The notes under the pieces: model-generated | Databases searched by the model: none | What the model was told of the DNA's origin: nothing | The model's input: the letters and a program-made list of their open reading frames with translations, nothing else | Shown here: positions 1-64,000 of the stretch, piece by piece | How positions within the stretch are numbered: the first letter of the stretch is position 1 | Layout: the number at the start of each line of letters is the position of its first letter | Assembly: GCF_005887555.1 (NCBI RefSeq) | Contig: NZ_VCIA01000001.1 | Span: 3,286,001-3,350,000, forward strand | Length of the DNA: 64,000 bases | Direction of reading: 5' to 3' | Source: Lentibacillus cibarius | GTDB lineage: Bacteria > Bacillota > Bacilli > Bacillales > Amphibacillaceae | Translations under genes and position numbers: made by a program

Positions 1-1
1 T

Positions 2-187
2 CGTCGAAATGGTCATAATAACCCTGATTTCTCAAATGGTCAGTTTAATGAGACGCTTACAGATGCCGGTATACCTGACCAAGTCGAAGTAAATGATGCT
101 GCACAGCTGGAAAACGCAAAAATGGTTTCTGAGGGCTCTCAGTTCGGCGTGCATTATTACAATGAGGTGACAAACGAGAATGAATAA
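2..187 (+). CDS. C-terminal end of an unidentified protein (partial)
   Basis: An open frame enters from the left edge and ends at TAA 185-187, leaving 61 residues. The tail is polar and acidic, rich in Asn, Glu and Gln, with no cysteine, membrane segment or motif that I recognise. It ends just before a strong bidirectional terminator, and the gene on the other side (ylaJ-like) converges on it. It is probably a small soluble protein of the yla region, but the family cannot be named from this fragment. The upstream part lies outside the window. Confidence 0.55.
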   Translation, partial: RRNGHNNPDFSNGQFNETLTDAGIPDQVEVNDAAQLENAKMVSEGSQFGVHYYNEVTNENE

Positions 188-191
188 CAGT

Positions 192-232
192 AAAAAGGTG
201 CACTCCCGATTCCGGGAAGCGCACCTTTTTTT
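192..232. terminator. Bidirectional Rho-independent terminator
   Basis: Arms AAAAAGGTGC (192-201) and GCACCTTTTT (221-230) enclose a second small stem (TCCCG/CGGGA). A-run on one side and T-run on the other allow use by both converging genes. Confidence 0.85.
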
Positions 233-833
233 ATTCTTTATTATGGTGGTTGGATTGTTCCTCTTCCACATCATCCAATTGTTTTTTGTCATCTTTCGGG
301 ATAGATTTTTTGTTTTGATCCCGTTCTTTGGGGCGGTCCTCATTGATTGGAAAATCAGGCATATATCTCCCTACAATCGCTGCTAATTCATCAATAAATC
401 CCTGTACAGGATAGCCTTGTGAAATCTTATCACCCATCGATCGGATGCGTTCAACAACGTCCCCATCAGCAACAACGACGGCTGTCTTTCCATAGGGGTC
501 CTTTTGTAGAGCTTCAAGCACAGCGTATTTGATGGAACCAACCCGGGATCGGTCTAAATCTTTGTCCACATCAATCCCAACGACGGCATATGGTCCTGCT
601 ACAACGGAAGTAGCGTCATGAACGTCAGGCACATTCCCGGCAATATTGGCTAAATGGGTGGCTATTTCATTATTGGACAGGTTTTGTTTTTCTTGTGGGT
701 GTGAATCTTCTACTTGGATATAACGATTATTTTCTGTTTCCTCAGGCATTGATCGTTCTTCATCATTTTGTTGACAACCGAAAAGGACCACGGAAAGACT
801 TAGTAGCGATAGTATTCCTGCGCGTGTTAGCAT
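231..833 (-). CDS. ylaJ: YlaJ/YhcN-family sporulation lipoprotein
   Basis: A 200-residue secreted lipoprotein. The start chosen is the ATG at 833, preceded on the minus strand by AAAGGAGGAG at good distance; an in-frame ATG seven codons upstream has no such site. The N-terminus is a type II signal peptide with the lipobox LFGC, so the mature protein starts at about Cys20 and is anchored in the membrane. The middle (roughly residues 75-165) has the pattern of the YhcN/YlaJ spore lipoprotein family, with a conserved AVVVADGDVVERI-like stretch. The last 40 residues are a highly charged Lys/Asp/Glu tail. Members are made in the forespore and affect spore outgrowth; that role is carried over from the family. 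Confidence 0.8.
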   Translation of the reverse strand: MLTRAGILSLLSLSVVLFGCQQNDEERSMPEETENNRYIQVEDSHPQEKQNLSNNEIATHLANIAGNVPDVHDATSVVAGPYAVVGIDVDKDLDRSRVGSIKYAVLEALQKDPYGKTAVVVADGDVVERIRSMGDKISQGYPVQGFIDELAAIVGRYMPDFPINEDRPKERDQNKKSIPKDDKKQLDDVEEEQSNHHNKE

Positions 834-904
834 GTATACTCCTCCTTTATTCAAGCAGGGAATTACTGTTATTACTAGTTTGGTTCATCGCCGGTGAATT
901 ATAC

Positions 905-942
905 AAAAAGACTGACTGCAATCCATATGCAGCCAGTCTTTT
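905..942 (-). terminator. Terminator of the ylaL-like gene
   Basis: Stem AAAAGACTG-A-CTGCA / TGCAG-C-CAGTCTTTT with a 7-base loop, directly beyond the stop of the minus-strand ylaL-like gene. Confidence 0.75.
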
Positions 943-944
943 AC

Positions 945-1436
945 TCAGTTTATAATAATTTTTTTGACGCCTTTAATCGGATTGTCACGGTTGGAACCAT
1001 CGCGATAGAGGAAGTGAACAGGACCGTCATCCTTCAACGGCTTGCCGTCCATTGCAAATAGCAGATAACATTCCTTAAGTGCCTGAAGTGAAACCTGTTG
1101 TTCATCGCCATTAGTTATCACAAGTGTTGCATCAGTTGCATTTTCGTTTATTTCAGCATGGTTCAAAAATTCATTGATTGGCATGACATACGAGTTTTCA
1201 AGGATTTTTTTCCCTTCCATACGGGAGATGCTTTTGTTAACTGGCGGGTTGATTTTTTGTTGATACACTTCCTGATTAAATCGCCGGGATGCTTTTTCCA
1301 GTTCGTCTTCCTGGTCGTGATCCACTTTATTTTCTGTAAATGCTTCATCCAATAATATCTTCCGGTCATCAAAGATCCATACAGTCGGATCTAATGTAAT
1401 CGTATATGTAACATTACCGGTAATGGGCACTATCAT
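945..1436 (-). CDS. ylaL: YlaL-like protein of unknown function
   Basis: A 163-residue soluble protein with no signal peptide or membrane segment. The ATG at 1436 follows AAAGGTGG by seven bases on the minus strand. The N-terminal region (PITGNVTYTITLDPTVWIFD) looks like a beta-rich domain, followed by a charged helical linker and a C-terminal KGVKKIIIN tail. Length and position next to ylaN agree with B. subtilis ylaL, whose function is not established. The usual ylaK (phoH-like) gene is not found between ylaJ and this gene. The name rests on synteny plus remembered similarity, so it is tentative. Confidence 0.6.
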   Translation of the reverse strand: MIVPITGNVTYTITLDPTVWIFDDRKILLDEAFTENKVDHDQEDELEKASRRFNQEVYQQKINPPVNKSISRMEGKKILENSYVMPINEFLNHAEINENATDATLVITNGDEQQVSLQALKECYLLFAMDGKPLKDDGPVHFLYRDGSNRDNPIKGVKKIIIN

Positions 1437-1603
1437 GTTTTAACCACCTTTTCCCTATGTATGTTTTCCGTACCAAGAATAGCAGACATTGGGGATTTTT
1501 TCATTAGAAAAAGGCTTTCATAGTGATTAAATTTTATTTGCATTTTTAAGGTACAAACGATAATATAAATAATAAGGAAGTCTTTTATGATGGAGGGATA
1601 TAA

Positions 1604-1888
1604 TTGATTCCAGAGGTGACGGAAACGCATCGTGAAAAAGCTTATGCCCTTCTAAAGGCGGATGCTGAAAAGATACACAAGCTTATTGAAGTACAAATAG
1701 AAAATCTGACAATGCCGCAATGTCCTCTTTACGAAGAGGTTCTTGATACACAAATGTTCGGTCTTTCAAGGGAAATCGATTTCGCTGTACGTTTGAATTT
1801 GATTAGCGAACATGAAGGTAAAGCGCTTCTTGAAAACTTGGAAAGGCAACTCAATAGATTACATGAAGCAGCACATAAATCTGTGTAG
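1604..1888 (+). CDS. ylaN: YlaN, iron-homeostasis protein (UPF0358)
   Basis: A 94-residue cytoplasmic protein. It carries the invariant block [20 protein letters not shown] followed by [11 protein letters not shown], which identifies the YlaN/UPF0358 family. Family members bind iron, contact the Fur repressor and become essential when iron is limited. The start is a TTG at 1604 behind TGGAGGG; no ATG fits. It is a single-gene unit ahead of ftsW, followed by its own terminator. Confidence 0.93.
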
Positions 1889-1907
1889 AACGGTGTCAGC
1901 ACTGAAA

Positions 1908-1948
1908 ACTTTGCCTGAATTGAATAGTGGCAAGGTTTTTTATTTTTA
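1908..1948 (+). terminator. Terminator after ylaN
   Basis: Stem AAAACTTTGCC / GGCAAGGTTTT with a 13-base loop, followed by a T-rich run. Confidence 0.75.
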
Positions 1949-2057
1949 TAGTGTAGTAGATTTAGGTAAAATATGATATACTATTTAAAATTTACCCTAT
2001 GCTCTTTGGATTTTGATTTCATCCACCGTTCAAATACATATTCTGGGGAGACGTACG

Positions 2058-3245
2058 ATGATAAGGAAGATTAAGGACTACGATTTCACGCTGATGATTA
2101 CACCGGTGTTCTTGACGGCATTCGGGATTGTCATGATTTACAGTGCAAGTATGGTGTTGGCGGTGGTGGAAGGCTATGAAAGTTCGCATTATCTTGTGAA
2201 ACAGATTCAGTGGTTTGTCTTGGCTATGGGGGCGTTTGCTATAACGAGCATATTCCCGTACAAAAATTATCAGAAGCTGATAAAATTGATTGTACTTGTG
2301 ATTGTTATTTTGCTGGTAGGTGTGCTTTTGTTTGGGAGCACTATTAATAATGCCCGTTCATGGTTTAACTTTGGTCCGGTAAGCTTACAACCGGCAGAGT
2401 TTGCCAAGCTCGGTTTGATTATATATCTGGCATCTGTATATTCCAAGAAGCAATCCTATATTAATGAGTTTTACCGAGGAGTACTGCCGCCATTAGTTTT
2501 GACCGCTGTCATACTTGGGTTGATTGTATTACAACCAGATATCGGCACGGCGGCAATCATTTTTCTGATTGCCTGTTCTGTCATATTAAGTTCCGGGATC
2601 AACTTTAAGCATCTTTTATTGCTTGGCAGTCTTGGCGCCCTTCTTGTTCTGTTCACAATCCCAAGTATGATCACTGATGAACGGATTAGCAGGTTTGCCG
2701 GTGCTTATCAGCCATTTGAAGACCCAGCGGATGACGGTTACCACCTGATTCAATCCTACCTTGCCATCGGTGCGGGTGGCCTCAATGGTGAAGGGCTAGG
2801 TCAGGGTATCCAGAAGCTTGGTTATCTACTGGAACCACACACTGATTTTATCATGGCAGTCATTGCAGAGGAACTTGGGTTTATCGGTGTGATTATTGTT
2901 GTTGGCATGCTGGCAGTGATTGTTCTGCGTGGTTTGTTCATCGCAAGGAAGTGTCCCGATAGTTTTGGGTCACTGTTGGCCATCGGAATATCTGCTATGG
3001 TTGGAATCCAAGCCTTTATTAATCTTGGTGCCATTAGCGGAATGCTGCCTATTACCGGTGTTCCGCTTCCATTTGTCAGTTATGGCGGGTCAAGCCTTCT
3101 CGTTATGATGATGGGTATGGGTATTTTGAATAATATTGCAAAGTCAGTCAGAAAAACAGAACAAGAGCCCGTTCCTGTCAGCGAAGATAAAAAATCTGGA
3201 AATAATCATGTATCGACTGGAGGAGGAAAAGTATGGGTGAAGTAA
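2058..3245 (+). CDS. ftsW: FtsW, SEDS peptidoglycan glycosyltransferase of the divisome
   Basis: A 395-residue polytopic membrane protein (about ten membrane segments) of the SEDS family, which polymerises lipid II at the septum with a partner class B PBP. Family signatures are the NARSWFNFGPVSLQPAE block, the DGYHLIQSYLAIGAGG block, the PHTDFI loop and the C-terminal LPFVSYGGSSL. The ATG at 2058 is chosen because GGGGAG precedes it; the longer frame would need a TTG at 2013 without a binding site. The last 13 bases overlap the start of pycA, so the two are cotranscribed. A second SEDS gene, spoVE, lies at 43933. The N-terminal YDFTLMITPVF and synteny with pycA favour FtsW. Confidence 0.95.
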   Translation: MIRKIKDYDFTLMITPVFLTAFGIVMIYSASMVLAVVEGYESSHYLVKQIQWFVLAMGAFAITSIFPYKNYQKLIKLIVLVIVILLVGVLLFGSTINNARSWFNFGPVSLQPAEFAKLGLIIYLASVYSKKQSYINEFYRGVLPPLVLTAVILGLIVLQPDIGTAAIIFLIACSVILSSGINFKHLLLLGSLGALLVLFTIPSMITDERISRFAGAYQPFEDPADDGYHLIQSYLAIGAGGLNGEGLGQGIQKLGYLLEPHTDFIMAVIAEELGFIGVIIVVGMLAVIVLRGLFIARKCPDSFGSLLAIGISAMVGIQAFINLGAISGMLPITGVPLPFVSYGGSSLLVMMMGMGILNNIAKSVRKTEQEPVPVSEDKKSGNNHVSTGGGKVWVK

Positions 3246-6200
3246 AACAGATTAACAAAGTATTAGTCGCAAACCGCGGGGAGATTGCTATACGTGTGTT
3301 TCGTGCATGTACAGAACTGAATATTCGGACGGTTGCGATTTACTCAAAGGAAGATATTAGTTCCTATCATCGCTATAAGGCTGATGAAGCCTATTTGGTA
3401 GGGGAAGGGAAAAAGCCCATTGAAGCTTATCTTGATATTGAAGGAATCATTGATCTTGCCAAAGAGGTTGGGGTCGATGCCATTCATCCCGGCTATGGTT
3501 TCCTGTCTGAGAATATTGAATTTGCTAGACGTTGTGAAGAAGAGGGAATTATTTTCATCGGCCCGACAAGTGAGCATCTGAACATGTTCGGTGATAAGGT
3601 TAAAGCGAGAACGCAAGCAGTCAAGGCCGGACTCCCAGTTATCCCGGGCAGTGATGGTCCTATTACTTCATTGCAAGAAGCTGAGACATTCGGGCGGGAA
3701 CATGGCTATCCGATTATTATTAAAGCCTCACTCGGTGGTGGCGGCCGAGGGATGCGGATTGTCCGGAGTGAAGAAGCATTGGTAGAGGCATTTGACCGTG
3801 CCAGATCCGAGGCGAAAGCATCCTTTGGCAGTGATGAAGTATATTTGGAAAAATTAATCGAGAATCCGAAACATATTGAAGTACAAATCATTGGTGACAC
3901 CCATCAAAATACCGTTCATTTATTTGAACGTGATTGTTCCGTACAGCGCCGGCATCAGAAGGTAGTTGAGGCAGCTCCGAGTCTTTCCCTATCCGAAGAA
4001 ATCCGGGATGAAATTTGTGATGCAGCTGTTCGGCTAATGAAGAATGTAAATTATATCAATGCCGGAACTGTCGAGTTTCTCGTAACTGATGAAGCGTATT
4101 ATTTTATCGAAGTAAATCCACGGGTACAAGTGGAACATACCATTACGGAAATGATAACTGGTGTTGATATTGTTCAGACGCAAATTAAAATAGCTGAAGG
4201 CAGAAACATACACGACTCATCGATTGACATTCCTAAGCAGGAAGAAATTTCAACGTTGGGGTATGCTATCCAGTCCCGCGTAACCACAGAGGACCCACTG
4301 AATAATTTTATGCCTGATACCGGTAAAATTATGGCATATCGTACTGGTGGAGGCTTTGGCGTCCGTCTTGATGCAGGGAATGGATTTCAAGGGGCGGTTA
4401 TTTCGCCGCACTATGATTCATTGCTTGTAAAAGTTTCGACATGGGCGCTGTCGTTTGATCAAGCTGCACAAAAAATGATCAGAAATTTAAAGGAATTCAG
4501 GATACGAGGGATCAAAACGAACATCCCGTTTTTAGAAAATGTCATCTCGCATGAACAGTTTTTATCAGGTGAATATAGTACAACGTTTATCGATCAGACA
4601 CCCGAATTATACGTATTTCCTAAAAGAAAAGACCGCGGGACAAAAATGCTAACCTATATCGGGAATACGACGGTGAACGGATTTGAAGGTGTCCCTACAA
4701 AAGAAAAGCCTGATCTTATTCCACCGGTAATACCGGCAGTAAACAAGCAGAAGCCTTTTCCGGATGGAACAAAACAAATTCTAGATAAACACGGCCCGGA
4801 TTATTTAGCAAAATGGCTGCAAAAGCAGGATAACGTGATGCTTACCGATACAACATTTCGCGATGCTCATCAGTCATTGCTTGCAACAAGAATACGTACA
4901 AAGGATTTAGAGCAAATTGCCGAACCGACGGCAAGAATGCTTCCGGAACTTTTCTCTGTTGAAATGTGGGGTGGTGCCACATTTGATGTTGCCTACCGCT
5001 TCTTAAAAGAAGACCCTTGGCAGCGGCTCTTAAAACTGCGTGAAAAAATGCCGAACGTCTTAATGCAAATGCTGCTACGGGCAAGTAATGCAGTTGGTTA
5101 CAAAAACTATCCGGATAACCTGATTAATGAATTTGTTGGAAACAGTGCGACTGCTGGAATCGATGTATTCCGAATCTTTGACAGTTTGAACTGGGTGGAA
5201 GGCATGCGGCCAGCAATACAGTCGGTTCGTGACAATAATAAGATTGCCGAGGCAGCCATGTGTTACACCGGGGATATCCTCGATTCCGGGCGTTCGAAAT
5301 ATGACCTGGATTATTACAAAAAACTTGCCAAAGAACTTGAGCAGTCCGGCGCACATATTCTCGGCATAAAAGATATGGCAGGATTATTGAAGCCTGAAGC
5401 AGCTTATCAGCTCATCGCATCACTGAAAGAAACAGTTGATTTGCCCGTACATTTGCATACACACGATACAAGCGGTAATGGAATTTATATGTACGCTCGT
5501 GCAATCGACGCCGGCGTGGATGCAGTCGATGTGGCTAATGCACCGATGGCCGGACTGACATCACAGCCAAGTGCGCAATCGCTGTACCATGCGATGGAAG
5601 GATCCAATCGTCAGCCGAATATCAACATTGATAACTTTGAAAAACTGTCGCATTATTGGGAAGGCATTCGTACCCACTACCAGGATTTTGAAAGCGGTCT
5701 GAAAGCCCCGCATACGGAAATTTACTTTCATGAAATGCCTGGTGGACAATACAGCAATCTCAGGCAGCAGGCCAAGGCAGTGGGGCTGGAGGAGCGTTGG
5801 AATGAAGTGAAGACAATGTTCCGGCGTGTGAACTATATGTTTGGGGATATTATTAAAGTGACACCATCCTCCAAAATAGTCGGGGACATGGCACTGTTCA
5901 TGGTACAGAATAATTTGACTGAAGATGACATCTATGAACGTGGCGAATCAATTGATTTTCCTGAATCAGTCATTGAATTCATGCAAGGATATATCGGCCA
6001 ACCATATCAAGGATTTCCAAAAGAGTTACAGCGGATTATCCTAAAAGGGAAGAAGCCAATTAAAGAGCGGCCGGGCGAACTGCTTGATCCGGTGAATTTC
6101 ACCGAACTGCGAAATTCACTGTTTAAAACACTTGATCGGCAAGTGACGGATTTTGATTTGATTTCTTATGCACTGTATCCGAAAGTGTTTATGGATTATC

Positions 6201-6676
6201 ACCGTTTTTATGAAACGTATGGGGATATTTCCGTTCTTGACACACTTACTTTCTTCTATGGCATGAAATTGGATGAGGAAATTGAAGTGGAAATTGAACA
6301 GGGCAAAACACTATTTGTAAAACTAGTTTCTATTTCTGAGCCTCGTTCGGATGGAACAAGAGTTATTTATTTTGAACTGAATGGGCAAGCAAGGCAAGTG
6401 GTTGTCAACGACGAAAATGTAACATCCCAGGTGGAAACCAGACCGAAAGTTGATCAGGAAAATGAGAAACAAATTGGTGCTACGATGCCAGGGACGGTCG
6501 TTAAGGTCATCAGTGAAGAAGGTGATACCGTTCAAAAAGGTGACCATCTACTTATCAATGAAGCTATGAAAATGGAAACAACTGTTCAAGCCCCGTTTAG
6601 CGGTGTTATTAAGCGAATTTATGTGAAGAATGGGGACGCAATCGAAACGAATGATCTACTAATAGAATTTGAATAG
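3233..6676 (+). CDS. pycA: Pyruvate carboxylase
   Basis: A 1147-residue cytoplasmic biotin enzyme that makes oxaloacetate from pyruvate, bicarbonate and ATP to refill the TCA cycle. Domains in order are: biotin carboxylase (about 1-450) with the glycine-rich ATP loop KASLGGGGRGMR and the EVNPRVQVEHT motif; carboxyltransferase (about 530-800) with TTFRDAHQS and the metal-binding HLHTHD; and a C-terminal biotinyl carrier with EAMKMET, whose biotinylated lysine is about residue 1113. The length is typical of the full single-chain enzyme. The ATG lies in the end of ftsW behind GGAGGAGG. A strong terminator closes the unit. Confidence 0.98.
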   Translation: MGEVKQINKVLVANRGEIAIRVFRACTELNIRTVAIYSKEDISSYHRYKADEAYLVGEGKKPIEAYLDIEGIIDLAKEVGVDAIHPGYGFLSENIEFARRCEEEGIIFIGPTSEHLNMFGDKVKARTQAVKAGLPVIPGSDGPITSLQEAETFGREHGYPIIIKASLGGGGRGMRIVRSEEALVEAFDRARSEAKASFGSDEVYLEKLIENPKHIEVQIIGDTHQNTVHLFERDCSVQRRHQKVVEAAPSLSLSEEIRDEICDAAVRLMKNVNYINAGTVEFLVTDEAYYFIEVNPRVQVEHTITEMITGVDIVQTQIKIAEGRNIHDSSIDIPKQEEISTLGYAIQSRVTTEDPLNNFMPDTGKIMAYRTGGGFGVRLDAGNGFQGAVISPHYDSLLVKVSTWALSFDQAAQKMIRNLKEFRIRGIKTNIPFLENVISHEQFLSGEYSTTFIDQTPELYVFPKRKDRGTKMLTYIGNTTVNGFEGVPTKEKPDLIPPVIPAVNKQKPFPDGTKQILDKHGPDYLAKWLQKQDNVMLTDTTFRDAHQSLLATRIRTKDLEQIAEPTARMLPELFSVEMWGGATFDVAYRFLKEDPWQRLLKLREKMPNVLMQMLLRASNAVGYKNYPDNLINEFVGNSATAGIDVFRIFDSLNWVEGMRPAIQSVRDNNKIAEAAMCYTGDILDSGRSKYDLDYYKKLAKELEQSGAHILGIKDMAGLLKPEAAYQLIASLKETVDLPVHLHTHDTSGNGIYMYARAIDAGVDAVDVANAPMAGLTSQPSAQSLYHAMEGSNRQPNINIDNFEKLSHYWEGIRTHYQDFESGLKAPHTEIYFHEMPGGQYSNLRQQAKAVGLEERWNEVKTMFRRVNYMFGDIIKVTPSSKIVGDMALFMVQNNLTEDDIYERGESIDFPESVIEFMQGYIGQPYQGFPKELQRIILKGKKPIKERPGELLDPVNFTELRNSLFKTLDRQVTDFDLISYALYPKVFMDYHRFYETYGDISVLDTLTFFYGMKLDEEIEVEIEQGKTLFVKLVSISEPRSDGTRVIYFELNGQARQVVVNDENVTSQVETRPKVDQENEKQIGATMPGTVVKVISEEGDTVQKGDHLLINEAMKMETTVQAPFSGVIKRIYVKNGDAIETNDLLIEFE

Positions 6677-6711
6677 AAAAAAGGGTAATGGAAAATTCCA
6701 TTACCCTTTTT
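6677..6711. terminator. Terminator between pycA and ctaA (convergent)
   Basis: Perfect stem AAAAGGGTAATGGA / TCCATTACCCTTTT with a short AAAT loop. It can serve both pycA and the converging ctaA. Confidence 0.9.
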
Positions 6712-6734
6712 AACGTTAGAAAGTAAGGCCTAAT

Positions 6735-7643
6735 TCAATTACCTTTACATCTTGAGGCGAGGAGGACAAAGTAACTGAGCATGGAAAAATAACAGGTGAC
6801 CACAAATGCATGTAATAATGCAATACCAAGGTTAAGCATAGAAAAAATGATCATTGCACCAAAAAATACTTGCAGACTGATCAGCAAGATTGTAGTTATT
6901 GAGCCCCAGAACATGACACGGTTTTTTCGATAATTTGTCATAATTTTAATAAATAATAGGATTGTCCATATGAATAATATACTAGCAAAAAGCCGATGCC
7001 CCATTTGAATCCACTGGTCAAAGCTGTATGCACCAAATGCAAATGGTGAACCGTTTGTACAAAATGGCCAGTCGCCACACACCATGCTTGCTTCTGCGTG
7101 CCGTACAAGTGCACCTGTGTAAACGACAACTAAGGTGAAGAGGGTTATGGCGTATATTTCGTAACGGTGCTTTTTTTGTATGACTAGAGACGACGCATCA
7201 AATTTCTTATCGATTTCAAATATAAGGAGCATCAGCAAAAACACAGCTGTGAATGAAATAAGTGAAATCCCGAAATGGGTAGCCAGGATGAAATCGGATT
7301 GATTCCATATGACAGCCGCTGCCCCGATTAAAGCTTGCAGCAGTAGGAAAAACGACGACATAAACGCAAGGAACTTAACCTCGCGTTTATGTCCAGCGAC
7401 AATCCAAGAAATAACCGACAAAGCTAAAACAACAATTCCCATAATGCCGGAAACAAGTCGGTGACTTAATTCAATAACTAATTCAGGAGTTATATTGGAT
7501 GGCAACAATTGACCATTGCAAAGTGGCCAGCTTGCACCGCAACCCATGCCTGATCCAGTTTTTGTAACCAGCGCACCACCAAGTAAAACAAATATCATTC
7601 CTAACGTGGAAACGACAGAGAGCCACTTTAAAGTCCTAATCAT
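6735..7643 (-). CDS. ctaA: Heme A synthase CtaA
   Basis: A 302-residue membrane protein with about eight membrane segments that oxidises heme O to heme A for the aa3-type oxidase. It shows the family features: two homologous four-helix halves, the cysteine loop GSGMGCGASWPLCNG near residues 31-45, a second cysteine loop VCGDWPFCTNG near 185-198, and histidines in ELSHRL and GHRLFA for heme. The ATG at 7643 follows GTGAGG. It is transcribed away from ctaB, as in B. subtilis. Confidence 0.96.
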   Translation of the reverse strand: MIRTLKWLSVVSTLGMIFVLLGGALVTKTGSGMGCGASWPLCNGQLLPSNITPELVIELSHRLVSGIMGIVVLALSVISWIVAGHKREVKFLAFMSSFFLLLQALIGAAAVIWNQSDFILATHFGISLISFTAVFLLMLLIFEIDKKFDASSLVIQKKHRYEIYAITLFTLVVVYTGALVRHAEASMVCGDWPFCTNGSPFAFGAYSFDQWIQMGHRLFASILFIWTILLFIKIMTNYRKNRVMFWGSITTILLISLQVFFGAMIIFSMLNLGIALLHAFVVTCYFSMLSYFVLLASRCKGN

Positions 7644-8143
7644 ATGATTGCCTCACTTTTATCAAAAATAATTACGTTGCTTCTATCTATCATAATAGCA
7701 CTGCTGTTATACGGCAAATGAAAATAGTCGATTGCTCTGAATACACAATTGACATCTTACCATGAGTTAACACTATTTTCACCATAAAAATATAAAAAAC
7801 GCTTGCATTGTTGAGCGTTGTTTGCTAGAAATAATATAGGGGATATTCAGTAAGCATCATACTTTCATGCCCTGTTTTCATGGGAAAAAAGTACATAGGT
7901 AGATTGATGGAAACTAAAAATTATAGCCTTTCGTTTATTTAGGACACCATCTTTCACAAATTTGTCACACTTTTTTCGGGTTAATTAAATTGTATTATGT
8001 CATACCTAAATAGAAAGTATGTTCATTCCATGATACAATTGGGATAATTCAAAAAGGATAATTTTGGGGCTACTTAGGTATGATAATACTATGCTAGGTT
8101 ATTGTGCTTTTTGTTGGGATGAGAGAAAAGGGGGGATGTATAT
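7644..8143. promoter_or_regulatory. Divergent ctaA/ctaB control region (500 bp)
   Basis: There is no gene in this 500-bp AT-rich stretch between the divergent ctaA and ctaB starts. A CcpA cre-like half site (CGCTTGCA with an A-rich left half) lies at 7793-7808. A partly symmetric TTCACAAATTTGTCACA stretch at about 7951-7967 resembles the TTTGTGA-type sites of respiratory regulators such as ResD. In B. subtilis, ctaA and ctaB are controlled by ResD and CcpA; assigning these two stretches to them is inference. Confidence 0.45.
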
Positions 8144-9085
8144 ATGGATAAGGTAGAGACGACTACTAAACCACTAATTGAAAGGTCGTCCTGCATTAAG
8201 GGGGAAAACCCGACATTTTTCGCAGACCTTAAAGCATTGATCAAAGTGGGAATTGTGAATTCAAATCTGATAACGGCGTTTGCTGGTTTTTGGCTCGCTA
8301 TTCATTTCACAGGTACTTCGTTCACTGCTAACTGGGGGCTTTTTCTGTTGACGATGGCGGGAAGTGCACTAGTAATTGCGGGCGGATGTATTATGAATAA
8401 TTGGTATGACGCTGATATCGATCCAGTCATGTCAAGGACAAAAACTCGTCCCTCGGTGACCGGTAGTATACCACGTAACCGTATTCTCATGATGGGAGTT
8501 TTTTCATCTGTGCTAGGTCATGTTCTTCTTTTGTTTACAACATTGGAAGCTGCAATTATTGCTTTTTTGGGCTGGTTCACCTATGTAGTCCTTTATACAG
8601 TATGGTCGAAGCGCAGATATACACTTAACACTGCAATCGGAAGTTTTTCCGGTGCGGTGCCGCCGCTTATTGGGTGGGCAGCTGTTGACCCCGGCCTCCA
8701 CTCGGTGGCTTTTGTGCTGTTTTTAATCATGTTTATTTGGCAGACGCCACATTTTCTGGCGCTGGCAATGAAAAAAACAAAAGAATATAAAGCTGCTGGT
8801 GTGCCAATGTTGCCTGTTGTACACGGATTTGAAATGACTAAACGTCAGATTGCCGTGTATATCGCATGTTTGTTCCCGCTACCGTTTTACATGTGGGAAT
8901 TAGGGCCTGTTTTCATTGTGATTGCCACGCTTTTGAATATTGGCTGGCTAATAATGAGTATCAGTGGATTCTTTGTGAAAAATGATTTGAAATGGGCGAA
9001 TATGATCTTTGTCTATTCCTTAAATTATTTAACGATCTTATTTTTGATGATGGTTGTCGTAACGTTTGAATTCCCCTTAAGTTAA
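8144..9085 (+). CDS. ctaB: Protoheme IX farnesyltransferase (heme O synthase)
   Basis: A 313-residue UbiA-family membrane prenyltransferase that attaches farnesyl to heme b, giving heme O. Two Asp motifs define the family: NNWYDADIDPVMSRTKTRP (about residues 86-104) and the second loop around YVVLYTVWSKRRY. About nine membrane segments are visible. The start ATG is behind AAAGGGGGG. First gene of the ctaBCDEF operon, 61 bp before ctaC; its product feeds CtaA, encoded divergently. Confidence 0.97.
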   Translation: MDKVETTTKPLIERSSCIKGENPTFFADLKALIKVGIVNSNLITAFAGFWLAIHFTGTSFTANWGLFLLTMAGSALVIAGGCIMNNWYDADIDPVMSRTKTRPSVTGSIPRNRILMMGVFSSVLGHVLLLFTTLEAAIIAFLGWFTYVVLYTVWSKRRYTLNTAIGSFSGAVPPLIGWAAVDPGLHSVAFVLFLIMFIWQTPHFLALAMKKTKEYKAAGVPMLPVVHGFEMTKRQIAVYIACLFPLPFYMWELGPVFIVIATLLNIGWLIMSISGFFVKNDLKWANMIFVYSLNYLTILFLMMVVVTFEFPLS

Positions 9086-9146
9086 GCTGGTTTCTGTATG
9101 ATAAAAAACATAGGAAACTCAAAAGAAGAAAGAGAGGTATGAATAC

Positions 9147-10199
9147 ATGAAAGGTTGGATGGGTAAAATCCGTGCAGTTTTTCTACTGGGTCTGACGGCT
9201 CTGGTGCTTTCGGCATGTGGTAGGGAGAACCTAACCGCACTTGACCCGAAAGGTTACGGGGCACAAAAATCATTTGATTTAATCATTCTTTCAACTGTTG
9301 TAATGCTTTTTGTGCTGGCTGCCGTCATGGTTGTTTATACGATTGTATTGATCAAGTACAGGAAGAAAAAAGGTCAGGAAGATTATATCCCGAAACAGGT
9401 GGAAGGTAATAAAACACTGGAGACGATATGGACTATTATTCCGATTATCCTGCTGTTAATCATTGCTGTTCCTACCGTTACTGCAACATTTGACTTGGCG
9501 GATACTTCGGGTTCTGATGATCACATGAATATTCAAGTGACTGGTAACCAGTACTGGTGGCATTTCAATTATGAAGGACAGGAAATCCAAACAAGTCAGG
9601 ATATGTATATTCCGGTGGGTGAAAAAGTTTACCTTAACATGAAGTCAGCTGATGTCACTCATTCATTCTGGTTGCCTACTGTTACAGGGAAAATGGACGT
9701 AAACCCGGATAATGAAAACACCATGTACATCGAAGCTTATGAAGAGGGTGTTTACTGGGGTAAATGTGCTGAATTCTGCGGACCTGCTCACTCGCTTATG
9801 GACTTTAAAGTCATTGCCGTAAGCCAAGATGAATTTGATCAGTGGGTAGCAGACATGCAGAATGTCGATCCTGATGCTGAGCCGGATAGTGCTGTGGCAC
9901 AGGATGGAAAGGCTCTCTTTGAAGAAAATAACTGCATGGGGTGTCACGCCATTGGATCATCCCCGGTACAAGTCGGTCCAAATCTGACAGACTTTGGTAA
10001 TCGGTCTAAATTAGCCGGTACAGAAGAAATGAATAAAGAGAACCTTGTTCAATGGATAATGGATCCTGAATCCATGAAACCCGGTAATAAAATGACCGGT
10101 AATTATCCAGAAGTATCAAAAGATGAAGCGGGTAAAATTGCAGAATATCTATTGCAATTAAAACCGTCTGAAATCACACCTGAAAGCGCAAAGGATTAA
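9147..10199 (+). CDS. ctaC: Cytochrome c oxidase subunit II (caa3 type)
   Basis: A 350-residue subunit II. It has a lipoprotein signal ending LSAC (lipidated Cys24), two membrane segments (about 46-70 and 92-112), and a cupredoxin domain with the CuA ligands in CAEFCGPAH. A fused C-terminal cytochrome c domain carries the heme site CMGCH (first Cys at about 263) and a likely axial Met in SMKPGNKM. The fusion marks a caa3-type cytochrome c oxidase, in which electrons reach CuA from the attached heme c. The ATG follows AGAGAGG; 50 bp separate it from ctaD. Confidence 0.97.
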   Translation: MKGWMGKIRAVFLLGLTALVLSACGRENLTALDPKGYGAQKSFDLIILSTVVMLFVLAAVMVVYTIVLIKYRKKKGQEDYIPKQVEGNKTLETIWTIIPIILLLIIAVPTVTATFDLADTSGSDDHMNIQVTGNQYWWHFNYEGQEIQTSQDMYIPVGEKVYLNMKSADVTHSFWLPTVTGKMDVNPDNENTMYIEAYEEGVYWGKCAEFCGPAHSLMDFKVIAVSQDEFDQWVADMQNVDPDAEPDSAVAQDGKALFEENNCMGCHAIGSSPVQVGPNLTDFGNRSKLAGTEEMNKENLVQWIMDPESMKPGNKMTGNYPEVSKDEAGKIAEYLLQLKPSEITPESAKD

Positions 10200-10249
10200 T
10201 GTTTCATTCTAAATTATGACTTGAAAAGATGAAAGGGAGGTTACTGATT

Positions 10250-12103
10250 ATGAGTATAGCAGCTGCTCAAAAACGGAGCTTCGGCGCTGTCCTGTGGGAT
10301 TATTTAACTACTGTCGACCATAAGAAAATTGCACATTTGTACTTGATTGGCGGAGGGTTTTTCTTCCTGCTTGGCGGACTTGAAGCGATGATTATCCGTA
10401 TACAGCTGATTAAACCCGAGAATGATTTTGTCAGTGCTGGTTTTTATAATGAAGTTTTCACCATGCATGGAACAACGATGATTTTTCTTGCTGCCATGCC
10501 GCTGTTATTAGGTTTGATGAATGCCGCAGTTCCATTGCAGATTGGGGCGCGGGATGTCGCTTTTCCATTTTTAAATTCATTAGGATTCTGGTTGTTTATG
10601 TTTGGTGGTCTTTTGCTGAACATGAGCTGGTTCTTCGGAGGTGCACCTGATGCCGGCTGGACATCATATGTACCGGTATCCACAACGTCCCCGGGGCACG
10701 GTGTAGACTTCTATGTGATGGGCTTGCAGATAGCAGGTGCCGGAACATTGATCGGTGGTATTAACTTCCTGGTGACGATTATCAATATGCGTGCACCTGG
10801 TATGACTTTTATGCGTATGCCACTGTTTTCATGGACGACATTTATAACAAGTGTTTTAATCTTATTCGCATTCCCGGCATTAACGGTTGGATTGTTCCTG
10901 TTAATGTTTGATCGTATGTTCGGTACAGCGTTTTTCGATGTTAGCCTAGGTGGTAACACCATTATTTGGCAGCATTTATTCTGGATATTTGGGCATCCGG
11001 AGGTATATATATTAATACTTCCGACGTTTGGCATATTCAGTGATGTGTTTTCAACATTCTCTAAAAAACGCTTGTTCGGCTACACGGCAATGGTGTTTGC
11101 GACTATTCTGATTGCCTTTTTAGGTTTTATGGTTTGGGCGCACCACATGTTCACCGTAGGCCTTGGTCCTGTAGCAAACTCGCTATTTGCGATTGCAACA
11201 ATGGCCATCGCGGTGCCAACGGGAATTAAAATCTTTAACTGGCTAGCGACAATGTGGGGAGGAAGTATAACCATAAACACAACGATGCTTTGGTCATTAG
11301 GTTTTATCCCTACATTTACAATTGGCGGAATGACTGGTGTCATGGTTGCGTCAGTTGTTGCAGACTATCAGTACCATGATACGTACTTCGTTGTTGCACA
11401 CTTCCACTATGTAATTGTTGGTGGTACGGTATTTGGAATCATGGCAGGTCTGCATCATTGGTGGCCAAAAATGTTCGGACGCATTCTTAATGAGACAATG
11501 GGTAAATTGACTTTCTGGACATTTTTTATCGGTTTCCATTTGACATTCTTTATCCAGCACTTCCTTGGTTTAATGGGAATGCCGCGTCGTTATTGGGTGT
11601 TCCTCGAAAATCAGGGGCTTGATCTGGGTAACTTGATAAGTACAATTGGTGCCTTCTTCATGGCATTTGGTGTCATCGTGTTCATGATTAATGTTGTGTA
11701 TTCAGCGGTTAAAGGAGAAAAGGCCGGTGCGGACCCTTGGGATGGACGTACGCTTGAGTGGACAATCGCATCACCGCCGCCATTCTATAATTTTAAACAG
11801 ACACCGCTGGTTCGTGGACTTGATCCATTGTGGATTGAAAAGACAGAAGGAAAAGGGAAAATGACACCTGCAGAGCCACTGGGTGATATTCATATGCCAA
11901 ACCCAACGTTCTTGCCGTTCATGATGTCATTAGGACTATTCGTTGCCGGCTTTGGTTTTATTTACCAAGTGAACTATGATTGGGCATATGGACTGTTATT
12001 CGGTGGTATGGCAATCACCTTAGTTTGTATGCTCCTGCGCTCGCTGAAAGACGACCATGGTTACCATATTCCGAAAGAGGAATTAGAAGGGAAGGCTAAA
12101 TAA
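10250..12103 (+). CDS. ctaD: Cytochrome c oxidase subunit I
   Basis: A 617-residue heme-copper oxidase subunit I, the catalytic core that reduces O2 and pumps protons. Visible features include the low-spin heme histidine region FTMHGTTM, the FWIFGHPEVYI motif holding the CuB His and the cross-linked Tyr, the HH pair in WAHHMFTVG, and the heme a/a3 ligands in TYFVVAHFHYV. At least twelve membrane segments are present. The ATG at 10250 has AAGGGAGG nine bases upstream; a longer in-frame start at 10229 lacks one. It is followed after 1 bp by ctaE. Confidence 0.97.
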   Translation: MSIAAAQKRSFGAVLWDYLTTVDHKKIAHLYLIGGGFFFLLGGLEAMIIRIQLIKPENDFVSAGFYNEVFTMHGTTMIFLAAMPLLLGLMNAAVPLQIGARDVAFPFLNSLGFWLFMFGGLLLNMSWFFGGAPDAGWTSYVPVSTTSPGHGVDFYVMGLQIAGAGTLIGGINFLVTIINMRAPGMTFMRMPLFSWTTFITSVLILFAFPALTVGLFLLMFDRMFGTAFFDVSLGGNTIIWQHLFWIFGHPEVYILILPTFGIFSDVFSTFSKKRLFGYTAMVFATILIAFLGFMVWAHHMFTVGLGPVANSLFAIATMAIAVPTGIKIFNWLATMWGGSITINTTMLWSLGFIPTFTIGGMTGVMVASVVADYQYHDTYFVVAHFHYVIVGGTVFGIMAGLHHWWPKMFGRILNETMGKLTFWTFFIGFHLTFFIQHFLGLMGMPRRYWVFLENQGLDLGNLISTIGAFFMAFGVIVFMINVVYSAVKGEKAGADPWDGRTLEWTIASPPPFYNFKQTPLVRGLDPLWIEKTEGKGKMTPAEPLGDIHMPNPTFLPFMMSLGLFVAGFGFIYQVNYDWAYGLLFGGMAITLVCMLLRSLKDDHGYHIPKEELEGKAK

Positions 12104-12104
12104 T

Positions 12105-12728
12105 ATGAGTCATGATCAATCATTGAATCCGGAAATCATGCCGAATGAGCCGGAAAAAGCCACCCTTGAAGGAAAGAATAAATTTCTCGGTTTTTGGTTC
12201 TTTCTTGGTGGGGAAACCGTATTGTTCGCCAGCCTATTTGGTACATTTCTTGCCTTGCGCCATTCAACGGCTGACGGGCCAACGGCAAATGAACTGTTCG
12301 GATTGGAACTTGTCTTCATCATGACCATGCTGCTTTTGACAAGTTCACTCACAAGTGTATACGCTGTATACCAAATGCGGAATAACAATTTTAAGAAAAT
12401 GCAACTCTGGTTTGGCATTACTGCTGTTTTAGGTTTTGCATTTCTGGGGTGTGAAATATATGAGTTCACACACTATATTACTGAGTATGGTTTCACATTC
12501 CGTTCGTCTGCATTTGGATCAGCTTTCTATGCACTTGTTGGCTTCCACGGAGGTCACGTAACATTTGGGCTGGCATGGCTGATAGCCTTAATGCTACGCA
12601 ACGCAAAACGGGGACTAAACTTGTATAATGCACCTAAATATTATACGTTCAGCCTTTACTGGCATTTTATCGATGTTATTTGGGTGTTCATTTTCACGGT
12701 AGTCTACCTAATGGGAAAGGTGGGATAA
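12105..12728 (+). CDS. ctaE: Cytochrome c oxidase subunit III
   Basis: A 207-residue membrane protein with five predicted helices. The family signature FHGGHVTFGL and the YWHFIDVIWVFIF end identify subunit III of heme-copper oxidases. It packs beside subunit I and supports stable turnover. The gene starts one base after the ctaD stop, with its binding site in the ctaD end (AGAAGGG), which suggests translational coupling. Confidence 0.97.
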   Translation: MSHDQSLNPEIMPNEPEKATLEGKNKFLGFWFFLGGETVLFASLFGTFLALRHSTADGPTANELFGLELVFIMTMLLLTSSLTSVYAVYQMRNNNFKKMQLWFGITAVLGFAFLGCEIYEFTHYITEYGFTFRSSAFGSAFYALVGFHGGHVTFGLAWLIALMLRNAKRGLNLYNAPKYYTFSLYWHFIDVIWVFIFTVVYLMGKVG

Positions 12729-12731
12729 TCA

Positions 12732-13055
12732 ATGGCTGAGAACACCAATTCCGGAGAAGGCAATCCGTTCCATAGACAAAAGAACAGAGAGGAAATGAAA
12801 AAACAGCTTATTTCCTTTGCCTTGATGATTCTATTTACAATTATTGCCTTTGTTATCGTTACAACGGATATGATGAAAGAAATGTACGTTATACCCGTGC
12901 TGCTAATTTTGGCTATCGTACAGGTTGCTTTCCAGTTATACTATTTTATGCATTTAAAGGATAAGGGACACGAGTTCGCCAGTGTCATGATTTACGGCGG
13001 TGTGTGGGCCGCGGCGCTGACTCTGGCAGGGCTAGGTGTTATCACATGGTGGTAA
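12732..13055 (+). CDS. ctaF: Cytochrome c oxidase subunit IV
   Basis: A 107-residue protein with a polar N-terminus of about 30 residues and three membrane helices, ending in WW. The QLYYFMHLKDKGHE stretch is typical of the CtaF/COX4 family of caa3 oxidases. It begins 3 bp after ctaE, behind GGAAAGGTGGG, and is followed by a terminator, so it is the last gene of the oxidase operon. Confidence 0.95.
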   Translation: MAENTNSGEGNPFHRQKNREEMKKQLISFALMILFTIIAFVIVTTDMMKEMYVIPVLLILAIVQVAFQLYYFMHLKDKGHEFASVMIYGGVWAAALTLAGLGVITWW

Positions 13056-13061
13056 TGTGTT

Positions 13062-13090
13062 AAAAGACCGGGGACTATCCCGGTCTTTTT
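13062..13090 (+). terminator. Terminator of the ctaBCDEF operon
   Basis: Stem AAAAGACCGGG / CCCGGTCTTTTT with a 5-base loop, right after ctaF. Confidence 0.88.
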
Positions 13091-13205
13091 CATTACAGAA
13101 GATTGTGATTTTCTGTCTTTAAATTGTCATATTACATGTGTGTGTGTTGGTGAAAAATACGTTATAATAAAATAAGTATAATACTCATTTTTGGAGTGTG
13201 TTTAT

Positions 13206-14126
13206 ATGTGGCTTGAGTTACAGATATTCGGTTTTCGCGCGCTGTGGAGTCCCTACTTCTTGCTATTTGTTTTGGGGCTTGCATTAACATATTATTTGAT
13301 TACAGGACCATACCGTCATAAGTTTGGTGGTAAAGGGGAAGCACGTCCATCAGGGAAGCAACAAGCCTTTGTCTATTCTGGCTTGGTTCTTCTATATGCT
13401 GTAAAAGGATCACCAATTGATTTATTGACCCATATCACACTAACAGCCCATATGATACAGATGGCCATTTATTTACTAATATTCCCCATCTTTACCATTA
13501 AGGGTATACCAGCATGGTTGTGGGAAAAGGCTGTCTGCCGGCCATTGATTGAACCGGCTATGAGATTCCTGTCAAAACCGCTCATATCATTGCTTTTGTT
13601 TAACACATTGTTTTCGTTTTATCATTTGCCGGTAATATTTGATTTTGCGAAGTCTTCACAAATGGCACATTCAACTTTTTCGGTCGTTCTTTTAATCGCA
13701 GCATTTGTTGTTTGGTGGCCAATGCTTTCGCCTATGAAGGAATTTAACCGCATGCAACCGCTTGGGAAGATTTTCTACATTTTCACAAATAGTGTTTTAA
13801 TTACACCTGCTTGTGTATTGCTTATTTTTGCTGATGCTCCTGTTTATGCTGCCTACACGCGGGACGGGGCTTGGATACAGGCATTGGCTTTATGCGTGCC
13901 AGCCGATGTACTACAAGGGCTGCCTGGTTCTATTTCCGGACCAGAGTTTTTCTCGCCAATGACGATTTTAGAGGATCAACAGCTTGGTGGAATTGTCATG
14001 AAATTTATGCAGGAAATAACCTATGGTGTTGTTCTAATGACAGTTATCGCTGATTGGTTTAAAAAGGAAAATAGCGGTGTGGACCCATTGCCTGCGAATG
14101 CATATGAAGAATTACAGAATGACTGA
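13206..14126 (+). CDS. ctaG: Cytochrome c oxidase assembly factor CtaG
   Basis: A 306-residue protein with about seven membrane helices of the caa3_CtaG family, needed for active caa3 oxidase in B. subtilis, probably in copper delivery. Typical segments are the YAVKGSPIDLL and FSFYHLPVIFD stretches and a His- and Met-containing helix (THITLTAHMIQM). The ATG at 13206 follows TTGGAGTG; the longer frame begins with TTG and has no ribosome site. It sits behind the cta operon terminator with its own upstream region. Confidence 0.92.
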   Translation: MWLELQIFGFRALWSPYFLLFVLGLALTYYLITGPYRHKFGGKGEARPSGKQQAFVYSGLVLLYAVKGSPIDLLTHITLTAHMIQMAIYLLIFPIFTIKGIPAWLWEKAVCRPLIEPAMRFLSKPLISLLLFNTLFSFYHLPVIFDFAKSSQMAHSTFSVVLLIAAFVVWWPMLSPMKEFNRMQPLGKIFYIFTNSVLITPACVLLIFADAPVYAAYTRDGAWIQALALCVPADVLQGLPGSISGPEFFSPMTILEDQQLGGIVMKFMQEITYGVVLMTVIADWFKKENSGVDPLPANAYEELQND

Positions 14127-14166
14127 ATAAACACACCCTGATTTCTGGGGTTATGTTTTATTCAGT
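14123..14166 (+). terminator. Terminator after ctaG
   Basis: Long stem CTGAATAAACA... / ...TGTTTTATTCAG with a CCC/GGG inner part, overlapping the last codon of ctaG. Confidence 0.65.
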
Positions 14167-14193
14167 CATAGTGAAAGGATTGATTACCGGATT

Positions 14194-14649
14194 ATGCCAC
14201 TTTTACCGACGATAAGTACCTTTTTTATTGTGGCGAGTGCTGTATTAGTTGCAATTGGCTGGACATTCATCGCTAAGGGACACAAGAAGGCTCATAAGCG
14301 AACGATGCTTTCCGCGGCTGTATGTGCTTTGTTATTCTTTATTATTTATGTATCCAGAACAGCTTTCATTGGAAATACAAGTTTTGGTGGGCCGGATGAT
14401 ATAAAAATTTATTATACAATCTTTTTAATTTTTCATATCTTCCTTGCTACTACCGGCGCATTGTTTGGCGTTGTAACAATCACGCTTGCTTTCAAACGAA
14501 AAATACGTATACATAGGAAAATTGGCCCTATTACAAGTATTATTTGGTTCTGTAGTGCTGCTACTGGTGTGGCTGTTTATTTGCTTTTGTACATTATTTA
14601 CGATGGAGGAAAGACAACCAGCATGCTAAAGGCAATTCTTGGTGGCTAA
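14194..14649 (+). CDS. DUF420 (YozB-like) membrane protein
   Basis: A 151-residue protein with four hydrophobic helices and the polar segment GHKKAHKRTML between helices 1 and 2, plus a Gly-rich FIGNTSFGGP loop. This is the pattern of the DUF420/YozB family, which is often next to ctaG and other cytochrome oxidase assembly genes (related proteins are CtaM-like oxidase factors). Histidines in the loops and helices could bind metal or heme. The start ATG at 14194 has only a weak upstream GAAAGGATTG, so the exact start is less sure. Confidence 0.8.
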   Translation: MPLLPTISTFFIVASAVLVAIGWTFIAKGHKKAHKRTMLSAAVCALLFFIIYVSRTAFIGNTSFGGPDDIKIYYTIFLIFHIFLATTGALFGVVTITLAFKRKIRIHRKIGPITSIIWFCSAATGVAVYLLLYIIYDGGKTTSMLKAILGG

Positions 14650-14691
14650 AGATTGATGCTACCTATGAACTGATGATGATTAAATGAAGAT

Positions 14692-14730
14692 AAAAAACGT
14701 GTGCGGGATGTTCGCACACGTTAAATTTTT
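14692..14730. terminator. Bidirectional terminator
   Basis: Perfect stem AACGTGTGCG / CGCACACGTT with a 7-base loop, A-run on the left and T-run on the right, between converging genes. Confidence 0.85.
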
Positions 14731-15779
14731 GTATTCCATTTGATAATACCGGCTTCTTTTGCTGAATTGAACGCTATTAGCAACAATGGTCCAAGAATAA
14801 ATCCGAGCAGTCCAAGCAGTTTTATTCCTAAAAACATGGCAATCAATGTGGCCAGTGGAGAAAGCCCAATATGTTGACCCATTACTTTTGGTTCGACTGT
14901 TCTCCGTATAGCTAGCAATACAATCGCCAATATGGCCAACTGTATTCCAAGGAAGGTATCTCCACTGATAAAGGCAAATAAAGACCATGGTCCAAGGACA
15001 GCAATAGAGCCTATAATTGGGATGAAATCGACAATCCAGATAAAGAGTGACATAATAATAGCCACTTGTGGAATAATCAGGAATAGCCCGATTAAAGTAA
15101 CGACAAAAATAATGATACTTACAAGAAACTGTGCTTTGAAAAACCCAAGGATAACATGGGAAAGCCTCGTGTTCATGAAAGAAACCTTTTCTGCTGTTTC
15201 CTTCGTCATGAAGCTGTATAATTTTGACTTGAGTACCGGCAGTTCAAGCATGAACAAAAATAGGGCGATCAAATAAACCAGAAAGCTGATTAAGTATTGT
15301 GGAACCTGGGCAACAATCTGAGAAATACGTTCGATGGTGATGGTTTCATTTAGTGTCATACTCATTGATGTAAGCTGTGATTCAATTGTGTTTGAAACTT
15401 GTTCATAAAATTCATTCGGAAGATTTTCAGTATACTTTCTAAAGCTGGCATCCCAATTTCCATATGCACTGTTCAATTGTGTTATGTAGGAAGGGATATC
15501 TTCAGCAAACGTAATGACTTGTGTTACCGCTTTTGTTACAATAAATGCCCCACCGAGTCCCAGGAAAATCAGAAATAGCAGAAAGACGATGATGACTGAA
15601 GCTTTCCTGCTGAGTTTTGTCTTTCGCTGAATGAATCTGATAACTGGATTAAGCATTAAGGCTGTAACCAATGCCAGAACTAATGGAATGGAGACTGGCA
15701 AAATAAAGAATACAAAAAGCAGTAGAATCAATATTAAAAAAATCAATGACCATTGGCGCTTAGTTATCGATCGAAACAA
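14721..15779 (-). CDS. AI-2E family transporter (YtvI-like membrane protein)
   Basis: An approximately 352-residue polytopic membrane protein. Two helices at the N-terminus are followed by the RKTKLSRKASVI segment, a soluble stretch (about residues 90-170), and then several helices. It contains IVDFIPIIGS, the hallmark of the AI-2E/PerM transporter family, and a C-terminal FILGPLLLIAF. Members export diverse substrates, some linked to autoinducer-2 or Na+/H+ exchange, so the substrate is unknown. The frame opens at 15806 with a TTG, but its first codons themselves read GGAGGAAAGG. I therefore prefer the TTG at 15779; the start is uncertain. Confidence 0.82.
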   Translation of the reverse strand: MFRSITKRQWSLIFLILILLLFVFFILPVSIPLVLALVTALMLNPVIRFIQRKTKLSRKASVIIVFLLFLIFLGLGGAFIVTKAVTQVITFAEDIPSYITQLNSAYGNWDASFRKYTENLPNEFYEQVSNTIESQLTSMSMTLNETITIERISQIVAQVPQYLISFLVYLIALFLFMLELPVLKSKLYSFMTKETAEKVSFMNTRLSHVILGFFKAQFLVSIIIFVVTLIGLFLIIPQVAIIMSLFIWIVDFIPIIGSIAVLGPWSLFAFISGDTFLGIQLAILAIVLLAIRRTVEPKVMGQHIGLSPLATLIAMFLGIKLLGLLGFILGPLLLIAFNSAKEAGIIKWNTKI

Positions 15780-15922
15780 TGTAAGTAGGAGTCCCCTTTC
15801 CTCCAAGAGTTACATATATTAGAAATATGTAGGTCATCATAGCCCTCTTGTATGGAGGTTATGATACATTTCACAAGTTTCCAAGCTCTCGGGAAAACAA
15901 CGGTGAATTCGGCTTTGAAAAA

Positions 15923-15959
15923 ACAACTGCTCGTTGTTAAATCAACGACGAGCAGTTGG
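15923..15959 (-). terminator. Terminator of the yugN-like gene
   Basis: On the minus strand, stem CAACTGCTCGT / ACGAGCAGTTG followed by TTTTTTC. Confidence 0.88.
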
Positions 15960-15966
15960 CTTACTC

Positions 15967-16332
15967 TTATTTTTTGTACTGATCGATATCATCTTTTATT
16001 TTGGAAATAAGATTTGTCGCACGATCAACAAGGTTTTCCGGGAAATTCTCATCTTCCCCGTATTCCACGCCGTGTGGATAGTAATGTTTGCCAAGAAGCG
16101 GAGTTTTCAACTGAATGACAGCATCACCCCGGTCGACGTCACCTTCAATAGCATATCCTTGAATACGAATATAATATGTAATGTTTTTTTCTTTAGAAGC
16201 AATTTTATAATCGTATGTTACACGCTCGTAATCCCACTGGCCCGCACGTATAAAAGCATGATTTCCCATCAGGCGATCAAGTGGTTGAATATCAACAACT
16301 GCTTCTTCAATTTCTGTATTTTCCAGTTTCAT
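15967..16332 (-). CDS. YugN-like family protein
   Basis: A 121-residue soluble protein with no signal or membrane segment. The GQWDYERVTYDYKI stretch and the predicted alpha/beta layout match the YugN-like family, whose role is unknown. The ATG at 16332 has GTGAGGTG upstream on the minus strand. It is a single-gene unit with its own terminator, located here between an AI-2E transporter gene and ylbB; yugN is elsewhere in B. subtilis. Confidence 0.78.
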   Translation of the reverse strand: MKLENTEIEEAVVDIQPLDRLMGNHAFIRAGQWDYERVTYDYKIASKEKNITYYIRIQGYAIEGDVDRGDAVIQLKTPLLGKHYYPHGVEYGEDENFPENLVDRATNLISKIKDDIDQYKK

Positions 16333-16487
16333 TTTTTACACCTCACAAAAATATCCTCTTTACGTTATGATAATCGAAAAAGCTTCGAGTTTCAATTGAA
16401 AAGGAATGCGATTTTCATGAAAGATATAGCCGATTTTGGGAATAAATAAGAAATGTACGATTAAATTTACACAAGGAGGGTACATCG

Positions 16488-16916
16488 ATGAAGTCGCTAA
16501 AAGATGTAATGAGTACTGATATAACTGTCTGTCGTAAAGACGATACGTTATATGATGCTGCAACGAAAATGAAAGAGCACAATGTTGGGGTTATTCCAGT
16601 GTGTGACGAAAATAAAAAGTTGGATGGTGTTATAACCGACCGTGATCTGGTTTTACGTGGGTATGCTGAACGAAAGCCGGACACGGAGGCAGTGCAGCAA
16701 GTAATGAGTGAACAACTACATTATGAAGCTCCGGATACTTCGGTTCAGACGGCCGCTAGTATCATGGCACAGAATCAAATTCGTCGTCTGCCAGTCGTTG
16801 AAAATGGGAAACTTGCCGGAATTGTTTCATTAGGAGATCTCTCCTTGGAGGATAAGTCTAATGAAGCAGCCGGAAGTGCACTTGAAGAAATTTCTGAACA
16901 ACCAGGGTTTCATTAA
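16488..16916 (+). CDS. ylbB: CBS-domain protein YlbB
   Basis: A 142-residue protein made of two CBS domains: about residues 7-60 (MSTDITVCRKDDTLYDAA to VITDRDLVLRGY) and 73-128 (MSEQLHYEAPDTSVQTAA to GIVSLGDLSL). Paired CBS domains bind adenine nucleotides and sense energy state. No effector domain is attached, so the partner is unknown. The ATG follows ACAAGGAGGG. Position and size match B. subtilis ylbB. Confidence 0.88.
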   Translation: MKSLKDVMSTDITVCRKDDTLYDAATKMKEHNVGVIPVCDENKKLDGVITDRDLVLRGYAERKPDTEAVQQVMSEQLHYEAPDTSVQTAASIMAQNQIRRLPVVENGKLAGIVSLGDLSLEDKSNEAAGSALEEISEQPGFH

Positions 16917-16996
16917 TGACTGTAGACCACATCATCTAATAGAGCGTGTTGAGGCCCATAAGACGTTTATAAAAAGGATTTTTCTACGTTTTGATA

Positions 16997-17033
16997 TAAC
17001 AACCGTATGCATTGACATACGGTTGTTTTTAAA
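16997..17033 (+). terminator. Terminator after ylbB
   Basis: Stem ACAACCGTATG / CATACGGTTGT around a CATTGA loop, followed by TTTT. Confidence 0.85.
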
Positions 17034-17154
17034 TGAAACAAGAAGTGGTTCACTTTCCAAAGGTGTCTCAGGTTGTAGGTGGATAAATAAGCATGTATTC
17101 ATCGGTTGTAGCATATAGTTTATTATAGAAGATTTAATAGAAGGGGAAACTTAT

Positions 17155-18216
17155 ATGCGGCTGATTCGAATTGCTATTCTAGTATTATTAATTATTTCTG
17201 GTGTCTATTATTTACTGGACAAGTATGATCTTGTCTCGAATGAAAAAGTCGTTGGTCCTAATGTATTGGAACAGAAGGAAAGTAAACTGGAAACAAAAGA
17301 AATTCCAAAAGATCGTTCCCTGATTCCGTATGAGGGGGATATCTATCAATGGATTGGAAAAGAAGCTAAACAACTGACGGAAAAACTGGGGGAACCACTT
17401 AGAAAAGACTTGACTGATTATGGATATGAATCGTGGGTGTATACGGATGGACGCAAACACTATATTCAGTTTGGAATTAATGATGACAGCATAAAGACGG
17501 TTTATGCAACGGGTCGTGATTTATCCCTTGAGCCCATTCACATTGGCCAAGCTTATGATTCCGTAAAAGAGCAGCTATCGTTTCCGGGAGAGGTAACTTA
17601 CAGTAAGGACCTATCATCGTATTCATTCCAGCTGCGTGATGAGGAACGACAAACCAGGCCGTTGGTAAAAGTCACGGATGATATTTTTATGCAGTTATAT
17701 TTCGACAGGTATACGGATGAATTGGCTGGTATTCGTGTGCTCACTGCGAATCTTTTGCTACTCCATCGTCCGTATGAAATGAAATACCGCGGTGCGTTGC
17801 CGGAAAAACCTGTTTATGATGATGATGAACAGCAGCAAATTGACACGGGAATGGAGAAACGAATATTTCATATGACCAACGTGTTCCGGAATCACTATGG
17901 GAAACAGGTGCTGAAATGGGATGATGCTGTTCGCGAGGTTGCTTATCTCCATAGTAAAGACATGGCAGAGAAAAACTATTTTTCCCATTATGGTAAAAAC
18001 GGTGATGGGTTAAAAGAGCGTCTAGCCACCAAAGAAGTATTTTATAAGTCGGCTGGGGAAAATATTGCTGCACAATATCCTGATGCGCAGGCAGCCATGC
18101 ATGGATGGATGAACAGTGAAGGTCACCGTGATGCATTGCTTAAAGACGATTATACACATTTAGGGGTTGGAGTGTATAAGTCTTACTACACACAAAACTT
18201 CGTCAAAAAGCGATGA
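17155..18216 (+). CDS. ylbC: YlbC, secreted CAP/SCP-domain protein
   Basis: A 353-residue exported protein. Residues 1-22 are an uncleaved signal or anchor (LIRIAILVLLIISGVYYLL). The middle part (about 60-200) holds two repeats of the CAP-associated domain, each with a GE.-.-YGY/Y.-.-F pattern. The C-terminal part (about 225-350) is a CAP/SCP domain with the conserved MTNVFRNHYG, HSKDMAEKNYFSH, AGENIA and SEGHRDALL motifs, including the two His and two Glu of the CAP pocket. Function is unknown; the family is common on spore-former cell surfaces. The ATG follows GAAGGGG. Confidence 0.88.
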   Translation: MRLIRIAILVLLIISGVYYLLDKYDLVSNEKVVGPNVLEQKESKLETKEIPKDRSLIPYEGDIYQWIGKEAKQLTEKLGEPLRKDLTDYGYESWVYTDGRKHYIQFGINDDSIKTVYATGRDLSLEPIHIGQAYDSVKEQLSFPGEVTYSKDLSSYSFQLRDEERQTRPLVKVTDDIFMQLYFDRYTDELAGIRVLTANLLLLHRPYEMKYRGALPEKPVYDDDEQQQIDTGMEKRIFHMTNVFRNHYGKQVLKWDDAVREVAYLHSKDMAEKNYFSHYGKNGDGLKERLATKEVFYKSAGENIAAQYPDAQAAMHGWMNSEGHRDALLKDDYTHLGVGVYKSYYTQNFVKKR

Positions 18217-18306
18217 TTAATAGTCCGAACATTCGCCTTAGGCACAGTATCGGCCCGGTTTTCATAAAATAAAGTAACAACATATCCGTTGCCGAGGTGA
18301 GTAGGA

Positions 18307-18720
18307 ATGAGTGATAAACTTCATCCAAGTGTAAGAGAATTCAAGGAATTTCTGCAGCGGCATCCGAAGCTGGTGGAAGAAGTTCGGAAAAGTGGCAGAG
18401 GCTGGCAGGAATATTATGAAAAATGGGCATTGCTCGGGGAAGATGACCCATTTTGGGATAAATACAAGGAGGAAAAATCGTCAAAAACAGAAAATAAACG
18501 ATCCCGCGGAAATGGAAAAAAAGAGATGATGGAGCGCCTGATCCAAATGTCTGAGAATATCGACATGGATAAACTTCAGACGCAAGTGGATAACATTAAT
18601 AGTGCCATTTCCACGGTACAGGGATTATTAGGTCAATTTCAGTCTTCAGATCATTCGTCACAGCAGTCATTCGATCCGTCAACCCAAAATAATCGCCCAT
18701 TTGGCGGATTCCGGGATTGA
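18307..18720 (+). CDS. ylbD: YlbD-family protein
   Basis: A 137-residue hydrophilic protein. The N-terminal half (HPSVREFKEFLQRHPKLVEE, GWQEYYEKWALLGEDDPFW) is typical of the YlbD family, annotated as putative spore coat proteins. The C-terminal 40 residues are rich in Ser, Gln and Asn. The ATG has GAGGTGAG upstream. It is followed after 9 bp by ylbE, so the two form an operon. Confidence 0.87.
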   Translation: MSDKLHPSVREFKEFLQRHPKLVEEVRKSGRGWQEYYEKWALLGEDDPFWDKYKEEKSSKTENKRSRGNGKKEMMERLIQMSENIDMDKLQTQVDNINSAISTVQGLLGQFQSSDHSSQQSFDPSTQNNRPFGGFRD

Positions 18721-18729
18721 GGTGGGAAG

Positions 18730-18963
18730 ATGCAGACATCGGTTCGCAACTTTCTGGAACAAAATCCGAAGCTTGCTCATTTCGTTCGTTTCAATCCTGA
18801 TTGGTATCGTTACCTGTCACGGAATCCAAATAGTGTCATGGAACTTGAGAGAGCGTCCAAGTCTTTTTATGGAAATACGTTACCGCAGCAAGTAGACAAA
18901 ATCGGCAGCCATATACAAATGGCAAGTATGCTATTGAATGTTGCCGATTTGATGAAGGATTGA
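18730..18963 (+). CDS. ylbE: YlbE-like protein
   Basis: A 77-residue protein with the family motif FVRFNPDWYRYLSRNPNSV. It shares the HP/NPxL-helix look of YlbD and is unknown in function. GAGGTGGG lies just before the ATG. The stop codon TGA (18961-18963) is inside the target-site duplication of the insertion sequence that follows; the coding sequence itself is intact, so the insertion landed exactly at its 3' end. Confidence 0.87.
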   Translation: MQTSVRNFLEQNPKLAHFVRFNPDWYRYLSRNPNSVMELERASKSFYGNTLPQQVDKIGSHIQMASMLLNVADLMKD

Positions 18964-18968
18964 TGCTG
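18960..18968 (+). repeat. Left target-site duplication (9 bp) of the ISLre2-type element
   Basis: TTGATGCTG here is repeated at 20626-20634 on the other side of the element. Confidence 0.8.
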
Positions 18969-19000
18969 GTTAGAGTAAAATGTTTATGGGAGAACATATA

Positions 19001-19048
19001 CCTCATCTTTGGTGTTGAAGTCGGAAGACTTCTACGCCAAAGATGAGG
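19001..19048 (+). other. 48-nt hairpin in the IS leader
   Basis: Arms 19001-19022 and 19027-19048 pair over 22 positions with two differences (one a possible G-U pair) around a GGAA loop. It begins CCTCATCTTTGG and ends CCAAAGATGAGG. It lies inside the element, upstream of the transposase. Confidence 0.8.
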
Positions 19049-19093
19049 CCAGCAAGCGAAGCGCGGTAGTTTAAAGGGTGTTTTACATGAAAA

Positions 19094-19154
19094 AGAGGAC
19101 CTTTTCTTGTATAGTTAAGTCTGCTACAACAACAACTATAGAAAGAGGTCCTCT
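19094..19154 (+). promoter_or_regulatory. Hairpin that buries the transposase ribosome binding site
   Basis: The arm AGAGGACCTTTTCTT...ATAGTT (19094-19116) is complementary to AACTATAGAAAGAGGTCCTCT-type sequence at 19134-19154, which contains the ribosome site AAAGAGG just ahead of the ATG at 19156. Confidence 0.7.
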
Positions 19155-19155
19155 A

Positions 19156-20505
19156 ATGAAAGATATCATATCTGCGCTTACAATGAAAGAATTAGAACAA
19201 ATTACATACCGTGCATTGCAGGAAAGTTTTTCTCAGGTGATGGCACAGACGTTACAGGAAATAGATGAGGCGATTGCTTCAGAAAGGGATAAGCAACGAT
19301 TTTATTTGAAGGATAAAAGAACATTAAAGTTTGAGTCCGTCTTTGGGCAGGTGGAACTGAAAAGAAATTATTATCAAGATAAAGAGACGGGAAAGTATGT
19401 CTATTTATTGGATCAGTATTTAGCTTTTGACGGCACAAAGGGAATGAGTCCGGTGGTGCAAGATTTGGCTATTGAACTGGCTGTAACAGGCGTTTCCTAT
19501 CGACAGGCTGGGAAGGCAATGGAGAAGCTTTTGGGCTACCCTGTCATCAGTCATGAAGGTATACGCCAGCAGCTTTTGAATACGGAGGTTGTGCCGGAAG
19601 AGTCAGTGCCACTCGAACAGGATGTTGTATTCGTGGAGGTGGACGGGCTTTATACGAAAAGCCAAGAGAAAAAGAAAAAAGGCAAGGAAATTAAGATTGC
19701 CAGTGTGCATCAGGGCTGGGAAATGAATGGTAAACGAGCAAAGCTGATAGAGAAGCGACATTTCATTCATGAAGGAAATCTGCCGTTCTGGGAAGAATTT
19801 GAGCAGTATCTAATGGCTACTTACGAGTATGATCCGACCAGGCACCACCTCGTTATTAATGGGGATGGAGCGAAGTGGATCACATCCTGCCGGGATCATT
19901 TCCAGCATAATGCGACCTTTGTCATCGACCGTTTTCATGTTGCCCGGGATGTGCAGCGTTTGTTTCGGGGTCATTCAAGATACCGCTCCATCCGAAAGAA
20001 ACTAGCAAGCTATGACTGGGAAGGTTTCATGGTGGAATTAAACAGTGCGGTGGGTACGCTTGAAAATGAAAAGAAGGAAGAACGGCTGGAAGAGTTAATT
20101 GCCCAGCTTTCCCAATATCCAGAGGCACTGGGAGATTACCGTGAAAAACTAAAAGAGAGGGGCATAGATACAACAGGATTCCGCCCGATGGGGAGTGCAG
20201 AGGGAACGATGAGTGTGTTCGCTAGAAGGCTCAAAAACGGGCGTAGTTGGAGTGATAAAGGGCTTGATAAATTCATCGATATCATGGTTGCCCTCAAAGA
20301 TAATCTGAAGATAAAAACGCTGCAGGGGATACTTGAACAGACGCAGGAATTAATACAGGAAAGCAAAGAAGAAAAGCCGCCTAAACACTTTGTAGAAAAG
20401 CTAAAAGAAAGTGCTGCAGAAGCAACACGCAACAATCTGGGTTATCTGAGGCAGGCTATCGGGAAACCAATTACAGACGCATTAAAAGGATTACGGGGAA
20501 TTTGA
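19156..20505 (+). CDS. ISLre2-family transposase (UPF0236)
   Basis: A 449-residue DDE-type transposase. The start ATG at 19156 gives the family-typical MKDIISALTMKELEQI beginning. An in-frame ATG at 19087, behind AAAGGGTG, would add 23 unlikely residues. Recognisable parts are the N-terminal helical region, KSVFGQ-like VFGQVELKRNYY, the catalytic segment VFVEVDGLYTKSQ (first Asp near residue 170), VINGDGAKWI (second Asp) and FVIDRFHVAR, and the C-terminal GSAEGTMSVFARRLKNGRSW holding the catalytic Glu. All appear intact. It cuts and pastes the surrounding element. Confidence 0.92.
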   Translation: MKDIISALTMKELEQITYRALQESFSQVMAQTLQEIDEAIASERDKQRFYLKDKRTLKFESVFGQVELKRNYYQDKETGKYVYLLDQYLAFDGTKGMSPVVQDLAIELAVTGVSYRQAGKAMEKLLGYPVISHEGIRQQLLNTEVVPEESVPLEQDVVFVEVDGLYTKSQEKKKKGKEIKIASVHQGWEMNGKRAKLIEKRHFIHEGNLPFWEEFEQYLMATYEYDPTRHHLVINGDGAKWITSCRDHFQHNATFVIDRFHVARDVQRLFRGHSRYRSIRKKLASYDWEGFMVELNSAVGTLENEKKEERLEELIAQLSQYPEALGDYREKLKERGIDTTGFRPMGSAEGTMSVFARRLKNGRSWSDKGLDKFIDIMVALKDNLKIKTLQGILEQTQELIQESKEEKPPKHFVEKLKESAAEATRNNLGYLRQAIGKPITDALKGLRGI

Positions 20506-20625
20506 AAAAGTAAAAAAGCACCAACTGATTAAAATGATATAAACATGAAACCGTTACCAAAAGTTGACTAAAACAATACAAAAAAGGGACTTGAAAAAAA
20601 TCTCCCACAAGTACTTGACTCAATC

Positions 20626-20634
20626 TTGATGCTG
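20626..20634 (+). repeat. Right target-site duplication of the ISLre2-type element
   Basis: TTGATGCTG, identical to 18960-18968. The base after it (G) matches too, so the repeat reads as 10 bp. Confidence 0.8.
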
Positions 20635-20688
20635 GCGGCGGTTTTTTTTGCAACCATTCCATGATATGATACAAATGGAGGTGAAAGA

Positions 20689-21120
20689 ATGATAGGAACA
20701 ATGGAGTATGCGGACATACTGGATCACTCCGAACAGCTCAGTGAGATGATTCTACAGTCTGATGTCTTGAAAGCTTATCAACAGGCTCGTAAATCAATGG
20801 AAGAAGATGAAGAAGCACAGCAATTAATAGGTGCGTTTAACGATATAAAAGAACAATATGAAGAAGTCCAGCGTTTTGGGTGGTACCACCCGGATTATAA
20901 AGAAATTATGAAAAAAGTTCGCACTAGCAAACGGGAAATGGACATGAACGACAAAGTTGCGGCATTCAAAGTTGCTGAACGTAATTTACAGAAAATGCTT
21001 GATGAAGTCAGTGAATATATTGCGTTCAGTGTCAGCGATCAGATAAAAGCACCGAAAGATGGTGCCGCGCTGACTGATACCGGATGTGGCCATGGGGGAG
21101 CATGCGGATGTAGCGCCTAG
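20689..21120 (+). CDS. ylbF: YlbF (RicF), Fe-S subunit of the Ric/Y complex
   Basis: A 143-residue helical protein. With RicA (YmcA) and RicT (YaaT) it forms a complex that helps RNase Y mature mRNAs and speeds Spo0A activation, competence and biofilm formation. The body is a two-helix YlbF/YmcA domain (about residues 10-120). The C-terminal tail CGHGGACGCSA has the cysteine cluster that binds a [4Fe-4S] centre in this family. The ATG has GGAGGTG upstream. Upstream of it now stands an insertion sequence rather than ylbE, which may change its transcription. Confidence 0.93.
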   Translation: MIGTMEYADILDHSEQLSEMILQSDVLKAYQQARKSMEEDEEAQQLIGAFNDIKEQYEEVQRFGWYHPDYKEIMKKVRTSKREMDMNDKVAAFKVAERNLQKMLDEVSEYIAFSVSDQIKAPKDGAALTDTGCGHGGACGCSA

Positions 21121-21183
21121 ATTGAAGCCTTGGCCGCATTCTGGTAAACTTATCTGTAAACAAGATGTTAGTGAGGATGCAAT

Positions 21184-21459
21184 ATGAGAACGAAACGCCA
21201 AGGACTTATAGTCTGGTTCAAGCATATGAAAAATATTAGGCATATCAAACGGTACGGGCATCTAATTTACACGTCTAAGAATTTGAAGTATGCCGTGCTT
21301 TATGTTGATCAGGATACACTTGAACGTACGGAAGCCAAATTGCTAAAGCTCCCGTTTGTTTCAAAGGTGGAGCGGTCGCAAAAGCCGTTTATACCGACCA
21401 ACTTTGACAATGCAAAACCTGACAAAGCGAAACAATATGACTATAAAATGGGTATCTAA
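21184..21459 (+). CDS. ylbG: YlbG family protein (DUF2129)
   Basis: A 91-residue basic cytoplasmic protein of the YlbG/DUF2129 family. It carries the typical RQGLIVWFKHMKNIRHIKRYG start, YVDQDTLE and LPFVSKVERSQKP segments. Function is not known; it is almost always next to ylbF. Start ATG at 21184, 63 bp after ylbF. A terminator follows directly. Confidence 0.9.
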   Translation: MRTKRQGLIVWFKHMKNIRHIKRYGHLIYTSKNLKYAVLYVDQDTLERTEAKLLKLPFVSKVERSQKPFIPTNFDNAKPDKAKQYDYKMGI

Positions 21460-21460
21460 C

Positions 21461-21501
21461 CTTTGCGGACATACATAATGACGTCCGCAAAGGTTTTTTC
21501 T
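21461..21501 (+). terminator. Terminator after ylbG
   Basis: Stem ACCTTTGCGGAC / GTCCGCAAAGGT around an ATACATAATGAC loop, then TTTTTT. Confidence 0.9.
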
Positions 21502-21529
21502 ATTGATTAAGTTTAAAATATCAAAAAGA

Positions 21530-21566
21530 AAAACCTGCAGAAATAACTCTGCAGGTCCTTTTGTTT
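21530..21566 (-). terminator. Second hairpin, terminator-like on the minus strand
   Basis: Stem ACCTGCAG / CTGCAGGT. On the minus strand it is followed by TTTTTCTTTTT. Its source gene is unclear. Confidence 0.5.
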
Positions 21567-21820
21567 TCGTATTGGAAAACAAAAAGGCAAAGGGAGAGGA
21601 GAAACCGGAGGAAGAACTTATGGGGAAGTGTAAGTCTTCTCCGAGTTTTTGAAACAGCCAAGCAATTTTGTGCTGCTTCACTACGATAGTATAACCATCA
21701 TTATTTTTTATATACATAAACAAGCAATTTTTTGCTGAAGTAACTTTTTAAAAGGAAGTTTGGCTTCTGGTCTTGCGCTTTTAATCGGTTGCGATTATTA
21801 TGATTTATTGAGGTGGTTAT
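21567..21820. other. ylbG-rsmD spacer without a sure gene
   Basis: The whole gap from ylbG to rsmD is 361 bp. Besides the two hairpins, a minus-strand frame could encode a short peptide starting near 21677 (VKQHKIAWLFQK...), with no clear ribosome site and no stop before the hairpin. I see no firm gene here. Confidence 0.4.
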
Positions 21821-22381
21821 ATGCGAGTTGTCTCAGGTTTACATAGAGGGCGGCAGTTAAAATCGGTACCTGGTAAAATAGCCAGGCCCACTACTGATAA
21901 AGTGAAAGAAGCGATATTTCAGGTGCTTGGACCTTACTTTCGTCAAGGTGCCTGTCTCGATTTGTTTGCCGGAAGCGGAGCGCTGGGTATTGAGGCGTTA
22001 AGCAGAGGTATGGAGAAGGCAATCTTTGTTGATAAACACCCGAAAGCGATACATACTATTAATGAAAATATCCGGATGCTGCAGCTGGAGAATAATGTTG
22101 AAATATTCAAGTCAGATGCCTTCAATGCTTTGAATGGTGCGGCCAAAAGAGGACTTCAATTTGATTTAATACTGCTTGATCCCCCTTACTATAAAGTGAA
22201 TTATGCGAAATTGCTTGGTAAAGTGACTGAATTGGACTTGCTTCATGACGATGGTATGATTTTCTGTGAACATGATGCTACTGAAGATATGGCGATGACT
22301 GATGAACGTTATGAAGTACTGAAACGAAAATTGTATGGTGAAACAACTGGTATAACTATCTATAAAAAGAAGCGGGAATAA
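21821..22381 (+). CDS. rsmD: 16S rRNA (guanine966-N2)-methyltransferase RsmD
   Basis: A 186-residue Rossmann-fold methyltransferase acting on G966 of 16S rRNA. It shows the basic N-terminal RVVSGLHRGRQL, the PTTDKVKEAIF segment, the SAM-binding loop LDLFAGSGALGIEALSRG (about residues 46-63) and the catalytic LLDPPYY. Start ATG behind GAGGTGG. It is 17 bp upstream of coaD, the usual pairing. Confidence 0.96.
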   Translation: MRVVSGLHRGRQLKSVPGKIARPTTDKVKEAIFQVLGPYFRQGACLDLFAGSGALGIEALSRGMEKAIFVDKHPKAIHTINENIRMLQLENNVEIFKSDAFNALNGAAKRGLQFDLILLDPPYYKVNYAKLLGKVTELDLLHDDGMIFCEHDATEDMAMTDERYEVLKRKLYGETTGITIYKKKRE

Positions 22382-22395
22382 ATGAGGGGGCATGA

Positions 22396-22883
<488 letters not shown>

Positions 22884-22962
22884 CGAACAAAGGCGCAAGC
22901 GCCGGGCTGGCTTACCTTGCAAGTAAAAGTTATATCGCTAAACTTTATACTTTCTTAGCTCT

Positions 22963-22998
22963 TAAAAAAGATGTTGCGACATGCAACATCTTTTTTAG
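22963..22998. terminator. Bidirectional terminator between coaD and ylbJ
   Basis: Stem AAAAAAGATGTTGC / GCAACATCTTTTTT with a GACAT loop; suits both converging genes. Confidence 0.88.
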
Positions 22999-24209
22999 CT
23001 ATTACGCCAGCGTTTCACCAAGATAAGAAAAGCAATAAACAGGAAACTGAATGTGATGATTGGTCCAATTTCAGCGAACAAATACAAAAATTGCATCCAC
23101 GTTTCTTCTTGCGGTCCGCTAGAAACAGGGACCCCCTTAAAATCAAATGATGTTCTGTTCAAATATAATGGTGTATAGAAGACGCCTGTGAGCACCGCTG
23201 CAAACAGCCCGTGCAGAATCCGGGCAAAGAAATACGGGGCAAACCGAATATCTGACGGTGCGATGATACTAGCAACTTGTGCCTGAACAGAAAGTCCGTT
23301 AAAACCTAAAATAAAACTGACAACAATAATCTTTTCCAACAGATTAGCTGCATCACTTTGCGAGATTAGGTTTGTGCCCAATGTGATTTCAAACAGACCG
23401 GATAACATGGGTAGCGCGAGTTCGACCGGTATCGAAGCGATTTTTAGCAAATATTGGAATAACACAGAAACCGCCTGTGAGATTCCGACAATATACAACA
23501 GTTTTGTGAATACGGAAAACAGGATAATGAAACCGCCGACCATGACAAGCGTCTGAATTGAATTTAGTACGGCATCTCCGACTATTTTTCCGAACGGGCG
23601 TGGATCATTCATTCTTGTGCGATGCATTTCTCGAAAAGCTCGGATAATCGATACACTTTGTTTTTCTTTAGCCAACGTAACTGTTTGTTTTTCTTCCTTT
23701 CTTCCATAAAAACGCATGCAAACCCCGACAAGCGCATTACCTAAATAATGGGCTGCTGCCAAGACAATCCCCAATTTCACATCATAGAAAAAACCCACTG
23801 ATACAGCGCCAAAAATGAAAAGCGGACTAGAAGCATTTGTAAATGATACGAGCCGTTCAGCCTGTATCTGTGTTAGCTGATTTTGTTCCCGAAGCCGCGC
23901 TGTGATTTTTGCACCTGTCGGATAACCACTGGCCATACCCATTGCCCAAGCAAAACTGCCGGCCCCTGGTACGTTAAATAAAGGGCGCATGATTGGCTCA
24001 CATAGTACACCGATGAATTTAACAAAGCCAAAGCCAATCAATAGTTCAGCCGTAATAAAAAAGGGCAATAAAGATGGAAAAACAATTTCCCACCACATAT
24101 TCAGTCCCCGTATGCTTGCTTCAAGAGACTGATCGGGGTACTTTATTAAGGAGATGGCAATAAAAGCGGTGATACCTGTCAATGCAATTGTTTTTATTTG
24201 CTGTTTCAA
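22995..24209 (-). CDS. ylbJ: Sporulation integral membrane protein YlbJ
   Basis: A 404-residue membrane protein with about eight helices. It has the two gate-like repeats of the SpoIIM/nucleoside-transporter-gate fold: LNMWWEIVFPSLLPFFI near the start and the GLFEITLGTNLIS segment. The MGMASGYPTGAKI motif near residue 94 is conserved in YlbJ. In B. subtilis it is a mother-cell sporulation protein. The ATG at 24209 is preceded on the minus strand by TAGGAGGCC. The patatin-like ylbK, normally next to it, is absent. Confidence 0.92.
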   Translation of the reverse strand: MKQQIKTIALTGITAFIAISLIKYPDQSLEASIRGLNMWWEIVFPSLLPFFITAELLIGFGFVKFIGVLCEPIMRPLFNVPGAGSFAWAMGMASGYPTGAKITARLREQNQLTQIQAERLVSFTNASSPLFIFGAVSVGFFYDVKLGIVLAAAHYLGNALVGVCMRFYGRKEEKQTVTLAKEKQSVSIIRAFREMHRTRMNDPRPFGKIVGDAVLNSIQTLVMVGGFIILFSVFTKLLYIVGISQAVSVLFQYLLKIASIPVELALPMLSGLFEITLGTNLISQSDAANLLEKIIVVSFILGFNGLSVQAQVASIIAPSDIRFAPYFFARILHGLFAAVLTGVFYTPLYLNRTSFDFKGVPVSSGPQEETWMQFLYLFAEIGPIITFSFLFIAFLILVKRWRNS

Positions 24210-24419
24210 TGTCCGGCCTCCTAAGAACGAGCTAATCCTGTACTTCTTTTCCTGATAGTAGTAGAATAATCCTAGCTTATTTTATAGTGCGTTAATTGTA
24301 GGTTATTAAATGAATGTACAAGTCTATATCAATATACGCACATACAGCCCATTTTTATGACATACACTTTTGAATACACTCCAAAAGAGTTACCGGTGGA
24401 AGGTGAAAGGAGTTTTACG

Positions 24420-25451
24420 GTGCAATTTACAAAAAGACATATTATCACCATGATTGCCGTGATGGCTATTGCTTTATTTATTTCGATTTATAAATTACCT
24501 TATTATGTTTATAAGCCTGGCGGTGCTGATGCACTCAATTCGATTGTTCAAGTCGAAAATGGCCATAAAAGTGAGGGGGACATGCACCTGGTCACAATTC
24601 GTGGAGGCCAGGCAACACCGATACAGTATTTATTGGCAAAAATTCTTCCGCATCAAGAAGTCCTTCCACTTCGGAATATAAGGCCGGAAGGGGTATCAGA
24701 AGATGAATACTTCCATGCACAGCTGAAAATGATGGAAAGTTCTCAAGAAAAAGCAATCGTTGTAGCTTATGAAGCGGCAAATGAGGAGATTAATATTACT
24801 TATAACGGGGTGTATGTCGTTTCTGTAGACGAAAAAATGCCTGCTAGTGATGTGCTAAAACCCGGGGATCGTATAACAGGAATTAACGGCCACCCAATTG
24901 AGAAAGCAAATGATTTAATTGACTATGTCGGTTCCAAACAAGCAGGTGAAATAATAACCGTTGATGTTGAGCGTGATGATCGCAAGCTAACAAAGAAAAT
25001 CCCGTTGAAAAACTTCCCTGAAAATGATAATAAGCCCGGCATCGGTATCAAGCTTGTAACAGACAGGGCCGTGCAAGTTAATCCAGACGTTAATTTTTCC
25101 AGCGGGAAGATTGGTGGTCCAAGTGCCGGATTGATGTTTTCATTGGAAATATATGATCAGTTGACTGAAACCGATATTACGCAAGGTTACCAAGTTGCTG
25201 GAACCGGGGAAATTGATTATCAGGGGAACGTATTACCTATTGGCGGCATTAAGAAAAAGGTCGTTGCTGCAGATGAGGAAGGGTGCGATATTTTCTTTGC
25301 CCCGAATGAGAACGGCGCGACTGATTCAAACTATGAAAGAGCTGTAGCGTCGGCTGAGGAAATTAATTCTGACATGAAAGTTGTTCCTGTTGATACATTT
25401 TCAGAAGCATTGGAGTATCTAAAGCAACTTCAGTCTACGGAGGAAGGGTAA
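24420..25451 (+). CDS. ylbL: YlbL, membrane-anchored PDZ/Lon-like protease
   Basis: A 343-residue protein. The GTG at 24420 has AAAGGAG eight bases upstream and gives the usual family length; the longer frame from 24357 lacks a ribosome site. One N-terminal membrane helix (about 8-27) is followed by an extracytoplasmic PDZ domain (about 120-205) with the GDRITGINGHPI loop. A Lon-type protease domain (about 225-335) has the Ser in GGPSAGLMFSLE and the Lys in LPIGGIKKK, forming a Ser-Lys dyad. Relatives include SepM of streptococci. A B. subtilis role in DNA-damage checkpoint recovery (cleaving the division inhibitor YneA) is known for this family. Confidence 0.93.
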   Translation: MQFTKRHIITMIAVMAIALFISIYKLPYYVYKPGGADALNSIVQVENGHKSEGDMHLVTIRGGQATPIQYLLAKILPHQEVLPLRNIRPEGVSEDEYFHAQLKMMESSQEKAIVVAYEAANEEINITYNGVYVVSVDEKMPASDVLKPGDRITGINGHPIEKANDLIDYVGSKQAGEIITVDVERDDRKLTKKIPLKNFPENDNKPGIGIKLVTDRAVQVNPDVNFSSGKIGGPSAGLMFSLEIYDQLTETDITQGYQVAGTGEIDYQGNVLPIGGIKKKVVAADEEGCDIFFAPNENGATDSNYERAVASAEEINSDMKVVPVDTFSEALEYLKQLQSTEEG

Positions 25452-25455
25452 TAAG

Positions 25456-25484
25456 CAGGGGGACCACGGTTCACAGTGGTCCTC
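25456..25484 (+). terminator. Hairpin after ylbL, weak terminator
   Basis: Stem GGGGACCAC / GTGGTCCTC with an 8-base loop, without a T-run. Confidence 0.45.
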
Positions 25485-25509
25485 TAACTAATGTATGAAG
25501 GTCGTTTAT

Positions 25510-26724
25510 TCAATCTATCATAATTGGCGGCTGTAATTCCTGTTTGCGAAGCTTCTCCCGTTTGTCAGCAGGAAGCATGCTGTAATACGCGTTGCTTGCT
25601 TTTTCTTCAATGAATAAAAGCGGGTTTATATGATGGCTTAGTTTAGAAACAAGTGGGACATTCATTTCTTTTTTCTGTGCATTCAAATAGGTTTGTCCAT
25701 TTCTAGTCATGCCGAGCAGTCGGACGTAAGGGACTGTCGTTGTATTTTTTAGCTGATACATGTCTGTTTTAGTTGTGTTGGTCAAAATATGGGCAAACAT
25801 ACGTTGTAACCTTGTCCACGTGTAGCGTTTTGTTTTGATTCGTTGCATCCATTCATAAAACGAGGTCACGCCCCGTGCTGTCTTTTTAATGCGGTATTCC
25901 AACCCTTCATCAACACCGTGAATGGCAGCCAGCTCTTCTGTAGTCATTGTCATAACACGATAATGGATAAGATGGAAATAGCCTTCCCAAGCGTGCCAAC
26001 AGCCAGCTTGCCATTTATATTCATGAAGTTGACGGATAGTCGCATTGGGCATGGTTGCAGCAACGTCCTCTGAGATGTCATGATCAGCCAGCAATTTGCT
26101 GCGTATGCTGGTAGCACTGGCAATTGGCCCGGTTATTTCCTCGTCATGATAGTTGCTCTTTTTCCGCTTAATCGCCAGGGGTGTAATAGGCAAATGCGCA
26201 TCCATGATTGTTTGGACATAACTAAACCCAAGAATGTTGTTCGGTTGTGATAGGTCCATTTCTTCCGTTGTCAGACCGATTTTCTGATATGCAAGTCTGC
26301 TCGCTTCCGGAAAGGCTATCCCTTGCTTAAGATAGTCTTGCAACAATTCACGATAGAAGGGTTCGTTTTGCCTGAAAACGTCATACCCTTCCATGAAGTG
26401 CTGTGTATTACCGGATTCACTGCCAAAACAAATACTTGACACACCGCTTTCATGCAGTGTGCGGACAGCCCCTTCAGCAAACAGATCACTGCTTTGAACG
26501 GCGTATAAATAAGGAAGTTCCAAAACGATATCCACCCCTTCAAGCAAAGCAGCCTTTGTCCGGTGGAATTTATCGATGATTGCTGGTTCGCCGCGCTGGA
26601 GGAATGATCCGCTCATAACGGCAATTAGGCAATCCGCATTAGATGCATCTCTGGATTGTCGAACGTGATAGACGTGTCCGTTGTGGAACGGATTATATTC
26701 AACGATTAGTCCACAAGCTTTCAT
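25510..26724 (-). CDS. tmcAL: tRNA(Met) cytidine acetate ligase TmcAL
   Basis: A 404-residue nucleotidyltransferase-fold enzyme (B. subtilis YlbM). It activates acetate with ATP and acetylates the wobble cytidine of elongator tRNA-Met. The N-terminus has LIVEYNPFHNGHVYH with the HxGH-type motif (residues about 7-21), followed by VMSGSFLQRGEPAI and FGSESG. The C-terminal half is the helical RNA-binding part. The ATG at 26724 is a minus-strand start facing ylbN. Confidence 0.94.
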   Translation of the reverse strand: MKACGLIVEYNPFHNGHVYHVRQSRDASNADCLIAVMSGSFLQRGEPAIIDKFHRTKAALLEGVDIVLELPYLYAVQSSDLFAEGAVRTLHESGVSSICFGSESGNTQHFMEGYDVFRQNEPFYRELLQDYLKQGIAFPEASRLAYQKIGLTTEEMDLSQPNNILGFSYVQTIMDAHLPITPLAIKRKKSNYHDEEITGPIASATSIRSKLLADHDISEDVAATMPNATIRQLHEYKWQAGCWHAWEGYFHLIHYRVMTMTTEELAAIHGVDEGLEYRIKKTARGVTSFYEWMQRIKTKRYTWTRLQRMFAHILTNTTKTDMYQLKNTTTVPYVRLLGMTRNGQTYLNAQKKEMNVPLVSKLSHHINPLLFIEEKASNAYYSMLPADKREKLRKQELQPPIMID

Positions 26725-26908
26725 ATACGCTAACCCCCTAGCAATAGACTAGGTTACATTTTAGCAGAAAATAAGATCTGCTGCATGGCTGGGTGAGTTG
26801 AAAATGACAAATCAGGGTATATTGTAAATAGAGATACTGACAAGAAAATATGTTGACAAAAGATCATTTTCCTTTTAAAATTACTCTTGTTGCCTAGAGG
26901 TGATAACA

Positions 26909-27436
26909 ATGAAAATTCCAATAGCGCATATTAAGAAAAACGCTGACAATGTCCCTTTCAAATTTGATGAGCAAGTAGATGTCTCTGAATTGGAAACAAT
27001 GAACAATGATATACGTGAAATTAATTCCGTTCATGTTTACGGTACGGCAGATGATCAAGGGAACGACATTATCTTTTCGTTCAGCATTGATGGGGAAATG
27101 GTGTTGCCATGTGCCCGTACACTTGCAGATGTTCCTTATCCATTTGCGATTAATGCACTTGAGATATTCTCAGAGTCGCCGTATGATATTGATGATGAAG
27201 ACAATGACATTCACCCGATTGAAGGGGAAGTACTTGACTTAACTCCGCTCATCAAAGAAAATATTTTATTGGAAGTGCCATACCGGGTTTTCTCAGATGA
27301 TGAAGAAGTGATTAGCCAAGCCTCGTTTGAAGGGGAAGGTTGGGAATTCATCTCCGAGGGAAAGCGGGAGAAAAAGACGGATCCACGCATGAAAAAGCTG
27401 GAATCTTTACTTAAAGATAAGGATAAAGAAGAATAG
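26909..27436 (+). CDS. ylbN: YlbN (DUF177/YceD family)
   Basis: A 175-residue acidic protein of the DUF177/YceD family, which almost always precedes rpmF and is linked to 23S rRNA accumulation in plants and E. coli. Conserved parts are GEMVLPCARTL near residue 68 and the C-terminal DPRMKKLESLL. The ATG at 26909 has AGAGGTG at good distance; a GTG three codons upstream lies in that site. It is 44 bp from rpmF and cotranscribed. Confidence 0.92.
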   Translation: MKIPIAHIKKNADNVPFKFDEQVDVSELETMNNDIREINSVHVYGTADDQGNDIIFSFSIDGEMVLPCARTLADVPYPFAINALEIFSESPYDIDDEDNDIHPIEGEVLDLTPLIKENILLEVPYRVFSDDEEVISQASFEGEGWEFISEGKREKKTDPRMKKLESLLKDKDKEE

Positions 27437-27480
27437 GACTATCTATCATATTTGTTTAACAATCGAAGGAGGTGTAAGTC

Positions 27481-27657
27481 ATGGCAGTACCAAAGCGAAA
27501 AACTTCTAAAAAGGTAAAAAACCAACGCCGCACGCATAAAAAATTGCATGTGCCTGGCATGGTGGAATGCCCAAATTGTGGTGAACTAACAAAATCGCAC
27601 CATGTATGTAAATCATGTGGGCATTATGACGGCAAAGAAGTAGTGGCAAATGACTAA
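27481..27657 (+). CDS. rpmF: Ribosomal protein L32, zinc-binding form
   Basis: A 58-residue basic protein starting [19 protein letters not shown], the invariant L32 beginning. It carries two CxxC pairs (CPNCG and CKSCG), so it is the zinc-containing form. AAGGAGGTG lies 7 bases before the ATG. It sits in the large ribosomal subunit near the peptidyl-transferase exit. A terminator follows. Confidence 0.98.
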
Positions 27658-27678
27658 TCGGAACTGATAGCTATACCG

Positions 27679-27711
27679 ACAGATCACTAGTGAATAGTGA
27701 TCTGTTTTAGT
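27679..27711 (+). terminator. Terminator after rpmF
   Basis: Stem ACAGATCACTA / TAGTGATCTGT around a GTGAA loop, followed by TTT. Confidence 0.8.
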
Positions 27712-27902
27712 AACCTCTGAAAAACCTTGTATAAAGGCTTCGATATTTACTATAGCTGAAGTTAAATCTGTTTTTGCCATATACATACACAGCAAAAATT
27801 ATCTGGCCACGAAAATGCTCCTCAGTAGACTATGTCCGAGAAATAATTGTTCGTAGCACTTAAATAAAATCAATTGAACGATTCTATCACTCCTACTTTT
27901 TG

Positions 27903-27910
27903 CATACATT
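27903..27910 (+). promoter_or_regulatory. Possible sigma-E -10 element of ylbO
   Basis: CATACATT matches the sigma-E -10 consensus CATACANT exactly. A TTCTAT stretch 15 bp upstream is a poor -35. It lies 27 bp before the ylbO start. Confidence 0.4.
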
Positions 27911-27936
27911 GATAGCAAACAGTAAGGAGGGGTGTT

Positions 27937-28425
27937 ATGAATGCTGCACGTCAGGATGCGTGGACAGAAGATGAAGATATATTGCTTGCAGAAACGGTTC
28001 TTCGTTATATAAGAGATGGCAAGACGCAGCTTGAAGCTTTTAAAGATGTTGCCCAACAATTATCACGGACATCGGCTGCATGCGGTTTTCGCTGGAATGC
28101 ATCCATCCGCAAACAGTATGCTAATGAAATTGAACTGGCTAAAGAAGACCGAAAGAAACATAACAAACCGCAAGCCAACGGACATCATGGACAGGCGGAA
28201 GGGATGGGGCTAGAAGCAAATCCGATTGATAGTGCTATAACCATACTTAAAAAAATGCGCACTGGTTATCTGGACAACAATGCCTTTTCCATTTATGAAA
28301 AAGAAGTAACCATCAAACGGCTGGAGAAAGAAAATGAAGTACTTAAACAGCAACTGGATCGGTATGAACAGGCATGGAGGGAAATGGGCAAACTATGGAG
28401 TTGGGTAAGTGAGTCGGAGAAATGA
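27937..28425 (+). CDS. ylbO: RsfA-family sporulation transcriptional regulator YlbO
   Basis: A 162-residue protein. Residues 7-60 form a Myb/SANT-like DNA-binding domain (AWTEDEDILLAETVLRY ... CGFRWNASIRKQY), and the C-terminal part (about 115-155) is a coiled coil. This is the layout of RsfA, a prespore regulator, and of its paralogue YlbO. GGAGGGGTG precedes the ATG. Synteny with rpmF supports ylbO. Confidence 0.9.
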   Translation: MNAARQDAWTEDEDILLAETVLRYIRDGKTQLEAFKDVAQQLSRTSAACGFRWNASIRKQYANEIELAKEDRKKHNKPQANGHHGQAEGMGLEANPIDSAITILKKMRTGYLDNNAFSIYEKEVTIKRLEKENEVLKQQLDRYEQAWREMGKLWSWVSESEK

Positions 28426-28429
28426 TAGG

Positions 28430-28474
28430 AAAAGACATGAATGCTTGTATGATACCATTCATGTCTTTATTTTA
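28430..28474 (+). terminator. Terminator after ylbO
   Basis: Stem AAGACATGAATG / CATTCATGTCTT, loop CTTGTATGATAC, then TATTTTA. Confidence 0.75.
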
Positions 28475-28653
28475 ACGTCAGAAAGTATAAACTACGGATA
28501 ACCTTATTAGAAAGTTTCACATTTGTTACAAGGCGAAGCGAATGCGACTTTATCTAAAAAGTTGCGCTTTAGTTCTATACATGAAAGACAGTAACCGGAG
28601 AGGGTCCGGTTATCCATCCATCTGCATTCTTTATTGTACGGAAAAAAACCGTT

Positions 28654-29133
28654 TTATACGTCTTTTTCCGAAACACCTTCAGGAAGCCATATAAGAGGAT
28701 TTTGACCGAGGTCGCGTTCCATCTCATATTGTGCTTTTTGGAAACCCATCTTTTCCCAGAAACCGTGCGAATTAATCCGCGGGTTTGTTTTAATCGGTAG
28801 CTGAAAACTTTTCGCGAATTCAACCATAATTTTGCCATACCCCTGTCCCCGGTAATCTGGTAACACTTCAAGTTTCCATAGCTCAAGATAGTCTTGGGCC
28901 GGGTTAAAGTAGTTGTCATATTTCGCCTTCATTCTGTATAGACTCATGCGTGCGATAAGATTGTGCCCAAAGTAGATTCCGTAAAATGGCGATTCGCTAT
29001 TGTTCTCCACAATATTATTCTGTAAATCCTCCATCATGGAAAGTTCTTGATTTCCGTATTCCTTAAAACGCTTAAATTGTTCTAATGTTTTATAGTTGAT
29101 TAAAAGCTTTTCCACGTTTGCATTGTTGATCAT
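28654..29133 (-). CDS. ylbP: GNAT-family N-acetyltransferase YlbP
   Basis: A 159-residue acetyltransferase. The acetyl-CoA binding motif A is seen in LEVLPDYRGQGYGKIMVEFA (about residues 89-108). Motif B is NSHGFWEKMGF. The substrate is unknown. The ATG at 29133 has GGGGGAAGG upstream on the minus strand. Location between ylbO and bshC matches B. subtilis ylbP. Next in that genome would be panE (ylbQ), which is missing here. Confidence 0.9.
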   Translation of the reverse strand: MINNANVEKLLINYKTLEQFKRFKEYGNQELSMMEDLQNNIVENNSESPFYGIYFGHNLIARMSLYRMKAKYDNYFNPAQDYLELWKLEVLPDYRGQGYGKIMVEFAKSFQLPIKTNPRINSHGFWEKMGFQKAQYEMERDLGQNPLIWLPEGVSEKDV

Positions 29134-29210
29134 TGTATCCTTCCCCCTTCAACAAAATTATTTAGAATTTGTATATAATTTATTATAATATAAAAAAGCA
29201 GGGAAGGGAA

Positions 29211-29285
29211 TGATGGAATCCTTCTTGTAGGAAAGATTCCATCATTGCTCGCTTCGCTGACCGGGCGCTTGCGCCTTTGTTCTTT
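29211..29285. repeat. Structured intergenic repeat
   Basis: Inverted repeat GATGGAATC / GATTCCATC at the left, followed by TCGCTTCGCTGACCGGGC and GCGCTTGCGCCTTTGTTC. The last part is found again, inverted, at 22885-22906. Confidence 0.6.
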
Positions 29286-29343
29286 TAGTATTGGACGATT
29301 GAAAAATAGAAGTTGGTGGAAGATAGGAGGGTGGATACTTGCT

Positions 29344-29724
29344 ATGATTTTGAATGCAGTTGCTAATCTGATTGGTATCATTATTACCTTACCGATGCTG
29401 GTTACTTGGGGTGTTTATTACATTGTAGCCAGGATTGGGCATAACAAATGGAAGGCAATTCATGCTGCAGTGAATTGGACAACCCTCCTGTATATATTGG
29501 CGGTGACAGCAATGCTCTACATGATGTTTGGGGCTAGCTATCTCGGCATCATTACAGTCTTATTGCTGGTGTTGTTTACTGTCATTATTGTGATTCGATG
29601 GAAAATGTTTACGGAAGTCGTTTTCCGCAAAGCCTTTAGAATCTTTTGGCGCATTTGTTTTTTACTTTTTGTGTGTTTATATTTCCTGCTGGCCATAACA
29701 GGAATGATCCGCTACTTATTATGA
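29344..29724 (+). CDS. DUF3397 membrane protein
   Basis: A 126-residue protein with four hydrophobic helices and short loops, of the DUF3397 family found before bshC in many Bacillaceae. The ATG at 29344 starts it with the usual hydrophobic helix (ILNAVANLIGIIITLPMLV). GGAGGG lies about 13 bases upstream, a little far. Upstream codons fall in an intergenic repeat and are unlikely to be translated. Function unknown. Confidence 0.78.
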   Translation: MILNAVANLIGIIITLPMLVTWGVYYIVARIGHNKWKAIHAAVNWTTLLYILAVTAMLYMMFGASYLGIITVLLLVLFTVIIVIRWKMFTEVVFRKAFRIFWRICFLLFVCLYFLLAITGMIRYLL

Positions 29725-30017
29725 GAAATTCGTCTTTCGTTGCCTGATCTGAAATGATCACATAAGACTTGAAAGAATAAAGTTGGATGAATAATTCATC
29801 TTGTTATCATAGTTGATATAAACGGCAACATAGTTTTTGTATGAATGTTAACCACCGCTGCGGAAATACCTGAGAAGCTTCATTTTTTGATGTGGGGTTA
29901 AGTGAGTAAAATAAAGGCTTCGCGAAATTCATATAAACAGATTAAGTGCAATTTACAAGGTTTTTCTATACAATACATATGGAATATATTTAATAAAGCA
30001 AAAGGAGCTTGCAATCT

Positions 30018-31643
30018 ATGCGGATCAGTCCGATTAAATTACAGGCACAGCATACTTTAATAAACGATTATCGTAATCAAAAGCCGGACATTATGCAGTA
30101 CTTTGATTATGATCCATACAAGGAAGCAACTTACAAGAAACGGTTGGAGATATTACAAGAAAAAGACATTAACCGTGAGCAACTGACAGAAGCACTGACA
30201 GAAATGAATGAACAGTGGGATGCTCCTGAGTCAGCGAACCGGGCAATTGAACGATTGAAAGACGAAAACAGTGTTGTTGTAATAGGAGGTCAGCAGGCTG
30301 GTTTGCTGACAGGTCCGCTATATACCATTAATAAGGTAATATCAGTTATACAATTTGCGAAACAACAGGAAGCTAAACTGGACGTACCAGTTATACCAGT
30401 GTTTTGGATAGCTGGTGAGGATCATGATTATGAAGAAATCAATCATGTGTATTTACCTGAAATGAACAGGATGAAAAAGCATACATTGCCGCAGCAGACA
30501 AGTGGCAAGCTACCTGTCTCTGATATCCAAATAGATGGAACAAAATTACTGACCTGGATTAATCATTTGTTTGACCAGCTGCCCGAAACTGATCAGACAA
30601 AAGCACTCTATCAGACTATACTGGATTGTCAGGAACAATCAGCTACATATGTAGACTTTTTTGCACGGTTCCTTTATCAGTTGCTTGGTGATGAGGAAAT
30701 AATCCTTGCTGACTCAGGGAATCCGGCTATGCGCAACCTTGAACGAGAGTATTTTGTCCGGATGATTGAACAACAGGCGCAAATAAGCAATGGTGTACAA
30801 ACGTCAGTCCAGCAATTGAAAAATCAGGGATATACGGTATCACTTGATGTTGAACCGCATGATGCGCATCTCTTTTATCACCGTCACAATGAACGAATTC
30901 TGCTTGTACGTGATAACGAAGGCAACTGGTGCGGTAAACAAAATGAAATGATACTGACTCACCAAGAAATGCTTGAAATAGCTGAAAATCATCCATCCCA
31001 CTTAAGCAATAATGTCGTTACCAGGCCGGTTATGCAGGAGAGTTTGTTTCCGACACTTGCCTTTATCGGTGGACCTGGTGAGGTCAGCTATTGGGCAGCT
31101 TTAAAACCAGCTTTTCATGCAGTAGGGATAGAAATGCCGCCGGTTCTTCCACGTTTGTCATTTACATTTGTTGACAGAGGTGTGGAAAAAATATTAACCA
31201 AGTATGGCATAGAAGCATCACATGCCATCAATTATGGTCTGGATGATGTCAAAACCCAATGGCTTGCTGCACAAAGTGATCCTCCGGTGCGACAAGTTGC
31301 CGAAGAAGTAAGACAGGCCATTCGCCGGGTGCATCAGCCATTGCGCGAGATTGCCAGTGATATCGGTGCCGATTTAGGTGAGCTCGCGGATAAAAATCTC
31401 TATTACCTAAATGGCAATATTGATTTTCTTGAAAAACGTCTCCTGAAAACGATGGACACCAAATATGCAAAAGAAATTAGTGAGTTTGATCTTGCCCATC
31501 ATATATTCCATCCGGAAAACGGACTCCAGGAACGGATTTGGAACCCTTTACCACTAATCAATGACCATGGTCCCTGTTTTATCCGACAACTGGCAAGCGA
31601 GTCACTTTCATTCACGGAGGAACACTATATCGTATATCTGTAA
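30018..31643 (+). CDS. bshC: Bacillithiol synthase BshC
   Basis: A 541-residue enzyme that adds cysteine to glucosaminyl-malate, the last step of bacillithiol synthesis, the main thiol of bacilli. Family features are the Rossmann-like core with VVIGGQQAGLLTGPLYT (about residues 92-108), FWIAGEDHDYEEINH, PTLAFIGGPGEVSYWAALK, and a long C-terminal coiled coil (about 380-450). AAAGGAG stands 10 bases before the ATG; a TTG at 30009 has none. Last gene before mraZ, as in B. subtilis. Confidence 0.96.
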   Translation: MRISPIKLQAQHTLINDYRNQKPDIMQYFDYDPYKEATYKKRLEILQEKDINREQLTEALTEMNEQWDAPESANRAIERLKDENSVVVIGGQQAGLLTGPLYTINKVISVIQFAKQQEAKLDVPVIPVFWIAGEDHDYEEINHVYLPEMNRMKKHTLPQQTSGKLPVSDIQIDGTKLLTWINHLFDQLPETDQTKALYQTILDCQEQSATYVDFFARFLYQLLGDEEIILADSGNPAMRNLEREYFVRMIEQQAQISNGVQTSVQQLKNQGYTVSLDVEPHDAHLFYHRHNERILLVRDNEGNWCGKQNEMILTHQEMLEIAENHPSHLSNNVVTRPVMQESLFPTLAFIGGPGEVSYWAALKPAFHAVGIEMPPVLPRLSFTFVDRGVEKILTKYGIEASHAINYGLDDVKTQWLAAQSDPPVRQVAEEVRQAIRRVHQPLREIASDIGADLGELADKNLYYLNGNIDFLEKRLLKTMDTKYAKEISEFDLAHHIFHPENGLQERIWNPLPLINDHGPCFIRQLASESLSFTEEHYIVYL

Positions 31644-31647
31644 TGTA

Positions 31648-31706
31648 AATCCCCCACTTTCTACCACGCTTACAACAAGCGAGGGAAGAAAGTGGGGATT
31701 TTTTGA
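31648..31706 (+). terminator. Terminator after bshC
   Basis: Arms AATCCCCCACTTTCT and AGAAAGTGGGGATT enclose a smaller hairpin (CGCTTAC...CGAG), followed by TTTTT. Confidence 0.8.
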
Positions 31707-31884
31707 TGACCAAAATTTAGCCACGTCCGGACGTACTAGTTCTGGCGCCAGAGCAGGACGTCGCTGTGGTCGCTCAGGAAAAAGCAATTCATTGCAACAA
31801 GCTGATTTTTACGGTGGTTGGCGTAAATGATGATAGAACCTTAGTCCCAATTTGAAAAATCTCATAAATAAATTTGAAAATTAA
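31707..31884. other. bshC-mraZ spacer with clustered palindromes
   Basis: No gene. Three palindromes touch each other: ACGTCCGGACGT (31723-31734), ACTAGT (31735-31740) and TCTGGCGCCAGA (31741-31752). They are followed by a GC-richer GAGCAGGACGTCGCTGTGG stretch in an otherwise AT-rich gap. Confidence 0.7.
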
Positions 31885-31930
31885 GTGGTGAATTGTGGTG
31901 GAATGTGGTAACATGTGAATATGAAAGTGG
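31885..31930 (+). promoter_or_regulatory. MraZ-type operator repeats
   Basis: GTGG occurs at 31885, 31895 and 31905, with GTGA at 31915 and GTGG again at 31927. The first four have an exact 10-bp period. MraZ proteins bind direct G-rich repeats of this spacing upstream of their own gene. Confidence 0.6.
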
Positions 31931-31940
31931 GGAGAGCTCT

Positions 31941-32372
31941 ATGTTCATGGGTGAATTCCAGCACAATATCGATACAAAAGGACGAATCATTGTGCCGGCC
32001 AAGTTTCGTGAAGGGCTTGGAGACAGTTTTGTAGTCACCCGTGGACTTGATAAATGTCTGTTCGCCTACCCGATGGATGAGTGGAAATCACTTGAAGAGA
32101 AACTGAAGCAATTACCACTCACTAAAAAGGATGCGCGCGCTTTCACACGCTTTTTCTTCTCTGGCGCAATTGAATGTGAAGTGGACAAACAGGGGAGAAT
32201 AAATATTCCACAGCCATTGCGGAATTACGCGGGGCTGGATAAAGAATGTGTTGTAATTGGCGTCTCCGACCGGGTTGAATTCTGGGCAAAAGATCACTGG
32301 GAAGATTATTTCAACGATTCAGAGGAATCTTTTGGTGAAATCGCCGAGAATTTAATGGACTTTGACATTTAA
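31941..32372 (+). CDS. mraZ: Transcriptional regulator MraZ
   Basis: A 143-residue protein, the usual length, made of two AbrB-like SpoVT halves: [20 protein letters not shown] (about 1-50) and [19 protein letters not shown] (about 76-125). Each has the DxKGR or DxQGR motif. MraZ forms ring-shaped oligomers that bind repeats upstream of its own operon and repress the division and cell-wall cluster. The ATG at 31941 has GGGGAGAG upstream; an apparent longer frame would be translated through the operator repeats and is rejected. Confidence 0.96.
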
Positions 32373-32506
32373 GTGAGTAACAGTAAAACAGGCTGCTGGA
32401 GCGGTGTTTATTTCAATTTTCCCCTCTGATTGCAGTAGCTCCGGCTTCCTCAGTTCGAGTTTTTAAAACGGGACGCCAACTGATCATTGGCAAAGCAGGT
32501 GTGACC

Positions 32507-33481
32507 ATGTTTAATCATTACAGTGTACTAAAAGATGAAGTGATAGAAGGACTGGCAATCAAATCTAATGGGACTTATGTAGACTGTACAGTCGGCGGCG
32601 GCGGACACTCAGAGCAGATTGCTTCTCGCCTTGGAGAGGATGGTTTGCTGATTGCGTTTGATCAGGATAGTGAAGCGCTTGATGCTGCAAAAAAACAGCT
32701 CAGTGCGTATGAAAATAGGACAATCTTTGTTCATGCAAACTTCCGCGAACTTGAAAAACAAATAGTACGCCAACAGGTGGGAAATGTCGACGGGATTTTA
32801 TTTGATCTCGGTGTTTCCTCCCCGCAACTTGACCGTGGTGAACGAGGGTTTAGCTACCAGCATGATGCCGAGCTTGATATGCGCATGAACCAGGATCAAA
32901 AATTAACTGCCAAAGAGATTGTCAATGAATGGTCCTACCAGCAACTTATTAAATTATTTTTTCATTACGGTGAGGAAAAGTTTTCTAAGCAAATAGCCAG
33001 AAAAATTGAAGCAGAACGGAAAAAACAGTCGATTGATACGACCCATGAACTGGTCCACATCATCAAAGAAGCAATACCGGCTCCTGCACGAAGAAAGGGA
33101 GGGCATCCGGCAAAGCGTATTTTCCAGGCATTACGGATTGCTGTTAACGATGAATTGGCTGCATTTAACGATGCATTGCACCAGGCAGCACGAATGACAG
33201 GGGTTAATGGGAGAATTGCAGTCATCACGTTTCATTCACTAGAAGACAGGCTTTGTAAAAAAGCATTTAAAAAATGGGGTACAGCCAAACCAGTGCCGAG
33301 AAATTTACCGGTTATACCCGATGATCATAAGCCACCATTTCAATTAGTAAATAAAAAGCCGATATTGCCTAGTAATCAGGAACTCGATGCTAATCGCCGC
33401 TCACGATCAGCGAAACTGCGCATTGCAGAAAAAGTGCGTGAATGGGATGAAGGATTTACATATGAAGAAGGGTGGAATTAA
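32507..33481 (+). CDS. rsmH: 16S rRNA (cytosine1402-N4)-methyltransferase RsmH
   Basis: A 324-residue SAM-dependent methyltransferase (MraW) that modifies C1402 in the ribosomal P site. It has the start [13 protein letters not shown], the SAM loop [13 protein letters not shown] (about residues 26-38), [19 protein letters not shown], and ITFHSLEDR. The ATG at 32507 is chosen over a GTG two codons earlier because of GCAGGTG spacing. It ends 2 bp before the preferred ftsL start. Confidence 0.96.
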
Positions 33482-33483
33482 GA

Positions 33484-33864
33484 GTGGATGGAAATGCAGC
33501 ACGTAAATGGGAACAAGCGTATACATCATACATACCCAAGAAAGAAGAACAGACGTCAACAGTTACTGTTAAGCAAAAGCGCTGGATTACAAAAGGGGAA
33601 AAAGTCCTTTACTCCGCTATTGGATTTTTATTGATTGCGGCTTGCATTTATGTTGTTTCTTTTGCATCCGCAACCGATACCCTGAACAGGAAAGTAGAGT
33701 CATTGGAGCAATCAATACAGCAGCAGAAAGTCACTAATGAAGGGCTATTGTACGAGAAAAAGCAATTAAGCAGACCGGAGCGCATTACAAGAATTGCTAA
33801 GGAGAATGGTTTGAAGATCCAAGAATCCAAAGTAAAACAAGCCCAGGCATATAACAGTAATTAA
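33484..33864 (+). CDS. ftsL: Cell-division protein FtsL
   Basis: A 126-residue bitopic protein: a basic cytoplasmic head of about 45 residues, one membrane helix (VLYSAIGFLLIAACIYVVSF), and an extracytoplasmic leucine-zipper coiled coil (LNRKVESLEQSIQQQ onwards). This is the FtsL layout; FtsL, DivIC and DivIB hold PBP2B at the septum. Two GTG starts are possible, 33472 (overlapping rsmH) and 33484. The second has AGGGTGG at normal distance and is preferred. It lies 11 bp before pbpB. Confidence 0.88.
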   Translation: MDGNAARKWEQAYTSYIPKKEEQTSTVTVKQKRWITKGEKVLYSAIGFLLIAACIYVVSFASATDTLNRKVESLEQSIQQQKVTNEGLLYEKKQLSRPERITRIAKENGLKIQESKVKQAQAYNSN

Positions 33865-33875
33865 GGCGGATTCGT

Positions 33876-36086
33876 ATGAAAACAAACAAACGAACCTATT
33901 TGATGTCCAGTATCATGATTGTTTTGTTTGCTACCATATTTCTACTGATTGTCGGCCGGTTTTTATACATTCAAGCTACAGGTGAAATTGATAATGTTTC
34001 GCTGGAAAAATGGGCCGAAGAAAAGCGAACGACATCGTACACACTTGATTCTCAACGTGGAAAAATATATGGCAGAAATGGTATGACGCTGGCGTATGAT
34101 CGGCCTGTTTACCGAATTCAGGCGATTGTCCGTGACTCGTATACGACTAACCCTGAGGATCCAAGGCATGTAAAGAATCCGGAGAAAACCGCAGAAAAGC
34201 TGGCTCCTTTGCTGGATACGGATAAAAACTATATATTAAGGCGACTAACAAAAGCCATCGAACAAGAGCGGTTTCAAGTTGAATTCGGAAATGCTGGTAA
34301 AGAACTTTCTCAACAAACAAAGGAAAGGATTGAAAAACTTGAACTTCCGGGGATCCGTTTTAAGGAAGAATCAATCCGTTACTATCCTAATGGAATGTTT
34401 GCAGCACATGTTATTGGATTTGCCCAGAAACAGGATGGACTCATTACCGGTAAGATGGGTATTGAGCAGGCGATGAACAAAAAGCTGAGCGGAAAAGATG
34501 GACATATTTCATATGAACAGGATCAATACGGTGATAAGCTTCTTGACCCGAATGAAATCATTGAAAAGCCTGAAAATGGAAATGATGTATATGTAACCAT
34601 CGATCAAAAAATACAGACACTCCTTGAGGACGTTATGACACAAGTTGAGACTGAGTATAGTCCTGAGGGGATCACTGCAGCTGTTATGGACCCAAAGACC
34701 GGAGAAATATTGGCTATGAGTAATAGGCCAAGTTATAATCCGAATAAACTGGAAGACGTAGAAAATTGGAATAATGATATCATTTCCACCCCATTTGAGC
34801 CTGGTTCAACAATGAAGATGTTCACCTGGGCTGCTGCAATCGAAGAAGGGGTTTATAATGGAAATGAGCAGTTCCAATCTGGTACATATAAAATTAACGA
34901 CCGTGTTAGAGGAGTAAACGACCATAACTGGGGAAAAGGTTGGGGGACAATCACATTTGATGAAGGTTTTGCCCGATCGTCAAATGTTGCCGCCTCCAGA
35001 CTTGTTTGGGAAAAGATAGGAACAGAAGCGTACCTGAATTATTTAAAGGCATTCGATTTTGATGAAAAGACGGGAATCGAACTGCCGCGTGAACGAAAAG
35101 GAACCCTTGTCTATAATTACCCGCGTGACAAAATTACAACAGCGTTCGGTCAGGCGACCAGCCTCACCCCGATTCAGCAAATGAAGGCCGCAACCGCCAT
35201 CGCAAATGACGGCAAAATGGTGAAGCCTTATGTCATTTCCAAAGTCGTTAATCCTGCTACCGGCGACGTGATTAAAGAGAAAAAACCGGAAGTGGTGGGC
35301 GAGCCCATTTCCAAGGAAACATCCGATCACGTGTTAAACCTCCTTGGTTCAGTTGTCTCCTCCGAACATGGAACAGGGAAAAAATATAAGCTTGCGGATT
35401 ACTCTGTTGCCGGCAAAACCGGAACAGCACAAATCTATGAGGATGGTAGCTATTTAACCGGGTATGGTAACTATATCTATTCATTTCTCGGAATGGCACC
35501 AAAAGAGGATCCACGGCTAATGATGTATGTATCGGTCAAACAGCCTGATGTCGAAATAGGCGAAGAAAGCGGGTCAACCCCGGTAGCATTCATTTTCAAA
35601 AATGTGATGCAAAAAAGCTTGCATTATTTGGACATTGAACCTGACAAGGACACTAGTGAACAAGTAAATCCCATTGAGCTGCCGAAGCTCACAGGAAAAA
35701 ATACTTCCTCTATCAAGCAAACCCTTAAAGAAAAAGGTCTGAATGTAACATTGATTGGCTCAGGTGATACGATTAAAGCTGCCAGTGCCGTGAAAGGGGA
35801 AGAGCTTCTTGAAGGGGATCGAATTATTCTTGTGACGAACAAACCAGTCATGCCGGATATAACAGGATGGTCAATGAGGGATGTACTTCAGCTGGCCAAC
35901 CTGCTTGACTTGAAAGTAGAAACAATGGGTAATGGCTATGTGATCAAACAAAGTGTCACTAAAGGAACCCCTCTGAAGAAAAATGACTATCTGGGTGTCG
36001 AACTGGAACCACCTGAACCGATGCGGGAGCAAACAGAAGGAAATGATCACACCGAAACTGATGATGGAAGTGATGAACAAGCGTAA
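33876..36086 (+). CDS. pbpB: Penicillin-binding protein 2B (septal transpeptidase)
   Basis: A 736-residue class B PBP. One N-terminal membrane anchor (about 9-30) is followed by the dimerisation domain (about 50-230) and the transpeptidase domain (about 270-590). The active site is Ser311 in STMK, with SSN in ARSSNVAAS and KTG in AGKTGTAQ. Two PASTA domains follow (about 595-720), and the tail is acidic. It cross-links septal peptidoglycan with FtsW. Start ATG behind AAGGCGG; a terminator separates it from spoVD. Confidence 0.96.
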   Translation: MKTNKRTYLMSSIMIVLFATIFLLIVGRFLYIQATGEIDNVSLEKWAEEKRTTSYTLDSQRGKIYGRNGMTLAYDRPVYRIQAIVRDSYTTNPEDPRHVKNPEKTAEKLAPLLDTDKNYILRRLTKAIEQERFQVEFGNAGKELSQQTKERIEKLELPGIRFKEESIRYYPNGMFAAHVIGFAQKQDGLITGKMGIEQAMNKKLSGKDGHISYEQDQYGDKLLDPNEIIEKPENGNDVYVTIDQKIQTLLEDVMTQVETEYSPEGITAAVMDPKTGEILAMSNRPSYNPNKLEDVENWNNDIISTPFEPGSTMKMFTWAAAIEEGVYNGNEQFQSGTYKINDRVRGVNDHNWGKGWGTITFDEGFARSSNVAASRLVWEKIGTEAYLNYLKAFDFDEKTGIELPRERKGTLVYNYPRDKITTAFGQATSLTPIQQMKAATAIANDGKMVKPYVISKVVNPATGDVIKEKKPEVVGEPISKETSDHVLNLLGSVVSSEHGTGKKYKLADYSVAGKTGTAQIYEDGSYLTGYGNYIYSFLGMAPKEDPRLMMYVSVKQPDVEIGEESGSTPVAFIFKNVMQKSLHYLDIEPDKDTSEQVNPIELPKLTGKNTSSIKQTLKEKGLNVTLIGSGDTIKAASAVKGEELLEGDRIILVTNKPVMPDITGWSMRDVLQLANLLDLKVETMGNGYVIKQSVTKGTPLKKNDYLGVELEPPEPMREQTEGNDHTETDDGSDEQA

Positions 36087-36097
36087 ATAGCTATTGA

Positions 36098-36142
36098 TAA
36101 GGCCACGTCACCTTCAAGCGGTTGACGTGGCCATTTTATCCC
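36098..36142 (+). terminator. Terminator between pbpB and spoVD
   Basis: Stem AAGGCCACGTCA / TGACGTGGCCATT around an 11-base loop, followed by TTTAT. It isolates vegetative pbpB from sporulation gene spoVD. Confidence 0.82.
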
Positions 36143-36253
36143 ACATATGACTGGCAGTTGAAATTTCATGCTACCACAAAATAAACAGTGTTCTATTCTG
36201 TATTTGAAAAACATATAGTGGATACAAGCCAGCCTATGAAAAGGGGATGGAGA

Positions 36254-38188
36254 ATGAAACGTGTATCTTCTGTCACTGTAAGAAAACGAATAGTTATTGT
36301 GTTTCTTTGTGGTTTGTTATTTTTTACAATAATCGATGCGAGGTTAGGTTATGTCCAGTTTTGGATAGGCGACGAATTGATGAAGCTGGCAGATGAATCT
36401 TGGAGTAGGGACATAACGTTTGAACCGGAGCGCGGAAAAATATTGGACAGGCATGGAGAGGTACTGGCGGAGAATGTATCCGCACCGTCTGTTATTGTTG
36501 TCCCAAGACAAATCAAAAATCCGCAGAAGACAGCCGCTGAAATGGCCGACATATTGGACATGTCGGAAAAGAAAGCATATCAGTATGTTACAAGGGATGC
36601 GGTGTATACACGCGTTCATCCGGAAGGCCGAAAGATTTCAGAAGAGCAGGAGAAAGCATTCCAGACGCTTAACTTGGATGGCGTCTACCTTGCCAAAGAC
36701 TCCAAACGTCATTATCCATTTGGTGATTACCTGTCACATGTACTCGGCTTTGCAGGTATTGACAACCAGGGACTGATGGGGCTTGAACTTAATTATAATG
36801 ATAAATTAAATGGGAAGGAGGGAAGTCTATCCTTTTATTCGGATGCAAAAGGACGGAAACTGGAACAGATTGCTGATGAGTATAAACCGCCGGAAGATGG
36901 ATTGAACCTGAAAACGACCATTGATTCCAAAGTTCAGACGATTATGGAACGGGAGCTTGATCTTGCTGAAAGTAAATATAATCCGGATAATGCACTAGCA
37001 ATCGCGGTCGACCCGGATAATGGCGGCGTTTTGGGGATGGCCACAAGGCCGAATTTTAACCCGGAAAATTATCAGCAAGTTGATCCAGATATATACAACC
37101 GTAATTTACCGATTTGGAAAACATATGAACCTGGATCCACTTTTAAAATCATCACATTGGCATCAGCCCTGGAAGAAAGCGTCGTTGACCTGAAGGAAGA
37201 TGAATATAATGATGACGGTGCTATTTCAGTCGGTGGTACCCAGTTGCACTGCTGGAAGAGCGGCGGTCATGGAAATCAGACATACCTCGAAGTTGTCCAG
37301 AACTCATGTAACCCAGGCTTTGTGACATTAGGTGAAAAGCTAGGGAAAGAAAGGTTGTTCAGCTATATTAAAGAATTTGGTTTTGGACAGAAGACTGGCA
37401 TTGACCTGCGGGGAGAAGGCAAAGGAATCCTGTTTGATGAGGAAGATGTCGGTCCAGTTGAGCTTGGGACAACATCGTTTGGGCAAGGTGTTTCGGTAAC
37501 GCCGATCCAACAGGTGATGGCAGTTGCGGCGGCAGTGAATGGTGGGAAATTATATGAGCCACGCATTGCTAAAGAATGGATTGATCCGCAGACAGGGGAC
37601 ACAGTCGAAAAAATACAACCAAATTTAAAAGAAAATGTTCTCTCACAATCAACGTCCAAAGAAGTTCGCCAGGCATTGGAAAGTGTTGTCGCTAAGGGAA
37701 CCGGTCGTTCAGCCTATGTTGATGGTTACCGTATAGGAGGAAAAACAGGTACCGCACAAAAAGTCGGTCCGGATGGCAATTACCTTGCGAATAATTACAT
37801 CCTTTCGTTCATAGGATTTGCCCCGGCGGATGATCCGGAAATTGTTGTATATGTCGCCATCGATAATCCAAAAGGGACGGCACAGTTTGGCGGAGTTGTT
37901 ACAGCACCGGTCGTAGGTACCATCATCCATGACAGTCTGCAAGTGATGGGGGTAGAACCGAGAGAAGGCGGGCTTGAGAAAGAGTACACATGGCCTGACA
38001 AACCAAAAGTTGAAGTGCCGGATTTAATAGGGAAAACAAAAAAGGAATTATCCGGATACTTAACGAATTTATCCGTTGAAACAAGTGGTTCAGGAAAGTA
38101 TATCGTCAATCAGGCACCAAGTCCGGGTACAAAAATCGAACAAGGCAAAAAAATAAGAATTTATCTATCTGATAAAAATCCATCGTGA
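36254..38188 (+). CDS. spoVD: SpoVD, sporulation-specific penicillin-binding protein
   Basis: A 644-residue class B PBP needed for the spore cortex, partnered with SpoVE. It has an N-terminal anchor (about 11-31), a dimerisation domain, and a transpeptidase domain with Ser295 in STFK, SCN-type QNSCNPGF and KTG in GGKTGTAQK. There is one PASTA domain at the end (about 575-640), compared with two in PBP2B, as expected for SpoVD. Two cysteines (in QLHCWKSGG and QNSCNPG) match the redox-controlled pair known in SpoVD. The ATG at 36254 follows GGGGATGGAG; the longer frame has no ribosome site. Confidence 0.95.
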   Translation: MKRVSSVTVRKRIVIVFLCGLLFFTIIDARLGYVQFWIGDELMKLADESWSRDITFEPERGKILDRHGEVLAENVSAPSVIVVPRQIKNPQKTAAEMADILDMSEKKAYQYVTRDAVYTRVHPEGRKISEEQEKAFQTLNLDGVYLAKDSKRHYPFGDYLSHVLGFAGIDNQGLMGLELNYNDKLNGKEGSLSFYSDAKGRKLEQIADEYKPPEDGLNLKTTIDSKVQTIMERELDLAESKYNPDNALAIAVDPDNGGVLGMATRPNFNPENYQQVDPDIYNRNLPIWKTYEPGSTFKIITLASALEESVVDLKEDEYNDDGAISVGGTQLHCWKSGGHGNQTYLEVVQNSCNPGFVTLGEKLGKERLFSYIKEFGFGQKTGIDLRGEGKGILFDEEDVGPVELGTTSFGQGVSVTPIQQVMAVAAAVNGGKLYEPRIAKEWIDPQTGDTVEKIQPNLKENVLSQSTSKEVRQALESVVAKGTGRSAYVDGYRIGGKTGTAQKVGPDGNYLANNYILSFIGFAPADDPEIVVYVAIDNPKGTAQFGGVVTAPVVGTIIHDSLQVMGVEPREGGLEKEYTWPDKPKVEVPDLIGKTKKELSGYLTNLSVETSGSGKYIVNQAPSPGTKIEQGKKIRIYLSDKNPS

Positions 38189-38494
38189 ATGAAGTCGATG
38201 TTTGCTATAATGAACAAAGACGAACGTATTTCCGTTAATGGACGGTAAGACCCCCACATTAACCATTAAGGCAACGAAAAGTGATGAGTGGGGGGAACCG
38301 TCCCATTCACAGGGATCAAAGAAAACCGCTACCGATTGACGTTCGGGGGGCAACAGTTAGAAGCGTTTCAGGTTTGCTACAGTCAACCGTTTGAGTGGTG
38401 TGAAAGTTGCGTTACTAACCGGTGATGATTCACAAAGATTAATAGGATATCACACCCTTCTGGTAAGAGAAAAATGAAGAATAGGATGTTTGAA
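38189..38494. other. spoVD-murE spacer
   Basis: About 300 bp without a gene. A loose stem of ACCCCCAC (about 38250) with GTGGGGGG (about 38289) and a smaller GTCCC/GGGAC-like pair are visible, and GGTGTGAAAG near 38397 partly mirrors GGATATCACACC near 38446. No clear vegetative promoter or protein-coding frame is seen. Confidence 0.4.
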
Positions 38495-39967
38495 ATGAAA
38501 CTGAACAGTTTGCTTTCTGTTTTACCTTTTTATGATACATCAGAAACAATAACAGATATCGACATCAGCCATATAGAGGCCGACTCCAGAGAGGTGACAG
38601 CAGGGAGTCTGTTTGTATGTATTGAAGGATATACTGTTGACGGTCATGACTACATCAATCAGGCTATAGCGAATGGGGCAGTTGCAATTTTGGCAGAAAA
38701 AGATGTAGATACATCCGTGCCGGTGATTCGTGTCGCAAATACATCACGAGCGATGGCAGTTGTCGCAGCGGCTTTTTATGACCATCCGACAAAGCAGTTT
38801 CCGCTTATTGGGGTTACGGGAACCAATGGCAAAACAACGACGACCTACTTGCTGGAATCAATCCTGAATGAGTTCGATCAGAAAACAGGGTTGATTGGGA
38901 CCATTCAAATGAAAATCGGACAGAATACATATCCGGTACAAAACACAACGCCTGATGCCTTGTTTTTGCAGCGGACATTTCAGCGTATGCATGCTGAACA
39001 TGTTGATGCAGCAGTTATGGAAGTATCATCACATGCGCTTGATTTGGGGCGTGTGCATGGCTGTGATTTTGATATTGCGGTTTTTACGAATTTATCACAG
39101 GATCATCTTGATTACCATAAAGATATGAATGATTACTTGCACGCCAAGAGTCTTTTGTTTGCGCAGTTAGGGAATACTTATGATGAGACGCGCAAAAAAT
39201 TCGCGGTCATCAATGACGACGACCTTGCCGCTGCCACCCTGAAAAAAAGCACTGCGCAGCACGTTATTACATATGGTTGTCAGTCATCTGCACAGGTAAG
39301 GGCAACGGATATCCATATGGAAGTGACAAAAACGACATTTACCATGGAAACACCAATTGGATCCATCCGGATAAACAGCAGTCTAATCGGGAAGTTCAAT
39401 ATTTATAACATGCTGGCAGCAGGGGCAGCCGCCATATGTGCCGGTGTGCCACTTTCCGTTATTCAACGCTCCCTGGAAAATATGAAAGGTGTAAGTGGAA
39501 GATTTGAACCAGTTGATGGCAGTGATGACTTTGCTGTCGTAGTGGACTATGCACATACACCAGACTCACTGGAAAATGTACTGGAAACGATTAATGGATT
39601 TGCCGAAAACAATGTCTATGTTGTTGTCGGCTGCGGCGGTGACCGTGATAAACAGAAACGGCCGTTAATGGCATCCATCGCTATGAAGTATGCTGACCAT
39701 GCCATTTTTACATCAGATAACCCGCGTACAGAGGATCCGAATGCTATTTTAGATGATATGACTAGGGATTTATCAGGTACGGGTTATGACGTTATCGAAA
39801 GCCGTAAAGAAGCGATTAGTCATGCGGTTAGTCTAGCTGAGAAAGGCGATATTGTTCTGATTGCCGGAAAAGGACATGAAACATATCAGGAAATTAATCA
39901 TACCAAATATGACTTTGATGACCGTGAAGTAGCAAAAGCCGCCATCAAGTCAGCGGCCGGGAACTAG
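38495..39967 (+). CDS. murE: UDP-MurNAc-L-Ala-D-Glu:meso-diaminopimelate ligase MurE
   Basis: A 490-residue Mur ligase. The N-terminal domain begins KLNSLLSVLPFY and includes DSREVTAGSLFVCIEGY. The ATP loop is GVTGTNGKTTTTYLL, and the carbamylated-Lys region and LSQDHLDYH follow. The C-terminal substrate motif DNPR (SDNPRTEDP) selects meso-diaminopimelate rather than lysine, so this organism has A1-gamma-type peptidoglycan. The ATG at 38495 matches the family start MKL; upstream in-frame ATGs exist at 38474 and 38486. Confidence 0.95.
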   Translation: MKLNSLLSVLPFYDTSETITDIDISHIEADSREVTAGSLFVCIEGYTVDGHDYINQAIANGAVAILAEKDVDTSVPVIRVANTSRAMAVVAAAFYDHPTKQFPLIGVTGTNGKTTTTYLLESILNEFDQKTGLIGTIQMKIGQNTYPVQNTTPDALFLQRTFQRMHAEHVDAAVMEVSSHALDLGRVHGCDFDIAVFTNLSQDHLDYHKDMNDYLHAKSLLFAQLGNTYDETRKKFAVINDDDLAAATLKKSTAQHVITYGCQSSAQVRATDIHMEVTKTTFTMETPIGSIRINSSLIGKFNIYNMLAAGAAAICAGVPLSVIQRSLENMKGVSGRFEPVDGSDDFAVVVDYAHTPDSLENVLETINGFAENNVYVVVGCGGDRDKQKRPLMASIAMKYADHAIFTSDNPRTEDPNAILDDMTRDLSGTGYDVIESRKEAISHAVSLAEKGDIVLIAGKGHETYQEINHTKYDFDDREVAKAAIKSAAGN

Positions 39968-40061
39968 GCAAAACTTATGCAACGCTTTGCTTAGTGGAAA
40001 CGGCGGTCCATCAGACAGACCGGCTGATGAATGAATTGCTTGTCATGAAGGAGAGTCACTT

Positions 40062-41432
40062 ATGTTGTTCACAACGGAATGGCTTACAACGATTTTTCCC
40101 GATTATCGGGGTGCGGCAAATGAACGGATCGCCATTAATGAAGTAGCGACAGACAGCCGAAAAACGATGCACCATTCCCTATTTGTTCCGTTGATTGGTG
40201 AAAAATTTGACGGTCACAATCATATTCAGGAAGCGATTAAACAGGGGGCAGCAGCAGCGTTATGGGATGCGGGAAAAGAACTGCCGGCGTTTCTGCCGGA
40301 AGATTTTCCGTTGTTCATTGTCAGGGACACGTTGCAGGCGCTGCAGACACTTGCAGCTGCTTACAGGAAAAAGGTAAATCCGGAGGTTATTGGCGTCACC
40401 GGCTCAAATGGGAAGACGACAACGAAAGATATGATAGCATCAGTTGCTGCATTATCATTCCGGACGCACCATACAAAAGGCAATTTAAATAATCAAATTG
40501 GTGTTCCGCTCACCATTTTATCCATGCCCGTGGAAACAGAAGTCCTCGTTGTAGAAATGGGTATGAACCATGCCGGTGAAATTAACGTACTATCTGAAAT
40601 AGCGAGGCCGGACTATGGGGTCATTACGAATATTGGTGAATCCCATATTGAATATTTGGGTTCCAGAGAGGCGATTGCTAGCGCGAAATTGGAAATTACC
40701 AAAGGAATGCCAAAGGATGGCTGTTTAATCATCGATGGGGACGAGGCACTACTGAGGCAGGCATCTACGTGTGATTGTGTCATCACGTGCGGTTTTGACG
40801 CTAGTAATGATGTTGCTATAAACAATGTGAATCTGACAAATAACCACACAGCATTTCAGCTTAACGACGATGAGCAGCTATATACGATTCCACTTTTGGG
40901 TAGTCATCATGCATTGAATGCTGCTTTTGCTGTAACGGTAGCTGAACTGTTGAACATTAAAAAACGGGACGCCAAACAGGCACTTGCATCATTGGAATGG
41001 ACCTCCATGCGGTTTGAATTACTAACCGGAAGAAATGGTTCATCTGTTATTAATGATGCTTATAATGCTTCACCGACATCCATGAAGGCGGCAATCAATG
41101 TTGTCAAACAGATGGAAGGATTTAAACGGAAAGTGCTTGTGCTTGGAGACATGTTTGAACTCGGCGAGCATGCAGAAACGCTTCACCGGTCTGTTGCTGC
41201 AAGTATTGACCAATCATTTGATGCTGTTTTCACATTAGGGAAGCATGCGGCAGAAATCACCTTAGCTGTCAATACTGAGGATAAGATTGACAGCAGGCAT
41301 TTCACAACCAGAGAAACATTGCTCCGTGCTGTCGAAGCGTATACAAAGGAAGGCACACTCATTTTATTTAAAGCATCACGAGGAATGCAATTTGAATCAC
41401 TGCTTGATCAAGTAATGAAACCATCAACATAA
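40062..41432 (+). CDS. murF: UDP-MurNAc-tripeptide:D-Ala-D-Ala ligase MurF
   Basis: A 456-residue Mur ligase that adds D-Ala-D-Ala to the UDP-MurNAc tripeptide. It has the N-terminal DSRKTMHHSLFVPLIGE, the ATP loop [15 protein letters not shown] (about residues 112-126), VVEMGMNHAGEI, NIGESHIEYLGS and the C-terminal DAYNASPTSMKAA. AAGGAGAG precedes the ATG. In B. subtilis murF lies elsewhere (ydbQ), whereas here it is in the ancestral place between murE and mraY. Confidence 0.96.
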   Translation: MLFTTEWLTTIFPDYRGAANERIAINEVATDSRKTMHHSLFVPLIGEKFDGHNHIQEAIKQGAAAALWDAGKELPAFLPEDFPLFIVRDTLQALQTLAAAYRKKVNPEVIGVTGSNGKTTTKDMIASVAALSFRTHHTKGNLNNQIGVPLTILSMPVETEVLVVEMGMNHAGEINVLSEIARPDYGVITNIGESHIEYLGSREAIASAKLEITKGMPKDGCLIIDGDEALLRQASTCDCVITCGFDASNDVAINNVNLTNNHTAFQLNDDEQLYTIPLLGSHHALNAAFAVTVAELLNIKKRDAKQALASLEWTSMRFELLTGRNGSSVINDAYNASPTSMKAAINVVKQMEGFKRKVLVLGDMFELGEHAETLHRSVAASIDQSFDAVFTLGKHAAEITLAVNTEDKIDSRHFTTRETLLRAVEAYTKEGTLILFKASRGMQFESLLDQVMKPST

Positions 41433-41465
41433 TCGTGGACGGTCGCTGCAAGAGGAGGAGAAACA

Positions 41466-42452
41466 GTGAATTTATTTGTATTAGTCATGACAATTGCTAT
41501 AGCCTTTTTAATAACCGTCCTTCTGTCCCCAATCTTCATTCCGTTTCTGAGACGTCTGAAGTTTGGACAAAGCATCCGTGATGAAGGTCCGCAGTCACAT
41601 ATCAAAAAAACCGGGACACCAACAATGGGCGGCGTCATGATTATTGTCAGTGTGGTCATAACGTCTTTGATCATGGTCAGCAAGTATAAGGCTGCCCCTG
41701 TCGGTTATGAATTGTGGCTATTGATTTTTGTATTAGTCGGTTATGGTTTGCTCGGGTTTCTGGATGATTTCATAAAAGTTGCTATGAAACGGAACCTCGG
41801 GCTGACTTCAAGACAAAAGATGCTTGGACAGGTACTTATCGCACTTATTTTCTATGCTATTTTACAGTATAACGATTTTGCGACCTATATTCAGATCCCT
41901 GGTACGTCTATTCAATGGGAACTGGGCTGGGGATATGCCATATTGATTGTGTTTATGCTTGTAGGCGCTTCTAATGCTGTGAATTTAACCGATGGACTGG
42001 ATGGACTACTTGCAGGAACAGCTGCCATTGCATTTGGCGCGTTTGGCGTTCTGGCTTGGTATGGTATCCCACAAAATGACGTGACCATTTTTTCATTGGC
42101 GGCGGTCGGTGCATTGCTCGGCTTTCTAGTGTTCAATGCCCATCCGGCAAAAGTATTTATGGGGGATACGGGGTCGCTTTCCCTAGGTGGAGGCATCGCT
42201 GCTGTAGCCATCTTAACCAAACTTGAAGTCATTTTAGTGATTATTGGCGGTGTATTCGTCATTGAAACGTTATCCGTCATCATTCAGGTCATTTCATTTA
42301 AAACAACAGGTAAGCGAGTCTTTAAAATGAGCCCGCTGCATCATCATTACGAACTGCTTGGATGGTCCGAGTGGCGAGTAGTGACGACCTTTTGGCTGAT
42401 GGGACTAATTTTTGCAGCGCTTGGTGTATATATAGAGGTGTGGTTAGTTTGA
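41466..42452 (+). CDS. mraY: Phospho-MurNAc-pentapeptide transferase MraY
   Basis: A 328-residue polytopic enzyme with ten membrane segments that makes lipid I. Motifs include GTPTMGG near the N-terminus, [10 protein letters not shown] with the Asp pair, [24 protein letters not shown] and the cytoplasmic HHHYELLGW. The start is a GTG behind AGAGGAGGAG. Its TGA stop overlaps the TTG start of murD (TTGA), showing coupling. Confidence 0.96.
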
Positions 42453-43795
42453 AGGCATTAGAAAAATTCCCTTATAGAAACGTGCTTGTATTAGGGCTTG
42501 CCAAAAGCGGAACGGCAGCGGCAAAGCTTTTACTGGAAGCTGGGAAAAAAGTTCGGGTGAATGATAAACAAGTAGCAGATAAAGCACTGCTTCATGAACT
42601 GCAATCACTAGGAGCGGAGATGATTACCGGTTCCCACCCTTTATCTGTACTTGATGATGTGGAAGTGATCATTAAGAACCCGGGAATACCATACGACAAT
42701 CCCGTTCTGGCGGAAGCGGCAAAACGGGATATACCGATTTTGACAGAAATAGAGCTGGCAGGAATACTTGCGGGTAACGTTATTATTGGAATCACCGGTT
42801 CAAATGGCAAAACGACCACCACAACATTGATTGCTAACATGCTCAATCAAGGTGATCGTTCTGCAAAGGTTGCCGGGAATATCGGTGCTGTTGCAACAGA
42901 AGTAGCACAGACGCTTGAAGAAGATGAGCAATTGGTACTTGAATTATCATCCTTCCAATTAATGGGTGTTCCCACGTTTAAGCCAAGGATTGCTGTCCTT
43001 TTGAATATATTTGAGGCGCACCTTGATTACCATAAGACATTTGAAAATTACCGACAGGCGAAATGTAATATTTTCGCCAACCAGACGGCTGATGACCACC
43101 TGATTTATAATGCGGATGATCCGGTTGTGCAACGTTCTGTTACGGCTGCCAATTCTATCAAAATACCATTTTCAGTTACGGAACGTCTCGAAAACGGGGC
43201 GTGGGCAGACGAAACAGGTATCTACTTTGCGGACGAAAAAATCATGGATAAAGCCGACATCGTGCTTGTCGGGAAACATAATGTGGAAAACATACTAGCT
43301 GCAGTCTGTGCGGCTAAATTGAGTGGTGCTACAAACGAAGCTATTCGACAAGTTCTGATGACGTTTTCAGGTGTGAAGCATCGTTTACAGCATGTTGCAA
43401 CGGTGAAGGGGCGCATGTTTTATAACGATTCGAAAGCGACAAATATGCTGGCTACACAGAAGGCCTTATCTGCATTCTCTAATCCGGTCATCCTGCTGGC
43501 GGGGGGACTTGACCGCGGCAATGAGTTTGATGATTTAAAGCCTTATTTGCGTGATGTGAAAGGGATTGTTCTCTTCGGTGAGACAAAAGAAAAACTACGA
43601 CGTGTCGCCGTCGAAGCAGAGGTACCATCCATTCAGGTGGCCGACAATATGGATGAAGCTGTTAAACTAGCATATGGTCTATCGGAGCGCAAAGATGTTA
43701 TTTTGCTGTCTCCGGCATGTGCAAGCTGGGATCAATACCGGACATTTGAAGAAAGAGGTGACATGTTTGAACGAGCTGTGCATACATTAATGTAG
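42449..43795 (+). CDS. murD: UDP-MurNAc-L-alanine:D-glutamate ligase MurD
   Basis: A 448-residue Mur ligase. It starts with the Rossmann-like [17 protein letters not shown], then the ATP loop [15 protein letters not shown] (about residues 113-127), [15 protein letters not shown], and the C-terminal YNDSKATN and [11 protein letters not shown]. The TTG at 42449 has GAGGTG seven bases upstream and overlaps the mraY stop. This gives the expected length; an 87-base longer frame lies inside mraY. Confidence 0.93.
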
Positions 43796-43932
43796 GGGCT
43801 TGTTTCAAACAGCGGCCGGATGTGGAACAGAAAGTAGAGTTCCTGTTTCAATTTGGATCGACTATGTTCATAACGGAGATGCTACAAAGAAACGATGCCC
43901 CTATTCCAACAATCCGGAACGGGGTGTTTTTT

Positions 43933-45045
43933 ATGTCTCGGAAAAAAACTAGTATCAAATACGCACCTGATTATACGCTTTTAACTATTATATTGGCCTT
44001 ACTTGTGATCGGTACAGTAATGGTTTACAGTTCTTCTTACGTGTGGGCGGAGTATAAGTATGCAGATCCGCATTTTTTTCTGAAGCGGCAACTCCTTTTT
44101 AGTGGTATAGGCACGATCGCAATGTTCTTTTTTATGACTATTCCATATACTACGTGGAAAAAGTACAGTAAGGTCATACTGCTGGCATGTTTTTTGCTGC
44201 TTTTAGTCGTTTTGATTCCCGGTATAGGGATGGAACGTGGCGGTGCACAAAGCTGGATTGGGGTCGGTGCATTCAGCATTCAACCATCAGAATTCATGAA
44301 GCTTGGATTGATTATCTTTTTGGCTGCTTATTTGACTGTCCAGCAAAAGTATATAACGTCTTTTAAAAAAGGTTTCTTCCCGTCGCTCATTTTAGTTTTT
44401 ACCGCTTTCGGGCTTATTATGTTGCAACCGGATCTAGGTACGGGTGCTGTTTTAGTTGCTACTTGTATGGTAATGATTTATGCGGCCGGTGCAAGACTGC
44501 TACATTTTGCCGGTCTTATAGCCATTGGTATTATTGGATTTGCTGGATTGATCCTTTCCGCTCCATACCGCATTAGTCGGATTACAGCTTTTTTGAATCC
44601 TTGGGAAGACCCAACCGGGGATGGATTTCAAATTATCCAGTCGTTGTACGCAATTGGTCCAGGGGGGCTGATGGGACTCGGATTTGGGGAAAGTATCCAA
44701 AAGTACTTCTATCTGCCTGAACCACAGAATGATTTCATTTTTGCTATTCTAGGCGAGGAATTCGGATTTTTAGGTGGCACCTTTGTTATTGGACTATTTA
44801 TTCTGTTATTCTGGAGGGGGTTAAAGGTAGCTTTGGAGGCACCGGATGCTTACGGACGGTTTTTAGCCCTTGGCATTGTATCTATGCTGACTATACAGGT
44901 GATGATGAATATTAGTGTTGTCATTGGCCTAATCCCCGTTACAGGTGTTACACTGCCGTTTTTGAGCTACGGTGGCTCGTCATTGACGCTGACACTATGC
45001 TCGGCTGGAATCCTATTGAATGTCAGTAGGTATGCCAAACTATAA
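43933..45045 (+). CDS. spoVE: SpoVE, sporulation SEDS glycosyltransferase
   Basis: A 370-residue polytopic membrane protein of the SEDS family, about the size of B. subtilis SpoVE (366). It carries VMVYSSSYVW near helix 1, GAQSWIGVGAFSIQPSEFMKLG, the NPWEDPTGDGFQIIQSLYAIG block, PEPQNDFIFAILGEEFG and LPFLSYGGSSL. It polymerises cortex peptidoglycan with SpoVD. The ATG at 43933 follows GGGGTG; the frame upstream has no ribosome site. The absence of murG right after it is unusual. Confidence 0.93.
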   Translation: MSRKKTSIKYAPDYTLLTIILALLVIGTVMVYSSSYVWAEYKYADPHFFLKRQLLFSGIGTIAMFFFMTIPYTTWKKYSKVILLACFLLLLVVLIPGIGMERGGAQSWIGVGAFSIQPSEFMKLGLIIFLAAYLTVQQKYITSFKKGFFPSLILVFTAFGLIMLQPDLGTGAVLVATCMVMIYAAGARLLHFAGLIAIGIIGFAGLILSAPYRISRITAFLNPWEDPTGDGFQIIQSLYAIGPGGLMGLGFGESIQKYFYLPEPQNDFIFAILGEEFGFLGGTFVIGLFILLFWRGLKVALEAPDAYGRFLALGIVSMLTIQVMMNISVVIGLIPVTGVTLPFLSYGGSSLTLTLCSAGILLNVSRYAKL

Positions 45046-45104
45046 TTGGCTCTGCTGATATTCATAAACTGGAACAAGTTTACTACATATTACAAGACAA
45101 TCTA

Positions 45105-45150
45105 TGATATAATGGCGAGTAATAGAAACGGCATGAAACAATGCCGTTTT
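45105..45150 (+). promoter_or_regulatory. Extended -10 promoter followed by a hairpin upstream of divIB
   Basis: TGATATAAT (45105-45113) is an extended -10 element. Thirteen bases on, stem AAACGGCAT / ATGCCGTTT with a GAAACA loop (45126-45149) is followed by only a short T-run. This could start or attenuate divIB transcription. Confidence 0.45.
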
Positions 45151-45194
45151 CATGCTTTGGCAGATTTAATTTTTGAAAAAGGAAGAAAATAGAA

Positions 45195-45989
45195 ATGGGG
45201 AAAAAGAATGTTGTTTCCATTGAAGACCGTATACCTACACTGAAACAGGAGCGTAAAAAGAAGGCAAACCGCCGTCTAATAGTTTATCTTTCTATTTTTT
45301 TCTTTTTAATTTGTTTCATCGTTTACCTTCAGTCACCGTTGAGTGATGTACGGACCGTTGACATTGAAGGAAATTCATTTGTACCTGATGAGCAAGTGAT
45401 TGAACAGAGTGGAATAGCAAAAGGAACAAACATATGGACTGTCAATAAAGAGGCAGTAAGTAAGGCTGTTGCCGAACATCCGGCAATAAGTGAGACTGAC
45501 GTCAAGCGGCGCCTTCCCTGGACAATTGAGCTACATATAACAGAAGCCGACCATGTTGGTTATATTAAGCAGAACGATAATTATTACCCAATCCTCGGTA
45601 ACGGAAAGATACTTACCAATCGAAAGCAATCTGAATTGAATGGAAGTGCTCCATTGCTTATTGGCTTCTCAAAAGAACCGGTTTTGCAGAATATGACGGA
45701 TGAACTTGATAATCTATCCGAAAGCATCCGCAATCTGATATCAGAAATACATTGGAAGCCGAGTGATGGAGATAAGCATAAGATTCTGCTTTATATGAAT
45801 GATGGTTATGCTGTAGACACAACACTCAGACAATTCGCTGATAAAATGAGTGTCTATCCGTCTATTGTTTCTCAGTTGGAATCAGATAACAAAGGGATTA
45901 TACATATAGGTGTCGGTGCTTATTTTGAAGAATTTGGCAGTAACGAAGAAGAAAATGGTGCAATGGATGAAGCAGTAAATGAAAATTAA
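45195..45989 (+). CDS. divIB: Cell-division protein DivIB (FtsQ)
   Basis: A 264-residue bitopic protein. A basic cytoplasmic N-terminus (about 1-26) is followed by a membrane helix (about 28-45), then the POTRA domain (VRTVDIEGNSFVPDEQVIEQSGI, about 50-120) and a beta domain (about 125-235). The tail is acidic. It stabilises FtsL and DivIC at the division site and acts in the septal-sporulation switch. Start ATG behind AAGGAAGAAAA. In B. subtilis murG and murB precede it and ylxW, ylxX and sbp follow; none is here. Confidence 0.94.
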   Translation: MGKKNVVSIEDRIPTLKQERKKKANRRLIVYLSIFFFLICFIVYLQSPLSDVRTVDIEGNSFVPDEQVIEQSGIAKGTNIWTVNKEAVSKAVAEHPAISETDVKRRLPWTIELHITEADHVGYIKQNDNYYPILGNGKILTNRKQSELNGSAPLLIGFSKEPVLQNMTDELDNLSESIRNLISEIHWKPSDGDKHKILLYMNDGYAVDTTLRQFADKMSVYPSIVSQLESDNKGIIHIGVGAYFEEFGSNEEENGAMDEAVNEN

Positions 45990-46018
45990 ACAAAATAGAA
46001 AATAAAATGATGAAAAGA

Positions 46019-46046
46019 AAAGGATTTAGCCCATTTTGTGTAGAAT
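46019..46046 (+). promoter_or_regulatory. Sigma-H-type promoter of ftsAZ
   Basis: AAAGGATTT (46019-46027), a 12-bp spacer and GTAGAAT (46040-46046) match the sigma-H consensus RnAGGAWWW-N11-12-RnnGAAT. B. subtilis ftsAZ has a sigma-H promoter (P2) used at the onset of sporulation. Confidence 0.65.
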
Positions 46047-46189
46047 TAACGAATATATATTTTCTTTTTTTAATTATTCCTTTAAAATAATGGATTATAG
46101 GCAATTAATAGAATGAAATAAAAACATCTGGTTCCAGGCTGAATGGAACAGGATCGAATCAGATGCTTTCGATCAGGAGGTGCCTTTCT

Positions 46190-47473
46190 TTGAACAACAG
46201 TGAAATACTAGTAAGTCTTGATATAGGTACATCAAAAATCAAAGTAATTATTGGCGAAGTTTTAAATGATAGCCTGAATATTATCGGGGTGGGTACAGCC
46301 CACTCAAACGGCATGAAGAAAGGTGCAATAGTGGACATTGATCAGACTGTCCAGTCCATTCGGAATGCAGTTGAGCAGGCTGAGCGTATGGTGGGCATGC
46401 AAATCGACAGTGTGGTTGTAGGAATTAATGGCAAACATATTCAATTGCAATCGTGCCATGGGGTTGTGGCAGTCCAAAGTGAGAATCGGGAAATTGATAA
46501 TGAGGATATCCAGCGTGTCATCGATGGTGCACAGGTGGTCTCGATTCCGCCGGAGCGTGAAATCATTGATGTCATCCCGAAGCAATTCATTGTCGATGGA
46601 TTGGATGAAATTAACGATCCGCGCGGGATGATTGGTGTACGACTGGAAATGGAAGGGACAATTATTACCTGTTCCAAAACCGTCTTACATAACATCCTGA
46701 AATGTGTGGAACGGGCTAATCTAAATGTATCGGACATATGTCTACAGCCACTTGCAGCAGGAACAGTAGCCTTATCGAAGGATGAGAAGAACCTTGGTGT
46801 TACGTTAATTGATATTGGCGGGGGTTCAACAACTGTATCTGTCTTTCAAAATGAGCATTTGGCAGCTACAAGTGTTGTACCGCTTGGTGGTGACAATATT
46901 ACGAAAGATTTGTCGATTGGGCTCCGAACGTCAACAGAAGAGGCTGAAGATATCAAGTTGAATTATGGTCATGCATTTTATGATGATGCCCAGGAAGACG
47001 AAACCTTCAAGGTGTCTATCATAGGCAGCAATCACTCGGAAGTGTATAATCAGCTGCAAATTGCTGATATGATAGAGGCGCGACTTGAAGAAATTTACGC
47101 GTACGCTGAGCGGGAGATTCGCCGGATGGGATTCCAGCAATTACCAGGCGGTTACGTTCTGACAGGTGGTACAATGAAAATGCCAGGTGTTTTAGAATTG
47201 GCACAGGATTTATTCCAGTCCAATGTCCGTATAGCGATTCCCGACTATATAGGGGTGCGTGAACCGCAATTCGCTGCCGGCGTTGGTATCTTGCAATTTG
47301 CTTACCATAATGCGAAAATACAAGGAAAAGAATTATTACCTTCCGTTGCAGTGAATCAGGGTGAGGCCAAGCCGAAACGCACGAATAAGCCGGCAGATGC
47401 GGATGAACCGGCTAAAACAAAGAAGAAAAAAGAATCCGGTATCGCAAATTTGTTTAAATACTTCTTCGATTAG
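46190..47473 (+). CDS. ftsA: Cell-division protein FtsA
   Basis: A 427-residue actin-like ATPase that tethers FtsZ to the membrane. It has LVSLDIGTSKIKVIIGE (phosphate 1), the SHS2/1C region, LIDIGGGSTTVSVF (phosphate 2) and YVLTGGTMKMPG (adenosine motif). The C-terminal amphipathic membrane-targeting helix is GIANLFKYFFD. The start is TTG at 46190 behind AGGAGGTG; the longer frame would add nine residues from 46163 over the ribosome site. Next gene is ftsZ, 110 bp on. Confidence 0.96.
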   Translation: MNNSEILVSLDIGTSKIKVIIGEVLNDSLNIIGVGTAHSNGMKKGAIVDIDQTVQSIRNAVEQAERMVGMQIDSVVVGINGKHIQLQSCHGVVAVQSENREIDNEDIQRVIDGAQVVSIPPEREIIDVIPKQFIVDGLDEINDPRGMIGVRLEMEGTIITCSKTVLHNILKCVERANLNVSDICLQPLAAGTVALSKDEKNLGVTLIDIGGGSTTVSVFQNEHLAATSVVPLGGDNITKDLSIGLRTSTEEAEDIKLNYGHAFYDDAQEDETFKVSIIGSNHSEVYNQLQIADMIEARLEEIYAYAEREIRRMGFQQLPGGYVLTGGTMKMPGVLELAQDLFQSNVRIAIPDYIGVREPQFAAGVGILQFAYHNAKIQGKELLPSVAVNQGEAKPKRTNKPADADEPAKTKKKKESGIANLFKYFFD

Positions 47474-47583
47474 ACAAAATGCCGATTTCCGGTGTACGAT
47501 CCGAGGTTTTAACTTAACCGGACGAACGAAATAGTATTAGTATTCGAATACGTTGTAATCAGCATATTAGGAGGAACGGATGT

Positions 47584-48741
47584 ATGTTAGAGTTTGATAC
47601 GAACATGGACCAGCTGGCAACAATAAAAGTAATTGGCGTTGGTGGCGGCGGAAGTAATGCTGTCAACCGCATGATTGAACATGGTGTGGAAGGCGTTGAA
47701 TTTATTGCTGTAAATACAGATTCACAGGCTCTTAATCTATCAAAAGCGGAAACAAAATTGCAAATTGGCGGAAAATTAACGCGCGGACTCGGTGCAGGTG
47801 CCAATCCGGAAGTAGGCCGAAAAGCCGCCGAAGAGAACAAGGAACAGATTGAGGAAGCCTTGCAGGGTGCCGACATGATTTTTGTCACTGCCGGTATGGG
47901 CGGGGGTACTGGAACAGGTGCTGCTCCGGTAATTGCCCAGACAGCAAAGGAACTTGGTGCACTAACTGTAGGTGTTGTAACTCGTCCGTTTACTTTTGAA
48001 GGAAAGCGGAGGTCCACACAGGCAGGAACAGGCATTGATGCATTGAAAACAAATGTTGATACGCTTATTGTCATTCCAAATGATCGGCTTCTGGAAATTG
48101 TTGATAAGAATACACCTATGTTGGAAGCGTTCCGTGAAGCCGACAATGTATTGCGCCAAGGTGTACAAGGCATTTCTGACTTGATTGCCAAGCCCGGCCT
48201 TATTAACGTGGATTTTGCTGACGTCAAGACGATTATGTTTGATAAAGGCTCCGCATTAATGGGGATTGGTATTGCAACTGGTGAAAACCGGGCATCAGAA
48301 GCAGCTAAAAAAGCGATTTCCTCCCCGTTACTGGAAACGTCAATCGATGGTGCCCATGGTGTCCTGATGAACATTACCGGCGGAACGAGTCTGAGCCTGT
48401 ATGAAGTACAAGAAGCCGCCGACCTTGTGACTTCGGCTGCCGATCAGGAAGTAAACGTCATCTTTGGATCCGTTATTAACGAAAGCTTAAAAGACGAACT
48501 TATCGTAACGGTTATTGCAACCGGATTTGACGAGTCAAAGCAGGAAGAAAGTCAGCCACGGCAGCGCCCGGCTATCAGCCATAATCAATCTGCCGCAACG
48601 AGAACATCGGAAGAGCCGGTACGTGAACAAGCACAAACACAAACACAACCAAATCGTCCGAGTTCGAATCCTAGTCAGAACTCACAGGAGGACGAATTGG
48701 ACATCCCTACATTTTTACGAAATCGCAACCGAAAACGATAA
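47584..48741 (+). CDS. ftsZ: Cell-division GTPase FtsZ
   Basis: A 385-residue tubulin homologue that forms the Z-ring. It shows the N-terminal [14 protein letters not shown], the GTP signature [11 protein letters not shown] (about residues 104-114), [11 protein letters not shown] with the T7-loop region, and a Gln-, Ser- and Arg-rich linker from about residue 320. The conserved C-terminal peptide [16 protein letters not shown] binds FtsA, SepF and ZapA. Start ATG behind TAGGAGGAA. A terminator follows. Confidence 0.98.
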
Positions 48742-48745
48742 AGAA

Positions 48746-48790
48746 ACGCATTCAGTGGAGGGACTTTGATCCTTTCACTGAATTTTTGTT
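48746..48790 (+). terminator. Terminator after ftsZ
   Basis: Stem ATTCAGTG / CACTGAAT with a loop of about 18 bases, followed by TTTTTG. Confidence 0.78.
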
Positions 48791-48884
48791 TGCTTAAATT
48801 TCTGGGGTATTTCAATTACCCTGGGAAACGATGGTGGTTTACTACAACAATTATTACTAGATTTTTCCTAAACTAACAATTGGT

Positions 48885-48964
48885 GGGAGAGCAGGCTAAA
48901 ACTGAGACGCCTCGTGCGCGTCGGCAGGCTAAGTTCGTCACGTCCTGTGCGTCAAAAGTCTCAC
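48885..48964 (+). other. GC-rich structured element before the accessory pair
   Basis: The word GCAGGCTAA occurs twice (about 48891 and 48925). Between them, GACGC-CTCGTGC-GCGTC folds as a hairpin, and the outer TGAGAC and GTCTCA can pair. The GC content is clearly above its neighbours. Confidence 0.55.
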
Positions 48965-48996
48965 TTGATGTAGTGTTTTATAAGGGGGAGAGTAGT

Positions 48997-49692
48997 GTGG
49001 TTGCGATTACGGCAAATATTCTGGGATGGTTGGGCGTAGCAATCATCTTTTATTTCACCTATAGGAAACAGAACAGAAAACCGGTGCTTTGGAAGGTTAT
49101 TCTAGTTTTCATCATTGGGATGGTTTCCTTCTCTTTCAATTGGAACTTCCGCGGTGTCAAGATTGGACTCCCTGTTTTACCGTTGGGTGTTTGGATACTC
49201 CTGCTTGTGTTTCGAGTTAAGGGATATTCATGGCAAACGTACCGTAGTTTTGCATGGTTGGGGTTCATTTCAATGTTCATCTTTGTTGTCACAACGCTTT
49301 TAACGATTCCAGCGCAACAGGCTCTATTTCCAAAGGATGAACTTTCTACATATATGACGAATGTGGAAAATGCCTCTATTATAAAAACACATCCTTCAGC
49401 AGAGGAGCACGTACTGGATAAAGAGGGATTGGCAAAGCAAATAGGGAATATGGAACCTAAACCGATTCATAGTGAACAGTGGTATGGTGATATAGTTAGG
49501 GACAATCGTTCAGTCTACAAGGAAGAGAAGTTCCCCTATCAGCTGACTGGTGTACTGCCAAAATGGGGGAGTGGTGCAATGGCGATTATTTATGTGGAGA
49601 AAGATGGTAAAGGTTTACTTGTCACTACCCCGAAGAGTCAATACTATTACCGTTCTGACGACTCCCTGTTTAAGGAGGGGACGTATCGATGA
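48997..49692 (+). CDS. Four-helix membrane protein with an outer domain, unknown
   Basis: A 231-residue protein that I do not recognise. Four membrane helices fill the first 105 residues (GWLGVAIIFYFTY, WKVILVFIIGMVSF, LPLGVWILLLVF, LGFISMFIFVVTTLL). A hydrophilic domain of about 125 residues follows, probably outside, with no cysteines and a KGLLVTTPKSQYYYRS end. The GTG at 48997 has GGGGGAG upstream; an ATG frame from 48880 would cross the structured element. Its stop overlaps the start of the next gene (ATGA), so the two are coupled. B. subtilis has no such pair between ftsZ and spoIIGA. Confidence 0.75.
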   Translation: MVAITANILGWLGVAIIFYFTYRKQNRKPVLWKVILVFIIGMVSFSFNWNFRGVKIGLPVLPLGVWILLLVFRVKGYSWQTYRSFAWLGFISMFIFVVTTLLTIPAQQALFPKDELSTYMTNVENASIIKTHPSAEEHVLDKEGLAKQIGNMEPKPIHSEQWYGDIVRDNRSVYKEEKFPYQLTGVLPKWGSGAMAIIYVEKDGKGLLVTTPKSQYYYRSDDSLFKEGTYR

Positions 49693-50438
49693 TGAAAAAA
49701 AGAACAGCGCTCATCACCATTGGTATAATGGTTCTGTTGTTATTGTCTCTATTCTTCATTTATCGATTTTATTTTGCCAAACCAAGTGCGTTTCCGCCTG
49801 ACGAGCAATTGGCAGAGCAAATGAACAACGTCTTTCCAAAGGCAAATGTTGAAACCATCCAGGATACGATTAAACTTGATACAGAACATGTCTTTGTCCC
49901 TTTTCAATCCAGTGATAACCATTATGGCGCGAGTTATTGGATATGGGAAAGGAACGAATGGAAACCGGCGAAAATTGATACGTTGGGAAAACCGATGATT
50001 TGGAATATCGATAGCGAGAATCCTTCAGCGTCTCACATCGTGTGGAACCTTCATCCCAGTGACGGAATTAGCAAGGCAGATTTTTATTTGATACGGAAGC
50101 GGAGTTATTTTATTTCACGTGGTGAACATACCTATATTCCACGCATTCAAATGAAAGAGAGTGTGAATTTTGGGGAGGAGTCCTATGGTGTCTTAGCGCT
50201 TCCCGATGATTGGCGTTCGTTTATGACAGAAACGACTGAAATGGCCTCTGAACAAAAACTAAACACGGCGTTTACCAATATTTTGACAGACAAGAATATA
50301 TTCATAGGATGGATGCCATTAAATGATCATCATAAAGTAACCTATCCCGAGCACTCAGTTAATGGAAATTCATTTAATCATTCCTATATCGATATTGGTT
50401 TTGTAGGAATGGTAGATAAAGATGAACTGGAGAAGTAA
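49689..50438 (+). CDS. Membrane-anchored extracytoplasmic protein, unknown
   Basis: A 249-residue protein that starts with a signal anchor (residues about 5-27: ALITIGIMVLLLLSLFFIY). The rest is a hydrophilic domain rich in Trp and His (SSDNHYGASYWIWERNEW, IVWNLHPSDG, FIGWMPLNDHH), probably on the outer face of the membrane. I recognise no family. AAGGAGGGG lies before the ATG, which overlaps the stop of the preceding membrane gene; the two very likely act together. Confidence 0.75.
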   Translation: MMKKRTALITIGIMVLLLLSLFFIYRFYFAKPSAFPPDEQLAEQMNNVFPKANVETIQDTIKLDTEHVFVPFQSSDNHYGASYWIWERNEWKPAKIDTLGKPMIWNIDSENPSASHIVWNLHPSDGISKADFYLIRKRSYFISRGEHTYIPRIQMKESVNFGEESYGVLALPDDWRSFMTETTEMASEQKLNTAFTNILTDKNIFIGWMPLNDHHKVTYPEHSVNGNSFNHSYIDIGFVGMVDKDELEK

Positions 50439-50752
50439 TTACTTTTTAACTTAAGGGGGGAGGGAGACCTATTTATCGCGCGTATAACCGGCGAATGCAG
50501 GCCTCCCTCGCTTTAAGCCTAAGTTGAATAAGTAAGGGCACTCCTCGGCTAATCATAACGCAAACTATCCTTAAGAAAACAACTGGCTCTGCGTGCGATG
50601 TGTCGCTGTCATAACCTTCTTTAATCTGTCACCGAAGCCCCTCACTGATTGAAGCCCACTTTATTTTTGCGAGCATCATGGCCGCTGCAGAAAATATCTC
50701 CGACAAAGTCCCTGATAAGCAGATAAAATTAGCCCCTCTTATCCTACATAAA
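50439..50752. other. Spacer with a decayed or repeat-like element
   Basis: About 310 bp with no intact gene. On the minus strand a short frame ending at TGA (50629-50631) reads SEIFSAAAMMLAKIKWAS followed by ISEGLR, which looks protein-like but has no start or ribosome site. At the left end GGAGGGAGACC and GGCCTCCCTCGC-type sequence could pair. It may be a mobile-gene remnant or an intergenic repeat. Confidence 0.5.
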
Positions 50753-50785
50753 TTGACAGACTTTGCTGTCCAATCCCGATATACT
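50753..50785 (+). promoter_or_regulatory. Spo0A-type promoter of spoIIGA-sigE
   Basis: A perfect -35 TTGACA (50753-50758) and a -10 TATACT (50780-50785) are 21 bp apart instead of 17. This mirrors the B. subtilis spoIIG promoter, which has a long spacer and needs Spo0A~P. Near matches to the 0A box TGTCGAA are TGTCCAA (50767-50773) and, inverted, TCCGACA just upstream. Confidence 0.7.
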
Positions 50786-50825
50786 TTTCTGTAAAGGATT
50801 TTAGTTACAGGAAAGGAAGAACAAT

Positions 50826-51746
50826 GTGACCATTTATCTTGATGCTGTCTGGCTTTTAAATTTCCTTTTAGATTTAATGCTTTTAATGCTTACACAGGCA
50901 CTTGCAAAAGACAGCACAAGACGCTTGAGAATTATTTTTGGTGCGTTTATTGCTTCATTGCTTGTCCCGCTGTCCATTTATTATCCTGATACCGTTTTTA
51001 CCAGCTTATTAGGGAAGCTGCTATTTTCAGTCATCATTATCTTATGCGCGTTCCGATTTTTTTCAATCTATCGGATGTTTAAATTGCTTCTCCTGTTTTA
51101 TTTTGTAACTTTTGCCATAGGAGGAGGATTGATAGCGACACAATTTGTTTTGCAAAACCCGGTTAGTCTATCTGAAAATGGCGTACTTACGTTTAACAGT
51201 GGATATGGGGATCCAGTGAGCTGGTTGTTTATTGTCATTGGTTTTCCGCTCGTCTGGTATTTCACAAAGAACCGTATGGACAAGCATGCATCGGAAAAAA
51301 TCCGTTATGATCAGCTGTATTCGGTCACCATTCAAATTGCAAATAGTAAATATGCAACGAAGGCGTATATTGATAGTGGCAACCAGCTGGTAGACCCATT
51401 AACAAAGAAGCCAGTTATTATTTGTGATGAACATTTTTTAAAACAATGGTTTACTGAAAATGAGTGGAACTTGCTGAAGGCGGCCCATGCTGATCTGGAT
51501 TTCGAAAAACTTCCGGCTAGTTGGGAAAGCCGCATCCAGATTGTTCCTTTTCAAGGTGTTGAAGGTAATCGTACATTTATGATGGCAATTAAACCGGACA
51601 ATCTTACTGTTGTTTATAATGATGCAGAAATCGTCACCCAAAAAGTGTTAATAGGTATTCAATTTGCAGAACTAACAAAAGACCAAACGTATCACTGTCT
51701 GCTGCATCCGCAAATAATCAAAATGGCAGCGGCTGCGTCTGCTTGA
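50826..51746 (+). CDS. spoIIGA: SpoIIGA, pro-sigma-E processing protease
   Basis: A 306-residue membrane aspartic protease. The N-terminal half has five membrane helices; the C-terminal half is a cytoplasmic pepsin-like half domain with the catalytic Asp183 in YIDSGNQLVDP. It dimerises and, on a signal from forespore SpoIIR, cuts pro-sigma-E. The start is a GTG behind AAAGGAAGA; VTIYLDAVWLLNF is the typical beginning. First gene of the spoIIG operon. Confidence 0.95.
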   Translation: MTIYLDAVWLLNFLLDLMLLMLTQALAKDSTRRLRIIFGAFIASLLVPLSIYYPDTVFTSLLGKLLFSVIIILCAFRFFSIYRMFKLLLLFYFVTFAIGGGLIATQFVLQNPVSLSENGVLTFNSGYGDPVSWLFIVIGFPLVWYFTKNRMDKHASEKIRYDQLYSVTIQIANSKYATKAYIDSGNQLVDPLTKKPVIICDEHFLKQWFTENEWNLLKAAHADLDFEKLPASWESRIQIVPFQGVEGNRTFMMAIKPDNLTVVYNDAEIVTQKVLIGIQFAELTKDQTYHCLLHPQIIKMAAAASA

Positions 51747-51823
51747 TTGAGATTACTGTATGACAGGAAACGATGGCTTATACTGCCATTGCTTGTAAAA
51801 ATAGTGAAAGGGAGCGACTTAAT

Positions 51824-52543
51824 TTGAAATTACTAAGACTTCGACTGCGTTTATGGTGGTATAAATTATTATTCAAACTGGGTCTCAAAACAGATGAAAT
51901 TTATTACATAGGTGGAAGTGAAGCACTCCCGCCACCATTGTCAAAAGAAGAGGAGCAGCGGTTGCTGGAATTGCTTTCTAAAGGGGACAAATCGGCCAGA
52001 GCTATGCTTATCGAACGAAATCTGCGCTTGGTCGTTTATATTGCACGGAAGTTTGAAAATACCGGCATAAATATTGAAGACCTTATCAGCATTGGTACTA
52101 TCGGACTAATCAAGGCTGTGAATACGTTTAATCCTGAAAAGAAAATTAAACTTGCAACCTATGCATCAAGATGTATTGAAAATGAAATACTAATGTACTT
52201 ACGAAGAAACAATAAGTTAAAATCAGAAATATCTTTTGATGAGCCACTAAATATTGATCTGGATGGAAATGAATTACTTCTATCCGACGTAATGGGGACC
52301 GAAGAAGATGTGACAACGAGAGATATGGAAACAAAGGTTGATAAACATCTCCTAAAAGACGCGCTTTCTCAGTTGAATCCGCGGGAAAAGCAAATTATGG
52401 AATTGCGATTTGGTCTGGCCGGTGAGGAAGAAAAGACACAAAAAGATGTAGCCGATATGCTAGGTATCTCCCAATCATACATTTCCCGACTAGAGAAGAA
52501 AATCATCCGCCGGCTGCAAAAAGAATTTAATAAAATGGTCTGA
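51824..52543 (+). CDS. sigE: RNA polymerase sigma-E (pro-protein)
   Basis: A 239-residue sigma-70 family factor, the exact length of B. subtilis pro-sigma-E. The pro-sequence of about 27 residues ([20 protein letters not shown]) is amphipathic and membrane-binding, and cleavage is expected near [10 protein letters not shown]. Region 2 includes [26 protein letters not shown] and the -10 helix; region 4 ends with [22 protein letters not shown]. The start is TTG at 51824 behind AAAGGGAG; a longer frame from 51773 is not favoured. It directs early mother-cell genes. Confidence 0.96.
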
Positions 52544-52599
52544 CGTACGCTCGCGTGAAGTCAAGCCGGTTCCAGACAAGCTGTAACCGAGAAGTGCCT

Positions 52600-52629
52600 G
52601 CATAAAAACCCTCCTATGGGGAGATACTG
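52600..52629 (+). promoter_or_regulatory. Possible sigma-F promoter of sigG
   Basis: GCATA (52600-52604), 15 bp, then GGAGATACTG (52620-52629) fits the sigma-F pattern GYATA-N15-GGnnAnAnT. The start point would be near 52636. Confidence 0.55.
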
Positions 52630-52659
52630 TCCATGAACAGCATCTCCAACCGGGAGGGT
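52608..52659 (+). promoter_or_regulatory. Hairpin that sequesters the sigG ribosome binding site
   Basis: Three stacked helices: ACCCTCC (52608-52614) with GGAGGGT (52653-52659), GGAGAT (52620-52625) with ATCTCC (52642-52647), and CTGT with ACAG. The GGAGGGT arm is the ribosome site of sigG. Confidence 0.75.
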
Positions 52660-52664
52660 AGAAT

Positions 52665-53444
52665 ATGACAAAACATAAAGTTGAGATTTGCGGAGTTGAT
52701 ACGTCAACTTTACCAGTACTAAAAAACGATGAAATGCGAGCATTATTTAAACGAATGCATGAAGGTGATTTACAAGCACGCGAAGAACTGGTTAATGGCA
52801 ATTTGCGGCTTGTATTGAGTGTTATTCAGCGATTTAATAACCGTGGTGAATACGGTGATGATTTATTTCAAATAGGCTGTATTGGACTTTTGAAATCAAT
52901 CGATAATTTTGATTTAGGACATAATGTACGGTTTTCCACGTATGCTGTTCCAATGATTATAGGCGAGATTAGACGATATTTACGTGACAATAATCCAATC
53001 AGAGTGTCACGGTCATTACGAGATACTGCCTATAAAGCACTTCAGGTTCGAGAACAACTAATTAATGAGACTTCAAAAGAACCGACAGCAATGGAGATTG
53101 CCGAAAAAATGGGTGTACCACACTCGGATATTGTATTTGCGCTTGACGCTATACAGGATCCAGTATCCTTATTTGAACCAATTTATAATGATGGCGGAGA
53201 TCCGATTTATGTCATGGACCAGTTGAGTGATGAAAAAGAAACGGATTCTTCGTGGGCTGACAAGCTGTCACTTAAAGAAGGAATGTATCAATTAGAAGAA
53301 CGGGAAAAATCTATATTAAATAAACGCTTCTTTCAAGGCATGACCCAAATGGAAGTGGCAGATGAAATTGGCATATCTCAGGCACAAGTCTCCCGTCTTG
53401 AAAAAGCGGCAATTCATCAGATGAATAAAGAAATGTTTGAATAA
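52665..53444 (+). CDS. sigG: RNA polymerase sigma-G
   Basis: A 259-residue forespore sigma factor for late genes. It begins KHKVEICGVDTSTLPVLKN, the sigma-G-specific head containing the residues that contact anti-sigma factors. It has region 2 (LVLSVIQRFNNRGEYGDDLFQIG, RFSTYAVPMIIGEIRRYLRD), region 3 and region 4 (TQMEVADEIGISQAQVSRLEK). GGGAGGG precedes the ATG but is buried in a hairpin. It follows sigE after 121 bp, as in all spore formers. Confidence 0.97.
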   Translation: MTKHKVEICGVDTSTLPVLKNDEMRALFKRMHEGDLQAREELVNGNLRLVLSVIQRFNNRGEYGDDLFQIGCIGLLKSIDNFDLGHNVRFSTYAVPMIIGEIRRYLRDNNPIRVSRSLRDTAYKALQVREQLINETSKEPTAMEIAEKMGVPHSDIVFALDAIQDPVSLFEPIYNDGGDPIYVMDQLSDEKETDSSWADKLSLKEGMYQLEEREKSILNKRFFQGMTQMEVADEIGISQAQVSRLEKAAIHQMNKEMFE

Positions 53445-53495
53445 ATATTGTGCTTGCCGCACTTATTGACCAAAATAAAATAACTAACAGTACAA

Positions 53496-53531
53496 TCGGC
53501 GCCAGCTATTAAACGGCGCCGATTTTTATAT
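53496..53531 (+). terminator. Terminator after sigG
   Basis: Perfect stem AATCGGCGCC / GGCGCCGATT around AGCTATTAAAC, then TTT. Confidence 0.9.
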
Positions 53532-53599
53532 GGTGTTATGCTGTAATAATATTTTCGGCCTTATCCTGCATATGATGGGAATAAGGCAGGTGAGTTCAA

Positions 53600-53872
53600 G
53601 TGATAACATTATCGGAGTTGCAAATAAAAGAAGTTATCGTTCGGGATGATGGCAGACGGCTAGGACATATTGCCGATTTGGAAATAGACGGTGATAGTGG
53701 AAGGATTAAGGCGATTGTTATTTATGTTAAAGATAAAAAGGCAGGCTTTTTCGGTAAAACAGACGAATTGATTATCCCATGGAATCATATAGAAGTAATC
53801 GGATCAGATATCATTTTGGTGCGTGATGTAAAAACACCTTCTCTTTACCCGGAGCAGCATATCCATTATTGA
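53600..53872 (+). CDS. ylmC: YlmC/YmxH family sporulation protein (PRC barrel)
   Basis: A 90-residue PRC-barrel protein with the pattern LQIKEVIVRDDGRRLGHIADLEID ... LIIPWNHIEVIGSDIILV of the YlmC/YmxH family, often annotated as sporulation protein. Its role is unknown. The start is a GTG with GCAGGTGAG upstream. ylmA, which lies between sigG and ylmC in B. subtilis, is missing. Confidence 0.88.
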   Translation: MITLSELQIKEVIVRDDGRRLGHIADLEIDGDSGRIKAIVIYVKDKKAGFFGKTDELIIPWNHIEVIGSDIILVRDVKTPSLYPEQHIHY

Positions 53873-53961
53873 CATTGATAGAAGTATCAGCAGACAGGAT
53901 TGACTGCCTGTAACGTTCAAGTGTGGTAGAATGAAGGAAGAAAAGAGCAGGAGGTACCTTT

Positions 53962-54771
53962 ATGACTGAACCATTCCAGCCACTGACTGAATCCATATTG
54001 ACATTAAACAAATGGCAGGCAATGAGCCCGGGATTAAAAGCTGGTTTTACAACGAGAAAGGAAGGTGTTAGTGCTGATCCTTTTCATTCGCTAAACCTCG
54101 GTCTCCATGTATCCGATAGTAAAAGAGATGTGCTCACCAATAGAAAAAAGCTTGGTGAATCAATCGGTTTTCCGTTATCAACATGGGTATCGGGAGAACA
54201 GACACACAGTACAAATGTGCATACGGTAACCATTGAGGATAAAGGAAAGGGGGCAACAGCCTATGAACATTCACTAGCATGTACTGATGGACTGATTACA
54301 AATGTTAACGGTTTATTGTGTACCGCTTTTTTTGCAGACTGTGTCCCTATCTTTTTCCTTGACCCCGTATCTAGATATATCGGCATCGCGCATGCGGGCT
54401 GGAAAGGTACCGTTAACGGCATAGGTGAAAACATGATTGAAGCGTTTAAGGTTGTGGGTACAAACACTGAAAATTTATATGTGACGATAGGACCTAGTAT
54501 TTCCGGTGAGTTTTACGAGGTTGATGAACATGTAATCCGGTATATTCCACGTGATTTTCACAAAAAAGTCGTTACTCCCAAAGCCAATGGCCGTTTTTTA
54601 CTCGATTTAAAACAATTAAATTCAGAAATCCTTTTACATCATGGTGTCTTACGTCGTAATATAGATATGACAGATTATTGCACATTCCGTGATGAGTCAC
54701 TATTTTTCTCGCATCGCCGAGATAATGGCAAAACGGGGAGGATGTTAGGTTATATTGGATTTGAAAATTGA
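53962..54771 (+). CDS. ylmD: YlmD/PgeF, laccase-domain (DUF152) enzyme
   Basis: A 269-residue enzyme of the YfiH/PgeF family. The metal site is formed by the His in SGEQTHSTNVHTV, the Cys of CTAFFADCVPIFFLDP and the His of IGIAHAGWKGTVNGI. Family members act as purine nucleoside phosphorylase/adenosine deaminase or as a peptidoglycan-precursor editing factor. The setting among sepF and division genes suits the second but does not prove it. The ATG has GCAGGAGGT upstream. Confidence 0.92.
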   Translation: MTEPFQPLTESILTLNKWQAMSPGLKAGFTTRKEGVSADPFHSLNLGLHVSDSKRDVLTNRKKLGESIGFPLSTWVSGEQTHSTNVHTVTIEDKGKGATAYEHSLACTDGLITNVNGLLCTAFFADCVPIFFLDPVSRYIGIAHAGWKGTVNGIGENMIEAFKVVGTNTENLYVTIGPSISGEFYEVDEHVIRYIPRDFHKKVVTPKANGRFLLDLKQLNSEILLHHGVLRRNIDMTDYCTFRDESLFFSHRRDNGKTGRMLGYIGFEN

Positions 54772-54798
54772 TTATCAAGGGGAGGGCAATGGGTTAAA

Positions 54799-55458
54799 AT
54801 GGATGTAGCAACTAATTTGGAACGCATTAATCAAAATATTAGGCAAGCGTGTGAAAACAGCGGCAGAAATCCTGCAGAAATAACGGTAATAGGTGTTACG
54901 AAATATGTTACAATAGAGCGAGCAAAAGAAGCGATAAACGCCGGGATCGCGAATCTTGGCGAAAATCGACTGGAAGGCTTTCTAGAGAAATATGAATACA
55001 TACAAGATGATGCATCATGGCATTTCATTGGTACATTGCAATCACGAAAGGTCAAGGATATTATAGACAAAGTTGATGTGATTCACTCACTTGACCGAAT
55101 GTCACTTGCTAAGGAATTGAATAAACGCTCCTCTCGCCCTGTTGACTGTTTTGTACAGGTGAATGTAAGTGGTGAAGAATCTAAACATGGTATTGGCGCC
55201 GACGATGCTGTCTCCTTTATTAAGGAGCTGAAACAATATCCGAATATCCAGGTTGTCGGATTGATGACGATGGCACCGCACATTGATGATGAAGCCTATT
55301 TGCGCAATATTTTCAGGAAGCTGGCATCATTACGGGAGGCGGTAAAGGCTGAACAGTTGCAGCATGCCCCGTGTAATTATTTATCAATGGGGATGACGAA
55401 TGATTATAAAATTGCGATGAAGAGGGAGCGACACATATCCGTATTGGATCAGCACTAG
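54799..55458 (+). CDS. ylmE: PLP-homeostasis protein YlmE (YggS/PipY)
   Basis: A 219-residue alanine-racemase-fold protein that binds pyridoxal phosphate. It is involved in vitamin B6 and amino-acid balance and probably not catalytic. The PLP lysine lies in VIGVTKYVTIERAKEA (about residue 37), and GENRLEGFLEKY, WHFIGTLQSRKVK and the C-terminal LSMGMTNDYKIAM are conserved. GGGGAGGG is somewhat far from the ATG. Confidence 0.93.
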   Translation: MDVATNLERINQNIRQACENSGRNPAEITVIGVTKYVTIERAKEAINAGIANLGENRLEGFLEKYEYIQDDASWHFIGTLQSRKVKDIIDKVDVIHSLDRMSLAKELNKRSSRPVDCFVQVNVSGEESKHGIGADDAVSFIKELKQYPNIQVVGLMTMAPHIDDEAYLRNIFRKLASLREAVKAEQLQHAPCNYLSMGMTNDYKIAMKRERHISVLDQH

Positions 55459-55486
55459 TTGGTCCCCAATAAGCGAGGTGAAGATA

Positions 55487-55927
55487 ATGAGTGTGATGAA
55501 CAAATTAAAAACATTTTTCACAGTAGACGAGGAAGAGATGTACGTTGACCAGGGTGCAGATAACGATATGCCTGATGCTAGGTCCGGATTCGAGCAAAAA
55601 CGGAGCGGCGAAAATGTTGTTAATTTAACAAGTATCCAGCAGCAGTCATCGAAAGTTGTATTATATGAGCCGCGCAATTACAATGAAGCACAGGAGATTG
55701 CCGACAATGTGGTGAATAGACGGGCCGTAGTCATTAATTTGCATCGTGTCGATCACCAGCAGGCGAAACGCATTGTCGACTTTTTAAGCGGAACCGTGTA
55801 TGCCGTGAATGGAGACATTCAGAAACTTGGTTCCGGGACATTTTTATGTACACCGGAAAATGTGGATGTTTCGGGAAGTATAACTAATACATTAACAGAA
55901 GAAGACGAATCTTATAAAGGATGGTAA
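55487..55927 (+). CDS. sepF: Cell-division protein SepF
   Basis: A 146-residue FtsZ-bundling membrane anchor. The N-terminal amphipathic helix SVMNKLKTFFTVDE binds membrane. A linker of about 45 residues leads to the ring-forming domain (about 53-130: KVVLYEPRNYNEAQEIAD, VVINLHRVDHQQAKRIVDFLSG). The ATG at 55487 has GCGAGGTGA at good distance. It overlaps functionally with FtsA. The neighbours ylmG and ylmH follow after 6 bp and 9 bp. Confidence 0.95.
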   Translation: MSVMNKLKTFFTVDEEEMYVDQGADNDMPDARSGFEQKRSGENVVNLTSIQQQSSKVVLYEPRNYNEAQEIADNVVNRRAVVINLHRVDHQQAKRIVDFLSGTVYAVNGDIQKLGSGTFLCTPENVDVSGSITNTLTEEDESYKGW

Positions 55928-55933
55928 CAGCGT

Positions 55934-56197
55934 ATGGGAACACTATTTGTTTTATTGTCCGGGGCATTGCAACTGTACAGCTTTGCGCTAATTATTTATA
56001 TTTTCATGTCCTGGTTCCCCGGGGCACGTGAATCAGCATTCGGGAGTTTTTTAACGAAAATATGCGAACCGTATCTTGAACCATTCCGGAAGATCATACC
56101 ACCACTAGGCATGATTGATTTTTCCCCGATTGTCGCTATTATGGTTCTTTATTTTGCCAGAATGTATGGTGTCCCGGTTCTATTCAACTGGTTCTAG
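55934..56197 (+). CDS. ylmG: YggT-family membrane protein YlmG
   Basis: An 87-residue protein with two membrane helices and the motif [31 protein letters not shown] between them, typical of the YggT family. This family is tied to division-site and nucleoid organisation in cyanobacteria and plastids. It sits directly between sepF and ylmH. Confidence 0.93.
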
Positions 56198-56206
56198 GTG
56201 GTTGCG

Positions 56207-56983
56207 ATGGATATATACCAGCATTTCAGAAAAGAAGAGCAGCCATTCATTGACCATGCCTTGTCTTGGATAAGGGATGTGGAGATGACGTATCAGCCAA
56301 AGCTTACTGATTTTTTGGATCCGAGGGAACAGCAGATTGTTGACATGCTTGCCGGGACAAGTCTTGAGGATTTACAGGTCTGCACATATGGAGGAAGTCC
56401 AGCAGCCGAACGGAAACGGGTCATGATTGCACCAATGTATGAAACCATTACGGAAGATTCGTTCCACTTGGCTTTATTGCAGGCTTCCTACCATAATAAG
56501 TTTATTTCCATTACACACCGTGACGTAATGGGCGCATTCTTATCACTCGGTGTCAAACGGAAAAAACTGGGCGATATTACTGTGGCGGATGGACAGGTGC
56601 AAATGATCACAACGGATGAAATTGCTATGTATATACGGTTGAATCTTACAGCCATCAAAAAAGCGAGCATCAGCCTGGAAGAAAAGCCGCTTTCAGCAAT
56701 CATAGAAAGTGAAACGACTTGGGTGCCATCCGATTATATTGTGTCTTCATTGCGACTGGATACCGTTTTGAAATCCATCTACAAATTATCCAGAAAACAT
56801 GCAGCTGAAATGATTACAAAAGGTTTGGTAAAGGTGAATCATAAGGTTGCCGACGACAAAAAATTCACCCTTGAAGAAGGTGATATACTTTCACTGCGGG
56901 GAAAAGGCAGAAGCAAGCTAGTGCGTATCAACGGGTACACGAAGAAAGATAATATAAGTATAACTGCCGCTGTATTAAAATAA
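56207..56983 (+). CDS. ylmH: S4-domain RNA-binding protein YlmH
   Basis: A 258-residue protein. The C-terminal S4 domain (about 180-240: LRLDTVLKSIYKLSRKHAAEMI, GLVKVNHKVADD) binds RNA. The N-terminal part holds FLDPREQQIVDML and an MMR-like YGGSPAAERKRVMI segment. Links to ribosome-associated quality control and cell division have been reported for the family. The ATG at 56207 follows AGGTGG; a GTG three codons upstream starts right at the ylmG stop. Confidence 0.92.
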   Translation: MDIYQHFRKEEQPFIDHALSWIRDVEMTYQPKLTDFLDPREQQIVDMLAGTSLEDLQVCTYGGSPAAERKRVMIAPMYETITEDSFHLALLQASYHNKFISITHRDVMGAFLSLGVKRKKLGDITVADGQVQMITTDEIAMYIRLNLTAIKKASISLEEKPLSAIIESETTWVPSDYIVSSLRLDTVLKSIYKLSRKHAAEMITKGLVKVNHKVADDKKFTLEEGDILSLRGKGRSKLVRINGYTKKDNISITAAVLK

Positions 56984-57094
56984 TTCGGCACATGATGCAG
57001 GATTTTTGGATTTAGTGTCGAAAAAGATAATATGCTGCACTAATTGACTTATATGATGATGATTGTAACTGATAAATATAAGGAGGTGGTTTGT

Positions 57095-57610
57095 GTGTCA
57101 TTATCACCGCTTGACATTCACAACAAAGAGTTCACACGAAGTTTTCGCGGCTATGACGAAGATGAGGTCAACGAATTTCTTGATCAGATTATTAAAGATT
57201 ATGAAATGACTATTCGTGAAAAGAAAGAATTACAGGAACAGGTTGAACAACTGAACGAGAAACTGTCCCACTTCACCAATATCGAAAACACACTGAACAA
57301 TTCCATTTTAATCGCCCAAGAAACGGCTGAAGAATTGAAGGGAAATGCACAGAAGGAATCGAAACTGATTATCAAAGAAGCAGAGAAAAATGCTGACCGG
57401 ATTGTAAATGAGGCGCTAAATAAATCACGTAAAATTGAAGTGGACGTGGAGGAACTGAAAAAACAGGCAAAAGTTTTTCGTACCCGTCTAAGAATGCTTG
57501 TGGAAGCCCAGTTGGAAGTGATTAATACCAACGATTGGGAAGATTTATTTGATGAGGAAATGGAAGAAGAGCAGGAAGAAACACACGAATATGCCGACAG
57601 TAATGCTTAA
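57095..57610 (+). CDS. divIVA: Cell-division initiation/polar protein DivIVA
   Basis: A 171-residue coiled-coil protein that binds negatively curved membrane at poles and septa, recruiting MinJ/MinCD and, in sporulation, chromosome-anchoring factors. The N-terminal membrane-binding domain SLSPLDIHNKEFTRSFRGYD is exact for the family. Long coiled coils follow (about 30-135), and the tail is acidic. The start is GTG at 57095 behind AAGGAGGTGG; the longer ATG frame from 57044 has no ribosome site. Confidence 0.95.
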   Translation: MSLSPLDIHNKEFTRSFRGYDEDEVNEFLDQIIKDYEMTIREKKELQEQVEQLNEKLSHFTNIENTLNNSILIAQETAEELKGNAQKESKLIIKEAEKNADRIVNEALNKSRKIEVDVEELKKQAKVFRTRLRMLVEAQLEVINTNDWEDLFDEEMEEEQEETHEYADSNA

Positions 57611-57613
57611 ACC

Positions 57614-57642
57614 TTGACGTTCCTTGGAATTTTACATATAAT
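57614..57642 (+). promoter_or_regulatory. Sigma-A promoter of ileS
   Basis: TTGACG (57614-57619), 17-bp spacer, TATAAT (57637-57642), placing the start near 57649. Confidence 0.8.
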
Positions 57643-57649
57643 GCATAAT

Positions 57650-57917
57650 CATAAAGGTTCAATTGAATATATTGATTATGATGACGGAGACAGTATGAAT
57701 GCCGCCACTGCCCAGCGAATCAGGGATGGTGAAAGCCTGATACAGCAAGGCACTTCAGAAGATCACTCCCGAGTATCCATTTTGAATACGAGTAGAAATG
57801 GACGGTTCATTCCCGTTACAGATATCAAGTGAATTTAAAATGAGCGCTAATTTTAAATTTATAAGGGTGGTACCGCGAGTCTTCTCGTCCCTTTTTGGGA
57901 TAGAGAGGACTTTTTTT
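57650..57917 (+). ncRNA. T-box riboswitch leader of ileS
   Basis: The conserved T-box sequence AGGGTGGTACCGCG lies at about 57865. It is followed by a terminator stem (AGTCTTCTCGTCCC with GGGATAGAGAGGACT, then TTTTTTT). In stem I a likely specifier is ATC (57762-57764), an isoleucine codon. Uncharged tRNA-Ile would favour the antiterminator and switch ileS on. Confidence 0.93.
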
Positions 57918-57992
57918 ATTTACAGGCCAGACTGTGAGATAAGTAACAATACTTGCCAAGAGAATTTTAAAAATGAATAGGAGGAAATTAAA

Positions 57993-60749
57993 TTGGATTA
58001 TAAAGATACATTACTGATGCCAAAGACTAAGTTTCCGATGCGCGGGAATTTACCAAATAAAGAACCTGAGCGTCAGCAAAAATGGGATGACGATCGAATT
58101 TATGAAAAAGGGTTGGAACGCACGCAAGGACGTCCACTGTTTATCCTGCATGATGGCCCTCCATATGCGAATGGCGACTTGCATATCGGACACGCCCTTA
58201 ACAAAATATTGAAAGACTTTATCACAAGATATAAATCAATGAGCGGTTATCACGCACCATATGTTCCTGGCTGGGATACGCACGGGTTGCCAATAGAAAC
58301 GGCTTTGACGAAAAAGAAAAAAGTTGACCGGAAAAAGATGAGCATTCCTGAATTCAGACAAAAGTGTGCCGAATATGCTATGGTGCAGCTTGATAATCAG
58401 CGTAATCAATTCAAAAAACTCGGTGTCCGTGGAGACTGGGAAAATCCGTATATCACCCTAACGAAAGATTATGAAGCCGCACAAATCAAAGTGTTTGGTG
58501 AAATGGCCAAAAAAGGCTATATTTACCGGGGGCTGAAACCCGTTTACTGGTCACCTTCTTCAGAGTCAGCTTTGGCAGAGGCGGAAATTGAATACCATGA
58601 TAAACGGTCACCATCCATTTATGTGACATTTGACGTGACAGACGGCAAAGATGTCCTGGATGGTGATGAGAAAATCATCATTTGGACGACAACACCATGG
58701 ACGATTCCTGCCAATCTTGGAATTGCCTTCCATCCAGAACTGGAGTATGCCGTTGTCGCGGTGAATGGTGAGAAATATGTGATTGCCCATGAATTACTGG
58801 AGACGCTGACAGAGACGCTGGAGTGGGAAAACCCGGAAGTTATTAAAACGTTTAAAGGTGAAAAAGCAGATAAAGTTGTAGCTAGACACCCGTTTTACGA
58901 TCGTGACTCCCTTGTCATGCTTGGTGAACATGTGACGACTGATGCTGGTACCGGCTGTGTTCATACAGCACCAGGACATGGGGAGGATGACTTCTATATG
59001 TCACGAACATATGGTATCGAACCGCTCTCCCCGGTTGATGACAAGGGCTATTTCACAAGTGAAGCACCTGGATTTGAAGGGCTGTTTTACGACCAGGCAA
59101 ATAAAGTGATTACTGAAAAACTGGACGAAGCGGGCGCGTTGCTGCAGCTTACATTCATTACCCATTCGTATCCGCATGATTGGCGTACGAAAAAACCGAC
59201 GATTTTCCGGGCGACGTCCCAATGGTTTGCTTCTATTAAAGACTTTCGTCAGGATATTCTGGATGAAATCAATCGAATCAACTGGTATCCGGCATGGGGG
59301 GAAACACGCCTTTATAACATGGTACGCGATCGTGAAGACTGGTGCATCTCCCGCCAGCGGACTTGGGGTGTGCCAATGCCCGTATTCTACGCTGAAGATG
59401 GTACACCAATCATCAATGATGAGACAATTACACATGTTTCTAATTTATTTGCTGAACACGGGTCAAACGTTTGGTTTGAGTGGGAGGCAAGTGAGCTTTT
59501 GCCGGAAGGGTTCACTTCCGAACATAGCCCAAATGGCAAATTTACAAAAGAAACGGATATTATGGACGTCTGGTTTGACTCCGGTTCCTCACATGAGGCT
59601 GTTTTGATGGGAAGGGAAGATCATAAGCGCCCCGCTGATGTTTACCTGGAAGGGAGCGATCAGTATCGTGGCTGGTTTAATTCTTCCATCTCAACAGCAG
59701 TGGCGGTGACCGGTAAGGCACCGTTCGAAACGATTATCAGCCATGGTTTTACACTTGACGGTAATGGACGTAAAATGAGCAAGTCGCTCGGCAATGTCAT
59801 GGATCCGTTGAAAGTTCAAAAACAGCTTGGTTCGGATATTTTACGCCTTTGGGTGTCATCTGTTGATTATCAAGCAGATGTGCGTATTTCGCAGGAGATT
59901 CTCAAACAGATTTCAGAGGCTTACCGGAAGATCCGTAACACCATCCGGTTCATGCTCGGAAACTTAGCTGATTTTGACCCGGAAAGAGATGCAGTGCCTG
60001 AAGCAGAAATGGAAGAAGCTGACCGTTACATGCTGCACCGGCTGCAACATGTGCTAAAAAATGTCAGGGACAGTTATGACGTTTATGAGTTTTCACCGAT
60101 TTACTCACAGATTCATAATTTCTGTACCGTTGATTTAAGCTCATTCTACCTTGATTTTGCCAAAGATATTTTATATATCGAGGCAGCTAACAGTCATCGA
60201 CGCAGAAGCATTCAGACAGCTTATTACGAGATTGTAACTACCTTAGTGAAACTGCTGACACCAATCATTCCTCATACGGCTGATGAAATTTGGGAATACA
60301 TTCCTGGTGTAACGGAGGAAAGTGTTCAGCTGACAGATATTCCTGAGCCAAGAGACATTACTAGCTTTAGCGAAATTTATGAGAAATGGGATCACTTTAT
60401 GCAGGTAAGGGACGATGTCTTGAAAGCATTGGAAGAAGCACGGGAAGCGAAAATCATCGGAAAGTCGCTTGAAGCTAAGCTCACCATCGTGCCAAAAGAC
60501 AACAAGACGAAAGAAGTGCTCGATGGTATTCCCAATGTGCATCAGCTATTCATCGTTTCTGAAGCTGATATTACCGATGAAGCACCGGATGCGAATGAGT
60601 ATGCAAACGTACATGTGCTTGTAGAAAAACATCCCGGCGAAAAGTGTGCACGCTGCTGGACAGCTGCCGAAACTGTCGGTCAGGATGAGCACCACCCGGA
60701 TTTATGTTCCCGGTGTGCAGATATTGTGAACGAACATTACAGTGCATGA
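57993..60749 (+). CDS. ileS: Isoleucyl-tRNA synthetase
   Basis: A 918-residue class I synthetase. It has the HIGH motif ([11 protein letters not shown], about residue 57), the CP1 editing domain (about 200-390, with [15 protein letters not shown]), the KMSKS motif ([10 protein letters not shown], about 594), the anticodon-binding domain, and a C-terminal zinc site with CARCW and CSRC. This is the bacterial, mupirocin-sensitive type layout. The start is a TTG at 57993 with GGAGGAAA upstream. It is controlled by the T-box leader and ends in a strong terminator. Confidence 0.98.
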
Positions 60750-60786
60750 AATAGGAAAGAACTCAAAATTAAATAGCGTAGTAGAA

Positions 60787-60829
60787 AAAACAGGGATACT
60801 GATGAAGTCAGTATCCCTGTTTTAGTATA
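60787..60829 (+). terminator. Terminator after ileS
   Basis: Perfect stem AAACAGGGATACTGA / TCAGTATCCCTGTTT with a TGAAG loop. Confidence 0.92.
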
Positions 60830-60844
60830 AATTTTGCGTACGTA

Positions 60845-61560
60845 GGACTCGAGAAGCCGCCTCGAGACCAAATCGAAGCACAAAAGTGGTAGAAAAGGTC
60901 TTGAGAAGCCGTCTCGCGACCAAATCGAAGCACAAAAGTGGTAGAAAAGGTCTTGAGAAGCCGTCTCGAAACCAAATCAAAGCACAAAAGTGGTAGAAAA
61001 GGTCTTGAGAAGCCGTCTCGAAACCAAATCGAAGCACAAAAGTGGCCGAAAAGGTCTTGAGAAGCTGTCTCGAAACCAAATAGAAGCTCAAAAGTAGTCG
61101 AAAAGGTCTTGAGAGGCCGTCTCGAAACCAAATTGAAGCACAAAGGTAGTCGAAAAGGTCCCGAGAAGCCGCCTCGAAACCAAATCGAAGCACAAAAGTG
61201 GCCGAAAAGGTCCCGAGAAGCCGTCTCGAGACCAAATCGAAGCACAAAAGTAGTCGAAAAGGTCTCGAGAAGCCGCCTCGAGACCAAATCGAAGCACAAA
61301 AGTGGCCGAAAAGGTCTTGAGAGGCCGTCTCGAAACCAAATCGAAGCACAAAAGTGGTAGAAAAGGTCTCGAGAGGCCGTCTCGAAACCAAATTGAAGCA
61401 CAAAAGTAGTCGAAAAGGTCCCGAGAAGCCGCCTCGAAACCAAATCGAAGCACAAAAGTGGCCGAAAAGGTCTTGAGAGGCTGTCTCGAAACCAAAACGG
61501 AGCTCATATGCGGCCGAAAAGGTCTCGAGAAGGCGTCTCAAGACCAAACTGGCACCTGAA
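60845..61560. repeat. Tandem array of fourteen 52-bp palindrome-bearing units
   Basis: Fourteen palindromes start at 60845 and every 52 bp up to 61521, without a single insertion or deletion. Each unit is a 25-bp inverted repeat (left arm GGTCTYGAG-like, 7-base centre AAGCCGY, right arm CTCGARACC-like) and a 27-bp linker (AAATCGAAGCACAAAAGTGG, then CCGAAAA or a variant). The best palindrome is copy 9 (61261-61285), with 9+9 matched bases. GAG...CTC is unchanged in all copies. Linkers fall into three variants (GTGGTAG, GTGGCCG, GTAGTCG). Edge copies are the most diverged. Stop-free frames through it are a by-product, because 52 is not a multiple of 3. Confidence 0.95.
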
Positions 61561-61724
61561 GCGGAAATCCAAGGCACACGCCGATTGTTTCGTATTTAAA
61601 TGGTGAAATTCACTCATATAGTAATAAAAGTCATAATGAAGTCAGGATTTTAAGTGTATGATAATACAGGGTAACTGTTTTTGTGGTAAAATAATCAAGA
61701 GAGAAAACAGTTGGAGGAACTAGC

Positions 61725-62225
61725 ATGTATGTATATTACATATTGGCACTACTTGTGATTGCGATCGATCAGCTGACTAAGTGGGCAGTTGTAAAAACCA
61801 TGACGTTTGGGGAACAAATAACGATTATTGGTGACTTCTTCTATTTAACGTCCCATCGTAATAGTGGGGCGGCGTGGGGCATTTTACAGGGACAAATGGC
61901 CTTTTTCTACATCATAACAGTGATTGTCATTATCGGTGTGATTTATTTCATGCAAACATATGCAAAGGGAAATCAGTTGCTGTCTATTGCGTTAAGCCTG
62001 ATTCTTGGCGGTGCAATCGGAAATTTCATTGACCGACTGTTCCGAAATGAAGTTGTGGATTTTTTTGACTTCATTATTTTCGGGTATGATTATCCGATCT
62101 TTAATATTGCAGACGCCTCCTTGGTTGTTGGTGTGATTCTGGTAATTATCTCAACTATTATAGATGAACGAAAGGAAAAGCGTAAACATGATACAACAGC
62201 ACAGCGTAACGGAAACGGAGCATAA
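61725..62225 (+). CDS. lspA: Lipoprotein signal peptidase LspA
   Basis: A 166-residue membrane aspartic protease with four helices that removes signal peptides from prolipoproteins such as CtaC and YlaJ of this window. It has [20 protein letters not shown], and the catalytic Asp in [16 protein letters not shown] and [23 protein letters not shown] precedes the ATG. It overlaps rluD by 38 bases. Confidence 0.97.
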
Positions 62226-63096
62226 TACACGGATTGATAAACTGCTGACGGGACTTGTTGCTGATGTGTCTCGTTCACAGGTTCAGTCATGGATAACAGA
62301 CGGATATGTTCGTGTTAATGAAACAAAGGTGAAAACCAATTATAAATGTCAGACCGGTGATGTTGTCGAATGGGCAGTGCCCGAGCCGGAGTCTATGACA
62401 ATCGAACCGGAAAGTATTCCATTGGAAATTGTATACGAGGATGCCGATTTACTGGTCGTCAATAAACCAAGAGGGATGGTCGTTCATCCGTCGGCAGGCC
62501 ATCAATCCGGGACATTGGTGAATGCATTGCTTTATCACTGTGACAGTTTATCGCACATCAATGGGGAGGAGCGCCCGGGCATCGTGCACCGTATTGATAA
62601 AGATACGAGCGGACTGTTGCTTGCCGCCAAAAATGATGAGACACATGAGCGTCTTGCCGAACAATTATCTGCCAAAAATGTGGACCGCCAATACGAAGCA
62701 ATTGTCGATGGGGTAATCGGCCATGAAACCGGTGTGATTGACGCGCCAATTGGTAGAGATCCGAGTAACCGGCAAAGGATGGGGGTCATTGATCATGGGA
62801 AAGATGCTGTGACCCATTTCAAGGTGCTACAACGGTACAGTAATTTCACCCATATTTCATGTCAGCTGGAAACAGGCCGGACCCATCAAATACGCGTTCA
62901 TATGAAGTATATTGGTTATCCGATTGTCGGTGATCCCAAGTATGGACAGCGGAAAACGATACGTATTGGTGGTCAGGCTTTGCATGCAAAATCATTGGCA
63001 TTCACCCATCCGAAAACAGGGGAGAAACTGGACTTTGTTGTAGAAGCTCCATCTTATTTTCACGAGCTTCTGACACAATTTGAGAAAATGTATTGA
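62188..63096 (+). CDS. rluD: Large-subunit pseudouridine synthase of the RluD family
   Basis: A 302-residue enzyme (B. subtilis YlyB). An N-terminal S4 domain (about 10-75: [23 protein letters not shown]) is followed by the RluD/RsuA catalytic domain with the active Asp in [16 protein letters not shown], then [26 protein letters not shown]. It isomerises uridines in 23S rRNA. The ATG at 62188 lies inside the end of lspA; another ATG at 62164 gives eight more residues. Confidence 0.93.
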
Positions 63097-63121
63097 CATC
63101 AGCTGACAATTCTGTGATAAT
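63093..63121 (+). promoter_or_regulatory. Promoter of the pyrimidine operon
   Basis: TTGACA (63093-63098), 17-bp spacer and GATAAT (63116-63121). It begins at the rluD stop. Confidence 0.75.
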
Positions 63122-63144
63122 AAGTTTAGTTAATAGTGAACCTT

Positions 63145-63810
<666 letters not shown>

Positions 63811-63821
63811 ATAAACAGACC

Positions 63822-63925
63822 TTTAAGTAAATCCAGTGAGGTTTAGAAGGTCGCTTACAGGAAACGTGTATTGATTCTAGGGACACGTGTACCTCTTTGC
63901 GGCCTAACGCAAAGAGGTTTTTTAA
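63822..63925 (+). ncRNA. PyrR-responsive attenuator 2 (upstream of pyrP)
   Basis: ATCCAGTGAGGTTTAGAAGGT at about 63832 is the PyrR site. A terminator ACCTCTTTGCG / CGCAAAGAGGTTTTTT follows at 63890-63924. Confidence 0.9.
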
Positions 63926-63961
63926 TGTCCTAATCTATATAGAAAGTGGGAGGAGATTGTT

Positions 63962-64000
63962 ATGAATAAACAGGAAATGGTCATGGATGTACAGGATGCA
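63962..64000 (+). CDS. pyrP: Start of a second pyr-operon gene, likely uracil permease (partial)
   Basis: Only 13 residues (MNKQEMVMDVQDA) are visible before the window ends. GGGAGGAG precedes the ATG. The second PyrR attenuator before it and the short polar N-terminus fit pyrP, the uracil permease that follows pyrR in B. subtilis; pyrB is the main alternative. The call rests mostly on synteny. Confidence 0.6.
   Translation, partial: MNKQEMVMDVQDA

Follow-up and report, generated by a model that had tools for sequence, protein, structure and literature searches.

The array of inverted repeats between ileS and lspA is best read as belonging to a class of palindromic arrays, intergenic and dispersed, which occur in many genera of the order. 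At roughly even odds (≈ 0.5), these are BIME-like dispersed arrays of putatively protein-recognised dyads placed five helical turns apart; geometry, period, covariation, location and turnover were all read directly from the arrays, and it is the part of the protein that calls for the conditional. The coordinates of the array and its surroundings are compiled in Table 1, where positions refer to the window, i.e. the whole stretch of 64,000 nucleotides of Lentibacillus cibarius DNA that was analysed.

Table 1. The ileS-lspA array and neighbouring features in the window.
Feature	Position	Strand	Basis or remark
Array of 14 dyads (13 full units and the last dyad)	60845..61545	+ (A-rich strand)	TRF, in-register reading
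First dyad	60845..60869		remaining dyads start at 60897, 60949, 61001, 61053, 61105, 61157, 61209, 61261, 61313, 61365, 61417, 61469, 61521
Sole copy with a perfect 9-bp inverted repeat	61261..61285		
Degenerate 3′ edge of the array	61494..61572		aberrant linker of unit 13, then last dyad and decayed linker
ileS, isoleucine--tRNA ligase, upstream neighbour	57993..60749	+	NCBIfam TIGR00392, 1030.6 bits (cut-off 621.4)
lspA, signal peptidase II, downstream neighbour	61725..62225	+	NCBIfam TIGR00077, 156.6 bits (cut-off 73.95)
Hairpin, 13-bp arms followed by TTTA, probable ileS terminator	60790..60820	+	read directly; not listed by the terminator scan

The sole array that TRF returned for the 64-kb window (60844-61548, period 52, 13.6 copies, 0% indels, score 1032) is resolved by in-register reading into units of a 25-bp dyad and a 27-bp linker, with a step of exactly 52 bp and no indel, such that the dyads start at 60845 + 52i (i = 0..13) and the last one ends at 61545. 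The 14 copies, the exact period and the lack of indels, all given in the preliminary description of this gap between ileS and lspA, are borne out by both TRF and the in-register reading, and the elements GAG (dyad positions 7-9) and CTC (17-19), which it took to be invariant, are indeed present in 14 of 14 window copies. The inverted repeat of 9+7+9 bp that it ascribed to each unit stands in part: the dyads are there in all 14 copies, but perfect 9-bp arms are found in one only (at 61261), while four copies have one mismatched pair and nine have two. The mismatched pairs are all C/A or T/G, bar one A/A and one T/C. The first dyad starts 24 bp 3′ of the ileS hairpin. The leaders recognised in the window, a T-box at 57672-57895 (ileS), ylbH at 21523-21646, and PyrR at 63137-63250 and 63816-63925, are all ordinary.

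A genome-wide search for like units, asked for in the earlier account, revealed nine more loci in the same genome (G000, 3.66 Mb), with 66-86% identity, so that ten loci are counted together with the window array. Eight of the nine stretches surrounding these other loci gave a TRF period of 52, three of the eight also showing other overlapping or shorter TRF rows; in the ninth (L027), no more than 1.6 units are present. One unit minus one base was recorded at L020, and degenerate edge units are seen in arrays of this genome. The identity between eight of its arrays amounts to 0.91 in the arms, 0.64 in the loops and 0.68 in the linkers, to be compared with 0.93, 0.87 and 0.87 within arrays; addition of a ninth array with an unrelated linker (L028) shifts the between-array values to 0.90, 0.60 and 0.60, respectively. 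The loci stand on both sides of dnaA, and the orientation of the A-rich strand with respect to replication is mixed by eye, with no bias claimed. An eleventh, weak place (C1:2214666, L082) was rejected, as TRF showed no 52-bp array there; the flanks of the eleven loci have no DNA in common beyond one 18-bp and one 25-bp match. Tandem repeats of 44, 42/21 and 22 bp surround the 1.6-unit remnant (L027:4314-4785).

For the period, 97 stretches (504 kb) were analysed, chosen mostly by matches to R1, a profile made from 38 units, or to the broader profile R2. Counting the best-scoring TRF row of period 25-80 in each cluster, 97 arrays were obtained, with 79 at 52, 16 at 51, and one each at 47 and 44, i.e. 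95 of 97 at 51 or 52. The array of period 44, located in L027, is an unrelated repeat, and the one of period 47 (L149:2045-2174, congener G007) is of this class, short and irregular with 8% indels, and follows a regular 52-bp array. The symmetry, covariation, open-frame, folding and footprint results were derived from a narrower set of 91 arrays (74 at 52 and 17 at 51, from 82 of the 97 stretches), which by an overlap rule is without four arrays (L021, L149, L179, L294) and whose filter of 48-56 hid the period of 47 in L149. Consensus lengths of 50 (L172) and 53 (L292) letters were met despite TRF periods of 51 and 52.

Because R1 and R2 might favour 52, two checks of the period were made without them. 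A profile-free pattern, consisting of GAGA-N5-TCTC twice with a gap of 24-54 in between, permits periods from 37 to 67; it matched in 36 of 397 genomes, with up to 203 matches in one genome, whereas the reversed control pattern was empty in all but seven (45 matches in G292 and 1-3 in six others, among them G043 with 3 reversed vs 8 forward matches). The 45 control matches in G292 point to some other repeat family there. Places were listed for 14 array genomes only, and among these 98 plus-strand places, two of which (G213) overlap others, 82 are at 52, 9 at 51 and 7 at 50, 53 or 54; hence 91 of 98 fall on 51 or 52 with the full range of 37-67 allowed. Ten further places in nine genomes, with periods of 40-66, were judged unrelated, five of them being alike and Fur-box-like. 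For the second check, evenly spaced 20-kb stretches, 400 kb per genome, were taken from G477 and G007. In G477, 14 of 23 tandem arrays (period of at least 25) have a period of 52, the rest 30-42 or 123, with none at 43-51 or 53-122; in G007, it is two of six, the others having periods of 36, 40, 42 and 115. To judge by the census of 97 arrays, the profile-free pattern and the even samples, neither chance nor model bias accounts for the period. The 40- and 42-bp arrays of G007 (L324:8969-9309 and L334:6759-7022) are each built of about two half-units of 20-21 bp, near whole helical turns.

At the level of single steps, 512 of the 562 distances between consecutive dyads at 82 loci are 51 or 52, and no enrichment of helical secondary spacings such as 41 or 62 was detected. 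Concerted evolution could hold a unit length without selection. In 25 adjacent unit pairs the linkers are less than 50% identical, and 21 of these pairs still step by 51 or 52, with the six arm letters outside the search motif 0.70-0.78 identical; with linkers near random yet dyad and spacing kept, the constraint seems to act after amplification. Spacing and mirror symmetry persist while letters and positions change, and the geometry itself seems to matter.

The symmetry is weak in single arrays, with 32 of 91 reaching p 0.05 in a per-array dyad test with permuted consensus letters (median z 1.5), so that the case rests on covariation over arrays. In the 91 array consensuses, opposite arm letters are complementary above a control with right arms of other genera at distances 6-11, 13 and 14 from the centre, each with two to four pair types, by z-scores that ignore the relatedness of arrays within a genus; distances 3-5 and 12 are hardly variable, and beyond 14 the excess of complementarity ends. 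The footprint, with genomes equally weighted, features AAA at −17 to −15, G at −12 (0.98) and GAGA at −6 to −3 on the left, and TCTC at +3 to +6, C at +12 (0.94) and AA at +15 and +16 on the right, about 34 bp being conserved in all. Since the dyads were placed by means of GTC/GAGA/TCTC/GAC letters and the strand was set by A-richness, the conservation of these letters is partly built in, and the A at +15 (0.78 vs 0.22 for T) is partly, not wholly, due to the choice of the A-rich strand. Left and right of the dyad, the A-tracts occupy one and the same strand, which confers polarity on the unit. At least three dyad types, sorted by eye and all at 52, are present in the even sample of G477, namely GAGA/TCTC, TAGAA/TTCTA and GAGGTCcTCAT-N7-ATGAaGACCTC; the period outlives the motif, which is the oddest result of this work. 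Higher-order repeats of 2-5 units are found in several arrays. The five-turn period and the dyad symmetry, from which the preliminary description argued, look constrained (95 of 97 arrays, 21 of 25 linker-diverged pairs, arm identity of 0.91, covariation); the binding of a protein, its further step, we infer.

The window array itself had no BLAST match in 59 relatives. R1 gave weak matches in five other genomes out of 146 searched, all of them within repeats of 51-52-bp period with other letters; in one of them (L048/L086) the divergence is too great for TRF, and the period becomes visible by autocorrelation (0.40). R2, the genome counts of which are approximate both ways (weak single matches are perhaps false, and large searches were filtered more strictly), matched in 30 of 159 genomes and 10 of 46 genera of the taxonomic family, in 54 of 397 genomes and 27 of 135 genera of the order, and in 6 of 398 genomes of a class sample. 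Three of these six lie outside the order: G667 is a true case with a period of 52; G756 and G846 were rejected, their periods of 60 and 63 and their structure being different, which demonstrates that weak single R2 matches can be false. The arrays analysed represent 31 genomes in 15 genera and 7 families. Plasmid and phage records gave no match to the window array, and plasmids none to L283; L294 matched only genes of cell-wall enzymes there, and this through the margin of the query, which lies outside the array. One pair each was found in 43 viral contigs, with lengths of 63-66, which is all that the pattern allowed; in two of the 43 (L230, L265) the pair lies inside a repeat of about two copies with a period of 55 or 53, and none of the 43 holds a longer array of this class. 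A pattern scan of genome contigs yielded seven single matches, none of them in a tandem repeat with a period of at least 25.

The arrays avoid divergent gene pairs. With genes taken as open frames called by length, not curated, the 83 unique gaps with arrays of period 51 or 52 comprise 49 tandem, 28 convergent and 6 divergent ones (p 2e-4 for convergent vs divergent); a circular chromosome has equal numbers of convergent and divergent pairs. Gaps in which both flanking frames reach 450 nt or more number 37 tandem, 20 convergent and 2 divergent, or 38, 23 and 2 if arrays sharing a gap are counted apart with these long flanks. The positions of the arrays turn over between species. Orthologous loci do occur in sister species, L276/L281 and L280/L286, with flanks 88-94% identical and the same order of two sub-arrays each (the dyad chain of L276 missed the first sub-array). 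L020 in the genome of the window and L153 in the congener G007 have both neighbours in common and differ in their dyad letters; the NERD-gene locus common to these two and, on one side, to L297 may be truly orthologous or a coincidence. That L145, L308 and L295 all have fumC as a neighbour was put down to chance on a rough estimate, the arrays not all being on one side of it. Arrays can spread as blocks: three places of G011 (L155, L156, L086) share a stretch of ≈ 270-320 bp that includes four unlike 52-bp units and is 87-90% identical. As to a mover, the Y1 transposase (PF01797) was rejected, since it is not associated with array genomes (25 of 30 vs 94 of 129 others, Fisher p 0.35; five array genomes have none). 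In L297 (2142-3322, G306), the two parts of a 51-bp array have a pair of transposase-like frames of IS3 type between them.

In the reading favoured here, each dyad would be bound by a dimer of a putative DNA-binding or DNA-wrapping protein, and the dimers would line up on one face of the helix. One helical turn separates the conserved points at about ±5 from those at about ±15.5, and a period of 51-52 bp comes to about five turns, so that all of these points face one side, as protein dimers or protein-wrapped DNA would need. The arrays would probably grow and shrink by whole units, through slippage or unequal exchange, and sometimes spread as blocks; found, as it appears, mostly after gene 3′ ends, they may be protein-loaded architectural or topological stations, like BIME, yet not REPs. 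The REP/BIME elements of enterobacteria are dispersed palindromic intergenic repeats, often clustered and near gene 3′ ends, with species-specific letters; REPs are moved by Y1 (RAYT) transposases, and REP/BIME elements are bound by gyrase or IHF. The arrays resemble them as dispersed extragenic palindromes (ten loci in the genome of the window, intergenic by open-frame calls) that avoid divergent promoter regions, and differ in their one period of 51-52 bp in simple tandem, with up to ≈ 23 units (L294), in their motif and in the missing association with Y1 transposases. CRISPR, with palindromic repeats, constant spacing and unique spacers, is likewise a palindromic repeat at constant spacing, but here the linkers within an array are repeated copies and not unique. 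In contrast to type III toxin-antitoxin repeats, no common toxin gene stands beside the arrays (ileS and lspA here, other translations compared by eye). Other small tandem repeats, i.e. the 40/42-bp ones of G007 and the 44/42-bp ones of L027, share the genomes and have other periods and sequences. Such a protein, if found, would be an architectural factor of which, to date, nothing but the sites has been seen. Any host function is dispensable, given the patchy distribution (no R2 match in 7 of 11 congeners).

The most serious competitor of these protein-recognised dyads, which we consider possible and clearly the less probable of the two, is a selfish or neutral satellite, where dyad and length reflect the constraints of an amplifying enzyme or of a replication process. 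The dyad would then be read by a recombinase or transposase, or the unit be amplified by a ruler-like step, with no architectural protein bound and no host function. An amplification-set length explains the turnover and the many motifs well. In favour of a satellite, the arrays are patchy among congeners, the one at ileS-lspA is absent in 11 of 11, there are block copies in G011, degenerate edges in the genome of the window and higher-order repeats of 2-5 units, and several motifs share one period in G477, where their number fits a single sequence-specific protein poorly. It explains linker-diverged arrays less well, where 21 of 25 unit pairs retain dyad and spacing; orthologous arrays persisting across species and the lack of association of Y1 transposases also speak against it. 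Comparably tentative is the idea of a geometry-encoded array, in which selection or a ruler-like process fixes the five turns and the ≈ 30-bp dyad and leaves the letters, even the motif, free. If true, it would imply satellites whose conserved trait is the period, built by a wrapping or dimerising protein, or by a ruler-like enzyme that makes arrays grow, for which shape and spacing count more than the letters. A period kept to about one base over seven families despite divergence provides a handle on what fixes the length of bacterial satellites, and whether it is set by a bound protein or by the amplification machinery, the arrays offer a way in. Since some genomes (G477) are rich in arrays and congeners differ by gains or losses of them, they lend themselves readily to comparison between genomes and to deletion.

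An action as RNA, through transcribed hairpins or a series of weak terminators, is improbable. The 41-nt dyad consensuses do have some advantage over shuffles in folding (median MFE −9.8 kcal/mol, median z −1.5), and two of four window copies, folded as single-stranded DNA, reached z −3.5 and −3.0, but the other two fold no better than shuffles (−0.31 and −0.62), and the fold z of the consensuses is the same on both strands. On the T-rich strand TTTT follows the dyads and one unit was listed as terminator-like, though shuffles give 1.6. Arm mismatches at distances 6-14 on the A-rich strand are of G-U type in 40 cases and of A-C type in 51, with no strand bias, and this similar frequency does not favour RNA, since an RNA stem would favour one of them. 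Furthermore, the orientation in tandem contexts (30:19, p 0.15) is not significant, the window array and the arrays of ten other stretches have no Rfam match at gathering score (the best match of the window array has 27 bits vs 90 for a microRNA family), and RNA has no need of a 51/52 period. Even less credit is due to a partition centromere or the operator of a nearby regulator. In sopC of plasmid F, tandem inverted-repeat units of 43 bp, near-integer helical turns, form one site beside the partition operon; the arrays are similar in having tandem units each with an inverted repeat, of modest symmetry in single arrays here, and dissimilar in occupying ten dispersed chromosomal sites on both sides of dnaA, with ileS and lspA as neighbours and not parA/parB (most other arrays' neighbours were compared by eye). 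The orphan operator or partition site put forward in the preliminary description does not fare well against the ten loci, the avoidance of divergent pairs, the turnover of positions, the ileS-lspA locus that is not conserved, and the seven of 11 congeners without an R2 match. The least credible option of all is repetitive coding sequence: a minus-strand frame of 251 aa spans the window array, and 65 frames are open through arrays vs 31.7 expected from unit-permuted arrays, but 59 of 91 arrays have no frame open throughout, which in general upholds the earlier view of an array rather than a gene. Moreover, a period of 52 is not divisible by three, arrays of 51 bp occur alongside those of 52 bp, and Pfam gave nothing above cut-off for the 251-aa frame (DUF5346 with 20.0 bits, cut-off 27).

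Within 1.5 kb of lspA, TRF found such an array in 0 of 11 congeners. The preliminary description had held that absence in all close relatives would count against it, and the outcome is divided, the array being absent from this locus in 11 of 11 congeners and the class present, as four of the 11 have R2 matches (in one case a lone weak match). Array-bearing are, besides the genome of the window, G007, G008 and G011; array-free are G002-G006, G009 and G010. The gap upstream of lspA may be a place where insertions are tolerated. In the congeners G011 (L033, about 900-1500) and G006 (L032), inserts unrelated to the array and several hundred bp long lie upstream of lspA; they are partly GC-rich with CTTTCCG/CGGAAAG-like pieces, as seen by eye.
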